Shown piece by piece: positions 1 to 51,385 of a DNA stretch of 51,385 nucleotides. The position numbers and the translations under genes were made by a program. The stretch is taken from the NCBI GenBank assembly GCA_016867315.1, contig VGJV01000002.1:1-51385 (forward strand), given 5' to 3'. The stretch is from Candidatus Liptonbacteria bacterium. Its GTDB lineage: Bacteria > Patescibacteriota > Minisyncoccia > UBA6257 > 2-01-FULL-56-20. The notes beneath the pieces are model-generated. The model was not told the origin of the DNA. It saw only the letters and a program-made list of their open reading frames with translations, and ran no database searches. Positions within the stretch are counted from its first letter, which is position 1. Every line of letters starts with the position of its first letter.

Positions 1-97
1 TTAAAAGCCGCAGTTTGATGCAGGCGCTCGTTTTTTGGATGCTCAAGGAACAACTCCAGCTTAAAAGCTGGAGTTTTAGTCAAGTTCCTTGACATAA
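1..97. repeat. Modular hairpin element, copy A (3' part; cut by window edge)
   Basis: Matches the 3' part of the elements at 4529 and 15961: the AGCCGCAGT stem arm (5-13), then GGCGC and TCGTTT arms, then a terminal hairpin with outer stem TCAAGGAAC (43-51) and GTTCCTTGA (84-92) around an inner AACTCCAGC stem, ending in CATAA. The window opens with TTAA before the arm instead of the two inner hairpins of the longer copies, so this may be a short variant whose arm closes directly on itself. That part is inference because the left half lies outside the window. Confidence 0.75.
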
Positions 98-99
98 TA

Positions 100-219
100 A
101 TGGACTCTATTGATCCAGAAATCACTCCAATTATTTCTGCTGCTCATACAGTAGGTATGGATGGAATCGTGACTTTTAGCGCAGTCAGAATTTATGATAT
201 TGATGCTTTGATGCCCTGA
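100..219 (+). CDS. Short open frame of 39 codons between copy A and metG; possible gene remnant
   Basis: An ATG-initiated frame of 39 residues ends at a TGA directly before the metG stop codon on the other strand. The residues are mixed and protein-like rather than low-complexity, with TPIISAAHTVGMDG in the middle. No family is recognised. It begins 3 bases after repeat copy A, so it could be the C-terminal remnant of a gene cut by that element, or chance. Coding status is uncertain. Confidence 0.25.
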   Translation: MDSIDPEITPIISAAHTVGMDGIVTFSAVRIYDIDALMP

Positions 220-2121
220 CTATCTAATCTTGCTTCCTTCTTTTATATCTCTCTCAGGCGATAATATTATTACTTGGCCATCATCCTCTGCAGCTGCAGC
301 AAGTATCATCCCATTGCTTTCAACGCCTTTAAGCATCCTTGGGGCTAGATTTGCTACAAATACTGCCTTCTTACCAACAAGCTCCTCTTTTTTGTACCTA
401 TTCCTAAGGCCCGCGACAATAGTTCTTGGTCTCGCTTCTCCCATATTCACAGTCAGTACGAAGAGCTTGTCTGCTTGAGGATGTTCCTTTACATCAGTTA
501 TCTTACCCACCCTCAGGTCCAGCTTTGCAAAATCATCAAAATTTATAGTAGATCTAGATTTTTCTTCGCTCTTCCCAACATTTTCATTTAGTTTACTATC
601 TACCTTTTCAATTTTCTTTTCATCTTGTTTCTTAAAAGGTGGAAATGCCATTTTATTTTGAGTGATTTCTATCTTCTTGAAGAGTATATGTGCTTTTTTA
701 ATCTTATTTATTCCAAGATCCTTGTTCAGGCTTTCTTTTGAAATCTCAAAATGGAATGTTTTTGCAATCTTTTCAGCTGTATCAGGCATGAAAGGATAAA
801 GTAATATAGTCACGTCTTTCAAAGCGTTGGCTGCTTGATAGATTACCTTTGCGTCTCCAGTCTCCCAAGGCTTTTTTTCTTGCAGGAAATGGTTAATCCT
901 GTCAACAAACCCGAATATCTCATTTAATGCTCTATCAAATTCCAAACCATCGATATGCTTGCTCGCCTTGTTTATCATGCTCCTTGATTCAAGCTCCGTT
1001 TTAGTCTTCTGCATCCCGTATTTCTCGGCAAGGTTTGAGAGCCTGCTAACAAGATTTCCAAGCTTGTTTGCAAGTTCATTATTGTGTCTTTCAATAAAAA
1101 CATCTTGAGAGAACTCCCCATCTTGTCCAAACGGTGTCTCCCTAAATAGTACATATCTCAATGAATCAACTCCTATCTTTGCAGAAAGAGTATCAAGATC
1201 AACTGCGTTTCCTGCAGATTTTCCTATCTTGTCCCCTTTTATAGTAAGCCATCCATGTGCAAATATTTTTTTTGGGAGCTTTATTCCTGCAGACATCAAT
1301 ATTGCAGGCCATATTACTGCATGGAACCACAATATATCTTTTCCTATCAGATGCACATCTGCAGGCCAGAATTTATTGAACATCTCCTGTTTCTCAAGAT
1401 ACCCTATGCCAGAGATGTAATTGAGCAAGGCGTCAAACCATACCCAGGCCACATGACCTTTATCGAACGGCAAAGGAACGCCCCAAGAGAACGTAGTCCT
1501 GGATATTGACAGGTCCTGAAGGCCCTCTTTTACCCTATTTATAACTTCTTGTCTCCTGCCCTCGGGAGATATAAAATCAGGATTTTTCTTATAATGGGCA
1601 AGAAGCTTCTTCTGATATTTGGACAATTTGAAGAAATACGATTCTTCCTTTATCTTCTCAACAGGTTTCTTATGTATAGGACAATTCCCCTCAGTAAGGT
1701 CTTTTTCTGTATAATATGCCTCACAAGCAGTGCAATACAGACCCTCATAGTATCCTTCATAAATATCGCCTTTTTTATGCATTTCAGATAAGATAGTCTG
1801 AACAACTTGTTCATGATCTGAATCAGTTGTCCTTATGAATCGGTCATAATGTAAATTGAGCTTTTTCCATGCCTCTTGAAATTGTGGAACTATATGGTCA
1901 ACAAATGTTTCAGGCTTCAATCCTGCTTTCTCAGCTGCCTCTTGGAGCTTCTTCCCATGATCATCAGTACCAGTCAGGAAAAATACGTCCTTGTCTGCCA
2001 GCCTATTCCATCTCGCAAGTATATCTGCCGCTATTGTTGTGTAAGCAGAGCCAAGATGTGGCTTTGCAGTAGGATAGTATATCGGTGTTGTTACATAGTA
2101 AGTATTCTTTGTCATGTTCAT
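220..2121 (-). CDS. metG: Methionyl-tRNA synthetase with fused C-terminal tRNA-binding domain
   Basis: Charges tRNA-Met with methionine in the cytoplasm. The HIGH-type signature is HLGS near residue 22. A zinc-knuckle-like stretch with CTACEAYYT follows near residue 130, and the KMSKS-type loop reads KIGKS near residue 305. After a charged linker (about 490-525) comes an EMAPII/Trbp111-like tRNA-binding domain with KLDLRVGKI, as in many bacterial MetG dimers. At 633 residues it is full length. ATG at 2121 is chosen over an in-frame TTG at 2124; ATG at 2115 is also possible. It stands alone, convergent with the small frame at 100-219. The one-Cys-pair, fused-domain architecture is more bacterial than archaeal, which suggests old transfer, common in DPANN. 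Confidence 0.96.
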   Translation of the reverse strand: MNMTKNTYYVTTPIYYPTAKPHLGSAYTTIAADILARWNRLADKDVFFLTGTDDHGKKLQEAAEKAGLKPETFVDHIVPQFQEAWKKLNLHYDRFIRTTDSDHEQVVQTILSEMHKKGDIYEGYYEGLYCTACEAYYTEKDLTEGNCPIHKKPVEKIKEESYFFKLSKYQKKLLAHYKKNPDFISPEGRRQEVINRVKEGLQDLSISRTTFSWGVPLPFDKGHVAWVWFDALLNYISGIGYLEKQEMFNKFWPADVHLIGKDILWFHAVIWPAILMSAGIKLPKKIFAHGWLTIKGDKIGKSAGNAVDLDTLSAKIGVDSLRYVLFRETPFGQDGEFSQDVFIERHNNELANKLGNLVSRLSNLAEKYGMQKTKTELESRSMINKASKHIDGLEFDRALNEIFGFVDRINHFLQEKKPWETGDAKVIYQAANALKDVTILLYPFMPDTAEKIAKTFHFEISKESLNKDLGINKIKKAHILFKKIEITQNKMAFPPFKKQDEKKIEKVDSKLNENVGKSEEKSRSTINFDDFAKLDLRVGKITDVKEHPQADKLFVLTVNMGEARPRTIVAGLRNRYKKEELVGKKAVFVANLAPRMLKGVESNGMILAAAAEDDGQVIILSPERDIKEGSKIR

Positions 2122-2405
2122 CAATGGAGAGGCTGGTATAAAAAGATGCTTATGCAGATATTATCGGAGCGAGACCTATCGCTTGCTTCTCTTCTTGCAC
2201 TGCGAGCACAAGTAAAATTCTTTCCAAATAGGAAATTCCTTCTTTGACGGGGTTTCAGACTCTCAAACAACTTCAATCACTTTCTTAACGCACAAATCTA
2301 TACTTATTCTGTATTCTCTCATATTTAATGTATACTAAGCGGACATTTACTCAAATGGTGATTGATAGAGACTTATTAATACCAGTTTATAGCTCAAAGG
2401 GATGA

Positions 2406-3101
2406 TTAGCGGTACATTCTTTCCAGAACGATGTCTTTCACATGAACCGAATCATATCCTACTAGATTGAATATTATCTCTGCAACTTCTTCTACATCCA
2501 TGGCTTTATCAGAATCTTTCTTACCGCCTACGCGATTGTGAAATGTGGTTCGCATTCCTCCTGGATAAACTCCTAGAACACGAATGCCTCTTGGTCGTGC
2601 CTCAATTCTGAGTGCATCTGTGAATCCCTTAAGCCCGTATTTGGAAGCAGCATAAACACCATGTTCGATAGAAGTATCCAAGCCTCCTGTAGAATTAATT
2701 TGGATAATCATTCCCGATTTTTTGGTAAGAAAGTATGAATAAATTCGTTTTGTAAGTTTAATTACAGACATAAGATTTGAATTGATAACTTCATCTACTT
2801 CAGAATCTTCAATCTTCTCAACAAGAGCCTTAGACATAATGGCCGCATTGTTTATCAAGATATCAATTTCTTTTTGTTCTACTAACTCTGCTAATCGTAC
2901 AATCGTCTTGTTTTCTTTTAGGTCTCCAGCTAAGACAATGCATTCAACACCACTTTTGCAAACCTCTTTTTTAACGCTTTCTAAATCGCCTTTATTTCTG
3001 CCATGAAGGATGAGAGAATAATTATTCTTCGAAAATTTAAGGGCCAAAGCTCTCCCAAGGCCTTTACTTGAACCTGTAATCAAAACGGTGCCTTTAGACA
3101 T
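2406..3101 (-). CDS. Short-chain dehydrogenase/reductase (SDR family)
   Basis: A 231-residue classical SDR, an NAD(P)-dependent oxidoreductase with Rossmann fold. The glycine-rich dinucleotide loop GSSKGLGRA is near residue 10, the NNAA motif near 85, and the active-site YxxxK as YAASK near 150, preceded by a serine-containing INSTGG stretch. The substrate cannot be read from sequence. The gene is monocistronic, with an A+T-rich stretch on each side. Length is typical of the family. Confidence 0.92.
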   Translation of the reverse strand: MSKGTVLITGSSKGLGRALALKFSKNNYSLILHGRNKGDLESVKKEVCKSGVECIVLAGDLKENKTIVRLAELVEQKEIDILINNAAIMSKALVEKIEDSEVDEVINSNLMSVIKLTKRIYSYFLTKKSGMIIQINSTGGLDTSIEHGVYAASKYGLKGFTDALRIEARPRGIRVLGVYPGGMRTTFHNRVGGKKDSDKAMDVEEVAEIIFNLVGYDSVHVKDIVLERMYR

Positions 3102-3172
3102 AAGAGAAAATAATCAGCAAACTATTTAAGTTTTGCCTAAAAAAAGTAAAAAGTAAAAAAAAATATTTCTGC

Positions 3173-3697
3173 TTAATTTGCTAGTTCTCCCTCTTCTGAG
3201 ACTGCTTGACCATCGGCAGCATATTTGCCTACAATGACTCTGCGGTCCTCTTCACGCGCCTTAGCAAGTTTTCTGCTTACATTTATCAGGTCAGGATAAA
3301 GGTTGCGTGCGACTGTCTCGCTCAGGCCAAGATCTCGCATCACAGAGATGTAGTCGTCAGTAGTGAGCCTGCAGCCAGTATTGACTCCAAAATACAGGTG
3401 TTCTTCCGCAATTTTTCTTTTTTCTTCGACTTTTCTCTGCAAAATTGCCCCATGCTCTGGGTGTTCTGCGCTAAACTCTGCAATTGCTTCTTTCATGCCT
3501 CGCGCCTTTTCCTTGTTTTCTCTATCAACATAAGCGAAAATCCTTTCACTTTCAAACTCAGACCCATCTAAATCCTTAACTCGATTAGCCAAGTCTCTGG
3601 CCAGTGCTTGTTTGGATTTCTTCATCTTCTGATACATGCTTGACAGAGGAATCTCTATCCTGTCGCGCGCAATCAATTCTATGAATTCGTTTTGCAT
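3173..3697 (-). CDS. Hypothetical protein, helical and charged
   Basis: No family recognised. From ATG 3697 the product is about 174 residues, rich in Lys, Arg, Glu and Ala, mostly helical in appearance, with no membrane segment or signal peptide. A longer frame runs to 3736, but the ATG at 3697 is preceded by AAGGAG about 10 bases upstream, which favours the shorter start. The single Cys falls in TGCRLTTDDY. It is transcribed divergently from the TrmB-type regulator at 3810, so the two may share a control region at 3698-3809. Confidence 0.7.
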   Translation of the reverse strand: MQNEFIELIARDRIEIPLSSMYQKMKKSKQALARDLANRVKDLDGSEFESERIFAYVDRENKEKARGMKEAIAEFSAEHPEHGAILQRKVEEKRKIAEEHLYFGVNTGCRLTTDDYISVMRDLGLSETVARNLYPDLINVSRKLAKAREEDRRVIVGKYAADGQAVSEEGELAN

Positions 3698-3809
3698 TTT
3701 TATTTTTCTCCTTTCAATTATTATAGATATTACCATGCCTCAGCTTATGAAATAATGTGGCCATATTTATCACCACAATAATTATAAGGGATGGTTACGA
3801 TTGTTTGAT

Positions 3810-4514
3810 ATGAAAGAGAATCTTAAGGAAGCGGGATTGACTGAGAATGAAGCAAAAGTATACACCACTCTTCTTGAGCTAGGACCAAGTCATGCAGGAT
3901 TGATATCCAGGAAAAGCGGACTTCATAGAAGAGTTGTATATGATACTTTGGAGATGCTTATTCAGAAAGGTCTTATTGGCTACATACTTAGGAACAATGT
4001 CAAGCTGTTCCAGTGCGTCCATCCTCATAGATTAGTTGAAATATTGCAAGAGAAAGAACAGCACGTTGAGCAAGTCATGCCATACATGATAGATCTCTTC
4101 ACCAAGACAAAAGAGAAGGAGGAGACTAATTTTTTCACAGGCAAGAATGGATTGAAAACTGTCTTTGAGGATCAGTTAGCCATAGGTAAAGAGATTCTGA
4201 TTCTGGGCGCATCACCTCTTGCTTATGATATGTTAGGAGATTATTTCTTCTGGTTTGATAAGAGAAGAGCTGCCAAGAAGATAAAAACCAAGATTATATT
4301 CCATGAGCAAGGTATAAAGAAGATTCCTTTCTCAGAGGTAAGATTTCTGCCACAAAAATACTCTTCTCCTCTGTCTGTGAATATTTATGGCAACAAAGTA
4401 GCATTGATACTATGGAACAAAGAAAAACCTTTGGCAATAACAATAAAGAACAAGGAGATTTGTGAAGGCTATAGGAAGTACTTTGAATTGCTGTGGAAGG
4501 TTTCAAAAAAATAA
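3810..4514 (+). CDS. TrmB-family transcriptional regulator
   Basis: A 234-residue protein with an N-terminal winged helix (about residues 1-70, starting with LKEAGLTENEAKVYTTLLE, the usual TrmB opening), then a coiled coil (about 75-105), then a C-terminal effector-binding domain beginning FFTGKNGLKTVFED. TrmB proteins in archaea sense sugars or other metabolites and act on TATA-proximal operators; the ligand here is unknown. ATG 3810 is preferred to TTG 3801. Repeat copy B begins 14 bases after the stop codon, and the divergent neighbour at 3173-3697 is a possible target. Confidence 0.9.
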   Translation: MKENLKEAGLTENEAKVYTTLLELGPSHAGLISRKSGLHRRVVYDTLEMLIQKGLIGYILRNNVKLFQCVHPHRLVEILQEKEQHVEQVMPYMIDLFTKTKEKEETNFFTGKNGLKTVFEDQLAIGKEILILGASPLAYDMLGDYFFWFDKRRAAKKIKTKIIFHEQGIKKIPFSEVRFLPQKYSSPLSVNIYGNKVALILWNKEKPLAITIKNKEICEGYRKYFELLWKVSKK

Positions 4515-4528
4515 TCTCCACAATCACA

Positions 4529-4695
4529 AAAACGATGCGCCACCTCGGCTTAAACCTCGAGGATGTGAATCCTCGATGGCAGTCAGGAATCTAAGATTCC
4601 TGATGAGCCGAGGTTTGTTGCAGGCGCTCGTTTTTGGAGATGCTCGGGAACCACCACACCTTGAAAGGTGTGGTTTTCATCGGTTCCCGACATAA
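4529..4695. repeat. Modular hairpin element, copy B (complete; probable structured RNA or REP-like element)
   Basis: Closing stem AAACGA (4530-4535) with TCGTTT (4628-4633), then GCGCC (4537-4541) with GGCGC (4623-4627), then ACCTCGGCT (4542-4550) with AGCCGAGGT (4606-4614). Inside are two hairpins, TCGAGGAT/ATCCTCGA (4557-4576) and TCAGGAATC/GATTCCTGA (4583-4603, loop TAA). A separate 3' hairpin pairs TCGGGAACC (4644-4652) with GGTTCCCGA (4682-4690) around an inner ACCACACC stem. The third stem differs from copy C at two base pairs and stays paired; the 3' hairpin is largely rewritten and stays paired. Transcribed strand unknown. Confidence 0.85.
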
Positions 4696-4697
4696 GA

Positions 4698-4705
4698 TTT
4701 AAAAA
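4698..4705 (+). promoter_or_regulatory. Archaeal TATA box (TTTAAAAA) for the gene at 4727
   Basis: TTTAAAAA ends 21 bases before the ATG at 4727. That spacing puts transcription start at or next to the start codon and implies a leaderless mRNA. It lies only 8 bases beyond the last stem of repeat copy B. Confidence 0.6.
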
Positions 4706-4726
4706 ACTTGCTGAAAACACATCTTT

Positions 4727-5212
4727 ATGAAATTAACACATAAAAATGATTCTGATTCATGGAATGTCTGGATGAGATTGAAAGACAAGAAATATCTCCC
4801 AAGAACAAGCATAGTCCAGTTTAAACCTGAACCTAGGTTGTATGATCAAAATATAATGGTGAGCACTGTCCATAATCAGGACTTCCTTGCTGCTTCGGGA
4901 AATAGCCTTCTCCTTGCACGCCATTATCCTATTGATCATGCGGATATCACTTCTAATCACGAGGCTCTGATTCTTAATAACGAGTGCTATCCAGAAGGGT
5001 TAATATTGACATCAGACTTGCAACTATCTTTATCGTCGAGAGAAAAAAGTAAAATTAATATTCTCCAATTACTTGGTAACCCTGATGATTCTTTTATCAG
5101 ACGTTTCTTTTTTACGCATAATCATGTAATGGTACAAAAACCACATTATCTCTCAAGAGGGCCGGTACTCTTGTATGCAAAAAGAGGTAATGCTGAGTAT
5201 ATACTCAGATAA
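4727..5212 (+). CDS. Hypothetical protein
   Basis: A 161-residue soluble protein of no recognised family. Visible traits: an N-terminal WNVWMRLKDKKYLPR stretch, several His residues (ARHYPIDHAD, THNHVMVQ) and no membrane segment. A well-placed TATA box at 4698 supports real transcription. It lies directly upstream of rpl15e with a separate promoter between them, so an operon is unlikely. Only the reading frame, start and context can be supported. Confidence 0.6.
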   Translation: MKLTHKNDSDSWNVWMRLKDKKYLPRTSIVQFKPEPRLYDQNIMVSTVHNQDFLAASGNSLLLARHYPIDHADITSNHEALILNNECYPEGLILTSDLQLSLSSREKSKINILQLLGNPDDSFIRRFFFTHNHVMVQKPHYLSRGPVLLYAKRGNAEYILR

Positions 5213-5229
5213 ACAAAGTTTTCGACAGG

Positions 5230-5237
5230 TTTAAAAA
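5230..5237 (+). promoter_or_regulatory. Archaeal TATA box (TTTAAAAA) for rpl15e
   Basis: TTTAAAAA ends 21 bases before the ATG at 5259, so the ribosomal protein mRNA is probably leaderless or nearly so. A purine-rich AAAAAAGG lies just before the ATG, but it would be at most a very short leader. Confidence 0.65.
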
Positions 5238-5258
5238 GCATTTCTTGCTGAAAAAAGG

Positions 5259-5831
5259 ATGGCAACAGGATTATATCATCAATTAAGACAGGTATGGAAA
5301 AAGCCGAGCAGAGAGATGATTCATGGAAGAATGATTCAATGGAGGGCCGGTGAAGCCGCTGTTGTAGTAGAGAAACCAGAGCGCCTTGACAAAGCCCGTG
5401 CCTTGGGTTATAAAGCTAAAGTAGGTTTTGTAGTTGTAAGGATTCGTGTTAAGAGAGGAGGACGCCAAAGGCCTCGCCACAAACATGGAAGAAAAAGCAG
5501 AAAGCAGCATGTAAGAAAGATTCTGAAGATGAATTACAGATGGGTCGCTGAGATTAGAGCAGCAAGAAAATATCCTACATTGGAAGTCCTAAACTCATAT
5601 CCTCTTGGTAAGGATGGAAAATATTACTTTTACGAGGTCATCCTTGTAGATCCTTCTAGACCTGAGATTAAGAATGATAATGTAATCAACTGGATATGTA
5701 ATCCGTCTAATCGAAGAAGGGCAGAAAGAGGATTGACCAGCGCAGCTAAGAAGTCTCGTGGCCTGAGGACAAAGAGCCCAAACATGAAAGTGCGCCCAAG
5801 CCAGAGAGCCTGGGGAAGAAAAGGCAAGTAA
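5259..5831 (+). CDS. rpl15e: Archaeal/eukaryal ribosomal protein L15e (eL15)
   Basis: Large-subunit ribosomal protein with no bacterial counterpart, so it is the clearest archaeal marker in the left part. The 190-residue product is very basic and shows family blocks: YHQLRQVWKKP near the N-terminus, RVKRGGRQRPRHKHGRKS near residue 65, YRWVAEIRAARKYPTLEVLNS near 100, and the C-terminal RAWGRKGK tail. Length matches the family. The start follows a TATA box at 5230 with leaderless spacing. Confidence 0.98.
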   Translation: MATGLYHQLRQVWKKPSREMIHGRMIQWRAGEAAVVVEKPERLDKARALGYKAKVGFVVVRIRVKRGGRQRPRHKHGRKSRKQHVRKILKMNYRWVAEIRAARKYPTLEVLNSYPLGKDGKYYFYEVILVDPSRPEIKNDNVINWICNPSNRRRAERGLTSAAKKSRGLRTKSPNMKVRPSQRAWGRKGK

Positions 5832-5925
5832 TTATCATTCTGATAGTCCTCCACTTTATTGAAGCAAATGTCTCTGCTTTCAGTAATAGAAATATCTAAA
5901 TACCTTAAGTAAGTCTCTGAAGCCT

Positions 5926-6195
5926 ATGAAATATTTACTGGCTATTTTGAGGGAGGTAGATGAAATATATGACGCTTTTATGGACGATATCGCCAAGGGT
6001 TATTTATTTAAGAAAAGCCTGGCTAGAAGGATCTACTCTCTAGATGAACTTAATTCAAGAGGTTGCAAGATTTCTGTAGGCGAAGGTCCTACCATTATAG
6101 AACAAGGAAGGATGAGAAGATATAATGCCAATCATAAAGATGATGGTCAATATGAAGTTTTGTCGGACCCTTTTACTCCCTGGTTTAGAGATTGA
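5926..6195 (+). CDS. Small hypothetical protein
   Basis: An 89-residue acidic-to-neutral protein, soluble in appearance, no family recognised. It starts MKYLLAILREVDEIYDAF and has a Gly-rich VGEGPTII middle. A TATA-like TCTAAATAC lies about 25 bases before the ATG. Its TGA stop touches the stop of topA on the other strand with no base between, so the two transcripts must overlap at their 3' ends. Confidence 0.6.
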   Translation: MKYLLAILREVDEIYDAFMDDIAKGYLFKKSLARRIYSLDELNSRGCKISVGEGPTIIEQGRMRRYNANHKDDGQYEVLSDPFTPWFRD

Positions 6196-8538
6196 TTACT
6201 CAGATTCGTCCTCTTTTTTCTTGACTTCTCTTTCTTGTCTCTTTTGCGTCTCAATAGGGCATTCAGGATTGAAGCAGAATTCCCACGGTCTCTTGCCTTT
6301 CCTTATTGCAAGAAGTCTAGGAAACTGGTCGGCAGGACATAATTTTTCGGATCGTTTTATAAGTGAATTAGGGGGCAATGAAAAGGTCTGTCTACAATCA
6401 GGATATTTTGTGCATCCAATAAAATATCTACGAGTCTTCTTGGAATAAGTTATCCTCAATTCTCCTTTCTTACATAATGGGCAAGGCATCAATGTATTTG
6501 CCGCTTGCTGGTCTGCTCTCATGGTTTCCACGCCCTTGAGCAACTCTTTCCCTATCTCAGTTTCCTTAGCTTTGAATTCTTTGGATATATCAGTTATTAA
6601 TCTCTTGGCCTTCTCCAAAACTTCTTTCTCTTGATACTCAAAATTGCTTCTGCTTTCCTGTACTTTTTCAAGTTCTTCTTCAAGCTGCCTAGTCAGGCCC
6701 TCATCTATTATTATGGGGGAGTACTTCTCTAGTGCCTCTATTAACCTGATACCTAATTGTGTGGCTTGTATACTTCTACCGTCTAAATATCCTCTGTCAA
6801 ATAGCGTGTCTACTATAGCTGATCTAGTAGCCTTGGTTCCAAGATTCTTTTTTTCAAGTAATGTTATCAGTGATGTTGGAGTAAACCTTTTGGGAGGTTG
6901 TGTCTCTTTCTCAGATATTTCCACATTGTCCACTTTTACTCTGCCACTAATTTCGGGGAGAGACTTCTCTTCAAAGGATGTTGGATATACTCTGCTCCAT
7001 CCACTCTCTATTAATATGCTTCCAGAGGCGGTGAAAGTTATGGCTCTTTCTTTGATATCTTCTTCTGTCTTTTCATCCCCATCTTCATCTTCTACTCTTG
7101 AGGGTGCAGGTTTAGGAGTGTACATTATAGTTTTTCCCTTGGAATCTAAAGCTGTCAATGTGATTCTAGTAGTGGCGGTCTTCATGTCTGGAAAGAAAGC
7201 TGAGATAAATCTCTTGACTATCAATGAATAGAGTTTTTCATCGTTGCCTGACAATGAAGCATGCTCTCCTGTCGGATATATCGAAGGATGTGCCGGATCT
7301 GATTTTTTCCCTTCAACAGGATAAGGCCTAGATGCGTTTTTTGCTTCAGGAAAATATCTTTCTAAAGATTTTAATATTTTTCTTGGCTGTATCTCCTTTG
7401 GAATCTTCTGGCTAGATGTCCTTGGATAAGATATAAGACCTGCAAGATATAGCTTTTGTGCTATTTGGAGAGTCCCAGATGGAGAGATTTTATAGAACCT
7501 ATAAGCCTCTCTCTGCAAGGTAGTAAGATCAAATGGAAAAGGCGGAGGAGTATTTTCCTCTCCCTTCTTAGTCTCTGCGTTTGCCTCTTTTATACCCTCA
7601 AAAAATTTAAGATGTGCTTTATCAAAAATATCTAAGGGATGTTTGAAAACAAGACCACTTGAATGCGCATATGCTTCCCAGTAAGGTAAAGGCTTAAATT
7701 CATTTATCTCTCTTTCTCTGTCTACTATCAACTTTAATGCTGGTCCTTGGACTCTTCCTATAGATAATATCTTGAAAGATCCAGATGTTTTTATCGCGGA
7801 CATGAGTGCTCTAGATAAGTTTATTCCATACAACCAGTCAAGTATATGTCTTGTCTCTCCAGCATATGCATTTCCCCAATGAGGCTCAGGAAGAAGGTTT
7901 TCATATGAAGACTCAAGCTCAGGAGCAGTTAACGTAGAATATTTCATTCTTTTCGCGGTTTTCTGCTTACATATGAACCTAAGTACATTCCAGCCTATTA
8001 CTTCTCCTTCTACATCGAAGTCAGTTGCAATCACAATCTCTGATGCCCTGTAAGAAAGTTTCTTTAGAAGATCATAGTATCTTTTTGTGAATGCCGCTGA
8101 CTTTGTAGCATAAGATGGTTGCCATTCCACATTAAATATCGGCCATCCTTTCTGGCCAGCAGAGTAGGTCAGATTGAAAAGATGACCAACTGCAGAAGCA
8201 ATCACGACTTTCCTGCCATTTCTCTCAAGTTCAAAGTAAGATACTCCGTTCTCAGTTATTTTTTTTGAGTTTCCAAGCGCATTTGCAATCTTCTGTGCAG
8301 CTTGAGGTTTCTCAGTTATTATCAAGAGAATGTCTTTCTTTAGACTTATATCGGAAGGATCTGCTTTCTCAGTCTTCTTCCTTCTCTTTTTCTTAACATC
8401 TGGTATGTCCTCAAGTCCCTTTAGGTCCTTTCCAGGAGACTCTATCGTTGTAAGCTCGGCCAGGCTAGGTTTCTGCCTAACTTGTTTCTCAATAGTCATT
8501 TTGACATCTCCAGGTCTCAAGAATGCTTCTACAGCCAT
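6196..8538 (-). CDS. topA: DNA topoisomerase I, type IA
   Basis: Relaxes negative supercoils by cutting one strand through a tyrosine. The N-terminal Toprim domain has IITEKPQAAQKIA near residue 72 and the acidic DFDVEGE metal site near residue 175. The catalytic Tyr is in LISYPRTSSQKIP near residue 380. A C-terminal zinc ribbon starts CPLCKKGEL and includes CTKYPDC, near residues 690-720. No helicase module is present, so it is not reverse gyrase, which argues against a hyperthermophile. The 780-residue length fits an archaeal type with a 60-residue Lys-rich N-terminal extension. Single gene, convergent with the small gene at 5926. Confidence 0.95.
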   Translation of the reverse strand: MAVEAFLRPGDVKMTIEKQVRQKPSLAELTTIESPGKDLKGLEDIPDVKKKRRKKTEKADPSDISLKKDILLIITEKPQAAQKIANALGNSKKITENGVSYFELERNGRKVVIASAVGHLFNLTYSAGQKGWPIFNVEWQPSYATKSAAFTKRYYDLLKKLSYRASEIVIATDFDVEGEVIGWNVLRFICKQKTAKRMKYSTLTAPELESSYENLLPEPHWGNAYAGETRHILDWLYGINLSRALMSAIKTSGSFKILSIGRVQGPALKLIVDREREINEFKPLPYWEAYAHSSGLVFKHPLDIFDKAHLKFFEGIKEANAETKKGEENTPPPFPFDLTTLQREAYRFYKISPSGTLQIAQKLYLAGLISYPRTSSQKIPKEIQPRKILKSLERYFPEAKNASRPYPVEGKKSDPAHPSIYPTGEHASLSGNDEKLYSLIVKRFISAFFPDMKTATTRITLTALDSKGKTIMYTPKPAPSRVEDEDGDEKTEEDIKERAITFTASGSILIESGWSRVYPTSFEEKSLPEISGRVKVDNVEISEKETQPPKRFTPTSLITLLEKKNLGTKATRSAIVDTLFDRGYLDGRSIQATQLGIRLIEALEKYSPIIIDEGLTRQLEEELEKVQESRSNFEYQEKEVLEKAKRLITDISKEFKAKETEIGKELLKGVETMRADQQAANTLMPCPLCKKGELRITYSKKTRRYFIGCTKYPDCRQTFSLPPNSLIKRSEKLCPADQFPRLLAIRKGKRPWEFCFNPECPIETQKRQEREVKKKEDESE

Positions 8539-8620
8539 ATTAAATCAGAGAATAGCTTCTATTTATAATTGACTTAAAGGCTAAAAGAACAAATTTGCTG
8601 GGCCAACATGAAAAAGCCAA

Positions 8621-8639
8621 AAGTTCTGGTCCAGAACTT
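8621..8639. repeat. Short perfect palindrome upstream of the lyase-like gene
   Basis: AAGTTCTGG and CCAGAACTT flank a single T, giving 9-bp arms. It lies in the divergent gap between topA and the gene at 8743, in the right place for an operator or a leader hairpin. It does not share the TCARG stem pattern of the modular hairpin family. Confidence 0.4.
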
Positions 8640-8742
8640 GTTCAACGCAATTTGAGAACCTGCTTAATACTGCTCTCACACATACAGAAGCGCGCAAAAG
8701 AGTAACCTTATAAACTTTAATTCTTTTAAGAAATTAGTAAGA

Positions 8743-9531
8743 ATGATAATGAAAACAAAAAATAGATATTTCAAAAATATTGAATTTTCAAATCATAAAC
8801 TTGGTTTATACGATGTAAAAACGTTTATCAAAGATTGGGGTTCTGAACCACGAAGAGGCGTAGCTGAAGGGAGAAGCAGAATTGTGAAAAAGAATGGAGA
8901 CAAAGTCCTAGAAATAACTATTCCAAGGGGAACATTGAGTGATGGAGGGTCTTTTTGGAGATTACTCTTTCCAAAAGATTTCCTAAATGTAACATTTGAA
9001 TATGATGTTCTATTTGGAAAAAATTTTGATTTTGTTAGAGGCGGTAAACTCCCTGGAATCGGTGGTGGATTGTCAAATGGATGCGGAGCAACTCCAGATG
9101 AATATCAAAACGGCTTTTCAGCAAGATTAATGTGGAGAGTATTAAACTTCCATAATAAACACCTAATAAAAGACTCTCACAAGGCATACTTGGTTCAGTA
9201 TATGTATTATCCAGATAGGCATCCATCAAAAAAATTCGGTGAAGATTTAATTTATAGATATAAGGGCAGAAAGATATTCGTAAAATCTAATAAATGGTAT
9301 AAACTTAAAACAAACATAAAACTATCAGAAAACCCAAAAAGAAAAGATACAATCACGGCCTATGTAAATGGAAAAATGGTTTTAAATAAGAAATTAAATC
9401 TTAGAAAAAAGACTACCTATGGGATTAATCAGATAATGTTTAGTTTATTTTTTGGTGGTGGAGAACCAAGTTGGGCTACGAAAAAGAAAGAGAAAATATA
9501 CTTTAAAAAATTTATAATTGAAGGAAAATAA
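8743..9531 (+). CDS. Polysaccharide lyase family 14-like protein
   Basis: Resembles PL14-type lyases (alginate/glucuronan beta-elimination, jelly-roll fold). The supporting block is YDVLFGKNFDFVRGGKLPG near residue 88, where family members carry an F-x-F-x-x-GGKLPG strand, followed by IGGG, FSARLMWR near residue 122, and VQYMYYP near 148. The 262 residues form a single domain. No signal peptide is visible, which is unusual for a secreted lyase, so it may act in the cytoplasm or leave by another route. The gene is even more A+T-rich than its neighbours and stands alone behind a TATA-like TTATAAAC near 8709. Lateral acquisition is likely by inference. Catalytic residues were not confirmed. Confidence 0.7.
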   Translation: MIMKTKNRYFKNIEFSNHKLGLYDVKTFIKDWGSEPRRGVAEGRSRIVKKNGDKVLEITIPRGTLSDGGSFWRLLFPKDFLNVTFEYDVLFGKNFDFVRGGKLPGIGGGLSNGCGATPDEYQNGFSARLMWRVLNFHNKHLIKDSHKAYLVQYMYYPDRHPSKKFGEDLIYRYKGRKIFVKSNKWYKLKTNIKLSENPKRKDTITAYVNGKMVLNKKLNLRKKTTYGINQIMFSLFFGGGEPSWATKKKEKIYFKKFIIEGK

Positions 9532-9740
9532 CGATCTTATTTTTGAAAAAAACAGCACGCTCTTCCGTCCCCACTTACAAAAATAGAAGATATAAATTTC
9601 ATTAATCGCGAAAGAAAAAACTCCTTCGCTCCCTCATATTTTTTGATATTCATATTTCAGTAATCACAACAATAAATAGATAACAGATAAACACAGCAAA
9701 TAATTCGATATCCTAATTCTAGGAAATTGAGACCGAATGC

Positions 9741-10091
9741 TTACCTTAATGCAGAAAGCTTTTGTTTTATCCTATTTATCTCTAGGTCCAAAGCAAGGAC
9801 TTTGTCTTGCTGCTTAGAATGAACTTCTTTAACATGAGAAGTATTGATATGTTTTGATTTTTCTACTTTTATGCTTGCCTTAGGCAATAGAGATTCAAGA
9901 TGGTTCAATGATGACATGACATCATCAGCAGATTTCTTAAGCGCCACTTTGAGCATAAATTCTTCTTTTCTCAGTCTCCTATATTCATTATAATGTTTCA
10001 TAGCATTGAGGATAAAAAACTGTGATTCAAGGAGGCTTTTCTTTCCATACTTTAACTCTTGAGGGCCAAGCCTAATATATTCCGTATCCAT
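9741..10091 (-). CDS. Hypothetical coiled-coil protein, second gene of a two-gene operon
   Basis: About 116 residues, almost wholly helical in appearance, with heptad-like Leu/Ile spacing in the last 30 residues (ALDLEINRIKQKLSAL). No family recognised. ATG 10091 is taken as the start: it comes one base after the stop of the gene at 10093-10785, indicating translational coupling. A longer frame from 10109 uses a non-ATG codon inside the upstream gene. Both products end in coiled coils, so they may form one complex. Confidence 0.6.
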   Translation of the reverse strand: MDTEYIRLGPQELKYGKKSLLESQFFILNAMKHYNEYRRLRKEEFMLKVALKKSADDVMSSLNHLESLLPKASIKVEKSKHINTSHVKEVHSKQQDKVLALDLEINRIKQKLSALR

Positions 10092-10092
10092 A

Positions 10093-10785
10093 TTAATCAA
10101 CCTTCTCAAAAAGTGCCTTGCTTATCTCATCTATCCTCGATTTTGCTTGCACCATATCTTTCTCCCATGCAGAAAACTCTTGCTCCTCTCTCATCTTTGT
10201 CTCTCTTATCTTCTTCAAAAGACTGTCTACACTTTCAAGCTGGTTTTGCACCATGCTTAATGCTCTTCTTGCAGAGTGGAACTTATCTATTTTTACAAAA
10301 ACATCAGAGCTGCGACTCGAAGATGGATAAGGGGCTGGCTGAGATACAGGTTCAACTATAATTGGTCTAGGCTCTGGCACAGGTTCTGGCAAAGTTTCTT
10401 CCCTAGGTGGAGGCAATAATGAGGTATTCTTTACAGATGCTCTAGATGCAAGAATAGGAGAAGAGGCAAGGGGCGACTCGTCATCTACTTCTACTACCTT
10501 GAAAGACTTAGGTTCTTGAGCGACACCAACTATCTCTGCGTCCTTAACAGAATCATTTACAATAGCATCCTTAATTGCTGCTTGTGAGAAACCTTTCGTC
10601 ATAGGAGAATCAGGAAAGGAAGGAAGCCCATGCTTCTCTGTAGGAGAAGTGTCATCACTCTCTTCATTTTCAGGCATTCCAGGCATGGCTGATGGCGAAG
10701 CAGGCAGAGGAGTCTTTCCCTGTAAACCTGGCTTCATAGGAGGTAGATCCGGTAACTGCTTATCGTCTTTTTTACCCCAAAACAT
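10093..10785 (-). CDS. Hypothetical proline-rich protein with C-terminal coiled coil
   Basis: 230 residues in two parts. Residues 1-150 are low-complexity and rich in Pro, Ser and Glu (for example PEPVPEPRP), probably disordered. Residues 155-230 form a predicted helical hairpin with SMVQNQLESVDSLLKKI. The N-terminus MFWGKKDDK could lie at a membrane surface, but no membrane segment follows. First gene of a coupled pair with 9741-10091. It is divergent from TFE, with an A+T-rich gap at 10786-10878. Function unknown; the layout resembles adaptor or scaffold proteins. Confidence 0.65.
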   Translation of the reverse strand: MFWGKKDDKQLPDLPPMKPGLQGKTPLPASPSAMPGMPENEESDDTSPTEKHGLPSFPDSPMTKGFSQAAIKDAIVNDSVKDAEIVGVAQEPKSFKVVEVDDESPLASSPILASRASVKNTSLLPPPREETLPEPVPEPRPIIVEPVSQPAPYPSSSRSSDVFVKIDKFHSARRALSMVQNQLESVDSLLKKIRETKMREEQEFSAWEKDMVQAKSRIDEISKALFEKVD

Positions 10786-10878
10786 ACCAATAGGTTTTAA
10801 AATTAATTTATATAGCTTTATATTAATTATTTAATAGTAACACCTTTTCGAAACATTTTTAATCAAACTTTTTCAAGG

Positions 10879-11556
10879 ATGGATATGCAAATAGATCTTC
10901 TTAAAGATATTGTAGGTTCTGTCGCTGGAGAGAAGGCTAAATCTATAGTCGACCTCCTTCATCAGAAGAAGAATGTGAACGAATTTCTCGTGGCCAAGAA
11001 GCTGAAGCTTACTATAAATCAGACTAGGAACATCCTTTACAAGCTTGCTGACGAGGGGCTTGTAAGTTTTGTCAGGAAAAAAGACACGAAAAAAGGAGGC
11101 TGGTACACATATTTCTGGACACTCAACATAGAAAGGGGCCTGGCAAAATTCAAGGAGTACTTGCACAGTCTGATAAATTCTGAGAGACAACAAATACAAG
11201 TAAAGAAAACCGAGAAATTCTTCTTTTGCCCTAACTGCCAGATAGAGATGGGAGAGGAGCAAGCACTATCGATACAATATACCTGTCAGGAATGCGGAAA
11301 GACTTTTGAATTGAAGGACAACTCAAAGGAAATTATGGCTCTTGAGAAAGAGATTGTTAAGCAGGAGAAGATACTCAATGATTTAGATAAGGAGTTGGAC
11401 ATAATAAATACTCAGCAAAACAAGGCAAAGGCAAGAAAGCTCAAGGCAGAAGAAGTGAAAAAGAAAAAGGAGAGAGAAGAGAGGAAGAAGCAAAGAATTG
11501 GAGCGAAAAAGTTAAAGGAGAAGAAGAATAAGCCAAAAAAGCGGAGATCTAGTTAA
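10879..11556 (+). CDS. tfe: Transcription factor E (TFE), alpha-type
   Basis: Archaeal homologue of TFIIE-alpha, which stimulates promoter opening by RNA polymerase with TBP and TFB. The N-terminal extended winged helix (about residues 1-95) has INQTRNILYKLADEGLVSF, typical of the family. A zinc ribbon follows with CPNCQIEM near residue 114 and CQECGKTF near 133. A coiled coil and a very Lys-rich tail fill residues 145-225; the tail is longer than in many TFE proteins. It starts a run with the rhomboid gene (3-base gap) and the SpoIIM gene. Confidence 0.93.
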   Translation: MDMQIDLLKDIVGSVAGEKAKSIVDLLHQKKNVNEFLVAKKLKLTINQTRNILYKLADEGLVSFVRKKDTKKGGWYTYFWTLNIERGLAKFKEYLHSLINSERQQIQVKKTEKFFFCPNCQIEMGEEQALSIQYTCQECGKTFELKDNSKEIMALEKEIVKQEKILNDLDKELDIINTQQNKAKARKLKAEEVKKKKEREERKKQRIGAKKLKEKKNKPKKRRSS

Positions 11557-11559
11557 ACC

Positions 11560-12393
11560 ATGCCTCGTTATCAGCATAGAAATAGATCCAGAAAAAGTTT
11601 GTACAATTTCAGGACCACAACTTGGTTGATAATTACTAATGTATTAATATTCTACATCCTATTCTACTTAGCACCAGAATCTTCAAGATATATCCTTCTT
11701 CAAGGAAAACAGATAATCCAAGGTGAAGCCCTATGGACTTTGCTCACAAGTATGTTCATGCATCAAGGCCTCTTACATCTTTTTGTGAACATGTTCTCGT
11801 TGTTCTTCTTAGGGAATTTCTGTGAACAGCTGATTGGCAAGAAGAGATTCATATGGTTATACCTTCTTGCAGGCCTTTTTGCCGGAATCTTTTTTGTACT
11901 AGGCACAATCATAGGATCAGGTATTCCATGGGGTCCAAGAGTTTTTGGAGACATCAACGCGATGGCAGCAGGAGCATCAGGTGCACTATTTGGACTTTTG
12001 GGGCTCTTGGCCATGTTGGTACCAAGATACAGAGTCTATCTTATCGTGGGTCCAATCATAGTATTTGTCTTACTTGCCATAATTGATACACTCCCACAAT
12101 CGCCGGCCATATTCATAATAAATATCTTACTCAACATAATCCTGTTCGCCATGATATTCTCATTATTTATGCCTTCCAAGAATCTCCGTAAATTTTCAAT
12201 ACCAGTAGCATTACCTATGTGGTTTGCCCCTGTTGTTGCAATAGTGCCTCTGATAGTCATCAGTTTTGCCATAGACCTGCCTATCGGGAATAGTGCCCAC
12301 TTGGGAGGCCTACTATTTGGATTGGCATATGGGACTTATCTAAGATTAAAGTACCCTCAAAAGATGCTGCTTCTCAAGAGGTTTTTCAGATGA
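11560..12393 (+). CDS. Rhomboid-family intramembrane serine protease
   Basis: A 277-residue polytopic membrane protein. The catalytic Ser is in GASG (residues 138-141) and the catalytic His is in HLGGLLFG near residue 254. The HxxxN pair in HLFVN (73-77) that stabilises the oxyanion is also present, so the enzyme should be active. About six membrane helices are visible. It cleaves membrane proteins within the bilayer; the substrate is unknown. It lies 3 bases after tfe, and its stop overlaps the ATG of the next gene (ATGA), so all three are probably cotranscribed. Confidence 0.94.
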   Translation: MPRYQHRNRSRKSLYNFRTTTWLIITNVLIFYILFYLAPESSRYILLQGKQIIQGEALWTLLTSMFMHQGLLHLFVNMFSLFFLGNFCEQLIGKKRFIWLYLLAGLFAGIFFVLGTIIGSGIPWGPRVFGDINAMAAGASGALFGLLGLLAMLVPRYRVYLIVGPIIVFVLLAIIDTLPQSPAIFIINILLNIILFAMIFSLFMPSKNLRKFSIPVALPMWFAPVVAIVPLIVISFAIDLPIGNSAHLGGLLFGLAYGTYLRLKYPQKMLLLKRFFR

Positions 12394-12980
12394 AGAAGAG
12401 GCGCAGTCTATTGTCAAGGCTCAAATCATGGGCAAGTGAAGGATTAGAATATTTGAAAGAAAGCAGGAGATACATTTACCTTTCAGCAGCATTATTTATT
12501 TTATTCATTGTTATTGGTTTTTGCTTTGCTGATAAGCTAACAATCTTGGACAGTGTGATTAAAGAGATGAGAGAGAGTGTTTCAGGTCTTGATGGAAAGG
12601 ACCTGACTCGCGCAATTTTTTTATCAAACATACGCGCAGCATTTTTCTCTCTCTTCCTCGGTATATTGATGGGCATATTCACAATATTCAACATAGCCCT
12701 CAATGGGACCTTGATAGGGTATGTTATAAACGCCCTGTGGATTGATTCCGGATTTACTCATTTATGGAAACTTCTACCACACGGAATATTTGAATTGCTT
12801 GCGTTGTTTATAGCATGGGGTCTAGGCATAAGGTTAGGAGCATTTATTTTCTCAAAGAATCCCGGAAAAGATTTGAAGAAGAGACTGATTGGATCAATAA
12901 AGGCATTTACATTTATAATAATCCCTTTGCTTTTCATAGCTGCAATAATTGAAGGTCTGCTCATTGCATTCATCGCATAA
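12390..12980 (+). CDS. SpoIIM/DUF95-family integral membrane protein
   Basis: 196 residues with four to five membrane helices. The family block FLSNIRAAFFSLFLGILMGI lies near residues 78-97, followed by NGTLIGYVI and an LLPHGIFELLALFIA helix, which is the usual SpoIIM pattern. In bacteria the relatives act in membrane remodelling during sporulation; in archaea the role is unknown. The ATG overlaps the rhomboid stop by four bases, indicating coupling. A link to membrane-protein turnover is inference from that pairing. Confidence 0.9.
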   Translation: MKKRRSLLSRLKSWASEGLEYLKESRRYIYLSAALFILFIVIGFCFADKLTILDSVIKEMRESVSGLDGKDLTRAIFLSNIRAAFFSLFLGILMGIFTIFNIALNGTLIGYVINALWIDSGFTHLWKLLPHGIFELLALFIAWGLGIRLGAFIFSKNPGKDLKKRLIGSIKAFTFIIIPLLFIAAIIEGLLIAFIA

Positions 12981-13030
12981 CTCAGCCATTAAGAACTCTG
13001 TTCTTGAGGTTTCCTTACAAGTTCACAATA

Positions 13031-13037
13031 TTTAAAA
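13031..13037 (+). promoter_or_regulatory. Archaeal TATA box (TTTAAAA) for scpB
   Basis: TTTAAAA ends 22 bases before the ATG at 13060, the leaderless spacing seen at several other genes in this part. It separates scpB from the tfe-rhomboid-SpoIIM run. Confidence 0.6.
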
Positions 13038-13059
13038 CATCAAGAAATAACCAACTTAT

Positions 13060-13584
13060 ATGGATCTTACAAAAGAAAGCGTTGAAGAGATTGACGCAGA
13101 GCGAGACATGGAGAATACCAAAAAAGTCGAGGCCGCATTGTTCATCTCGGGCAGGTTCCTTTCATTACAAGAACTTGTGGCCTTAACAGATGTAAACCCT
13201 CTTCTTCTTAAGAAAATACTTGAGGATCTTGTAGACAAATATAAGAGTTCGGGTATATCCGTTATCCAGCAAGACAGTCTTTGGAAGATGGACGTCTCAG
13301 AAGAATATACTTGGATGGTCAATAAACTTGCCACAGGAAGTTCTGAATTCAGCAAGGCGGAGCAAGAGACTCTCGCCATAATTGCTTATAAGCAGCCAAT
13401 GAAGCAGTCTGTGCTTGTCAAGATTAGAGGCAACAAATGCTATGATCACATAAGAAAATTCACAGATATGGGTCTAATCAACAAGAAAAAAATGGGTCAC
13501 ACTGCAGAAATATCATTAAGCTCCAGTTTTTATGAGTATTTCCACCTTCCTCAAGGAGAAGAATTGCCAAGGCAGGGAGAGTGA
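13060..13584 (+). CDS. scpB: Segregation and condensation protein B (ScpB-like)
   Basis: A 174-residue double winged-helix protein. Supporting blocks are KKVEAALFISGRFLSLQEL near residue 22, the usual ScpB opening, and SKAEQETLAIIAYKQPMKQS near residue 98, followed by IRGNKCYDHIRKFTDMGLI. ScpB works with the kleisin ScpA and an SMC protein in chromosome organisation; neither partner is in the window. It is followed 4 bases later by the probable start of the glycosyltransferase, so they may be cotranscribed. Confidence 0.92.
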   Translation: MDLTKESVEEIDAERDMENTKKVEAALFISGRFLSLQELVALTDVNPLLLKKILEDLVDKYKSSGISVIQQDSLWKMDVSEEYTWMVNKLATGSSEFSKAEQETLAIIAYKQPMKQSVLVKIRGNKCYDHIRKFTDMGLINKKKMGHTAEISLSSSFYEYFHLPQGEELPRQGE

Positions 13585-13588
13585 GATC

Positions 13589-14845
13589 TTGAATTTCTAC
13601 CACATCCTTACATATATCTTGGTCTATTTGGGCCTTTTTGCTACTTCATTTTATTTACTAAGTCTTTTCTCTTATTATAGAAAACCTCGGAAGACTACTG
13701 ATAAAAAATTCTCAGTAAGTATAATCGTACCTGCGTTCAATGAAGAAAAAACAATATCTAAGACCCTCCAATCTTTGCTTGAACTAGACTATCCTAAAGA
13801 CAGAATGGAGATAATCGTTGTTGATGATGGTAGTACAGATAGCACATACTCGCAAGCAAAAAGATTTGAATCTAATATTGTCAGAGTAATTAGGAAAGAT
13901 AATGGTGGCAAAGGCTCTGCCTTAAATGCAGGCATAAAAGTCGCGAAAGGAGAACTTATTGCTTCCATGGATGCAGATAGTTTTGTCCAAAAAGACGCCC
14001 TTAAAAAAATGGTTGCTCTTTTCTATAATGATAGCGTCATGTCAGTAGCTCCATCCGTAGGAATAATCGAGCCAAAAGGCATACTGAGAAGAATACAGCA
14101 TATTGAGTATGCAATGGGAGTATTCCTCAGGAAATCATTCTCAACTCTCAATGCAATCCATGTCACTCCGGGAGCATTTTCACTCTATAGAAAAATATTT
14201 TTTGACAAATATGGCGGTTACGACGAGCATAATATTACAGAGGACCTTGAGATTGCCCTGCGTATCCAAAGCAAAGGATACGTTATCGAAAATGCAGAAG
14301 ATGCAGTAGCATATACCAGGGGCCCAAGATATTTTAGAGAGTTGATGATACAAAGAAGAAGATGGTATACTGGACTTGCAAGAAATCTCTGGAGATACAA
14401 GAGCTTATTCGGTCCATCAAGAGGTCCACTTGGGACATTGGTCCTTCCGGCAGCAGTGATAGCCATAGTTCTGCCGATGATATTGGTAATATATCAAGTA
14501 ATAAAGAACCTTGACGATATAAGGAGAAACATCATACTCTTGCAGTCTATAGATTTCAGATTCAAGGACCTTTGGGAATATAACAGTTATATCTTTGAAC
14601 AGATAATATTGTCATCATTAAGCTATCCCTTGTTCCTCATGAGTCTTCTTTTTCTGGCACTTCTTGCAGGATATCTTATATTCGCCAAGAGGATCACAGG
14701 TTTTAAGGAAAGATGGCAATTGAATTTTGTCTTGTTCTTCCTCCTGTATTATTTTCTTTTTGTGTTCTGGTGGATAGTATCTACAGCCTATCTTATATTT
14801 AACAAGAAAGTTATATGGAGGAAAGAGAAGCATGAAGCAGGATAA
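13589..14845 (+). CDS. Processive family 2 glycosyltransferase (membrane)
   Basis: Transfers sugars from nucleotide donors, in the style of cellulose or hyaluronan synthases. One membrane helix lies at the N-terminus. The GT-A domain has SIIVPAFNEEKT, the VVDDGSTDS donor site, the DADS metal site, EDLEIA and the QRRRW acceptor motif, all in normal order. Three helices follow at the C-terminus. No PilZ domain is present. Start choice is weak: TTG 13589, four bases after the scpB stop, is preferred; an ATG at 13532 inside scpB also opens the frame. Product polymer unknown. The next gene overlaps it by 14 bases. Confidence 0.92.
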   Translation: MNFYHILTYILVYLGLFATSFYLLSLFSYYRKPRKTTDKKFSVSIIVPAFNEEKTISKTLQSLLELDYPKDRMEIIVVDDGSTDSTYSQAKRFESNIVRVIRKDNGGKGSALNAGIKVAKGELIASMDADSFVQKDALKKMVALFYNDSVMSVAPSVGIIEPKGILRRIQHIEYAMGVFLRKSFSTLNAIHVTPGAFSLYRKIFFDKYGGYDEHNITEDLEIALRIQSKGYVIENAEDAVAYTRGPRYFRELMIQRRRWYTGLARNLWRYKSLFGPSRGPLGTLVLPAAVIAIVLPMILVIYQVIKNLDDIRRNIILLQSIDFRFKDLWEYNSYIFEQIILSSLSYPLFLMSLLFLALLAGYLIFAKRITGFKERWQLNFVLFFLLYYFLFVFWWIVSTAYLIFNKKVIWRKEKHEAG

Positions 14846-15479
14846 TTCAATTTATCTTAGAAGATACATCTATTCATTCTTTATAGCAACATTTCTTTTC
14901 ATCTTGGTATTCGCGATAGCTGACTCATTCACACATATAAGTTATGAGAGAAACGCCAGGGAAAGTGAAGTCATAAGATCGTACATAACAGACCTCAATG
15001 GATATTTTAAGGAGCAGAGTTGCAGTGACCAACTGATTTTTGATGCTTCATTAAAGCTAGATAATGTGGGAAACAGGATAGACTTACTTGAAAAAAGATT
15101 TGGAAAATCTGATCAAAGAGTAGTGACTCAGAAGAAGCAATATGCAGAATTGCAGCATACTCATTATCTCATAATCCAAAGACTGAACAAATATTGTGGA
15201 GCAAAATTTATCACGGTACTATATTTCTATACTCAGGCCAAAGAAGAGAGCGATGCAAATGAGCAGGCTTCTTTCATCTTGAACGCGTTCAAACAGGAGA
15301 GTCCTGAGAGAATAATGATATATGCATTTGACTCCAGTATAGGGTCGGGAATTGTAGGCAACCTTAAGACCTGGTACAACATTACTTCAACCCCTTCTGT
15401 CTTGGTGAATCAAGAAAATAAGATAGATAAATTGACCCATATTTCACAGCTAGACCCATTTTTAAAAGAAGTAAGATAA
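14832..15479 (+). CDS. Membrane-anchored protein with thioredoxin-like C-terminal domain
   Basis: 215 residues: a short cytoplasmic start, one membrane helix (about 13-31), a helical coiled-coil stretch (35-120), then a thioredoxin-like fold (about 125-215). The fold is suggested by KFITVLYFYTQ, where the redox CxxC would be, and TSTPSVLVN, matching the cis-Pro loop. The CxxC is absent, so a redox role is unlikely; two lone Cys residues lie upstream. The start overlaps the glycosyltransferase end, so it is probably part of the same envelope-related unit. Assignment of the fold is inference. Confidence 0.7.
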   Translation: MKQDNSIYLRRYIYSFFIATFLFILVFAIADSFTHISYERNARESEVIRSYITDLNGYFKEQSCSDQLIFDASLKLDNVGNRIDLLEKRFGKSDQRVVTQKKQYAELQHTHYLIIQRLNKYCGAKFITVLYFYTQAKEESDANEQASFILNAFKQESPERIMIYAFDSSIGSGIVGNLKTWYNITSTPSVLVNQENKIDKLTHISQLDPFLKEVR

Positions 15480-15627
15480 ATTGTCGTTCTCAAGAAGTAT
15501 CACCTAGTTACCCTTTTAACAAGTCATCTTAGAATTGTTACTGCCTTAGATGACAAACTTGCAGAAAGATTTAAAAGCAGACCGCAGATGTAATATATAG
15601 GATACAATATAACCATTACAATATACC

Positions 15628-15903
15628 ATGGCAGAAATTCGAGATAATTTTGATATATTCTTTAGAAGAAAGCCAGCCTTGCTCCTAGTAGCATTAAAGA
15701 GGCTTGCAAGAGCAAGATATGGTAGTGTCCTTGCAAAAGAAGTTGATTGTACCTACAGCCACGCCGTCAAGATATTACAATCTCTCGAAAAACTAGGTCT
15801 AGTCATGTTTGAGAAGAAAGGCCGCATCAAGCTTATCAAGCTCACCAAAAAAGGCCAGGAAATCGCTGATAATATTGAGAATGTGAAACGCCTTGTTGGT
15901 TAA
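15628..15903 (+). CDS. Small winged-helix transcriptional regulator (MarR/PadR-like)
   Basis: A 91-residue stand-alone winged helix. The recognition region is SVLAKEVDCTYSHAVKILQSLEK and the wing is KKGRIKLIKLTKKG, ending in a short helix. DNA target unknown; it lies next to tRNA-Lys and the repeat, and its own promoter region has TATATAGG about 30 bases before the ATG. Repeat copy C begins about 60 bases after the stop. Confidence 0.82.
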   Translation: MAEIRDNFDIFFRRKPALLLVALKRLARARYGSVLAKEVDCTYSHAVKILQSLEKLGLVMFEKKGRIKLIKLTKKGQEIADNIENVKRLVG

Positions 15904-15960
15904 TTAATTCTAAAATTAATTGGTTATATCTCTTTTTTAAACATCTATTCTTAAAAATCA

Positions 15961-16181
15961 AAAAAACGATGCGCCACTGCGGCTTAAACCTCGAGGATGT
16001 GAATCCTCGATGGCAGTCAGGAATCTTAGATTCCTGATGAGCCGCAGTTTGATGCAGGCGCTCGTTTCACCAAGAACATTGTTCTTGGATGCCATCAAGA
16101 ATAGAAGATTCTTGAGGTTTGGATGCTCAAGGAACAACTCCAGCTTAAAAGCTGGAGTTTTAGTCAAGTTCCTTGACATAA
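15961..16181. repeat. Modular hairpin element, copy C (longest; probable structured RNA)
   Basis: Closing stems AAACGA (15964-15969)/TCGTTT (16062-16067), GCGCC (15971-15975)/GGCGC (16057-16061) and ACTGCGGCT (15976-15984)/AGCCGCAGT (16040-16048) enclose hairpins at 15991-16010 and 16017-16037. Then come an extra pair of hairpins, CCAAGAAC/GTTCTTGG (16070-16088) and TCAAGAAT/ATTCTTGA (16095-16115), which read like the two inner hairpins but on the opposite strand. Last is the terminal hairpin TCAAGGAAC (16127-16135)/GTTCCTTGA (16168-16176) and CATAA. It lies between convergent genes, two bases from the tRNA-Lys 3' end. Confidence 0.88.
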
Positions 16182-16183
16182 AA

Positions 16184-16405
16184 TGGCCTCGAGGGGATTT
16201 GAACCCCCGACACCTGGATTTCCTAAGAAACCTACGGTTCGTCAAGGACGAAGTCCTTGAGCACGCTCAGGAATCTTTGATTCCTGACGTCTTGTGGGTC
16301 AACTTCCCTCAAGAAAATGCCTTATGTCCCCGAGGAGGGTTCATAAGGGTAACGTAGTTCCCTTATTAAGAGTCCAGTACTCTGACCGGGCTGAGCTACG
16401 AGGCC
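16184..16405 (-). tRNA. tRNA-Lys (anticodon CTT) with a 147-base intron
   Basis: The acceptor stem GGCCTCG pairs fully with CGAGGCC and discriminator A is at 16184; CCA is not encoded. D, anticodon (CTGGA/TCCAG) and T arms (GGGGG/CCCCT) all form. The anticodon loop reads CTCTTA then resumes at A, placing an intron after position 37 at 16220-16366. That is the usual archaeal site, cut by the splicing endonuclease at a bulge-helix-bulge; the exact boundary may shift by a base or two. 5' exon 16367-16405, 3' exon 16184-16219. The intron carries a double hairpin of the modular repeat family and an ATAAGGG/CCCTTAT stem at its 5' end. Confidence 0.93.
16242..16287. repeat. Double-hairpin element inside the tRNA-Lys intron
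   Basis: Read on the plus strand: TCAAGGAC-GAA-GTCCTTGA (16242-16260), linker GCACGC, TCAGGAATC-TTT-GATTCCTGA (16267-16287), then CG. The unit at 18494-18546 has the same order and a GCACGA linker, with a G-C pair in each stem replaced by A-T. The second hairpin also matches a hairpin in copies B, C and D. Confidence 0.8.
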
Positions 16406-16427
16406 ATAAAACACAAAGCAAGAGATG

Positions 16428-16434
16428 ATTTAAA
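16428..16434 (-). promoter_or_regulatory. TATA box (TTTAAAT on the minus strand) for tRNA-Lys
   Basis: Reads TTTAAAT on the minus strand and is centred about 26 bases upstream of the first tRNA base, the standard archaeal distance. Confidence 0.65.
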
Positions 16435-16441
16435 AAAGTAT

Positions 16442-16765
16442 CTAGAGTAATTTTATTCTATAATTATTAATGGCATTTCTGAAAAAATCTCTTACGGAGT
16501 GTTCAGAGGGAAAATCAAAATGACTGCATAATTTTGAAGGAGTACTGCCAATAAGAATATGATATAATAAAAAGCTATCGACATCAGGGTATTTTAATTG
16601 CAGATCTCTGGCAAAATCTCTTCTATTTTTATCAAATACCCTGTCCTCATCTGCACTAGCCAATTCTTCAAACTGAGTCCTAACATGATGCATCTCTAAA
16701 TTTTCCTGTGACGTCAGGCCTCTCGCCTCAAGTGCTATCCAATATCTTCCTATATCCCATTCCAC
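16442..16765 (-). CDS. Hypothetical protein
   Basis: 107 residues, no family recognised, soluble. The C-terminal third (SKLCSHFDFPSEHSVRDFFR) could be a small helical DNA-binding motif, but this is weak. It lies upstream of tRNA-Lys on the same strand, and its stop is close to the tRNA promoter. The frame has normal codon use for this region and an A+T-rich upstream stretch with TTTAAAT near 16790. Confidence 0.55.
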   Translation of the reverse strand: MEWDIGRYWIALEARGLTSQENLEMHHVRTQFEELASADEDRVFDKNRRDFARDLQLKYPDVDSFLLYHILIGSTPSKLCSHFDFPSEHSVRDFFRNAINNYRIKLL

Positions 16766-16823
16766 AAATAAAGCGTCCAGGTCATCTATTTAAATCTTAG
16801 CTTTGTAATTTTTAAGATTAATA

Positions 16824-17132
16824 TCAACGATATTTTCTCCATGTATGCTTGCATTTTGTGCATTTATAGAACTTAGTCTCTGATTCATCACTTGATCTTG
16901 TCTGTGTGGTCCAGAAATAAGCCTTCTTGTTCTTACACTCTGGGCAGACCATATCAATCACCGGATAAGTATTATCTGCCTCTTCATTTATGACTGCCAC
17001 GGTTTCTTTCTTCATTATCTTTTCAGATGCTTCTATTTTTGGCTTTTTTTTACCTTTATGGCCACATGCTGCACATACTGCACGGTCATTAACTATCTCA
17101 ATAATACCGCCACATTTTTCGCAAAATTCCAT
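16824..17132 (-). CDS. tfs: Transcription factor S (TFS), RNA cleavage factor
   Basis: Archaeal TFIIS/Rpb9-like protein that induces transcript cleavage by stalled RNA polymerase. 102 residues with two zinc ribbons: CEKCGG/CAACG at the N-terminus and CPECK/CTKCKHTW at the C-terminus. The acidic DE pair needed for cleavage is present in SSDESETKF, so it should be active rather than an inhibitory paralogue. Length and layout are standard. It is followed downstream by the unrelated gene at 16442. Confidence 0.94.
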   Translation of the reverse strand: MEFCEKCGGIIEIVNDRAVCAACGHKGKKKPKIEASEKIMKKETVAVINEEADNTYPVIDMVCPECKNKKAYFWTTQTRSSDESETKFYKCTKCKHTWRKYR

Positions 17133-17156
17133 CGCATTAATAGAGACTTACTTCTT

Positions 17157-17798
17157 TTAAAGCTTTGGTTGAGTCGATCCTCTACAGAAACCTCTCTCAT
17201 CAGCAGGTTTCATGAAGTCGAAGAATATCAATTTCACCCAGCCAAGATAAGGTATTCTTCCTACAGCCACTCCCTGTATTCTGCTTATGGATATATTTAT
17301 CTCATCAACTCCTGCTCTGTTGTTAGAGAATTCTGGATTAGCGACCAGCTGAAGATTGTTATTGTCTCCTTTTGTCTCTATTGGATCTGTACCTACGACT
17401 CTATGTATTATGGGGTAATATCTTGAAGCGGTTGGATGCGCATTGAACACTATGACATCTCCCTTATTATATTTCTTCCCACCAACAAGAAAAATTATGT
17501 CTCCTTTGTTAAGCCCGTTCACAAATCTATAAGATTTGAAATCTTCCTTAGAAACACCATATAATGAATAAAGGTCTCCATTGATTCCCCACCAATCATC
17601 TAGCACTTGTTCATGATACATAGAGCATGACTCAATTATGACTATAGGAAGTGATGTGCCTGTAACAAGTGAAAGAAGAGGAAATAATACAAATTTTATA
17701 ACAATTATTATCAAGACAAAAGAAACCATCCAAGATTTCCAGGAATCCTCTTTTAGAAACCTCCAGATCTTGATTCCATATTCTTTGAATCTATCCAT
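17157..17798 (-). CDS. Signal peptidase I, archaeal/ER type (S26B)
   Basis: Cleaves signal peptides from exported proteins at the membrane. 213 residues, one clear N-terminal membrane helix (about 20-45). The catalytic Ser lies in SCSMYHE near residue 57, and a His replaces the bacterial Lys in YYPIIHRVVG near residue 130, the mark of archaeal and eukaryal enzymes. A conserved GDNN follows. The C-terminus has a short hydrophobic stretch that may be a second membrane segment. Single gene, ending 24 bases before the tfs start. Confidence 0.92.
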   Translation of the reverse strand: MDRFKEYGIKIWRFLKEDSWKSWMVSFVLIIIVIKFVLFPLLSLVTGTSLPIVIIESCSMYHEQVLDDWWGINGDLYSLYGVSKEDFKSYRFVNGLNKGDIIFLVGGKKYNKGDVIVFNAHPTASRYYPIIHRVVGTDPIETKGDNNNLQLVANPEFSNNRAGVDEINISISRIQGVAVGRIPYLGWVKLIFFDFMKPADERGFCRGSTQPKL

Positions 17799-17880
17799 TC
17801 AATAAAATCGTAAGAAGACTTTAAAAATACTCGGTAGTCGCAATCGCCACATTTTTATACACCAAAACATTAATAGTACT

Positions 17881-18459
17881 ATGGACTTTGATTCAGTTAT
17901 AGACAAGAGGCACTCTGTAAGAGCTTTCAAAAATAAGAAAGCAAGTTGGAAGCTCGTATTAGATGCAATTGATGCTGCAAATCAAGGGCCATTTGCAGAT
18001 AACATAAACCCGCTTAAGTTTCTGATAATCGAAGAGCAGTCTACAATTGACAAGGTCTCGGAGCTATCAGGACAACTATGGATAAATGAATCAAGTATTT
18101 TAGTCATAGTCTGTTCAGATGATACTCATCTTGAACACCTTCACGGCCAGCGTGGAAAGAGATATTCAAGGCAACAATCTGGGGCAGCCATAAATACCTT
18201 CATTCTAAAATTAACAGACCTAGGCCTCTCATCATGCTGGGTAGGGGCATTCACAGACGATCTAATAAAGCAACATCTCAAGATTCCAGGACATATTGAA
18301 ATAGAAGCAATCATCCCTATTGGTTATGAAAAGACAAAAAGCAACAAAAGAAGGAAAAGACCTTTGGAAAACACTCTCAATTGGGAATCCTGGGGTTCCA
18401 CAAAGCGCCCCTCATTATTCAACGAAGATGCTCCCGACCCAGATTTGATAGAGTCGTGA
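17881..18459 (+). CDS. Nitroreductase-family flavoprotein
   Basis: A 192-residue FMN-dependent oxidoreductase fold. Family blocks: IDKRHSVRAFKNKK at the N-terminus (FMN phosphate site), AANQGPFADNINPLKFLI, AAINTFILKLTDLGLSSCWVG near residue 105, and IPIGYEKTK near 140. The physiological substrate is unknown. A TATA box TTTTATAC at 17853-17860 ends 20 bases before the ATG. A 28-bp copy of the end of the neighbouring VOC gene begins 4 bases after its stop. Confidence 0.9.
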   Translation: MDFDSVIDKRHSVRAFKNKKASWKLVLDAIDAANQGPFADNINPLKFLIIEEQSTIDKVSELSGQLWINESSILVIVCSDDTHLEHLHGQRGKRYSRQQSGAAINTFILKLTDLGLSSCWVGAFTDDLIKQHLKIPGHIEIEAIIPIGYEKTKSNKRRKRPLENTLNWESWGSTKRPSLFNEDAPDPDLIES

Positions 18460-18463
18460 TCAC

Positions 18464-18618
18464 TCCTGCAGATGAAACTCAACTTTCATCCTGTCAAGAA
18501 CTTTGTTCTTGAGCACGATCAAGAATTGCGTTAAACCAATTCTTGACGCATCAGAGTTTTTGAAAAAAATTACTGATGGGATGATATTATTCCTGCAGAT
18601 GAAACTCAACTTTCATCC
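18464..18618. repeat. 28-bp direct repeat flanking a double-hairpin element
   Basis: An identical 28-bp stretch beginning TCCTGCAGATGAAACTC occurs at 18464-18491 and 18591-18618. The second copy is the 3' coding end of the VOC gene. Between them lies a double hairpin: TCAAGAAC-TTT-GTTCTTGA (18494-18512), linker GCACGA, and TCAAGAATTG/CAATTCTTGA (18519-18546), followed by CGCA. The layout could be a target duplication or a copying event linked to the element. Confidence 0.8.
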
Positions 18619-18976
18619 CATCGGGATCCTTAGTGAATATGGCAGTTCCACCGTATCCATCATCAGTTATTCCATTATCTTCCATTTCTATTCCCATTTT
18701 ACGTAAGGTTCCCTCTATTTCATCCAAGTCTTCTCTGGTATCAATCTTAAAAGCCCAGTGATTTAGTCCTAGTTTCTCAGGATCAAAAGTCTCGTCTTTT
18801 CCAATTACCAATTGAGAATTCGCGAGCCATAGTGAAAACATTCCATCGGTCAAACCACAAACATCTTCCTCATCATGCATTACTTCCATCCCACATACAT
18901 CTCTGTAGAAATCACGTGATTTAGAAATATTCCGCACAATCAAAGTAATATGATGAACTCCAGTTGTTGTAACCAT
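18587..18976 (-). CDS. VOC-family (glyoxalase/bleomycin-resistance-type) protein
   Basis: 129 residues forming two paired beta-alpha-beta-beta-beta modules. HHITLIVRNISKSRDFY opens the first, HWAFKIDTRE opens the second, and KVEFHLQ closes it; His and Glu positions in these blocks are the usual metal ligands. Members are lyases, dioxygenases or binding proteins; the substrate here is not evident. Length is typical. The final codons lie in the 28-bp repeat that is copied upstream at 18464. Confidence 0.9.
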   Translation of the reverse strand: MVTTTGVHHITLIVRNISKSRDFYRDVCGMEVMHDEEDVCGLTDGMFSLWLANSQLVIGKDETFDPEKLGLNHWAFKIDTREDLDEIEGTLRKMGIEMEDNGITDDGYGGTAIFTKDPDGMKVEFHLQE

Positions 18977-19034
18977 AAGTAAAAATGAAAAAGAAGATAA
19001 TTAAACCTTTTTATTTTTTAATTAATACCTTAAC

Positions 19035-19072
19035 AAAACTCTTCGAGTTTTAACCTCTACCTAAGGTAGAGG
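19035..19072. repeat. Two tandem perfect hairpins with 3-base loops
   Basis: AAAACTC-TTC-GAGTTTT (19035-19051) and CCTCTACC-TAA-GGTAGAGG (19054-19072) are two bases apart, in the gap between ftsZ and the VOC gene on the minus strand. The architecture, with two perfect stems, 3-base loops and a short linker, resembles the modular hairpin family, but the stem consensus differs. Confidence 0.6.
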
Positions 19073-19126
19073 ATTTCTACGAGCGTTAATAAAACCAAAA
19101 TTTTCAAATTGTTACATATAAATCAA

Positions 19127-19145
19127 GGAGCCTCTTTCGAGGCCC
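19127..19145 (-). terminator. GC-rich hairpin after ftsZ
   Basis: GCCTC and GAGGC pair around a TTTC loop, extended by GG/CC across one bulged base. It lies about 47 bases past the ftsZ stop, with a T-rich stretch beyond it on the minus strand. A role as terminator or 3' stabiliser is plausible but weak. Confidence 0.4.
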
Positions 19146-19191
19146 CTCAAGAGAAAAATAAAAAAAAGGGAAGTTAATAAGAACTTTGTCT

Positions 19192-20271
19192 TTATCTGAA
19201 GACTTCGATGCCTAAATCAGACATCTCTGACTTCATTGAGGCTTCTTCACGGAAGGCTTTCTTACCAAGGACATAAGGTGATCTGACACCCGTCATGATA
19301 GTAATAACTCTGACGCGATTAGCGAATTCCTTATTGACGCGAGCTCCAATAATTACTTGGGCATCCTGGCTGATGTTCTCTGTTACAAGCTCACCAACTC
19401 CTGCGAATTCCTCAAGCTTGAAGTCAGGGCCGCAAGTGATGTGGATCAAAGCTCCTGTTGCTCCTTTATAGTCTACATCGAGCAAAGGATGTGTCAAAGC
19501 TTGCCTGACTGCTTCATCTACTCTTGCTGTTGTGTCAGATTCTCCAACGCCGATTACTGCTACGTCGCCATTCTTCATAATAGCTGAAACGTCTGCATAG
19601 TCTAAGTTAATCAATGATGGCAAGGTAATAGTTTCCACTATGCCTTTGATCATTGTACTGACTAGCTCGTTAGCTACTGCGAATGCCTGCTCCATAGGCA
19701 AGTTTCCAGCGATATCTACCAGTCTATTGTTATCAATCACGATAACAGTGTCAACAACTTCTGTAAGTTCCTGCAATCCAAACTCTGCTTTGTCATGTCT
19801 TGCTTTTTCACACTCAAACGGCATTGTGACTACTCCTATTACTACAGCTCCAGATTCTTTAGCAAGCTGTGCAACAACGGGTGATGCTCCTGTTCCGCTT
19901 CCTCCCCCCATTCCTGTGAGGACGAAGACCATATCAGCTCCAGATGCAGACTTCTTAAGCTCAGACAAAGATTCCTTTGCAGCTTCTCGTCCCTTGGCAG
20001 GATATCCCCCGCATCCAAGACCACGTGTAAGCTCTTTTCCGATAAGTATTTTCTCATCTGCCTTTGTTATGCTCAAATGTAATGCATCAGTGTTGATAGC
20101 ATAAATAGAAGCTCCATTTATTCCTTTGTTGAATAGCCATGTCGCCATATTGCTTCCAGCTCCTCCAATACCAAATACTTTGATATTGGCTTTTCCAGCT
20201 CTCAATTCATCAAAATTGATGCTATGCGTCTCCGCATTTTTGATCGCCTCTTTTGCAAAATCAAGTACCAT
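19192..20271 (-). CDS. ftsZ: Cell-division GTPase FtsZ
   Basis: Tubulin-like GTPase that forms the division ring. 359 residues. VFGIGGAGSNM near residue 32 opens the nucleotide fold, the signature loop GMGGGSGTG is near residue 120, and NLDYADVSAIMKNG (synergy-loop region) near 223. The C-terminus ends with a short linker and GIEVFR, without a bacterial-type FtsA/ZipA tail. Archaea often have FtsZ1 and FtsZ2; only one is here and its class was not resolved. A strong AAAGGAGGT lies 7 bases before the ATG, unlike the leaderless genes nearby. Confidence 0.97.
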   Translation of the reverse strand: MVLDFAKEAIKNAETHSINFDELRAGKANIKVFGIGGAGSNMATWLFNKGINGASIYAINTDALHLSITKADEKILIGKELTRGLGCGGYPAKGREAAKESLSELKKSASGADMVFVLTGMGGGSGTGASPVVAQLAKESGAVVIGVVTMPFECEKARHDKAEFGLQELTEVVDTVIVIDNNRLVDIAGNLPMEQAFAVANELVSTMIKGIVETITLPSLINLDYADVSAIMKNGDVAVIGVGESDTTARVDEAVRQALTHPLLDVDYKGATGALIHITCGPDFKLEEFAGVGELVTENISQDAQVIIGARVNKEFANRVRVITIMTGVRSPYVLGKKAFREEASMKSEMSDLGIEVFR

Positions 20272-20278
20272 GTTTTTT

Positions 20279-20287
20279 ACCTCCTTT
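20279..20287 (-). promoter_or_regulatory. Strong Shine-Dalgarno site of ftsZ
   Basis: Reads AAAGGAGGT on the minus strand, 7 bases before the ftsZ ATG. Almost full complementarity to the 16S 3' end is unusual in this part, where most first genes appear leaderless, and suggests tight and high translation of ftsZ. Confidence 0.75.
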
Positions 20288-20416
20288 CAGTTAATATTTA
20301 TGTTTTTTCAAAGGCCACTTCACTATTTATACTTGACGATACCAGATTATATAAGAATGAGAAGATAAAAAGAGTGAAAATGATAATTTTATAAGGAAAA
20401 AACCACATATATATAC

Positions 20417-20950
20417 ATGATAAAAAAGTCTTCTGCATTCGATAAGTTTGTAAATTTCAAAACTAAGAAGAGAGCAGATATCACGACTCTCTTTGAGCAC
20501 CCATCAGCCTTCAAAGGAGTTGTAGATGAGATGACGAAACCATTCGGAAAAGTGAAAATAGATAAGATAGTAGGATTAGATGCCTTGGGATTTATCCTGG
20601 CGAGTGGAATGGCCTTAAAAATGAGAAGGCCTTTGATACTTATAAGAAAAAAAGGAAAATTGCCTTACCCGTCTAGTGCGTTACTAAGGATTGATGCAAG
20701 AGGTGTAAAAACGGACAAAGATAATAATCCAAGCAGGAAGTTAGAGATAAGAAAAGATTCTATTAAGAAAGGAGATCAGGTTCTATTGGTAGATGAATGG
20801 ATCCACACAGGAACACAAGTGCTTGCAGCAGTAAAGATTATAGAAAAATTAGGTGGGAGGGTAGTAGGAATTGCATGCTACAGTGCCAATCTTAACGAAA
20901 AAACTAATGTCTTATTCGATAAGTACAATCTCAAGCAGGTCCGCAAATAG
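20417..20950 (+). CDS. Phosphoribosyltransferase, adenine/orotate PRTase-like
   Basis: 177 residues, type I PRTase fold. The PRPP-binding loop is VLLVDEWIHTGTQVL near residue 120, preceded by LDALGFILASGMAL and RRPLILIRKKGKL, an arrangement like adenine PRTase. It would make AMP from adenine and PRPP in purine salvage, the normal route in organisms with reduced genomes. TTTATA near 20385 gives a TATA box about 27 bases before the ATG. The base specificity is inferred. Its presence contrasts with the de novo purine genes in the right part. Confidence 0.82.
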   Translation: MIKKSSAFDKFVNFKTKKRADITTLFEHPSAFKGVVDEMTKPFGKVKIDKIVGLDALGFILASGMALKMRRPLILIRKKGKLPYPSSALLRIDARGVKTDKDNNPSRKLEIRKDSIKKGDQVLLVDEWIHTGTQVLAAVKIIEKLGGRVVGIACYSANLNEKTNVLFDKYNLKQVRK

Positions 20951-20957
20951 ATTGAAC

Positions 20958-21992
20958 TTATATTCTCTTCAGTCTATCCATGAATTCTGCAATATACTTT
21001 AAAGGAAATAAGCACCCAGATGCGGCTTTATGCCCGCCTCCATCTGAATTCTCAAACCCTTCGACTATTTTTCTTGCGAGTATAGACACATCTTCTCCTC
21101 TATCTTGCCTTCTAAACGAGCATTTTACAAGGTTATTAGACTTTCTGTAAATGACGATTGTCTTATCTGGAATTTTATGGCTTCTATCGTTAATTACAAC
21201 CTCTCTTATTGGAAATATCCCTTTGAATTCCCATACATATCTTCCATTTATCTCCTTCTTCTCAGAATCAAAAGACTCTAATGCTTTATCGACCTCTTCT
21301 TGCACTTCAGCTATATGTCCTCCCAAGATGCCAAGTTCGCCGAACTGCCTGGGAAATCTATCGTAAAAATCATATATTGTATCTTTATAATATACTAAAG
21401 CAAGATAAAGTTTGTATTGAAAATCCCATATCTTGCTATCTTTTACCTCTTCATCTCCAGGAACGAACTCTCCTCCATATTTTTTATATACTTCTGACAA
21501 GAAACCTCCATTTGACTTCCATGCCCAATCAGATAAGGATGCGCAAGCAACCGCCCAATCCCAAGATTTCAGTTCTTGTATTTGTGAAAATAAAAAATAA
21601 CAGAGATAGGCTGCGCACATTCCTTGAGCGTTCATATATACTGTCTTTTCAGAATTGAAATCTTCTATTATCTGATGATGATCTATTATCAATATTTTTG
21701 CAAAAGATTCCAATTTAATGAATTTGTCTTTGGTTTTAAAATTCAGGTCAGTCATGACGACCTTGGTCACACCTTCTTTCCTTAGTTCTTCTATAAGTTC
21801 ATCATTCAATTCCTCATATCCTACGAGCCTAACTATATTTGGATCAATGGCTTCACTGACTATTTTTGCAGAAACTATGCCATCCAGGTCAGACTTGTGA
21901 CTAACTACTGCAATCACATCTTTATCATCTAAAGAACCAACATATTCAGCAAACCTTTTCTCATTCCCAGTAATCCAATTGGGTTTTTCCAT
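20958..21992 (-). CDS. DHH-family phosphoesterase (RecJ/NrnA-like)
   Basis: 344 residues. The DHH domain has HKSDLDGIVSA near residue 32, MTDLN near 80 and IIDHHQ near 97, supplying the metal-binding acids and histidines. A C-terminal DHHA1 domain ends with GGGHKAASG near residue 325. Such proteins are exonucleases, nanoRNases or cyclic dinucleotide phosphodiesterases; archaeal RecJ/GAN-like or NrnA-like roles cannot be told apart here. The 3' end faces the PRTase gene, 7 bases away. Confidence 0.9.
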   Translation of the reverse strand: MEKPNWITGNEKRFAEYVGSLDDKDVIAVVSHKSDLDGIVSAKIVSEAIDPNIVRLVGYEELNDELIEELRKEGVTKVVMTDLNFKTKDKFIKLESFAKILIIDHHQIIEDFNSEKTVYMNAQGMCAAYLCYFLFSQIQELKSWDWAVACASLSDWAWKSNGGFLSEVYKKYGGEFVPGDEEVKDSKIWDFQYKLYLALVYYKDTIYDFYDRFPRQFGELGILGGHIAEVQEEVDKALESFDSEKKEINGRYVWEFKGIFPIREVVINDRSHKIPDKTIVIYRKSNNLVKCSFRRQDRGEDVSILARKIVEGFENSDGGGHKAASGCLFPLKYIAEFMDRLKRI

Positions 21993-22009
21993 GCTCAGGT
22001 GATTGATAC

Positions 22010-22681
22010 TTATACTCTTTCTAAAATGACAGAATTAATGCCATTTTGCAAGCAGAGAGATTCAAATCTTTTAGCATCATCAATCGTGCCTACTACTCCA
22101 GACCCATAATGCATGGGGATTGCCAGATCAGCACCTAACATCTTGGCCACGTCTGCAGCGTCTTCTGCAGTCATTACATAAGTCCCAGAAACAGGCAACA
22201 ATGCCACAAACTCATTTCCATGTTTCCCATATCCTGTAAGCCTCTCCATGTCAGGTATCTTGTCTGTGTCTCCTGCATGGTAGATGATTACCCCATTAAA
22301 TTTGATCACAAAGCCAAGCCACCTCTCAGATTTTGGATGAAAATCATTCCCGACATTATATGCAGGTACGGCTTCTATTTTGACTCCATCCATCTCAAGT
22401 TCATCACCAATCTCCATTATCTGCATTTGGACATCATCGATTCTCGTTATCTTGCTTTGTGCATCAGGGGACGTTATTATCGTAGTCCCTTTTTTTGACA
22501 TCTTAGCAATATCTTTTATGCTGCAGTGGTCAGAGTGACTGTGTGTGACAAGTATGTAGTCTGCTTTTCCAGCAGCATCTGATACATTATATGGATCTAT
22601 CGCTATCCTTTTTCCATTACTATTACTTATCAAAAAGCCATCGTGGCCTAAAAATTCAATGATGACATCTTTTATCTTCAT
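22010..22681 (-). CDS. Metallo-beta-lactamase-fold hydrolase (UPF0173-like)
   Basis: About 223 residues. IIEFLGHDGFLI starts the fold, THSHSDH near residue 48 is the zinc-binding motif, AGDTD near 136 supplies the bridging Asp, and PMHYGSGV near 190 supplies the last His. The family is conserved in archaea as metal-dependent hydrolase of unknown substrate. ATG 22681 is chosen over TTG 22687. It lies just upstream of the DHH gene on the same strand (17-base gap), so the two may be cotranscribed. Confidence 0.9.
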   Translation of the reverse strand: MKIKDVIIEFLGHDGFLISNSNGKRIAIDPYNVSDAAGKADYILVTHSHSDHCSIKDIAKMSKKGTTIITSPDAQSKITRIDDVQMQIMEIGDELEMDGVKIEAVPAYNVGNDFHPKSERWLGFVIKFNGVIIYHAGDTDKIPDMERLTGYGKHGNEFVALLPVSGTYVMTAEDAADVAKMLGADLAIPMHYGSGVVGTIDDAKRFESLCLQNGINSVILERV

Positions 22682-22855
22682 CAACAATCAATCTTTACTT
22701 AATTTATAAGCTTACTGGTGATTGACATGAAAGATTTAAATATGAGGAAAAATGGGCAGTTGACGGCCATATTACAGATATTTCATTCGATACATACTGG
22801 CAGGCATGAGACTGATAGTTTTTTATTGCACTATTTTGACCAACATTAAGAGGTA

Positions 22856-24148
22856 TTAAGAAAATTTCCCTGCTATCTTCAACGCCTTTAAATCATTTCC
22901 TTTGGCACACATTACCTGTAAGCCGACAGGTATATTTTCCACAATTCCCGATGGTACAGCAACAGAGCATATACCGGCCAGATTCGCAGGGCAAGTAAGT
23001 GCATCAGCAGCATATACTTCTTCAATGCTCATCTTGTCCCCCTCCCCAACCTTCCATGGCAATATTGGGCACACAGGTATTATTATACAGTCTACTTTGC
23101 CGAAAGCTTTTGAAAATTCTTCTGATATCATTTGTTTAATTTCCAATGATCGTCTATAATATGCTCCCGCGTGTTCTGCTTTAGTGATCTCGCTCCCTCC
23201 AAGTACTCTCCTTAACACTTCCTTGCCGCACTTATCTTCAAACCGATATCCGTACCTCCTTCCATCAAACCTCCTTGTCCCAGAATAAAACTCTGAATAT
23301 ACGAGAGGATAATATGTCTGTACAGCAAGCCCTATGTTTTCAAGTTCTATTTCTTTTATAAGCCATTTATTAATCTTTGCGACCTCTCTTAGTTTATGTT
23401 CCACAATTTTATGAATCCTTGAATCTATTCCTTTTATCTTTAAAACTCCTATATTTATTGTATTCCCTTCATCTTCCTTTATGTCTTCACTCATAGTATC
23501 TCTCTCATCTCTACCTGATATAACTTCAAACAACAATTTAGCATCCTCAACATTTTTTGCTAGTGGCCCTATCTGATCAAGGCTCATCGACAGGTCTACA
23601 AGTCCATATCTGGAGACTGCGCCATAACTTGGCTTCATCCCAACTATCCCGCAATGCGAGGCGGGGGCCCTTATGCTCCCTCCAGTATCGCTTCCTAGTG
23701 CAACATCGCAAAAACCTGCTGCTACTGCCGCAGCACTACCGCTGCTGCTTCCTCCAGGTATTTTTCCCAATGCAGCAGGGTTCTGTGTTGGTCCAAATGC
23801 GCTATTTTCCCCACTTACTCCTGCCGCAAATTCATCCATATTTGTCATCCCTATTATAACTCCATCTTCTCCCTTGATCTTAGAAATGACAGTAGCATCA
23901 TAAGGTGCGACATAGTTCTCTAAGACACGCGAAGCGCAATTACATATAATCCCTTTTACATTTATATTACTCTTTACAGCCACTACGAAACCATAAAGCT
24001 TTCCTTTCTTGCCTGTCTTTTTAAATTTTTCATCCACAGCTCTTGCCTCCTCAACAACTTTATCGTTAAGATGTAAGAACGCATTAATCTTGCCATCCTC
24101 TTTTTTTATCTTTTCCAGAAACTTCTTTACTTTATCTTCTACACTCAT
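22856..24148 (-). CDS. gatA: Glutamyl/aspartyl-tRNA amidotransferase subunit A
   Basis: Amidase-signature enzyme that frees ammonia from glutamine for transamidation of mischarged tRNA. About 430 residues. The catalytic Lys lies in VVAVKSNINVKG near residue 52, the cis-Ser region in PGGSSSGSAAA, and the nucleophile Ser in SDTGGSIRAPA near 150; all three are intact. ATG 24148 is preferred. Upstream on the same strand are a DUF1059 gene, an unknown gene and gatC. No gatB is in the window; it would be needed for a GatCAB complex and must lie elsewhere if this is a true GatA. Confidence 0.92.
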   Translation of the reverse strand: MSVEDKVKKFLEKIKKEDGKINAFLHLNDKVVEEARAVDEKFKKTGKKGKLYGFVVAVKSNINVKGIICNCASRVLENYVAPYDATVISKIKGEDGVIIGMTNMDEFAAGVSGENSAFGPTQNPAALGKIPGGSSSGSAAAVAAGFCDVALGSDTGGSIRAPASHCGIVGMKPSYGAVSRYGLVDLSMSLDQIGPLAKNVEDAKLLFEVISGRDERDTMSEDIKEDEGNTINIGVLKIKGIDSRIHKIVEHKLREVAKINKWLIKEIELENIGLAVQTYYPLVYSEFYSGTRRFDGRRYGYRFEDKCGKEVLRRVLGGSEITKAEHAGAYYRRSLEIKQMISEEFSKAFGKVDCIIIPVCPILPWKVGEGDKMSIEEVYAADALTCPANLAGICSVAVPSGIVENIPVGLQVMCAKGNDLKALKIAGKFS

Positions 24149-24190
24149 ACCGATTTTGAGAATTAGCACTTTATTAATCTTCCTTTACAA

Positions 24191-24421
24191 TCAATGTACT
24201 AGTTCCTTTGCTCTCTGTTCTAATGCTTGCTTTTGAGAAGCATCCATCTTTCCATATTTATCAGAATGTGCTTTCTTGAAATGTTCAATCATTTTCTCGG
24301 CAGTCTCATCAATATTTTTACCTCTTGCCACAAAACCACATTCCATGTTTCCTAATGAGTAACAGTTCAATTCCAGCTCATTCAAACCGGCGCGTGCTTT
24401 GTCAGGATCTGCCTCTTCCAT
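24191..24421 (-). CDS. DUF1059-family small protein
   Basis: 76 residues. The family pattern is LNCYSLGNMECGFVARGKN followed by a helix with MIEHFKKAHSDKYG. DUF1059 proteins are small and thought to bind metal through Cys and His; the function is unknown. It sits 42 bases before gatA on the same strand, between gatA and the gatC pair. The N-terminus is about 15 residues longer than usual in this family. Confidence 0.75.
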   Translation of the reverse strand: MEEADPDKARAGLNELELNCYSLGNMECGFVARGKNIDETAEKMIEHFKKAHSDKYGKMDASQKQALEQRAKELVH

Positions 24422-24500
24422 ATTATTATAAGAAAATAAGAAGTTTATGAACCTTTCTTTTGTACAAAAACAAAGTCGTGTCTAAGGTTTATACAAAGGC

Positions 24501-25010
24501 TTACCAGCTTATATTCTTCACAGGCTTCTTAATATACATAATCTCCTGCAATTCATAGACTTCCATGGTGCTTTCAACTTGATCGTCAAAATATCTTATC
24601 TGATATTCCTTATCATTTTTGTCAAATACTTCTATAGTCATCTCTTTAGTGCTCCCATGATCCATTAAGACATAATGAGCATCTACCTCTAATTCCACAC
24701 CATCTATCTTTATCTTGTCTCCTTTCTTGATCTTTGATACTGGTCTAGATGCACTTACCTTGGGAGGTTCTGACGGCCCATTATGGTTCATCTTCTCTAT
24801 AACATTAACTGCATCTTCAACCATGTCATCCATGTCATCCATATCATCTTCATCTACTGTCTTCTTTTTCACTTTCGCAGGCTTGGATGCAGGAGCATAT
24901 TCTACATCTTCATCATCACCAAATGCATCATCCAAAGACATCCCTTCATCATCACTTTTATCCGCATTTACTTTCCCTGCTTCTTTCTTTTTTGTTTTTT
25001 TAGCTACCAT
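24501..25010 (-). CDS. Hypothetical protein with acidic low-complexity N-terminus and small C-terminal beta domain
   Basis: 169 residues from ATG 25010. Residues 1-90 are Lys-rich then acidic, with DDMDDMDDM; residues 95-169 look like a compact beta barrel beginning KIKKGDKIKIDG, perhaps SH3- or KOW-like. No family recognised. The ATG overlaps the gatC end, so the two are translationally coupled. That makes an accessory role with the amidotransferase possible, by context only. Confidence 0.65.
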   Translation of the reverse strand: MVAKKTKKKEAGKVNADKSDDEGMSLDDAFGDDEDVEYAPASKPAKVKKKTVDEDDMDDMDDMVEDAVNVIEKMNHNGPSEPPKVSASRPVSKIKKGDKIKIDGVELEVDAHYVLMDHGSTKEMTIEVFDKNDKEYQIRYFDDQVESTMEVYELQEIMYIKKPVKNISW

Positions 25011-25246
25011 TTCTTCTTCTCCGCGATAATGCAATCCTCATCTTTATTTGGCGCGTTAGCAAGTAACATATCTCTGAACGCCTCATCTCCAGATGCTCCC
25101 TTCCCCTCTTCTCTGAATCCTCCAACTCTTTCTTCATTTTTCTTTTTGGAAATCTTAATCTTGGACAACGCAGAGCTGAACTTTTTCAATATTTCTTGTA
25201 CTTCTACTTTAATCTTTTCCTTTTCTTTCTCAGAAATTGCATTCAT
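25004..25246 (-). CDS. gatC: Probable amidotransferase subunit C (GatC-like)
   Basis: 80 residues. The N-terminal helix EKIKVEVQEILKKFSSAL fits the GatC family, and the C-terminal FRDMLLANAPNKDEDCIIAEKKKW fits the segment that wraps around GatA. GatC links GatA and GatB and channels no chemistry of its own. The gene begins a cluster with an unknown gene, a DUF1059 gene and gatA. Sequence is divergent and short, so the call leans on both the C-terminal motif and the neighbourhood. Confidence 0.72.
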   Translation of the reverse strand: MNAISEKEKEKIKVEVQEILKKFSSALSKIKISKKKNEERVGGFREEGKGASGDEAFRDMLLANAPNKDEDCIIAEKKKW

Positions 25247-25467
25247 ATTTGTGAAAGAAAGCTTGAATTTATAAAGCTAATGTAGTGAAGTTTACTTTCT
25301 TTTAAAAAAATACTGCATCGATCCTCTCTTTAGTAATGATTTTTTTAATCTTGTAAGGATACTCCTTGAAAATCCCCTAAAACAAGTAGTCTCATTACCA
25401 ATGCAAGAAAATCTTATTAAAAAAAATATCTAGTAAAATATAAATACAGACCAAGGTTAAATTTTTA

Positions 25468-25737
25468 ATGGATATTAGATTGGTGAAAGATTCTGATCTT
25501 CTAAAGAGGTCTTCACTCTACCGAGAATTCCAAGCAGAACGCGAAGAGGTTCTAAGGCATAAGTGGATAGAATCTGAGAAAGCAGGTTATGACATAGGTT
25601 TTGAACATGCCCTAATCGATTGGATAATTCATCATCGCTCTAAATGGAGAACGTGGAGAAAACAAAACTGCCCAGAGTGTCCATATTATATGAAAAAACC
25701 CGAGAGCAATCCCTTGCTACCAAATATTAAGTTTTGA
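25468..25737 (+). CDS. Small conserved hypothetical protein
   Basis: 89 residues. The core HKWIESEKAGYDIGFEHALIDWI looks like a conserved helical motif seen in short bacterial proteins of unknown role. Two Cys (NCPECPYY) near the C-terminus could bind metal. TATAAATA at 25439-25446 ends 21 bases before the ATG, which supports a leaderless transcript. It is followed by about 160 bases without a gene and then repeat copy D. Confidence 0.6.
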   Translation: MDIRLVKDSDLLKRSSLYREFQAEREEVLRHKWIESEKAGYDIGFEHALIDWIIHHRSKWRTWRKQNCPECPYYMKKPESNPLLPNIKF

Positions 25738-25898
25738 GTACCACAATTTCTTTTAGAAGAGATTTGTTTCATGCATGATGCTGAACAAGTACATAAATTC
25801 CCAATTTAGATTGGAAAGCAACTAGAGGAAATAGGTAAATTAAGAAGTAATAATTCAAAGGCATTTTCATTTAACCATCCTTCTCTTAGACTATCACT

Positions 25899-26005
25899 AA
25901 AACGATGCGCCACTTCAGATTCATTATAGAAGAAGTTAATCTTAAATGGCAGTCAGGAATCTTAGAATCTTGATGAGGTGTGTTTTTGGTCGATTCTCAA
26001 CATAA
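25899..26005. repeat. Modular hairpin element, copy D (degenerate)
   Basis: Starts with the same 5' arm (AAAACGATGCGCCACT) as copies B and C and keeps ATGGCAGTCAGGAATC and the TGATGAG junction, but the first inner hairpin, the closing arms and the terminal hairpin are eroded. It ends in CATAA and abuts the aspS stop codon at 26006 directly. It looks like a decayed relic. Confidence 0.75.
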
Positions 26006-27400
26006 TCACTTCTTCTTTTTCTCTTCCTTTTTAGGAACATCCAATTTAATGAATACTTCCTTGAGCTGCTTCTCGCTTACTGAAGACGGAGTATCAAGCA
26101 TGACGTCTTGTGCAGCTTTATTCTTCGGGAAAGCAATCACATCGCGGATAGTGTCTGCGCCGATAATAATCTGAATAAACCTGTCGAGGCCAATAGCATA
26201 CCCTCCGTGTGGCGGCGCTCCATACGACAAAGCATGCAGCAAGAAACCAAACTTTTCCTCTGCTTCTTTCTCGTCAATGCCCAGAACTTTAAACACTCTC
26301 TTTTGAATTTCTGGATTATGGATGCGAATGCTGCCACTCAGCAATTCTGTTCCATTCAAGACCAGGTCATACGTCTTCGCCTTCACTTTCAAGGGCTCTT
26401 TCTCAAGCAAAGTCAAATCAGAGGGCATGCAGAACGGATGGTGCGCAGCAACATATTTCTTCTCTTCCTCAGAGTACTCAAAAAGCGGAAAGTCCACAAT
26501 CCAGGAAAAGGCATACTTCTCTCCGGTCTCCTTGCGCAAATCGGGCTTGTCAGAGTTGTACTTCTTCATCGCCTCTGCATACGGAATCCTCCGAAACGGC
26601 GTCTTCAGATCCTGATGAAGAACCTCCTTAAACAACGCCTTCATGAGCTGCTCAACACTCGAATAAATATCTTCTTCATTAACAAACGACATCTCAACAT
26701 CGAGTTGCGTAAACTCCGGCTGTCTATCTGCACGCAAATCCTCATCGCGTAAGCAGCGCGCGATTTGAAAATATCTATCCATTCCCGATACCATCAAGAG
26801 TTGCTTAAATAATTGCGGCGATTGCGGGAGAGCATAGAATTTGCCTGCATGAACACGGCTCGGTACAAGATAGTCGCGCGCTCCTTCCGGCGTTGATTTT
26901 GCAAGTAAGGGTGTCTCAAACTCCGTAAATCCTTCCTTGGCAAAGAAACTACGAATGGTCTGCATAATCCTGCCGCGCAAATGGAGATTGCGCTGCATGC
27001 GCTCGCTGCGCAAATCAAGATAGCGATACTTCATCTTCACATCCTCATTGACCTCTGCATCATTGAGCATAAACGGCAGAGGCGGACAAGGATTCAATAC
27101 CTCAAACGCCTCACAAAAAACTTCAATGCTCCCTGTAGATAGCTCTTTATTCTCAGTTCCTGCCTTCCTCTTCACCACTTCCCCAACAATCTTCACGCAC
27201 GACTCCAGCGCAATGCTCTTTGCCTGCTCAAATCCCTTGCTTTTCTTAATCAAAACAACTTGCACAACTCCATATCTGTCCCGCATATCCAAAAAAACAA
27301 CACCTCCATGCGCTCTTACTGTCTGCACCCATCCACATAATTGCACTTTCTTTCCCACATCTTTTCCGCTTAATTCTCCGCATGTATGTGTTCTTAACAT
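26006..27400 (-). CDS. aspS: Aspartyl-tRNA synthetase, bacterial type without GAD domain
   Basis: 464 residues. OB-fold anticodon domain with CGWVQTVRAHGGVVF (about 22-36), then the class II core: KYRYLDLRS motif region near 124, RCLRDEDLRADRQPEFTQLD near 215, GLDRF motif 3 and the C-terminal FPKNKAAQD. These are bacterial AspRS traits. Bacterial AspRS is normally about 590 residues; here the insert domain between DKPDLR (about 285) and FSWIVDFP (about 298) is missing, which accounts for the short length. Base composition is visibly richer in G+C than neighbours, so transfer from a bacterium is likely. Whether it also charges tRNA-Asn cannot be read. Confidence 0.94.
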   Translation of the reverse strand: MLRTHTCGELSGKDVGKKVQLCGWVQTVRAHGGVVFLDMRDRYGVVQVVLIKKSKGFEQAKSIALESCVKIVGEVVKRKAGTENKELSTGSIEVFCEAFEVLNPCPPLPFMLNDAEVNEDVKMKYRYLDLRSERMQRNLHLRGRIMQTIRSFFAKEGFTEFETPLLAKSTPEGARDYLVPSRVHAGKFYALPQSPQLFKQLLMVSGMDRYFQIARCLRDEDLRADRQPEFTQLDVEMSFVNEEDIYSSVEQLMKALFKEVLHQDLKTPFRRIPYAEAMKKYNSDKPDLRKETGEKYAFSWIVDFPLFEYSEEEKKYVAAHHPFCMPSDLTLLEKEPLKVKAKTYDLVLNGTELLSGSIRIHNPEIQKRVFKVLGIDEKEAEEKFGFLLHALSYGAPPHGGYAIGLDRFIQIIIGADTIRDVIAFPKNKAAQDVMLDTPSSVSEKQLKEVFIKLDVPKKEEKKKK

Positions 27401-27464
27401 GCCAAATCCAAATAAACGCGCTTTTTAACCCTTTTCTTTCAGAAAACCTTACTTTGTTAAGATC

Positions 27465-27511
27465 TCAAAGTCTATCGGACTTTGATGGCCATCAAGGATT
27501 AATATCCATGA
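27465..27511 (-). repeat. Modular double-hairpin element on the minus strand
   Basis: Minus-strand order: a hairpin TCATGGAT/ATCCTTGA (one mismatch) at 27511-27492, linker TGGCCA, then TCAAAGTC-CGATA-GACTTTGA at 27485-27465. The flanks AAACCTC and GATGGC are the same as around the inner hairpins of copies B and C. It lies upstream of the aspS start. Confidence 0.65.
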
Positions 27512-27547
27512 GGTTTCCTAAATCTTATTTTTAACCCTTATGCTACA

Positions 27548-27859
27548 TTAATTTTCCCAAGGACACACTCTGGGATTTCCGCCCCTAGGATCTTCCCATC
27601 CAAAATCATTCCCCTTTATTTCCGTCACCGAAACTGTGTTCATAACTCTTGTTCCATTGCATTCCACAGTAATATCCATACATTTTCCACTAAGCGTGCA
27701 TAATGCAAATGTCCATGTATAATGAAGAGGCTCATCATCTTTCTCATCAATTGCTAATCCAGTCCCACTCACTTTTTGTACAAATAATCCTGCGAAGAAA
27801 GCCAGAACTACAAGTGCCAGCACAATTAACACAAGCCTCCAATTTGCTTTTTTACGCAT
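27548..27859 (-). CDS. Small membrane-anchored extracytoplasmic protein
   Basis: 103 residues from ATG 27859. A basic start MRKKANWR precedes one membrane helix (about 9-28), then an extracytoplasmic domain of about 70 residues with five Cys residues (LCTLSGKC, VECNG, RVCPW), likely disulphide-bonded. No family recognised. The longer frame reaching 27913 adds residues before the basic start and is less likely. Single gene upstream of aspS and the hairpin element. Confidence 0.62.
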   Translation of the reverse strand: MRKKANWRLVLIVLALVVLAFFAGLFVQKVSGTGLAIDEKDDEPLHYTWTFALCTLSGKCMDITVECNGTRVMNTVSVTEIKGNDFGWEDPRGGNPRVCPWEN

Positions 27860-27953
27860 GGGACAAGTAATCAAGGTACCTTTATAAAATTTGTTATCCC
27901 TACATAGAGACATTTTTAGAAAGATTTATAAAGTGTAATTAAAGCTTGAATCT

Positions 27954-28277
27954 ATGGCAACAAATCCTCTAAGCAGAGTAAATATGTACTTCCCAATAAA
28001 AGGTCTGGCAAGAATACTCTTTCCTCATAAGCCCCTAGACGTATTTCCAATAGGTAATGATCCCTATCAACCATGTAATTTACCTACTTTCACAAAAGAT
28101 GATTACGCTTGCTTTTCCACAGGAGAAGACGTTGTTATAACAAGTATCGGTACATATCAGAAAATAAATGATGCCTGTCATGCAGGTCCGGCACAAATAA
28201 ATTCCAAATTAACGAGTGCACGTTTTCTCTGCTATGCGCTTAAAGAATTTGACGAAGACATAGCCTTGGATCACTAA
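27954..28277 (+). CDS. Hypothetical protein
   Basis: 107 residues, soluble, with no recognised domain; Pro-rich early (PLDVFPIGNDPYQP) and several Cys residues. TTTATAAA at 27925-27932 ends 21 bases before the ATG, a well-placed TATA box. Its stop lies 5 bases from the gatE stop on the other strand. Confidence 0.6.
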   Translation: MATNPLSRVNMYFPIKGLARILFPHKPLDVFPIGNDPYQPCNLPTFTKDDYACFSTGEDVVITSIGTYQKINDACHAGPAQINSKLTSARFLCYALKEFDEDIALDH

Positions 28278-28282
28278 AGGAT

Positions 28283-29752
28283 CTATTTAACCAGTCGATT
28301 CAATATTTCCATCGCTTTTCTCTTATCCACTCCAGGCATCTTGGCAATAACCATCCCCATATATGCTCCTGCCCTCAATCCAGGTTTATCTCGAACAATC
28401 GCGATTATCTTCTCTTCTATAACGTGATCATCTATTTTCTCTATCTTCAAAGCATCTTCAATCTTGGCCCCATTAGTAACTTTCCACAAAACCCCTTTAA
28501 TATCTCCCTCGCCAATCTCTCCCTTAACTAGCGCCTCAAGAACTTGCTCCAACACTCTCTCATTCAAAACACCTTCAATTTCTTCAAAGCTCTTCTTCAA
28601 CTTGCTCGCAAATTCTTGTCTCCATAAAACTACCATCTTGGCAACAAGATCGGCATCTTTGCTATATATCTTGATAAGAGTCTCAAACTCATCAAGATGT
28701 CCATCCAATACAAGCCTTATCATCTCCTCGCTTAGTCCTTTCTTCTTCAACTCATCTCTGATTTCAGTCCTCAATTTTGGAAGTATCTTCTTAAGCATAT
28801 TCAATCTTTCTCTTCCAATTGTTAACAAAGGCAAATCTGTCTCAGGATACATGCGCGCCTTTCCAGGCATGGGGCGCAAAAACTCCGTATCTCCTGAAGG
28901 CAATGCATTTCTCACAGCGCCTTCTTTTTTTCCTTGCTTAAGTTCCGTCTCTTGACGAAGCACTTCTTTGCGAACAGTCTCTATCATCATAGCAGGATCC
29001 TGGAATCCCTTGACTTCCACGCGATCATGCCCTTTTATAGAGATATTCACATCTTGCCTGATAGTGCCAATCCCTCTCTTTACTTTGCAAGCCCTTAATA
29101 TTTCTCCAAGCTTAAGTGCAGTCTCTTTTATCTTGTCAGGAGTATCTAATACAGCAGCAGTGGCAATCTCAACTAAAGGTATTCCTAGTCTATCAAGACG
29201 ATAAACAGCCGCCTTCTCATCTCGACTTACAATGCGCGCCGCATCTTCTTCTAGACACACAGTATCTACCTTTACTTTGCCAAAAGAAGTTTCAATAAAT
29301 CCATCGTGAGCCAATAATACTGTTCTCTGGAATCCAGAAGTGTTACTTCCATCAATCACAGTCTTGCGCATCACCTGAGTCACAGGATATACTTCGCAAT
29401 TGAGCAGAAGTGCTATCTTCAATGCTTCATCAAGTGCCGCTTCATTAACAAAATGCGGGGGCTCCTCATCCAACTCTACCAAACAAGTCGTATCATTATA
29501 GCCTTGATATAAAAATGTCCTTCCTAAAACTGCCTCATGCGCAACAGCAGCATCTACTTCTCCAGTCTCTCCAGCCACCGCATGCAATCTTCTAATCACA
29601 GAGAAATGGGGTTCCTCACTCCTAAGATATCCAGGACATGCACAGAATAGCTTCCCCGTATCCAACTGTTGATGTATTTCCAATCCAGCTTTTAGCCCTA
29701 TTTTAGAATAGGCAGTTGCAGTATGTTGAGAGACTCTCTTTGTATAATCCAT
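28283..29752 (-). CDS. gatE: Glutamyl-tRNA(Gln) amidotransferase subunit E, lacking the GAD insertion
   Basis: With GatD converts Glu-tRNA(Gln) to Gln-tRNA(Gln), the archaea-specific route. The kinase-like GatB/E core has KAGLEIHQQLDTGKLF near residue 21, RLDRLGIPLVEIAT near 185, GTIRQDVNISI near 229 and PMPGKARMYPETD near 294, with a tail and YqeY-like helical domain at the end. Archaeal GatE is usually above 600 residues because of an AspRS-like GAD insert. Here (489 residues) the region between about 265 and 290 runs on without it. HQQLDT and the presence of gatD nearby favour GatE over GatB. TTATTAAA at 29774-29781 is a fitting TATA box. Confidence 0.88.
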   Translation of the reverse strand: MDYTKRVSQHTATAYSKIGLKAGLEIHQQLDTGKLFCACPGYLRSEEPHFSVIRRLHAVAGETGEVDAAVAHEAVLGRTFLYQGYNDTTCLVELDEEPPHFVNEAALDEALKIALLLNCEVYPVTQVMRKTVIDGSNTSGFQRTVLLAHDGFIETSFGKVKVDTVCLEEDAARIVSRDEKAAVYRLDRLGIPLVEIATAAVLDTPDKIKETALKLGEILRACKVKRGIGTIRQDVNISIKGHDRVEVKGFQDPAMMIETVRKEVLRQETELKQGKKEGAVRNALPSGDTEFLRPMPGKARMYPETDLPLLTIGRERLNMLKKILPKLRTEIRDELKKKGLSEEMIRLVLDGHLDEFETLIKIYSKDADLVAKMVVLWRQEFASKLKKSFEEIEGVLNERVLEQVLEALVKGEIGEGDIKGVLWKVTNGAKIEDALKIEKIDDHVIEEKIIAIVRDKPGLRAGAYMGMVIAKMPGVDKRKAMEILNRLVK

Positions 29753-29789
29753 AACAACACAGAATAAAAGGAGTTATTAAAGATTATCT

Positions 29790-30683
29790 TCACCTAGTTT
29801 TTGTTAAAATCTTTGAATGATTGGAATGTCTAGAACCTTCAAAATTAAGCTTGGAAGCAGAGTTATCCCACAAGCAAACAAATTCTGCTTCTAACTGGGA
29901 TCGGCTATCAGGATGTTCTTTGAAGATAGGGTGGTTACGTGCCGAATAGGAGATTATCCTTTCAAAACCCATTCTCTCAGCAGCTACTTCTGCAATATGG
30001 AGAAGAGCTACTCCTAGCAATACGTTTGGAGGGAAATGAGCATTTCTACAAGGCTGCATCTGAGATACAAGCAATGCATTATCTTGAGCCCAAAAACCTG
30101 CAACTGCCACAAGATTAGACTCTTGATGGTTCTGATGAGTATACATCTCTAAAAGGAAAGGAGAATCAGAACGTATACCTCCTCCTTTTGCCCCGCCTAA
30201 ACTAGTAGTACCCAAACCGCAATTTCCTGAAACAACATATCCTGTTAAATTAATCCCGGAAGGCAGAACAATATTCTTTAGAGTTCTCTTAAGGCATATT
30301 CCAAAAAAGTCAGATGGATTTTTCTGCATGCATTGTAAATAATCTGAGATTTTAATATCATTGCCCATAGATAAAGTATACTCACGATAAAGCCCTTCTT
30401 CAAGGTGGTTTGCTGGAGATTCTATCAAAGGTACAAGAGACAAATAATCTAGAGAAGGAGTCCTGCGCAAGCTATCTGCGGTATTATGATAGTAAGGGTC
30501 TCTTATATCGAACTGATATATGTCTTCTTGGACGAACCCCCATGCATTTTTTAGGTCTGACCGAGTTACAACCTTACGATCTTCTAAAACTAAGGGCAGA
30601 ACCGTCTCATACAAATGTCCTCGTAACTCTGAGAATCTTCCTTCACATTTTACCCTGCGGGGAGGTTTATGTCCGTCTTCCAT
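29790..30683 (-). CDS. Hypothetical protein between gatE and gatD
   Basis: 297 residues, soluble, no family recognised with confidence. A Gly-rich stretch GLGTTSLGGAKGGGIRSDSP is central. The C-terminal part (VLLGVALLHIAEVAAERMGFERIISYSARNHP) reads like an acyltransferase-type helix-strand pair but is not decisive. It sits on the same strand as gatE and gatD, with an A+T-rich stretch (TTTAAATCTTT) on the upstream side, so it probably has its own promoter. Confidence 0.55.
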   Translation of the reverse strand: MEDGHKPPRRVKCEGRFSELRGHLYETVLPLVLEDRKVVTRSDLKNAWGFVQEDIYQFDIRDPYYHNTADSLRRTPSLDYLSLVPLIESPANHLEEGLYREYTLSMGNDIKISDYLQCMQKNPSDFFGICLKRTLKNIVLPSGINLTGYVVSGNCGLGTTSLGGAKGGGIRSDSPFLLEMYTHQNHQESNLVAVAGFWAQDNALLVSQMQPCRNAHFPPNVLLGVALLHIAEVAAERMGFERIISYSARNHPIFKEHPDSRSQLEAEFVCLWDNSASKLNFEGSRHSNHSKILTKTR

Positions 30684-30752
30684 GAAGCAAATAAGAAAAA
30701 TTCTCTATTTAAATCTTTTTAATTGTAATTCCTTTATAGTTATAACATTAAT

Positions 30753-32027
30753 TTATACCGCGATTCGCTCATTCAATTCCCCAGAAACATTCTCCTTCAT
30801 CTTCTCCTTCACCTTTCCTTTCCAACCGAAGTGTCCGAGAACCCAGCCCAACTTAACCATCGCAGTCTCAGGAAGCATATCATCCAGGAAAATCACTCCT
30901 GCATCAACGATTTCTCTCCCATTTGAATAGACAAAGGGATCAAGTCTTCCATAGATAGTTTGTGCTGCAGCACATATCACAAGGCCTTGTCTGATATGTT
31001 TTTTCAGAGCAGGCACCCAATTATGTTTAGCCTCACTAGGAGGCAGGTGCCCCAATCCTCCAACTTCTATAACAACACCTTTAAATTTAAGTGCATATAA
31101 ATCAAGGATAGAAGGGTCCTGCCCAGGATAAAATTTCACTAATGCCACTTTATCAGTAAAAGAAGTATCCAGAACAGTTTTCCCTCCAGGACTTTTCCTA
31201 TACTCAGAGATAAACTCTATCTTATCAGGCCAGACTTTCGCGATGGGCTCGCAATTAATCGGCTGAAAAGCATCTCTTCTTGAGCTATGCATCTTTCTTA
31301 CTTTTGATCCTCTCATGGCATGGCAGTATTCATCATTTAAGTTTGCATGACCGACCAACATCACTTCGGCGACATCTGATAAAGCTGCCCTCGCAGCGCA
31401 CACTAGATTCAGATTGGCATCACTGCTAGCTCTGTCTATACTTCTCTGAGAATATGTCAAAACTACTGGCTTTGTAAGATCTTGAAGGAAAAATGAAAGT
31501 GCTGCTGCAGTATAATGAAGGAAGTCCGTCCCGTGTGTCACAATGACTCCCTTTATCTCAGGGTCATCTACCATCTTCTTCACGCTTTCAGCTATCTTTA
31601 TCCAATGCTCACTAGTCATGGCTTCAGACGATGTCATGAATGGAACATCTATAGTCTTAACATCGACCATCTCAAAAAGTTCAGGGTAGAATCTCATAAG
31701 TTCTCCAGGATCTGTAAGCCAAGATGTCCCGCCTCTCTTTGCATCAAGCTTGGCCGCTATTGTCCCACCAGTCACAACAAGTCCCAGCACAGGCAATCCT
31801 TTTTTTCTTTTTACCTCACTTTTTTTCTCTTCCTTAACGACTCTCTCATATTTCTTCAATACTCTTGAAGCCAATATATTATCCCGAGGAATTCCTACAT
31901 TATAACCAGATTTTAATTTTATTAAGACTACGCTACTGTCAGGGTTTTCAAGTACAATTCCATCGACTTCCTCTTGAGCCAATCTAAATCTAACTTCATC
32001 TCCTGCATTGAAACCAAGTTCAGCCAT
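30753..32027 (-). CDS. gatD: Glutamyl-tRNA(Gln) amidotransferase subunit D
   Basis: The asparaginase-like glutaminase of archaeal GatDE. About 424 residues. A small N-terminal beta domain (about 1-75) precedes the asparaginase core. VTGGTIAAKLD near residue 85 has the first Thr, and VTHGTDFLHYTAAAL near 160 has the second Thr-Asp pair; a catalytic Lys lies in the TYSQRSIDRASSD vicinity. Length is standard. ATG 32027 is preferred to TTG 32036. Separated from gatE by one unknown gene, so the pair is loosely kept together. Confidence 0.95.
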   Translation of the reverse strand: MAELGFNAGDEVRFRLAQEEVDGIVLENPDSSVVLIKLKSGYNVGIPRDNILASRVLKKYERVVKEEKKSEVKRKKGLPVLGLVVTGGTIAAKLDAKRGGTSWLTDPGELMRFYPELFEMVDVKTIDVPFMTSSEAMTSEHWIKIAESVKKMVDDPEIKGVIVTHGTDFLHYTAAALSFFLQDLTKPVVLTYSQRSIDRASSDANLNLVCAARAALSDVAEVMLVGHANLNDEYCHAMRGSKVRKMHSSRRDAFQPINCEPIAKVWPDKIEFISEYRKSPGGKTVLDTSFTDKVALVKFYPGQDPSILDLYALKFKGVVIEVGGLGHLPPSEAKHNWVPALKKHIRQGLVICAAAQTIYGRLDPFVYSNGREIVDAGVIFLDDMLPETAMVKLGWVLGHFGWKGKVKEKMKENVSGELNERIAV

Positions 32028-32169
32028 ACTTCTCAAGAGAAGAAGATGTTTTTAAGTGTTTGTTTCGCAGAGATAATTAATTAGATTAATAAATGAATTC
32101 ACCAGTAGGTATAGTAAAAAACTGGATTTATAGCGGAAATAAGCCTATGAAAAGAATTTATGTGCAGGC

Positions 32170-33672
32170 TTAATACTCTCGTGCAATATATACCGTTTCC
32201 TTTGCGGGTTTTCCACACACAATACAAACTCCGGAAGTCTTTGTTTTTCCAATCTCATCAAACTTTCTTCCCCTAACTTTGGCACCTGTGCTTTCTTCAA
32301 CTTTATCAGAGCATGAAGCACCGTCTTTTTCTATCGAACAGAATCCGCATCGCACAATACCTCCAGATTCAATGACCTGCTTCGCTTTCTTCAGATCAGT
32401 CGCATTAATAATCAGATCATCAAATACCTTGTCTGCTTGCCGCATTAGGATTTTACCAGACTCTTCAGCGAGTTTTTTGATATAGCCCAGAACATTTTCC
32501 TCTCGAATTACTTTCTTTTCACCTGTGTCTCTTCGGAATATAGTGACGCTTTTTTCTTTAATGTCTTTCAAGCCAAGATCAATACGTACCGGAACTCCCT
32601 TCATCTCCCAATGATTGAATTTTTCACCTGCACTTTTATTAGTCATATCAATTTCTACATTAGAAAATGAAGATAACTTATGATATAAGTTGTCAGCTTT
32701 CTCCATAACTTTAGGATCATCAACAATCGGCACTATTACTACTTGAATAGGTGCAAGGTTCCAAGGCAATCTAAGGCCTTTGTCATCGCCATGAACAATA
32801 ACTACACTTGCAAAAATTCGTGAAACTGCAGGACCATAACAAGTAATCCATCCATAATTTTCTTTTCCATCTGCACCAGTATATTTAACTCCAAACCCTT
32901 TTGAGAAAGCCTGGGAAAGTAAATGTGTTGAAGGCTGCTGTACAACTCTCCCATCAGGATTCAAAACATCTGCTGCAAATGTTCGATCTGCCCCAGGAAA
33001 CTTATCCCATGCTGGACGCTCAAAAAAGATAAAAGGCAATCCGAATACATCATGAAGGACTTCTTTTGTAGTCTGCATATCTTCTAGTACCTGTTTTTCA
33101 GCATCTTTCTCTGTTGCATGTACGCAGTGAGTTTCAATCCAATGAAATTCCCTACTTCGTAAGAATGGTCGTGTTGCTTTAGTCTCATACCTAAAAACAT
33201 TTGCCCTCTGGTACGTTTTAAAAGGCAGATCTTTGTAACTTCGAATCCATAAAGAAAACATCTGATAGAAAGCAGTCTCTGAAGTGGGTCTTAAAGCGAG
33301 ACGTTCCTCAAATTTCTTATCTCCTCCTTCAGTAACCCAGAACACTTCAGGTGTAAAACCAATAATGTGAGTACTTTCCCGTTTTAAGTTACTTTCAGGA
33401 ATAAGAGTAGGGAAAAAATAGGGTTTATGCCGCTTTTGTTGCAAGGTTTTCTCAAGATAAGAGTACATTTTCTCCATAACCATGACTGACCAAGGCTGAA
33501 ATACCAGAAAACCCTTTACATTGTATCGTAAATCGGCAAGTTCTGCCTTCTGCACGACCTGAGTATACCATTCAGAAAAGTCTTCATTCTTTTTTACAGT
33601 CAAACCCTTAGTATCTTCAATTTTTCCCTTTATTTCTTTCACAACTTCCTTGGCAGCCTTCTCAGTCTTCAT
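32170..33672 (-). CDS. proS: Prolyl-tRNA synthetase, archaeal/eukaryal type
   Basis: 500 residues. Class II core with RPTSETAFYQMFSLWIRSYKD (motif 2 region near 125) and FLRSREFHWIETHCVHAT near 160. The anticodon domain follows, then a C-terminal zinc-type domain with CGFCSIEKDG, CIVCGKPA and a final Tyr. The last-residue Tyr is a trait of the archaeal and eukaryal class. No editing insert is present. ATG 33672 is chosen; a TTG at 33678 is also in frame. TATA-like TTTAATAG on the minus strand lies about 25 bases upstream. Confidence 0.96.
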   Translation of the reverse strand: MKTEKAAKEVVKEIKGKIEDTKGLTVKKNEDFSEWYTQVVQKAELADLRYNVKGFLVFQPWSVMVMEKMYSYLEKTLQQKRHKPYFFPTLIPESNLKRESTHIIGFTPEVFWVTEGGDKKFEERLALRPTSETAFYQMFSLWIRSYKDLPFKTYQRANVFRYETKATRPFLRSREFHWIETHCVHATEKDAEKQVLEDMQTTKEVLHDVFGLPFIFFERPAWDKFPGADRTFAADVLNPDGRVVQQPSTHLLSQAFSKGFGVKYTGADGKENYGWITCYGPAVSRIFASVVIVHGDDKGLRLPWNLAPIQVVIVPIVDDPKVMEKADNLYHKLSSFSNVEIDMTNKSAGEKFNHWEMKGVPVRIDLGLKDIKEKSVTIFRRDTGEKKVIREENVLGYIKKLAEESGKILMRQADKVFDDLIINATDLKKAKQVIESGGIVRCGFCSIEKDGASCSDKVEESTGAKVRGRKFDEIGKTKTSGVCIVCGKPAKETVYIAREY

Positions 33673-33736
33673 ATTCAATTAATGATGATAAGCTATTAAA
33701 ATCTACCGTTGAGACTCACTCCAAAGAATATTAGAG

Positions 33737-34078
33737 TTAATGGCCATTCCTTCGACCATACATTTCATCACGCATGGTCTTCAGGACAGCTTGAGGGCGG
33801 GCAACAAGTTCTTGTAACCCTCCAGCAAATCCTCTTGCTATAACCCCTCCAAGAGCAGTACTAGCCATAAGAGTCAAATTAGGATGCTGAAGAACAGTAT
33901 ACGAAAAAGCGTTTTGTGGAAAGTAAGTTACAGCTTTATTTAATTCCATCCCGACATAAGCGCCAACAGCACTTCCTAAAACAAATGCAGCATTGCGAAG
34001 TAGCCTTCCACGAGAAGAATTGATATACGTTGCTCTTTGTTGAGATTCTTTCAGAAACTCTTGAACAATCATTCTCAT
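33737..34078 (-). CDS. Small hypothetical membrane protein
   Basis: About 113 residues from ATG 34078. A helical cytoplasmic start is followed by two hydrophobic segments, AAFVLGSAVGAYVGM and LTLMASTALGGVIARGFAGG, and a basic tail. No family recognised. TTTTTAAAG on the minus strand at 34099-34107 is at leaderless distance from this ATG, which argues against the TTG at 34096. It lies between proS and tRNA-Arg. Confidence 0.58.
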   Translation of the reverse strand: MRMIVQEFLKESQQRATYINSSRGRLLRNAAFVLGSAVGAYVGMELNKAVTYFPQNAFSYTVLQHPNLTLMASTALGGVIARGFAGGLQELVARPQAVLKTMRDEMYGRRNGH

Positions 34079-34150
34079 AGAAATTTGATTGGACAATCCT
34101 TTAAAAACCCTTCCTAAAAAAAGTACCCATGTTCAGTAGAAAAAGAAATA

Positions 34151-34282
34151 CGGGTCCAGGAGGAATCGAACCCCCGTTACAGCGTTCCTTCGCTCCTTTC
34201 CAAAAGGGAGGTTGAACAAAAAGGAACAGTCGGGTTCCTTATACTCCGAAGCGCTGCGTTCTATCCACTAAACTATGGACCC
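34151..34282 (-). tRNA. tRNA-Arg (anticodon TCG) with a 60-base intron
   Basis: The acceptor stem GGGTCCA pairs with TGGACCC, discriminator G is at 34151 and no CCA is encoded. D arm GTTT/GAAC, anticodon stem CAGCG/CGCTG and T arm GGGGG/CCTCC with TTCGATT loop all form at standard distances. The anticodon loop CTTCGG breaks off after position 37 at 34246 and resumes with A at 34185, so the intron is 34186-34245. That site is typical for archaea. TTAAAAAA about 22-29 bases upstream can act as TATA box. Confidence 0.92.
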
Positions 34283-34328
34283 AACAAAAAGAGCCCAAAC
34301 ATCTTTTTTAATGCTTTGTATACAAATT

Positions 34329-34738
34329 CTAAGGCAATAATTTCAGACTTTCATCTTTCTTCAAGGCATAGTTCTTTCTCGAGTAATAAAGAGACACCAA
34401 CTCGTTTACTACCCAAGTCACTGCCAGCAACAGTGCGAAGAATGCTCCTCCGATGGGTGTAGCGTAGGCAGGCTATCACTTTCAAGATAACTCAGTATGC
34501 CTGCGATTACTCCGACAGTAGTTATCAAACGTAAAGAGCCGATAGAATTGCGAGTGCTTTCAGCACCCATCTCACCAAATCTGGCAATAGTCGCACCAAG
34601 ATAATTGTCAGTCATCTTCCAGAGTTCCTTGATATAGGACAAAGTATCTTCAAGAGTCTCATATTTATATGAGAATATTTGGTCAAGAGTTTCATCAATT
34701 TTCTGCGTATTTGCAATCTTTCCTCTTGTCCTCAGATA
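34329..34738 (-). pseudogene. Truncated, frameshifted copy of the gene at 35519-36175
   Basis: Nearly identical to 35519-35929 over 410 bases, starting at CTAAGGCAAT and stopping at CCTCAGATA in both. It covers the C-terminal two thirds of the membrane protein. One base is missing (GGGTGTAGCG here, GGGTGTAAGCG there), which breaks the frame; a few substitutions are scattered elsewhere. The collagen-like gene starts its 3' end 8 bases further on. This is a partial duplication, not an expressed gene. Confidence 0.9.
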
Positions 34739-34746
34739 TAACGCTT

Positions 34747-35178
34747 CTAATTCACGTTGGCACAGATAGCATAGGCAGTAACCGAATAATCACTATCAGG
34801 AGTTCCTGGAGGGACATGTAAGGAGCACGTCCATCCGTACTTTGTTTTATCTAAACTTATCCAAGGTTTATTATCTTCCATGAACTTACCATTGGGTCCA
34901 TCACACCCGCCGCCGATAACTTTCCTCCCTACAGGGCATTCGGCAGTTACCCCTGAAACTCTTACTGCTCCTCCCAGACTGACAGCATAAACATCCGCGT
35001 TTTCCTTTGTAACAACTTCATATCCCGAGATACCTGCAAGACCTGTCTCTCCTCGAGGTCCTTGCGGTCCTGTGAGGGGTCCATTAGGAGTAGCTACTAA
35101 ATACAAACTGAAGGCAGCAACAAGCAACGCAAGAAGAGAGAGAATCAAAGAGATATGCCCTGTTTTCATAACTTTCAT
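34747..35178 (-). CDS. Secreted or membrane-anchored protein with a short collagen-like stretch
   Basis: 143 residues. One N-terminal hydrophobic helix (about 8-30) acts as signal or anchor, followed by collagen-type Gly-x-y triplets (GPLTGPQGPRGETGLAG, about 33-50). The C-terminal domain has CPVGRKVIGGGC and VTAYAICANVN, a pattern common in surface and tail-fibre-like beta domains. It likely forms trimers on the cell surface, perhaps for contact with a host or surface; that is inference. It is the only whole gene between the two 410-bp repeats on its strand. Confidence 0.75.
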   Translation of the reverse strand: MKVMKTGHISLILSLLALLVAAFSLYLVATPNGPLTGPQGPRGETGLAGISGYEVVTKENADVYAVSLGGAVRVSGVTAECPVGRKVIGGGCDGPNGKFMEDNKPWISLDKTKYGWTCSLHVPPGTPDSDYSVTAYAICANVN

Positions 35179-35245
35179 AATATAAGAAGGTTTTTATATT
35201 TTAGCCTAGCCTTAGCTATGGTGAAAATTAGTCCATAAATTTCTC

Positions 35246-35522
35246 ATGGCTGGCCCTTACCCATCATCGCTACCAAAAAAACAAGTATCCTTTAGAGTTG
35301 CCAGAAAAGCCCGTACAATTCTCTGAAGGAACAAAACTGCTCCTTGATATATACAGTAGAATTGTAGCAATTGCAGACCAAAATGACGCATTGAAAAGAA
35401 GAAATGATAAATATGGCCCTATTGAGATGAAATTGCCAAGATCTAAGGAAATAATGCTTGCCAACAACAAAGATCAAGAATATCTTATTAAAGAACTATA
35501 CGGAGCAAGAATTTTGACCTAA
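35246..35522 (+). pseudogene. Small hypothetical gene with an apparent +/-1 frameshift in a run of seven A
   Basis: An ATG at 35246 opens MAGPYPSSLPKK, then the frame fails after A7 at 35275-35281. Removing one A joins it to the frame that continues KYPLELPEKPVQFSEG and runs to the stop at 35520-35522. The joined product would be about 91 residues, helical and charged. No family recognised. Without correction, only a TTG at 35298 starts the longer part (74 residues). The shift may be a sequencing slip or true decay. Its stop overlaps the first bases of the 410-bp repeat. Confidence 0.6.
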
Positions 35523-36175
35523 GGCAATAATTTCAGACTTTCATCTTTCTTCAAGGCATAGTTCTTTCTCGAGTAATAAAGAGATACCAACTCGTTTACT
35601 ACCCAAGTCACTGCCAGCAACAGTGCGAAGAATGCTCCTCCGATGGGTGTAAGCGTAGGCAGGCTATCTCTTCCAAGATAACCCAGTATGCCTGCGATTA
35701 CTCCGACAGTAGTTATCAAACGTAAAGAGCCGATAGAATTACGAGTGCTTTCAGCACCCATCTCACCAAATCTGGCAAGAGTCGCACCAAGATAATTGTC
35801 AGTCATCTTCCAGAGTTCCTTGATATAAGACAAAGTATCTTCAAGAGTCTCATATTTATATGAGAATATTTGGTCAAGAGTTTCATCAATTTTCTGCGTA
35901 TTTGCAATCTTTCCTCTTGTCCTCAGATAGGAAGCCATCTGGTTTATTCTGCTCTCTATCAGCTTTATTGTCTTTTGATAAGAGTCTAATTGCGCCCTGA
36001 ATCTCTTAATATCTCTTCCTCTTATTTTGCTTTTTTCTTTTATGTCAGCTATTTCAGTCCATATCATTCTATGTATTCTAAGATAAGAATGTAATTGTGA
36101 CTTGAATTCTCTAAAAAAAATCTGCGCTTCCACTATCTGTCTTATCTTCTCAAGGGGAGCCTTGCTCACTACCAA
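35519..36175 (-). CDS. Hypothetical coiled-coil protein with two C-terminal membrane helices
   Basis: 218 residues from TTG 36175, or 216 from GTG 36169; no ATG near the start. Residues 1-130 are helical coiled coil (for example QKTIKLIESRINQMASYL). Two membrane helices follow near 155-170 and 180-197, then a basic tail. No family recognised. Its last 411 bases are copied at 34329-34738, so the gene took part in a local rearrangement. Confidence 0.65.
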   Translation of the reverse strand: MVVSKAPLEKIRQIVEAQIFFREFKSQLHSYLRIHRMIWTEIADIKEKSKIRGRDIKRFRAQLDSYQKTIKLIESRINQMASYLRTRGKIANTQKIDETLDQIFSYKYETLEDTLSYIKELWKMTDNYLGATLARFGEMGAESTRNSIGSLRLITTVGVIAGILGYLGRDSLPTLTPIGGAFFALLLAVTWVVNELVSLYYSRKNYALKKDESLKLLP

Positions 36176-36216
36176 TATTATCCTTTTAGTCTTGTAGACC
36201 GTGGCTTGGCTAGATT

Positions 36217-36387
36217 CTAATACTGAATATGAATGTAGGCCTCTTTCACTAAAAAATCGAGATACTTATCCTTGTTAGCATTTTTAGCGATTAATATAAA
36301 TGGAAGCAAGGTATGTATCTTTGCCATTTCCTTGGGAACAGGGGCACCTCTGCTGAAAAGATATTTTAGAGCAGGAGAAAGCCTCCT
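36217..36387 (-). pseudogene. C-terminal remnant of an unknown gene at the block boundary
   Basis: An open frame of 56 codons with stop at 36217 and an in-frame TAG at 36388-36390. It reads smoothly upstream of its only ATG (36327), for example SPALKYLFSRGAPVPKE, which suggests that the N-terminal part was lost. It is the last A+T-rich sequence before the G+C-rich purine block. The family is not recognised. Confidence 0.5.
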
Positions 36388-36427
36388 CTACAAAACTACT
36401 TAATCAAAAAATTCTCTAGTAAGGTTT
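36388..36427. other. Transition point between the archaeal-like and bacterial-like parts
   Basis: Composition changes sharply from A+T-rich to the G+C-rich start of the purine block (CCCTCCCCCGGCCCGCCG at about 36431). Upstream a frame is cut at 36390; downstream the purM end begins. No inverted repeats, direct repeats or tRNA end mark the point. Confidence 0.5.
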
Positions 36428-37549
36428 CTACCCCTCCCCCGGCCCGCCGAGCGTAATATTCTCCGGCTCAAAGAATACTCTCCGATCGCCTTCTTCCACC
36501 ATTCCCACTTCCTTGAGTTCGTATCCTGCCTTTTTTCCAATTGTGAGTACCCGTTGTACCTCCTGCGGAGGTAGAAAGATATAGTACCCCGCTCCCCAAT
36601 TGAACGTCTTCAAACAATCTTTAAGCGCCACTCCTAACTCTCGCATAAACTGCATCAAAGGATGCACCGGCACCCACGAGTGAATCCGATAGTTATACGG
36701 CCGCTTATCAAACGCAATTTTCCCCACGCCATCTCCCGTCCCCGGAAGCAAGGCATGAATATCCACCTTCTCCGCGAGTAAGGCTTCGACGAGCGCCACA
36801 TACGACCGCGTGGGAATAAGAATTTCTTCTCCAAGCGTTTTGCCGTTCGGCAATTTCGTCAAAAACTTTTCCGGCAATTCCATCGCTTTTTTGATCGCGA
36901 GGGAAATCCCGTTCGAATGAATCCCCGAAGAAGTAACCGCAACGATCCGGTCTCCGGGCACAAGTTTCTTCCCGGTAATCAAATTTTCTTTGGGCGCGAT
37001 GATTCCCGTGGTACACCCCGAAAGGGTCGCGACCATCTCGACGGGGGGCTTCGGATTCACAATATAAGTAACCGAGGCGGACTCCCCCGCAGGCATCGCC
37101 ATCCCAACTTCTTCGCAAATTTTGAGAAACCCGGCCGCTAAATCCCTCGCCCGGTTCTCGTCCGAGTACCACGCACTGTTCGAGGCTTCGATCTGATCGG
37201 TAAAAACCACCGGCAACGCTCCCTGCGCCAAACAATCGTTTACCGTCATCATCGCGGTATCGATCGCAATCGCATCGTAGTAAGTTTTATGTTTATCTCC
37301 GGAGAATTGCCGCATCCATTCCGCAATCCAGTTTTTATTTCCTAAATCTTCCTGCGTCTGGCACCAGATGTGCGATTGGTTTCCTCGATATTCAAATACC
37401 GCCCCGTGCGCCCCCGTCGCTTCTTCGGTAATAAACACTCCCCGCTTTTCCGGGAACTTTAAAGTTTTCCGCCCCGCGCGCACCATGTGCTGCTTGAAGG
37501 GCTCCATCTGGACATAGTCCACTCCCGCTTTTGCGTATTCGCTCTGCAT
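36428..37549 (-). CDS. purM: Phosphoribosylformylglycinamidine cyclo-ligase (AIR synthetase)
   Basis: Closes the imidazole ring to give AIR, using ATP. 373 residues. Family blocks: AIDTAMMTVNDCLAQGALP near 97, VAVTSSGIHSNGISLA near 204, the Gly-rich LLPGTGDGVGKI near 270, and NWGAGYYIF near 322, where classical PurM has F-N-x-G-x-G. It is divergent but complete. Followed at once by the composition break; a terminator at 37600-37648 separates it from the protease gene, so it may have its own promoter. Part of the bacterial-like purine block. Confidence 0.9.
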   Translation of the reverse strand: MQSEYAKAGVDYVQMEPFKQHMVRAGRKTLKFPEKRGVFITEEATGAHGAVFEYRGNQSHIWCQTQEDLGNKNWIAEWMRQFSGDKHKTYYDAIAIDTAMMTVNDCLAQGALPVVFTDQIEASNSAWYSDENRARDLAAGFLKICEEVGMAMPAGESASVTYIVNPKPPVEMVATLSGCTTGIIAPKENLITGKKLVPGDRIVAVTSSGIHSNGISLAIKKAMELPEKFLTKLPNGKTLGEEILIPTRSYVALVEALLAEKVDIHALLPGTGDGVGKIAFDKRPYNYRIHSWVPVHPLMQFMRELGVALKDCLKTFNWGAGYYIFLPPQEVQRVLTIGKKAGYELKEVGMVEEGDRRVFFEPENITLGGPGEG

Positions 37550-37599
37550 AGAAAGTAAAAATTAGAAAATAGAAAGTAGAATGATTAGAACTAGAATAG

Positions 37600-37648
37600 C
37601 ACTGTCCCAAGAAAAACGGAAAGCGGCGCGAGGTTACCCAAGCGCCGC
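37600..37648 (-). terminator. Rho-independent terminator after the protease gene
   Basis: On the minus strand GCGGCGC and GCGCCGC (37623-37648) form a perfect stem with a 12-base loop, followed by a T-rich stretch TTTCCGTTTTTCTT. It lies 19 bases past the stop of the protease gene. This is a bacterial-type signal. Confidence 0.7.
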
Positions 37649-37667
37649 CCGTGTTTAACATTGCACT

Positions 37668-38444
37668 TCAATGCAACTTGATTTTGACCGAGGTCATAAG
37701 CGCAAATCCACCACTGCGCGGTGTAATGCCTAATCTGCGCTGCATCTCTCCATCTATGAAGGTGAGACGACTCATGATGAATGTGGAATCGCGGCACACA
37801 AAGCTCGAACCGCTTTCGGCTGGAGTAGGATCGTAATCCATAATGAGAAACTTCTCTGCAGTAGGATCAGTGGAATCGACAGACGTTCCAATCACGTTAT
37901 ACCGTTCTCCGGTAATTTGAGATTGTGCAATAACCGACTCTGTGATTCTGGCAAAGTCAGCTTTTCCCGTTACATCTGTCTTTCCAAACCACAATTGTGG
38001 TATTAGCCGTGCTTCACCCACCATCGCAACCGCCGCATCATTCTTGGGAGAAGGAAGCGACACGCTTTGAATTGCCCATACACGCCCCGAAAAATTTTCC
38101 GGCAGGACAATCGTGACGTAGTAGAAACCCGAACGCAAGAAAACATGAGCGGATGTAACCACCAGTTCAGGACCATTCGCGCCCATAAACGCCGTCCCCG
38201 AGGCAGTCCAAGTTCCCGCAATATCATTAGAATCAACTCCTTTGGGATTCATGGAAATATGAACGGGAAAACGATCAGGCAGGAGAGGGTCCTTCAAGCG
38301 ATGCGCCATAAGGTAGTGGTAACGCTTGATGATATCCGCACTCGTAGGAATGGGATTCTGAATTTTCACCGGGAACACCCAGAAGATGGCGATCGAGATG
38401 CAGATTGGAATCAAAACCAATAAAAAAACATATTTAGTTTTCAT
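37668..38444 (-). CDS. Membrane-anchored trypsin-like serine protease
   Basis: 258 residues. One membrane helix (about 5-24) and then a chymotrypsin-fold domain outside the membrane. The catalytic triad can be read as His100 in VVTSAHVF, Asp136 in PKNDAAVAM and Ser211 in PAESGSSF, in the right order and spacing; SGTAFM before the His is the usual opening strand. No PDZ domain. ATG 38444 precedes the membrane helix. It sits between purE and purM on the same strand, with terminators on both sides, so it is an independent unit. Role unknown. Confidence 0.8.
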   Translation of the reverse strand: MKTKYVFLLVLIPICISIAIFWVFPVKIQNPIPTSADIIKRYHYLMAHRLKDPLLPDRFPVHISMNPKGVDSNDIAGTWTASGTAFMGANGPELVVTSAHVFLRSGFYYVTIVLPENFSGRVWAIQSVSLPSPKNDAAVAMVGEARLIPQLWFGKTDVTGKADFARITESVIAQSQITGERYNVIGTSVDSTDPTAEKFLIMDYDPTPAESGSSFVCRDSTFIMSRLTFIDGEMQRRLGITPRSGGFALMTSVKIKLH

Positions 38445-38469
38445 AGAGCAGTGGAAAGAATACAAATTC

Positions 38470-38491
38470 AGCCTCTGAATGTCAAGAGGCT
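38470..38491 (-). terminator. Hairpin terminator after purE
   Basis: AGCCTCT (38470-38476) and AGAGGCT (38485-38491) pair around an 8-base loop, just past the purE stop on the minus strand. The following stretch is only moderately T-rich, so termination may be partial. Confidence 0.55.
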
Positions 38492-38519
38492 ATTTATAAA
38501 ACATTCTATTTTTTACTCT

Positions 38520-39047
38520 CTATTTTCTACTCTCTTCTGCAAGATATTTCTCAAACCCCTCCTCTTCCAATTTCTGCGCTTTTTCTAACACCGCTTTCTC
38601 TAAATTCTCCCGATAAGTATCAAGCTGTTCTTGCAACTTCTTATCCCCTGTCGCAAGAATCCGCACCGCGAGGAGTCCCGCATTTTTAGCTCCGTTGATC
38701 GCCACCGTCGCCACGGGAATCCCACCGGGCATTTGCACAATCGAAAAAAGTGAATCGATCCCTTTCATTGTAGAAGTTTTAATAGGCACCCCGACGACCG
38801 GCAACGAAGTCATCGACGCCGTCATCCCCGGCAAATGCGCCGCCCCTCCCGCGCCCGCGATAATGACTTTAAGTCCCCGCTCCGCCGCGGACTTCGCATA
38901 CTCATTCATTCGATCCACAGTTCGATGAGCCGAGACCACCGTCACTTCGTGCGGCACGCCGAATTCCTCGAGCACTTTCGCCGCCTCTTGCATCACCGGC
39001 AAATCCGAATCCGAACCCATAATGATCCCTACGAGTGGTTTATCCAT
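38520..39047 (-). CDS. purE: N5-carboxyaminoimidazole ribonucleotide mutase
   Basis: Converts N5-CAIR to CAIR, working with PurK. 175 residues from ATG 39047, class I type. [16 protein letters not shown] opens the protein and [11 protein letters not shown] carries the catalytic His; GGAAHLPGM and PVVGVPIKT complete the active site. A longer frame to 39122 reads into the upstream gene and is rejected. The ATG overlaps the M24-like stop by 8 bases, so the two are translationally coupled. Confidence 0.95.
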
Positions 39048-39882
39048 AATTGCTCTTAATGTAATCCATTCCCGCCGCTTTGAATATCCCATCGAAATTC
39101 GAGAGGATTTTTTTCTCTCCATTCGAAAAAGTCACCATAAGATGCACAAACACATTGGGTAGTTCTGGCATTTCCGGATTCATCAGCCGCGCCTCGAATG
39201 TAAATGCGCACGATTCGGGAATTTTGAAAGTTTCAAGCTCATTAATATACACCCGCTTCGAGCGAATAGTTTCTCGCACTTCTTCAAAAGAATTACCGAA
39301 TGAAATCGGCTCCCCATACGAACCGGGTACCGTGTGTCCCAAATTGGTTTTTAATGGATCGTGATTCGTCGTCATCCACCCGATCACCCGCCACTGACTT
39401 GCAAAATGTTGCATCGCCGCCGCAAATAATTCTCGGAAACTCATTCCTACCTCTGCGAGTGCTGCTGCGTCATATATCATCTTATAAGTATTCGAAATAT
39501 GCTCCCGAACTTTCTCATCTGTCCCCCGATACACGGTGCATCCCAGATCTCCGATCATCCCTGTAGCCTTGTCCACCGTCGAAGCATAAAGAATACTTAC
39601 CGACTCCGCGGTCATTGGCACCGATTCTTGCGGAGCTGACTCCGGCTTTCGAAGCGTCTCGAATTTCAACCGATCATAAGGAGCTTCTGCCGCAAGCACT
39701 CCTATTCCCCCTGCGGGAGGGTCATACCACCCGGTCGGATAAAACTGCGGATATTGCGAAATATTCGCGAGAATCCGATCCCGCATTCCCGCCTCGGAAA
39801 TTCCCTCTACGCCTTTGAGCGCTTCGGCCATAATATCTCCAGTGAGCTTCCGCGATTCAATAATAGTCTGAATCCGATCCAT
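39040..39882 (-). CDS. M24 (creatinase/aminopeptidase) fold-like protein in the purine cluster
   Basis: 280 residues. The middle reads like an M24 pita-bread domain: [21 protein letters not shown] near residue 108, and a [12 protein letters not shown] helix near 145, as in methionine and Xaa-Pro aminopeptidases. The metal-site motifs are altered: NLGHTVPG stands where GHGIG-type His would be, and other ligands are unclear. It may have lost peptidase activity. It is coupled to purE (8-base overlap) and starts 8 bases after purK, so it belongs to the same operon. The function is unknown; a link to purine synthesis is inferred from position. Confidence 0.65.
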
Positions 39883-39890
39883 TAGTTTGA

Positions 39891-41051
39891 TTATATAGAA
39901 ATTTTACTCCTCGCTTCCTCTGCTCTCCGACGCGCCTCTTCTATAGTTTCTCCGATGGCGGTCACATGCCCCATTTTTCGCTCGGGCTTCGTTTCTTGTT
40001 TGCCATAGAGATGCACGCGCACACCGGGCACTTTATGGGCCTCCTCCACTCCTTTTGGCTCCGCCGGGCCGCTCCGGTCTCCTAAAATATTCACCATCAC
40101 TGCCGCCGGCACATTCATCTCCGCAGATTCAAGCGGCATTCCGGTAATCGCCCGAATATGCTGCGTGAACTGCGACGTAAGGCACGCCTCAATCGTAAGA
40201 TGTCCGCTGTTGTGCACCCTCGGCGCAATTTCGTTTATCAAAATTTCATATCCCTCGCCTCCGCTCGGGATTCTTGATTCCTTTGGAACCAAGAACATTT
40301 CGATTCCGAATACGCCTACTCCCTTGAGTTCTTGGAGGACCCGGCTTGCGACGCGCTGCGCCTCCTTGCGCGCCGCCTCGCCCACAGGCGCCGGCGCGAT
40401 CACCACATGGCAAATATTATTGCGGTGCATGGTCTCCACGGGCATGTAGGAAACAATCTCGCCCGTGGTGCCTCTCGCGACCACTACCGAAAGTTCTTTC
40501 GTGAACGGCACCCACTTTTCTACATAGCACGGGGACTTCGATAACTTTTGAAAGCCCTTTTTAATTTCCTCCTCCTTAGTTACGCAAAAATTTCCACGCC
40601 CGTCATACCCGCCCTCCCGCGCCTTGAGCACGAAAGGGTACCCAAAACTCTTTGTTACCTCCCGTATTTCCTCTTCCGAATGTACCGAAACAAAATCGGC
40701 GGTAGGAATTCCCGCCGCACGCAAAAATTCTTTCTGCCGCAATTTGTCTTTGATAATCTCCAAAGTCTCGGGCGAAGGATTCACGCTCTTCCCCTCCGTC
40801 ATAAGCTCCTTCAAAACTTCGTGATTCACGTGCTCCAATTCAAAGGTAATAAAGTCACTCTGCGTGGCAAGTTCTCGAATCGCCTTCGCGTCTTTAAAAC
40901 CTGCGACAATCTGCCCATCTGCAACTTGTGCCGCGGGACTCCCCGGCGTGGGATCGAGTACCACGACACTAAACCCCAATGCATGCGCCGCCATCGTGAG
41001 CATCCGCCCCAATTGTCCTCCGCCCACGATCCCGATTCGCTTCCTGTTCAT
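39891..41051 (-). CDS. purK: N5-carboxyaminoimidazole ribonucleotide synthase
   Basis: ATP-grasp enzyme adding CO2 to AIR. 386 residues. GIVGGGQLGRMLTMAAHALG is the N-terminal nucleotide fold, FELEHVNHEVL near 72, KAREGGYDGRGN near 140 is the ATP-grasp lysine region, and NEIAPRVHNSGHLTIEA near 273 holds the metal ligands. Complete and of normal length. It sits upstream of the M24-like gene and purE, with a strong hairpin (41077-41108) between it and the kinase-like gene. Confidence 0.95.
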   Translation of the reverse strand: MNRKRIGIVGGGQLGRMLTMAAHALGFSVVVLDPTPGSPAAQVADGQIVAGFKDAKAIRELATQSDFITFELEHVNHEVLKELMTEGKSVNPSPETLEIIKDKLRQKEFLRAAGIPTADFVSVHSEEEIREVTKSFGYPFVLKAREGGYDGRGNFCVTKEEEIKKGFQKLSKSPCYVEKWVPFTKELSVVVARGTTGEIVSYMPVETMHRNNICHVVIAPAPVGEAARKEAQRVASRVLQELKGVGVFGIEMFLVPKESRIPSGGEGYEILINEIAPRVHNSGHLTIEACLTSQFTQHIRAITGMPLESAEMNVPAAVMVNILGDRSGPAEPKGVEEAHKVPGVRVHLYGKQETKPERKMGHVTAIGETIEEARRRAEEARSKISI

Positions 41052-41076
41052 TGCCTATGACTATACCGGAAAAGCA

Positions 41077-41108
41077 AAGAGGCTGAAAGGAAATCCCTTC
41101 AGCCTCTT
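41077..41108 (-). terminator. Hairpin terminator or attenuator upstream of purK
   Basis: AAGAGGCTGAA (41077-41087) and TTCAGCCTCTT (41098-41108) form a perfect 11-bp stem, extended by GG/CC. On the minus strand it follows the kinase-like gene and is trailed by TTTGCTTTTCC. It could end that transcript or act before purK. Confidence 0.65.
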
Positions 41109-41119
41109 GGCATGAATGG

Positions 41120-41590
41120 CTAAATACTGATCGTGGGAGCTTCTTGAAGAAATATCACGACAGTGCGGATAACCTTTTGGGCAGTGAATTCCAACTGCCC
41201 TTCTTCATTGGCATAGACCAAATGAAAAATGGGGTGCTGTAAAAGGCGCGGAAATTGGGCCGCCGGATCTTCCCGCAACCAAGCTTGGATCACGCGACGT
41301 TTATAATCGGGAAACATTTCCCGCAATCTTCGTTCTCGCTCTGCAAGCGAAGCGCGAATAAATATCCGCAATGTTTTGTCTCCCTTCTCCGTCAGCAAAT
41401 CCAGTGTTCTGGCTTCTTGAGGACTTACCTCCATAGCTACTTGCGCAGAACCCGCAAGTGAATCCTGCACCATCCCAAAAGGATGTCCGTTCCTCTCCAC
41501 GCAGCGAACTATGGGAAAGGCTTCCTGAATTCGTTTCAAAATCTGTGTTTTCCCCGCTCCTCGGCAACCGGAAATAGTGATAAGTTTCAT
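41120..41590 (-). CDS. Small P-loop NTPase, guanylate kinase-like
   Basis: 156 residues. Walker A GCRGAGKT at residues 8-15, followed by a stretch like nucleoside monophosphate kinases (RCVERNGHPFG, IFIRASLAERERRL). The lid and base-binding residues of guanylate kinase are not clear, so the substrate is open. GGGAGGAT lies directly before the ATG, a bacterial-style ribosome site although close. It lies between purK and purD, with hairpins on both sides. Confidence 0.68.
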   Translation of the reverse strand: MKLITISGCRGAGKTQILKRIQEAFPIVRCVERNGHPFGMVQDSLAGSAQVAMEVSPQEARTLDLLTEKGDKTLRIFIRASLAERERRLREMFPDYKRRVIQAWLREDPAAQFPRLLQHPIFHLVYANEEGQLEFTAQKVIRTVVIFLQEAPTISI

Positions 41591-41631
41591 ATCCTCCCGC
41601 TCGTTGGTTTGGTTTTTACAAAATAGCGAAA

Positions 41632-41653
41632 GCCACTACTCTCAAAAAGTGGC
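41632..41653 (-). terminator. Hairpin terminator after purD
   Basis: GCCACT (41632-41637) and AGTGGC (41648-41653) pair around a 10-base loop. On the minus strand it lies 42 bases past the purD stop and is followed by TTTCGCTATTTTG. Confidence 0.6.
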
Positions 41654-41694
41654 CCTACAACTGCTTCTAGCCTATCTCTCTTTTTGCGCCTTCG

Positions 41695-43008
41695 TCAAAC
41701 TCGATTCAAAGATTTCACCCCAATGTCTTTTCTATAATAAACGCCTTCAAAATGAATTTTCGCCGCTGCCTCGTAGGCCTTTTTGAGCGCATCCTCGAGC
41801 GTAGCTCCAATCGCCGTTACTCCCAACACCCTTCCCCCGGAAGTAACTAATTTTCCATTCTCCATCTTAGTCCCTGCGTGAAACACTACAACATCGGACA
41901 TTTTTTCCGCCTCTTCGATTCCCGTGATTTCCTTTCCCTTTTCATAATTGCCCGGATACCCTCCGCTGCAAAGGATGACGCAACACGCAAATCCGGAATT
42001 CCATGCTATAGAAACATTTTCCAAAGTGCCCTCGATACACGCTTCGATAACATCGAGCAAATCGGTCTTCAAAAGGCGCATATAACTCTCGCATTCCGGA
42101 TCGCCAAACCGAGAATTAAATTCAATCGTCTTTATCCCGTGATCCGCGTCAGCGGATTTTACGGGATTCGACCCCTCCGCAGTCATCATAAGCCCCGGAT
42201 ATAAAAGCCCCTGAAAAGGAGTCCCGGCTTTTCGCAAAGCCTCGAGTGCCGGAGCCACTACCCTCTCTGCCACAATTTGCATATTCTGCGCTCCCACCCA
42301 CGTAAGCGGCGCGATAGTACCGATACCGCCGGTGTTGGGTCCCTTGTCTCCCTCGTAAATCGCCTTGTGATCCTGCGACGGCGGGAACATCACAAATGTC
42401 TTCCCATCCGTAAACGCATGTGCTGAAAACTCCTCTCCTTTCAAGAATTCTTCGATCACCACCCGACTCCCCGACTCTCCAAACACTTTTTCCACCATAA
42501 TTTTTTTGAGCGTAGCTTCTGCTTCTTCGAATGTAGCCGCAATCGTTACGCCTTTCCCCAATGCCAACCCATCAGCCTTAATCACAATCGGCAAAGATTG
42601 ATTCTTCACGTATTCCAAGGCCTTCTCATAATTATCGAAAGTTTCAAATTTCGCGGTGGGAATCCTATTCTCCTGCATAATTTTTTTAGCAAATCCCTTC
42701 GAAGCCTCGATTTGCGCCGCGGCCTTCGTCGGTCCGAAAATCTTTAACCCTCTCGCGGTAAACGCGTCCACGATCCCCATCGCCAGCGGATCGTCCGACG
42801 CCACCACCGTAATATCTATTTTCTCATCGAGGGCGAATTCAATAAGTTTCGGAATATCCGTTGGGGCAATTGGCACGTCTTGGGCCACATTGCCCGTGCC
42901 CCCGTTTCCCGGCGCGATATACAGCTTCGTGACGCGTGGCGACTGCGCGAGCTTCCACGCAAGCGCATGTTCCCGCGCATAATTTCCCACCACAAGTACT
43001 TTAGCCAT
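41695..43008 (-). CDS. purD: Phosphoribosylamine-glycine ligase (GAR synthetase)
   Basis: Second step of purine synthesis: joins glycine to phosphoribosylamine with ATP. 437 residues. VVGNYAREHALAWKLAQS is the N-domain, PGNGGTGN near 34, IKADGLALGKGVTIA near 140 is the ATP-grasp region, and FNSRFGDPECE near 290 has the metal ligands. Complete. The ATG overlaps the end of the methyltransferase gene by 8 bases, so it is translationally coupled to it. Confidence 0.96.
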   Translation of the reverse strand: MAKVLVVGNYAREHALAWKLAQSPRVTKLYIAPGNGGTGNVAQDVPIAPTDIPKLIEFALDEKIDITVVASDDPLAMGIVDAFTARGLKIFGPTKAAAQIEASKGFAKKIMQENRIPTAKFETFDNYEKALEYVKNQSLPIVIKADGLALGKGVTIAATFEEAEATLKKIMVEKVFGESGSRVVIEEFLKGEEFSAHAFTDGKTFVMFPPSQDHKAIYEGDKGPNTGGIGTIAPLTWVGAQNMQIVAERVVAPALEALRKAGTPFQGLLYPGLMMTAEGSNPVKSADADHGIKTIEFNSRFGDPECESYMRLLKTDLLDVIEACIEGTLENVSIAWNSGFACCVILCSGGYPGNYEKGKEITGIEEAEKMSDVVVFHAGTKMENGKLVTSGGRVLGVTAIGATLEDALKKAYEAAAKIHFEGVYYRKDIGVKSLNRV

Positions 43009-43645
43009 TCGAATTTAATTTATAGACGTAATATGTAAACCCATTCTTACCTTTTCTCTTTCCGACTTCAAGCGGCGTCAAACCATATACTCTCGCCAAC
43101 CGCTTAATTTTTCGCGTATCCCCGAATGATGACCAGCAAATAAAGCCTCTCCCTCCTTCCCTAAGATGCTCCGGCAAGTGTTTCAAAAACTTCTTTACGG
43201 AAACATGTCCTGCATCCCAAAAACTGATTTCGTGACTTCGCTTCGCCTGATGATCGGTGAACGGCGGATTGAACGCGATCACATCGAATTTTTTCTTGAT
43301 TCCTCCAAACACATCCTCTCGCCGCACCTCTATATTCAAATTGAGAAAGCTGCTATTCCGTTTCGCGTTTGCTACCGCCGCCGGATTTTTGTCTGTCGCG
43401 AGCACATAATGAGCTCCGTGCTTTTTTGCATACAAAGCCACGAATCCGGTTCCCGTACCTATGTCCCACAAATCCTCTCCTTTCTTGAGATCGAGCACGC
43501 TGCAAAGAAGCTCTGTATCCGTGCTCCCTTGATAGACCTTCGGCAGTACAAAATAATTAATACCCGTACTCTTCTTAAGAAACGGCCGACGTTCTGCCAT
43601 TCTCTTTAGAGATTCTGCCTGAAGCTTTAAACTTTCTGCGCTCAT
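43001..43645 (-). CDS. Class I SAM-dependent methyltransferase (small-domain/HemK-like)
   Basis: 214 residues. SAM motif I DIGTGTGFVALYAKKHG near 62, motif II acidic LATDKNPAA near 80, and the catalytic NPPF near 125, which marks enzymes that methylate exocyclic nitrogen of bases or glutamine side chains. The substrate is unknown; RNA, DNA or protein are all possible. It lies between purN (6-base gap) and purD (8-base overlap), in the same transcript. Nothing in it points to a purine intermediate as substrate. Confidence 0.85.
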   Translation of the reverse strand: MSAESLKLQAESLKRMAERRPFLKKSTGINYFVLPKVYQGSTDTELLCSVLDLKKGEDLWDIGTGTGFVALYAKKHGAHYVLATDKNPAAVANAKRNSSFLNLNIEVRREDVFGGIKKKFDVIAFNPPFTDHQAKRSHEISFWDAGHVSVKKFLKHLPEHLREGGRGFICWSSFGDTRKIKRLARVYGLTPLEVGKRKGKNGFTYYVYKLNSNG

Positions 43646-43651
43646 CTGATA

Positions 43652-44434
43652 TTATCCGTGCGGAAATAATTCTATCGCTTTTTGTTTCGCTTCTTCCAAG
43701 ATTTTTTCTTCCCCAGGCCAAACAAGCGACGTCTCCCGCACGAGTTCCATCACCCCGTCAGTAGATCGGGCAGCCTTCCACCCCTCGGGCACTGCCCGAT
43801 TCACTGCGGGGCTTTCGCTTCTCCTCGCAAAACTCGCCACGGTCTCAATTTGCACTTCATATTCCGCGGGAAGCACTCGCCCCTGCAATCCCTCGGGGGT
43901 ATCTTCGGGCAAAATCGGCACGCGTTGCACTCCCACGACCGCCCCTTTGTCATACTCCGCCGCCACCCTGTGCGCGGTAGCTTCCGTCCAGAAATCCCGA
44001 TTCACTGCCCGCACAAAAAACAGTCGCGCTGCACTCACCCGCTTTCCATACATTCCCTGTCCGCCGAAATCCAACCGCCCAGGGTCTAACGGCCCCGGAT
44101 GCTGATTCACAATTCTCCCCTCAAAAGCTTTAATGACATTCTCCGGAGTTTTCACGAGCCACCCATACTGCCCCACAAAGTCCACCTCTCGTGCACGGCA
44201 CTCTTTTATAATCGCCTCCCCGAATTCTTCCCGCGAGGCAAAACTTTTAGGCGAGAGCACTAACACATCTTTCTCCGGTACTCCGGCTTTTTTCGATCTC
44301 TCAATCCCTCCCGCCTCCGACTTGCTCGCAATCACACACCCGATCTCCACTCCCGTGAGTCTCCCCGATTGAGTGGCCCGAATAATAGCTTCGGCAGTAG
44401 TCCCCCCGCCGGAGATAAGCAAAGCAATTTTCAT
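43652..44434 (-). CDS. purN: Phosphoribosylglycinamide formyltransferase, divergent
   Basis: Transfers formyl from 10-formyl-THF to GAR. 260 residues, longer than the usual 190-210. ALLISGGGTTAEAI opens the fold. The catalytic Asn-x-His appears as NQHPGPLDPG near 110, and the Asp lies in VAAEYDKGAVV near 160, so the three catalytic residues are kept. The C-terminal 60 residues are extra. purN needs folate, while many archaea use the formate enzyme PurT, so this favours a bacterial source. It starts 2 bases after purF. Confidence 0.88.
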   Translation of the reverse strand: MKIALLISGGGTTAEAIIRATQSGRLTGVEIGCVIASKSEAGGIERSKKAGVPEKDVLVLSPKSFASREEFGEAIIKECRAREVDFVGQYGWLVKTPENVIKAFEGRIVNQHPGPLDPGRLDFGGQGMYGKRVSAARLFFVRAVNRDFWTEATAHRVAAEYDKGAVVGVQRVPILPEDTPEGLQGRVLPAEYEVQIETVASFARRSESPAVNRAVPEGWKAARSTDGVMELVRETSLVWPGEEKILEEAKQKAIELFPHG

Positions 44435-44436
44435 GG

Positions 44437-45861
44437 CTACGAAGTAAACAAAGTCCCCTGCCGCTCGTGCATCACTTCCATCACCCGCACTTCGCGCATG
44501 CGTTCATGAATATCGATCGGATAATCTCCGGTAAAACAGGAAGTATTAAACACCGATCGGGGCAAACGGGTGGATTCGATAAGGCCTCGAAGCGAGAGAT
44601 AATAAAGCGAGGTCGCTCCCAAAAACTTCCCCACTTCTTCCACGGATTTTGTAGAGGCAATTAAATCTTTCTGCGCCGGCGTGTCGATTCCATAAAAATC
44701 CGGGAAAAGAATGGGCGGCGAGCTCACGAGGAAATGCACTTCAGTTGCTCCCGCTTCAAAAAGCGATTTTACAATTCTCCGCGAAGTTGTCCCGCGCACG
44801 ATCGAATCATCGATTAAAATCACCCGCTTGCCGCGCAAAATCTCCGGCACAGGCACGAGCTTCAACTTCACTCCCAAATCCCGCGAGTGCTGATCGGGCT
44901 CAATAAACGTCCGATGGATGTATCGGTCTTTAATAAAGGCGAGTTCCAAGGGAATCCCCGAGGCATGCGCATAGCCTGCCGCCATGGGAACTGCCGTCTC
45001 CGGCACTGGTACCACAATATCCGCCTCGGGCTTATATTCCTTCGCGAGCTGCATCCCGAAGTTCCTCCGCACTTCATAGACCGATCGGCCCATAAAAGTG
45101 CTGTCCGGCCGTGCAAAGTAGACGAACTCAAAAATATCGAAACGCTGCCGCCCAGGCACAAGCTGTTGCGCTCGCACGCCTTCTTTGGTAACCGTGACCA
45201 TCTCTCCCGGCGCTACTTCTCTCAAAAACTCGGCCCCCATCGAGTGAAACGCGCAGGTCTCCGACGCGAATACCACGCCCCCATTCAAAGTACCCATCAC
45301 GAGCGGCCGCACGCCAAATCCGTCCCGCACGGCCACCAGCGCCTCCTTCGTCATCACGACCAAAGAAAAAGCCCCTGTGAAAAAGGGGAATGCTTGCCTC
45401 ACTGCTTCCGGAAGCGAACTACCCACCTTCATGAAATAACCGATCGCCTCCGCCATAAGCTCCGAGTCATTTTTACCTTCGATGGATACATTTCGCGCTG
45501 AAAGAAACTCTTCGAGAAGCTTCACACTGGGCAAATTCCCGTTGTGCGCGAGGGCGAGTGCTCCATCTCGCACGACGACCGGTTGCGCATGCGTCATGCC
45601 AGTGCCTTCGGAAGTCGAATAGCGATTATGCCCGATCGCACAAAATCCCTTGAGGCTCTGAATCGCTTCTTCGGTGTATACCTGGGTCACTAGTCCCAAT
45701 CCTTTGTGAGAACGAATACTTTGCCCGTCTCCCACGGCAATTCCCGAACTTTCCTGTCCGCGATGCTGCAGCGAAAAAAGGCCGAAGAATGATAATCGGC
45801 TTACATCCATACCCTCTCCAAAAATCCCGAAAATCCCACATTTTTCATTCACTTCGTTCAT
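44437..45861 (-). CDS. purF: Amidophosphoribosyltransferase (glutamine PRPP amidotransferase)
   Basis: First committed step: makes phosphoribosylamine from PRPP and glutamine. 474 residues. The nucleophile Cys8 follows a seven-residue leader (MNEVNEK) that must be removed, as in Bacillus-type PurF. RHNRYSTSEGTG-like HNRYSTSEGT near 78, then NDSELM, and the PRPP loop VILIDDSIVRGTTS near 343. The C-terminus has CFTGDYPI; other Cys residues could hold an iron-sulphur cluster, but this is not certain. A GxxExxY gene separates it from purQ upstream. Confidence 0.96.
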   Translation of the reverse strand: MNEVNEKCGIFGIFGEGMDVSRLSFFGLFSLQHRGQESSGIAVGDGQSIRSHKGLGLVTQVYTEEAIQSLKGFCAIGHNRYSTSEGTGMTHAQPVVVRDGALALAHNGNLPSVKLLEEFLSARNVSIEGKNDSELMAEAIGYFMKVGSSLPEAVRQAFPFFTGAFSLVVMTKEALVAVRDGFGVRPLVMGTLNGGVVFASETCAFHSMGAEFLREVAPGEMVTVTKEGVRAQQLVPGRQRFDIFEFVYFARPDSTFMGRSVYEVRRNFGMQLAKEYKPEADIVVPVPETAVPMAAGYAHASGIPLELAFIKDRYIHRTFIEPDQHSRDLGVKLKLVPVPEILRGKRVILIDDSIVRGTTSRRIVKSLFEAGATEVHFLVSSPPILFPDFYGIDTPAQKDLIASTKSVEEVGKFLGATSLYYLSLRGLIESTRLPRSVFNTSCFTGDYPIDIHERMREVRVMEVMHERQGTLFTS

Positions 45862-45900
45862 GGTATCGATGCGAATATACTAATCTACTAATAATACTAA

Positions 45901-46305
45901 TCAAATTAAATTCTTCCGTGTATCAGATTCGATTTTAACAATCCGCACGGGTTTCAAATAACGATTTCTAAAATTAACAAGCAATCCCAGCTTTTTATTT
46001 AGGTTCTGCAAATATCGTTGTGTCTGATAAAAATCTTCTTTGTTCAATAACCGCTTAGACTTAGCCTCAAGAACAATTTTGTCATCAATTAAAAAATCTA
46101 CAATATTGCCCGTCTCGCCTATTGAATATTCTCTCTTGTAAGGCAAGCCAATTTCCTTAAATTTTGCCTCAAGAAAGTCGCAGTACTGCTTTTCTCTTCC
46201 AAACCTTCCCAATTCATTGTGAGCAGCGAAACAAATTCCCGTGATTGTATAAGAAAGTTCTGGATGAATCAGTTTCTGATTCATATTCGCATAATTAGTA
46301 CTCAT
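45901..46305 (-). CDS. GxxExxY-family protein (PD-(D/E)xK nuclease-like)
   Basis: 134 residues. FAAHNELGRFGREKQYCDFLE near 28, and the IVDFLIDDKIVLEAKSK block near 68 has the D and E-x-K residues of the nuclease fold; the tail LVNFRNRYLKPVRIV is typical of the family. These small proteins are common in candidate-phyla bacteria, but their function is unknown. It sits between purQ and purF, has an A+T-rich sequence unlike its neighbours, and is probably a later insertion. Confidence 0.85.
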   Translation of the reverse strand: MSTNYANMNQKLIHPELSYTITGICFAAHNELGRFGREKQYCDFLEAKFKEIGLPYKREYSIGETGNIVDFLIDDKIVLEAKSKRLLNKEDFYQTQRYLQNLNKKLGLLVNFRNRYLKPVRIVKIESDTRKNLI

Positions 46306-46326
46306 TCGTATATTAGCATCGCTACC

Positions 46327-47106
46327 CTACGCGAAATATTTAACAGCATTCTTAAATATCTGTAACCCAGGCCCTTCTTTCGGCAACGGCTTCCTAGTCC
46401 GCAAAGACTCTTCGCGTAGATATGCCCAGTGAGGCAACTGCGTTGGAAACATCGCTCGCTCGGGATGCGGCATCATCCCCAAAATCTTACCATGCCTCCC
46501 CAACACCCCGGCAATATCCCGGAGCGCGCCATTGGGATTTGCGGGCAAGGCTTGCGTCTCGCATATTTCTCCTTTCACATATTTAAATGCCACCGATTGA
46601 CTCTTCTCTAAAGAATTTAAAAGTGCGTCGCTACCAATATATTTTCCCTCTCCATGGGCAATAGGAACGGAAATACGGGTAATACCTTGAAGCCACGGGC
46701 TCTTCCCTACCGTTTCCAAATCCACCCATCGATCCGTGTATCGCGCGGAGTCATTATACGTGAGCGCGCCTGGCAAAAGTCCTGCGTTCGTCAAAATTTG
46801 GAACCCATTACAAATCCCGATTCCCAATTTATCGCCTTCGAAAAAAGTATCGATACTCGCCGCAAGATGGTTCCGCAACTTGTTCGCATATGCTTTTCCC
46901 GATCCCGTATCGTCTCCATAGGAAAACCCTCCCGGTACTGCGAGAATCTCATAAGACCGGAGCGACACAAATCCATCCACAAGATCGTTCACATGCACGA
47001 CGTCCGCGGTGGCCCCCGCTCGTTCGAATGCGAATTTCGTCTCCTCCTCACAGTTGAGGCCGTAGCCGGAGAATACTATAACTTTAGGTTTGCGAATTTT
47101 TGTCAT
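46327..47106 (-). CDS. purQ: Phosphoribosylformylglycinamidine synthase, glutaminase subunit
   Basis: Supplies ammonia from glutamine to PurL for FGAM formation. 259 residues, class I amidotransferase. VPGGFSYGDDTGSGKA near 55, nucleophile Cys in GIGICNGFQIL near 97, and MMPHPERAMFP near 215 with the catalytic His and Glu. Length is close to normal (230-270). Directly downstream of purL with a 6-base gap, so the two are translated together. Confidence 0.95.
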   Translation of the reverse strand: MTKIRKPKVIVFSGYGLNCEEETKFAFERAGATADVVHVNDLVDGFVSLRSYEILAVPGGFSYGDDTGSGKAYANKLRNHLAASIDTFFEGDKLGIGICNGFQILTNAGLLPGALTYNDSARYTDRWVDLETVGKSPWLQGITRISVPIAHGEGKYIGSDALLNSLEKSQSVAFKYVKGEICETQALPANPNGALRDIAGVLGRHGKILGMMPHPERAMFPTQLPHWAYLREESLRTRKPLPKEGPGLQIFKNAVKYFA

Positions 47107-47112
47107 AAGTCA

Positions 47113-50100
47113 TTAGTACCCTACAAATGTCGAGCGGTACGCCTTGAGGGCTGTAGTAACCTTTATAGGAGAAATCTTTTTATTCCCCGACCGCAATCGG
47201 ATTTCTTTTTCCACAACTTTCCCGAGACACGCAAACGCATTGCCTTTGAGCGTATGTTCGAATTCTTTTTGCTGCTTAGGATTCACGCTCACGAGTATCC
47301 GTCCCTGACTCTCCGAAAAAAGCGCGGCATATTCGCTTCTCACTTCTCCCGGAATTATAGCGAGATCGAGTTCCGCCCCTAAATTCCCCGCCATGGCACT
47401 CTTCATGATTGCAATGCCTAATCCGCCCCGCCCCACACTTATTGCCGAGGCGATAAGTCCCTGCTCCGCCGCGTTCGCAAAAGCCGCGTAAAGCTTTTTA
47501 TTTGTTGCGGCGTTTACTTTAGGCACCTTATTCCCCCAAAGCACCTTCTTATGCGCCTCAGACTGCCACATCGCGTACTCCGAGCCTCCCAATTCCTCAT
47601 GCGTCTCTCCCAACACATACACCAAATCTCCCGCGAATTTGAAATCGATGGAGGGCACATTAGTGGCCTCTTTTGCAATGCCGATTGCGGAAATAAGGAG
47701 CGTCGGCGGAATAGAAATCGCTACGGAATTCCCTTTCGCATCGAAGCCTTTAAAATCATTGAACATGCTGTCCTTTCCCGAAATGAATGGCGCCTCAAAC
47801 GCGACTGCGGTGTCATAGCACGCGCGGAGCGCCTCCTTAAGCTGCGCCAGTCGCTCCGGGTCATACGAACTGCACCAGCAGAAATTATCGAGGAGCGCAA
47901 TGCGCTCGGGATCAGCTCCTGCAACCACCGCCGCGCGAATAGCAGTGTCGATTGCCGAAGCCGCCATATTATATGCATTGATTTCGGAATATGTGGGATA
48001 AAGGCCCTGCGAGAGCACCACTCCCTGCGGCGAGTCTAACCGCGGCCGCGTAACGGTCGCTTCCACATTTACTCTGCCTTTCCCTGCGAGCGGCTTCGTC
48101 ACCGACCCCGCCTGCACTTCGTGATCATATTGCTTGGAGATAAATTCAAAACTCGCGAGATTCGGCCGTGCGAGGAGTGCAAGCAATGCCGCAGATAAAT
48201 CTTTGGCTTTGGTCTGCATGGGTTCCCCGAACTGCACCGCACGGGACCTCGAGTGAAGCTCTTTCCGTACCCAGCCCTCATGGAGAAACTCCATTTCCAT
48301 ATCCATGATTTTTTCTCCGCCATACCGCACCACGCATCGGCCGGAATCCGTAAACGTCCCGATCACCGTAGCCTCTACTCCTCGCCGCGCGAGAAGCTCC
48401 GAAAACGCTTTCCACTTTTTAGGAGGCACCGCCAAGGTCATCCGCTCCTGGGATTCCGAGATCCAAATCTGCCACGGCTCAAGCCCCGGATACTTGAGCG
48501 GCACCTTGTCGAGCTCTACTTCGCATCCCCCTGCTTCTTTAGCCATCTCCGCCACCGAACACGAAATTCCTCCCGCCCCATTGTCCGTAATGCTCGAGTA
48601 AAGTTCCATGTCTCGCGCTTCTTTGACAAGCACATCCGAAAGCTTTTTCTGCGTGATGGGATCTCCGATCTGCACTGCGGTGGCCGGACTCCCCGCATCG
48701 AGCGCGACCGACGAGAATGTCGCCCCGTGAATACCATCCTGCCCCACGCGGTTGCCCGCCATCACGATCAAATCCCCCGGATTAGCTTTTTTCTCATACA
48801 GTTTCCGGGCAGGGCCCCGTGAGCCCGCAGGGCTTTTACGGGGAATAATTCCCACCGTGCCCACAAACACGAGCGGCTTCCCGCGGAATCGCGGATCAAA
48901 CCATACAAACCCCTGCGGCGTGGGAATTCCGGAACAGTTTCCTCCGGCATTCACCCCCGCGATCACTCCTTCCATAATCCGCCGCGCGGGCAAAAGCTTC
49001 TGCATCCGCGCCTGATCTCTGTAAAATTCGGATTTGTCGCGCGGATCGGCGAAACAAAATCCATACGTATTAATCGTGGGCTTCGCCCCCAATCCAAATC
49101 CCATCGTATCCCGATTCACTCCCACGATTCCCGTGATCGCTCCGCCAAAGGGATCGAGTGCCGATGGACTGTTATGCGTCTCCACCTTATGCGTCACAAG
49201 ATACTCTTCATCGAATTCAATCGCTCCCGAGTTATCAGTAAACACCGACACGCAAAAATCTTTTTTGCCTTTCGCTTTACGAATTTTATTCGTCGCGGCC
49301 TTGATATACCTCCGATAAAATCCTTCCTTCACTTCATCCACGGGACAGGCAAAAATGGTGTGTTTGCAATGCTCCGACCACGTCTGTGCAAGAGATTCGA
49401 GTTCGATGTCCGTCGGCGCCCGGCGCTTCGCGCGGAAGTAGACTTGAATGGCTTTCATAGAATCGAGGTCGAGCGCGAGCGGCCCGCGCCGGAATCCTCG
49501 AGGGTCCGCAACTCCCGCTTTTCCGATCCTCGTGAGCTCCTCGTCGGGCAATTCCAAATTTACGGAAAGTGGTTCGGGTGGCGGGGCAAGCTTCACCTTA
49601 GGCATAAGTTTTCCCATTCCCTTATCTCGCGCGAATTCTTTTTTGTCTTTTATCACCGCCCGCTGAATCAGCGGGTTATGGATCGACTCAGCTAATGTTT
49701 CGGCCTCCTCCTTCGAAAGCTTCCCGGAAACAAAAAAGACCTGGGAGAAATATACTTTCTCTCCGGTCTCAAATTTTTTCTTCAAACCATCCTCCAAAAC
49801 CTCTCGCGCGGTCGTTCCCACATTGTCAGTCACTCCCGGCCGGGGCCCGATCTCGATTACCCAACCTGTCCCGTGAGACGTGGCGCGTGAGCGCTTTACA
49901 TCTTTTACGGGAGCAAACCATATCGGCATCAATGGCTTATTCACCGAGAATTCTTCCAACAAGGGATTCGTGAGAAGCTTTCCGGCTTGCTGCAATTCTT
50001 TTTTATTGAGCGGTGCATCGATCACATACGCATCCACCACATGCACCTCTTTCACTTTTCCCTTGAAACCCAACCCTTCGAAATAATTTTTCTTCGACGC

Positions 50101-50148
50101 AGCGCGCGCGTCCGCAAGAATGCTTCGAACCTCAATCCGGCTGGGCAT
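47113..50148 (-). CDS. purL: Phosphoribosylformylglycinamidine synthase, large subunit with N-terminal PurS-like region
   Basis: Makes FGAM from FGAR, ATP and ammonia. About 1011 residues from ATG 50148; TTG 50172 is less likely. Residues 1-80 and 82-185 look like two PurS-type domains (the second with EIGPRPGVTDN and YFSQVFFVSGKLS). The core has TWSEHCKHTIFA near 265, the catalytic His, THKVETHNSPSALDPFGGAITG near 320, and ISGKDSMFN in the second half. A glutaminase domain is absent and is supplied by purQ. Canonical small bacterial PurL is about 740 residues without PurS, and this form is longer. First gene of the cluster. Confidence 0.93.
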   Translation of the reverse strand: MPSRIEVRSILADARAASKKNYFEGLGFKGKVKEVHVVDAYVIDAPLNKKELQQAGKLLTNPLLEEFSVNKPLMPIWFAPVKDVKRSRATSHGTGWVIEIGPRPGVTDNVGTTAREVLEDGLKKKFETGEKVYFSQVFFVSGKLSKEEAETLAESIHNPLIQRAVIKDKKEFARDKGMGKLMPKVKLAPPPEPLSVNLELPDEELTRIGKAGVADPRGFRRGPLALDLDSMKAIQVYFRAKRRAPTDIELESLAQTWSEHCKHTIFACPVDEVKEGFYRRYIKAATNKIRKAKGKKDFCVSVFTDNSGAIEFDEEYLVTHKVETHNSPSALDPFGGAITGIVGVNRDTMGFGLGAKPTINTYGFCFADPRDKSEFYRDQARMQKLLPARRIMEGVIAGVNAGGNCSGIPTPQGFVWFDPRFRGKPLVFVGTVGIIPRKSPAGSRGPARKLYEKKANPGDLIVMAGNRVGQDGIHGATFSSVALDAGSPATAVQIGDPITQKKLSDVLVKEARDMELYSSITDNGAGGISCSVAEMAKEAGGCEVELDKVPLKYPGLEPWQIWISESQERMTLAVPPKKWKAFSELLARRGVEATVIGTFTDSGRCVVRYGGEKIMDMEMEFLHEGWVRKELHSRSRAVQFGEPMQTKAKDLSAALLALLARPNLASFEFISKQYDHEVQAGSVTKPLAGKGRVNVEATVTRPRLDSPQGVVLSQGLYPTYSEINAYNMAASAIDTAIRAAVVAGADPERIALLDNFCWCSSYDPERLAQLKEALRACYDTAVAFEAPFISGKDSMFNDFKGFDAKGNSVAISIPPTLLISAIGIAKEATNVPSIDFKFAGDLVYVLGETHEELGGSEYAMWQSEAHKKVLWGNKVPKVNAATNKKLYAAFANAAEQGLIASAISVGRGGLGIAIMKSAMAGNLGAELDLAIIPGEVRSEYAALFSESQGRILVSVNPKQQKEFEHTLKGNAFACLGKVVEKEIRLRSGNKKISPIKVTTALKAYRSTFVGY

Positions 50149-50188
50149 GTTGGGTTTGATTATATAGGACAAGCGCTCTCTGCATATA

Positions 50189-50217
50189 TAGACAAAAACA
50201 CAAAAATATGCTATAAT
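50189..50217 (+). promoter_or_regulatory. Sigma70-type promoter (TAGACA-17-TATAAT) for the plus-strand gene
   Basis: TAGACA at 50189-50194 and TATAAT at 50212-50217, exactly 17 bases apart. The -10 is consensus and the -35 differs in one base. It points to the gene starting GTG 50244. Such a promoter is bacterial; archaeal genes in the left part use TTTAAA-type TATA boxes. Confidence 0.65.
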
Positions 50218-50243
50218 GTAGCCACGGTGACTTTCGCACTCGG

Positions 50244-50525
50244 GTGCGACGGGTTGAAAAAGATTTGCTGGTTCCCCTCGGATTCCAGCAGGCGCGGTGG
50301 CTTGCCGAAAATCAAAATGATTTCTGGGAATTGAAAACCTTGGATTTCATGGGAAGAGGCTTCCTCGATTTTCCGGGACTCGTGGTAGTCTGCCGAGGCT
50401 GCACTTTTGAGTACGTCCTGCTCGATCCGTTCAACATGAAATTTTGGACGTTGAACTGGGCAGGCTACTCTCGGTTTAAAAACCGGCAACAAAGTGTTCG
50501 TCTCGCCTTCGACGCCACCCGCTAG
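50244..50525 (+). CDS. Hypothetical protein divergent from purL
   Basis: 93 residues from a GTG start, following a good sigma70-type promoter. Rich in aromatic residues (RWLAENQNDFWELK, KFWTLNWAGYSRF); one CRGC motif. No family recognised. The opposite-strand frame at 50211-50492 has less protein-like content and no promoter; this strand is preferred for its promoter and composition. Coding status is plausible but not certain. Confidence 0.5.
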   Translation: MRRVEKDLLVPLGFQQARWLAENQNDFWELKTLDFMGRGFLDFPGLVVVCRGCTFEYVLLDPFNMKFWTLNWAGYSRFKNRQQSVRLAFDATR

Positions 50526-50616
50526 TCCGCCTCTCGGTCCGCAAAGTTTTTAACAAGAGACGCTCCACCAGTAATGGTTGGAACGTTTCCCTTTTTAGCG
50601 CTACCATATTCTTAAT

Positions 50617-51225
50617 ATGAAACGCCTTCTCATTATTATTTCCATCCTCATTCTCCTCATCGGCGGTTATATTTACTTCACCTACCCATCCTTTAAAGAA
50701 ACCGGGCAATTTTGGAATCCGTTATCGCTTTTGAATTTTAATTCTTCTTCTACTTCTGCCGCAGTTCAGCAAAAACTCTCCGATGCGCAGGAAGCGGTAA
50801 CTAACACCGCACAATCCGCATTAGACACCGCCTCCAAAGCAATCGAAGAAAAAGTAGAAGAAGGAGTAAACGGAGTAGTAAACACTGTAACGCAAAGCGC
50901 AAAAAATAAACTCGCGGAAGCGTTGGGAATTACTCCTGCAGGTTCGGGAAATTCGGAAGGGAATGCGCTGAATTTGAGTATTTGCTCCACTCTAAAAAGC
51001 CGGAGTGTAAGCTATGTAATCGAAAACCCTTTCTCCCCTCCTAAAGATTTCTCCTTCCGAATCGATTGGGGAAATGGAAAGACTTCTCAAGGTTCTCTTC
51101 GCGCCGCCGACACAAGAACCACCGCTACCCATCAATACGAAAAAGCCGGCAGTTACGTAAACACCTTTCAAATCGCTTCCGGCAATGAATCACTCACGCT
51201 CCAGCGAAAAGTCTGCGTGGAATAA
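50617..51225 (+). CDS. Membrane-anchored extracytoplasmic protein with PKD-like C-terminal domain
   Basis: 202 residues. A basic MKR start and one hydrophobic helix (4-20) anchor the protein. Residues 45-105 are Ala-, Thr- and Glu-rich amphipathic helix repeats (for example NTAQSALDTASKAIEEKV). The C-terminal domain (about 120-202) is beta-rich: FRIDWGNGKTSQGSL and HQYEKAGSYVNTFQI fit the PKD/immunoglobulin-like pattern. Two Cys (SICST, KVCVE) may form a disulphide. Typical of surface proteins of candidate-phyla bacteria. Its own unit, same strand as the gene at 50244. Confidence 0.7.
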   Translation: MKRLLIIISILILLIGGYIYFTYPSFKETGQFWNPLSLLNFNSSSTSAAVQQKLSDAQEAVTNTAQSALDTASKAIEEKVEEGVNGVVNTVTQSAKNKLAEALGITPAGSGNSEGNALNLSICSTLKSRSVSYVIENPFSPPKDFSFRIDWGNGKTSQGSLRAADTRTTATHQYEKAGSYVNTFQIASGNESLTLQRKVCVE

Positions 51226-51252
51226 AATAATTTTATAATTGAGTAAACGAAT

Positions 51253-51286
51253 AACATTCCAACATTCTATAGAATGTTGGAATGTT
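51253..51286. terminator. 34-base perfect palindrome after the surface-protein gene
   Basis: AACATTCCAACATTCTA and its exact complement meet without a spacer, 28 bases past the stop at 51225. The stem itself contains a repeat of AACATTC. It could be a terminator hairpin for the plus-strand gene or a binding site. The U-tract is weak (next T5 at 51301). Confidence 0.5.
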
Positions 51287-51310
51287 CAACCGAATAATAC
51301 TTTTTAAAAA

Positions 51311-51360
51311 GGTTCGTGCCCGGAAAGGATTTCTCCCGTCCGGGCACAAATTTGCGAACC
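51311..51360. terminator. Long two-part hairpin near the window end
   Basis: GGTTCG (51311-51316) pairs with CGAACC (51355-51360), enclosing GTGCCCGGA (51316-51324) paired with TCCGGGCAC (51338-51346). The inner stem is perfect over 9 bp. Plausibly a terminator or a small structured RNA; the following sequence is outside the window. Confidence 0.4.
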
Positions 51361-51385
51361 AACTACCGAATTTCTTTGCGCTTCA

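Follow-up and report, generated by a model that had tools for sequence, protein, structure and literature searches.

A PATE-like mobile element of Pacearchaeota and its probable nested hairpin cassettes

Results

The window is a chimeric contig

The window, that is, the whole 51,385-nt stretch of contig VGJV01000002.1 analyzed here (assembly GCA_016867315.1, assigned to Candidatus Liptonbacteria bacterium), is a chimeric contig that is archaeal from approximately 1 to 36.4 kb and bacterial in the remainder, with the junction near 36.42-36.44 kb. The left part encodes GatD, GatE and a TFS-like protein together with intron-bearing tRNAs, and its GatE shares 74% identity with GatE of Candidatus Pacearchaeota archaeon RIFCSPHIGHO2_12_FULL_36_23. 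The right part and the remaining genome encode DnaE, a bacterial LysRS, GyrB and a purine operon. The GC content is 35-41% until approximately 35 kb and mostly 45-54% from approximately 37 kb. A near-exact direct duplication of approximately 410 bp (98-99%; positions 34329-34738 and 35519-35929) lies close to the junction.

The archaeal part carries the repeated hairpin element studied here, of which copies A to D were found and no further copies in the assigned genome. When 244 genomes of the assigned order were searched, matches were returned only from the window's own genome and from G049, where the match lies on a contig bearing archaeal rRNA. The search of relatives of the assigned genome turned up no related element apart from this one stray contig, because that genome belongs to a bacterium and the element is carried on archaeal DNA. 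The G049 contig (C31, locus L023), 13 kb in length, carries archaeal rRNA genes for both subunits (SSU and LSU); its rRNA spacer contains three double hairpins, and a group I intron is present in the LSU gene. Like the archaeal part of the window, it is probably a stray archaeal sequence, in this case within another genome of the same order of bacteria. Such a cross-domain chimera is a warning that comparison with relatives of the assigned genome can mislead. The archaeal host genome is known only over the approximately 36 kb of the window, and the cassette census in that genome is confined to this stretch.

An exact 50-bp insertion distinguishes copy C

Copy C of the host element (15957-16181, plus strand; 125 bits with R2, a covariance model of domain 1 derived from copies B and C) was delimited from approximately 97 copies and from its structure. 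It consists, in order, of the ATCA target (15957-15960), domain 1 (15964-16067, plus strand, 104 nt), a linker, domain 2 (16122-16181, plus strand) and the right end GACATAA (16175-16181), and it contains two hairpin cassettes. Domain 1, with an outer stem, a 3' bulge and an inner stem, folds as one long stem with a three-way junction at its end, and this fold is backed by two double compensatory changes between copies C and B. In domain 2, the GATG foot pairs with CAT of the right end. The inner double-hairpin cassette (15989-16039, plus strand, 51 nt) sits in the apical TTAAA/A loop of domain 1 (slashes mark insertion points) and is absent from L025, L030, L129, L131 and most other copies.

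The second cassette (16068-16117, minus strand, 50 nt) lies between domains 1 and 2, and its sequence, coordinates and hairpins are those described in the sequence-only reading that preceded this work. On the minus strand it reads AAA/CCTC-hairpin-GATGGCAT-hairpin, the sequence from 16117 to 16068 being CCTCAAGAATCTTCTATTCTTGATGGCATCCAAGAACAATGTTCTTGGTG with AAA directly before it. R2 matched this strand at 16068-16121 with model positions 22-76, the inner double-hairpin part (24.7 bits, E=1.9e-4), and only 2 of 5000 random double hairpins scored equally against the inner cassette. Eight close hairpin pairs were found in the window versus none in four dinucleotide shuffles.

Copy A (6-97, plus strand), which is cut by the contig start, is 100% identical to copy C on either side of the insertion and has an empty site, and copy B (4523-4695, plus strand) carries an inner cassette at 4555-4605 and no linker cassette. 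At the insertion point, CGTTTTTTGGATG of copy A aligns with CGTTT[50 nt]TTTGGATG of copy C and, at the same junction, CGTTT[50 nt]TTTGG of copy C with CGTTTTTTGG of copy A, showing an exact 50-bp insertion without target duplication. Nearly all related elements also lack it, and among the copies seen, copy C alone has the inverted pair, which argues against the pair being an integral part of one fixed structure. The domain-2 stem of copy B differs from that of copy C in sequence and has the same structure. Copy D (25893-26005, plus strand) is decayed, with 77% identity over 108 bp and 25.9 bits with R2.

The chimeric junction near 36.4 kb and the position of copy A at the contig end could suggest chance or an assembly artefact, but copies B and C are 20-32 kb away from the junction, the element recurs in 48 separate genomes and the shuffles yield no such hairpin pairs, so that this explanation is scarcely credible.

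The inserted cassette is closer to an rRNA-operon cassette than to its neighbor

Against the inner pair of copy C, the two orientations of the inserted cassette scored equally (13.0 vs 13.0), a consequence of the palindromic hairpins and of a linker, GATGGCATC, that is nearly its own reverse complement. The reversed orientation scored higher than the other against the L132 cassette (31.5 vs 19.0), the 27-kb cassette of the window (14.0 vs 9.5) and the L125 cassette (23.0 vs 20.5). The reverse insertion of a double-hairpin cassette, as had been read from copy C, is thus clear in these sequence scores solely by comparison with other cassettes.

Identity to the L132 cassette, located in an rRNA operon of Pacearchaeota, is 81%, and identity to copy C's own inner pair reaches only 65%; the cassette was therefore not simply copied from the adjoining pair. 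An origin in place, with the inverted pair produced from the inner hairpins of the same element by inverted duplication or by template switching during replication and with no mobile cassette involved, would agree with the tied orientation score and with the flipping of hairpin loops between copies, a sign of strand switching at palindromes. This origin is largely refuted and now unlikely in view of the identities above, of the existence of stand-alone cassettes and of L127, which has no inner cassette and nevertheless carries a 26-nt single hairpin at the same linker point in the same orientation, while its sister copies L130 and L131 in one genome are empty there. Copy C would, as part of the nested reading presented below, probably hold two independently acquired cassettes in opposite orientation.

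Distribution and target site of the host element

The cassette-free host element is 92-140 nt long. R3, a covariance model of the cassette-free element, matched in 48 of the 200 genomes of one Pacearchaeota order, often with many near-identical copies and in several genomes with at least 17 matches each. Copy numbers are lower bounds, and the genomes are mostly metagenome assemblies. At a stricter cut-off, a phylum-wide sample of 371 genomes gave matches in 16. Approximately 18 almost identical copies with unrelated flanks are present in G292 alone.

In the alignment of approximately 97 copies, each of the four positions of the ATCA target is conserved in at least 95 copies, the right end GACATAA shows some variation, and the flank columns reveal no target duplication. 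Terminal inverted repeats are absent, the element starting with ATCAAAAA and ending with CTTGACATAA as read from alignment columns. Palindromes lie close to both ends in two stem domains with 42 pairs, and the element is too short for a transposase gene.

Reading frames were restored by in-silico removal of the element with ATCA kept, and ATCA therefore predates the insertion. Restored frames include nitrilase-like, nucleotidyltransferase-like and SemiSWEET-like genes (named by eye from translations), and open joined frames were obtained for both orientations of the element. The nitrilase-like gene is interrupted by one copy between GAATATCA and AAAAATAAATC. An intact copy of an interrupted gene may exist elsewhere. 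The orthologous tRNA locus was free of the element in four relatives.

Since near-identical copies occur in unrelated flanks and genes have been interrupted, the approximately 120-nt host element is a dispersed mobile element. The earlier proposal that the cassette and not the whole element is the mobile unit therefore holds for the cassette, whereas its second half does not, the element being dispersed as well.

Two insertions are of note for their sites: L227:301-418 (G276) interrupts a nucleotidyltransferase-like gene, possibly that of a CCA-adding enzyme, and L265:860-978 (G292) lies inside an IS200-type Y1 transposase gene. Classification as a BHB or self-splicing intron was rejected, as insertions into genes were seen in either orientation and only a few of the copies are located within genes, and an integron attC site was dropped because the ends appear to lack R-box-like sequences. 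The L007 match was set aside as a bare, terminator-like hairpin. A viral pattern scan gave 21 matches, none of which was confirmed by the covariance model, and phage and plasmid collections contained no real match to the element.

The structure of the host element is conserved by compensatory changes

Over 89 distinct rows, 96.5% of the cells of the 42-pair structure are paired, versus 74.2% in shuffled and 35-47% in slid alignments. Compensatory changes, with changes on both sides, were counted at 40 of the 42 pairs in this alignment, which was fitted to the model and whose counts lean towards structure; an independent alignment of nine sequences showed them at 24 of 42 pairs.

Very strong covariation and a three-way junction fold are also features of a functional structured RNA, regulatory or guide, whose extra hairpins would vary at the periphery, as is common among families of non-coding RNA. 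This is quite unlikely for an element with many near-identical copies per genome, unrelated flanks, no conserved neighbor, patchy presence (48/200) and gene interruptions in both orientations, and the same covariation would result from DNA hairpins required by a single-strand transposase and from template-directed palindrome correction. No Rfam family other than tRNAs exceeded its gathering score in the window, the best weak match being isrC (20.4 of 39 bits).

The linker GGATG is able to pair with ATC at the left end (through GAT) and CAT at the right end (through ATG) in 49 of 74 distinct copies according to a simple pattern, and in L164 and L166 a linker GGATC is accompanied by a right end GAT. 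IS608 uses guide pairing, which the pairing of GGATG with the ends recalls; mostly invariant bases are involved, and a guide pairing here is suggestive, not proven.

Several hairpins differ between copies solely by loop inversion. Exact reverse-complement loops occur in otherwise similar copies, namely in hairpin 2 of copies B and C, between L125 and L128 and in the L012 hairpins, and may be described as flip-flop inversion of short palindromes. Loop inversion is expected from strand switching at palindromes.

Hairpin cassettes occupy several sites inside and outside the host element

The inner pair is an insertion too, as related elements have a bare TTAAAA loop at its position and cassette-free Pacearchaeota elements matched by R2 have GGCTTAAAAGCC in place of GGCTTAAA[51 nt]AGCC. 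Three cassette insertion points were identified in host elements, all without duplication. The apical loop of domain 1 is filled in copies B and C, L125 and L128; the T-run of the linker is filled by 50 nt in copy C and by the 26-nt hairpin in L127; and GGATG/CTC is filled by a distinct family of 51-53-nt double hairpins in G423, G246 and G250, with empty sister copies in G423. Filled L206 and L212 and empty L207-L209 occur within one genome. The cassettes are 26 nt (single) or 50-53 nt (double), with the hairpins side by side. Near-identical insertion points across copies could partly reflect shared ancestry and not repeated insertion. R3 disfavors insert-bearing copies, and the frequency of cassettes is therefore underestimated.

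The claim that the cassette is mobile is borne out by homologous cassettes at the apical loop of copies B and C, the apical loop of two G246 elements, an intergenic site of the window and the G246 rRNA operon. The intergenic cassette (27461-27513, minus strand; AAA/CCTC..GATGGC..; 22.7 bits with R2, E=7e-4) stands alone upstream of the gene for aspartate--tRNA ligase. Related cassettes also lie inside a second hairpin unit, which is present in a tRNA intron of the window, the G246 LSU rRNA and the G246 rRNA spacer; in the window, this double hairpin is located at 16240-16289 (minus strand) within the intron of the tRNA gene at 16184-16405 (minus strand), inside the unit homologous to the G246 rRNA-operon inserts. 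The LSU gene of G049 is empty at the insertion point of G246.

The second unit itself, approximately 96 nt and of the form AAGTTGACC..AACCGTAGGT.., was found at L312:1518-1613 and 5430-5525, which are the G246 LSU rRNA and rRNA spacer, with 99% mutual identity, and the unit in the tRNA intron of the window is 76-77% identical to these G246 copies. By sequence comparison, this unit appears to be a third family of mobile hairpins.

In being single bulged hairpins or oppositely oriented pairs, the cassettes are similar to the REPs and BIMEs of systems with RAYT (PMC2817692), and Y1_Tnp genes are present in the Pacearchaeota order. Movement of the cassettes as REP/BIME-like units by a RAYT (Y1 REP transposase) is nevertheless very unlikely, given that no Y1_Tnp match, and no RAYT, was found in the cassette-bearing G246, that the hairpin foot lacks a GTAG-type head and that copies are few.

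Discussion

Two probable nested levels of mobile DNA

Taken together, these data probably reflect mobile DNA on two nested levels in a Pacearchaeota genome, a PATE-like host element and the hairpin cassettes within it, neither of which encodes a transposase. At the first level, the host element inserts 3' of a pre-existing ATCA without target duplication. Its most likely mode of movement is as single-stranded DNA, with an IS200/IS605-like HUH transposase supplied in trans and the linker GGATG perhaps pairing with both element ends in the manner of IS608 guide pairing. At the second level, hairpin modules of approximately 26 nt (single) and 50 nt (double) would enter structured hosts at unpaired sites and create no duplication; these sites are the domain-1 apical loop, the interdomain linker, the tRNA-intron unit, and rRNA and its spacer. 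The CCTC-type modules follow short purine runs.

An IS200/IS605-type enzyme is hinted at by Y1_Tnp matches in 26 of 48 element-bearing genomes versus 53 of 152 others (p=0.027, relatedness ignored). G246, with 11 element matches and cassettes, has no Y1_Tnp match, and a Y1 TnpA locus with matching ends was absent from a non-exhaustive sample of 39 Y1 loci and stretches of eight element-bearing genomes. As no Y1 locus in this sample shares the ends, the host element is termed PATE-like and not an IS605 derivative.

It is possible, though doubtful, that the bulged single and double hairpins of 26-53 nt constitute a new class of minimal mobile unit without an enzyme of its own, spreading in Pacearchaeota between the loops of structured sequences such as PATE-like elements, the tRNA-intron unit, and rRNA and its spacer. 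Their structure would be kept by covariation while the loops flip, and they may be moved by the transposase of the host element or by replication template switching.

Relation to known elements

The PATEs of Haloquadratum walsbyi have palindromes near their ends, no terminal inverted repeats, no duplication, no transposase and a terminal oligonucleotide that equals the target, and the small mobile repeats SMR-A insert into PATE palindromes (PMC3119063). The host element resembles PATEs in all of these respects, being too short for a transposase and having a conserved terminal oligonucleotide equal to the target (PMC3119063), but differs from them in its occurrence in a separate phylum of archaea, in that no autonomous IS605 relative sharing its ends was found, and in its domains, which are adjacent without a core and joined by a linker complementary to both ends.

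The cassettes are similar to SMR-A in being small and transposase-less and in inserting without duplication within PATE-like palindromes, as in the domain-1 apical loop of copies B and C, L125 and L128. In contrast to SMR-A, which measures approximately 110 bp and has prominent terminal inverted repeats, the cassettes are bulged single or double hairpins of approximately 26 or 50 nt and are not confined to host elements, being present in rRNA and in a tRNA intron as well. The organization of PATEs with small repeats in their palindromes was thus already known from Haloquadratum; the same logic is found here in another archaeal phylum with shorter guests consisting of hairpins only. The literature searched contained no paper on such elements in Pacearchaeota.

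The double-hairpin and other repetitive hairpin-forming elements of organelles (PMC2800124) are likewise dispersed as single and double hairpins, which lie between genes, in rRNA and in some cases within genes, whereas the cassettes described here reside on an archaeal chromosome and are nested in another mobile element. In the sponge elements (PMC2800124), stems are conserved and loops vary, whereas the stems of the present cassettes covary.

A high-copy family of mobile elements in tiny uncultured archaea is now defined by its exact boundaries, its target site and a covariance model. The presence/absence pairs within single genomes make the movement of double-hairpin elements and small mobile repeats directly testable.

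In the region 18459-18631 of the window, the 3' end of a gene (18587-18976, minus strand) occurs as two diverged copies of 46 nt (83%) with one more double hairpin between them, a layout that resembles the outcome of an insertion with duplication of the gene end.
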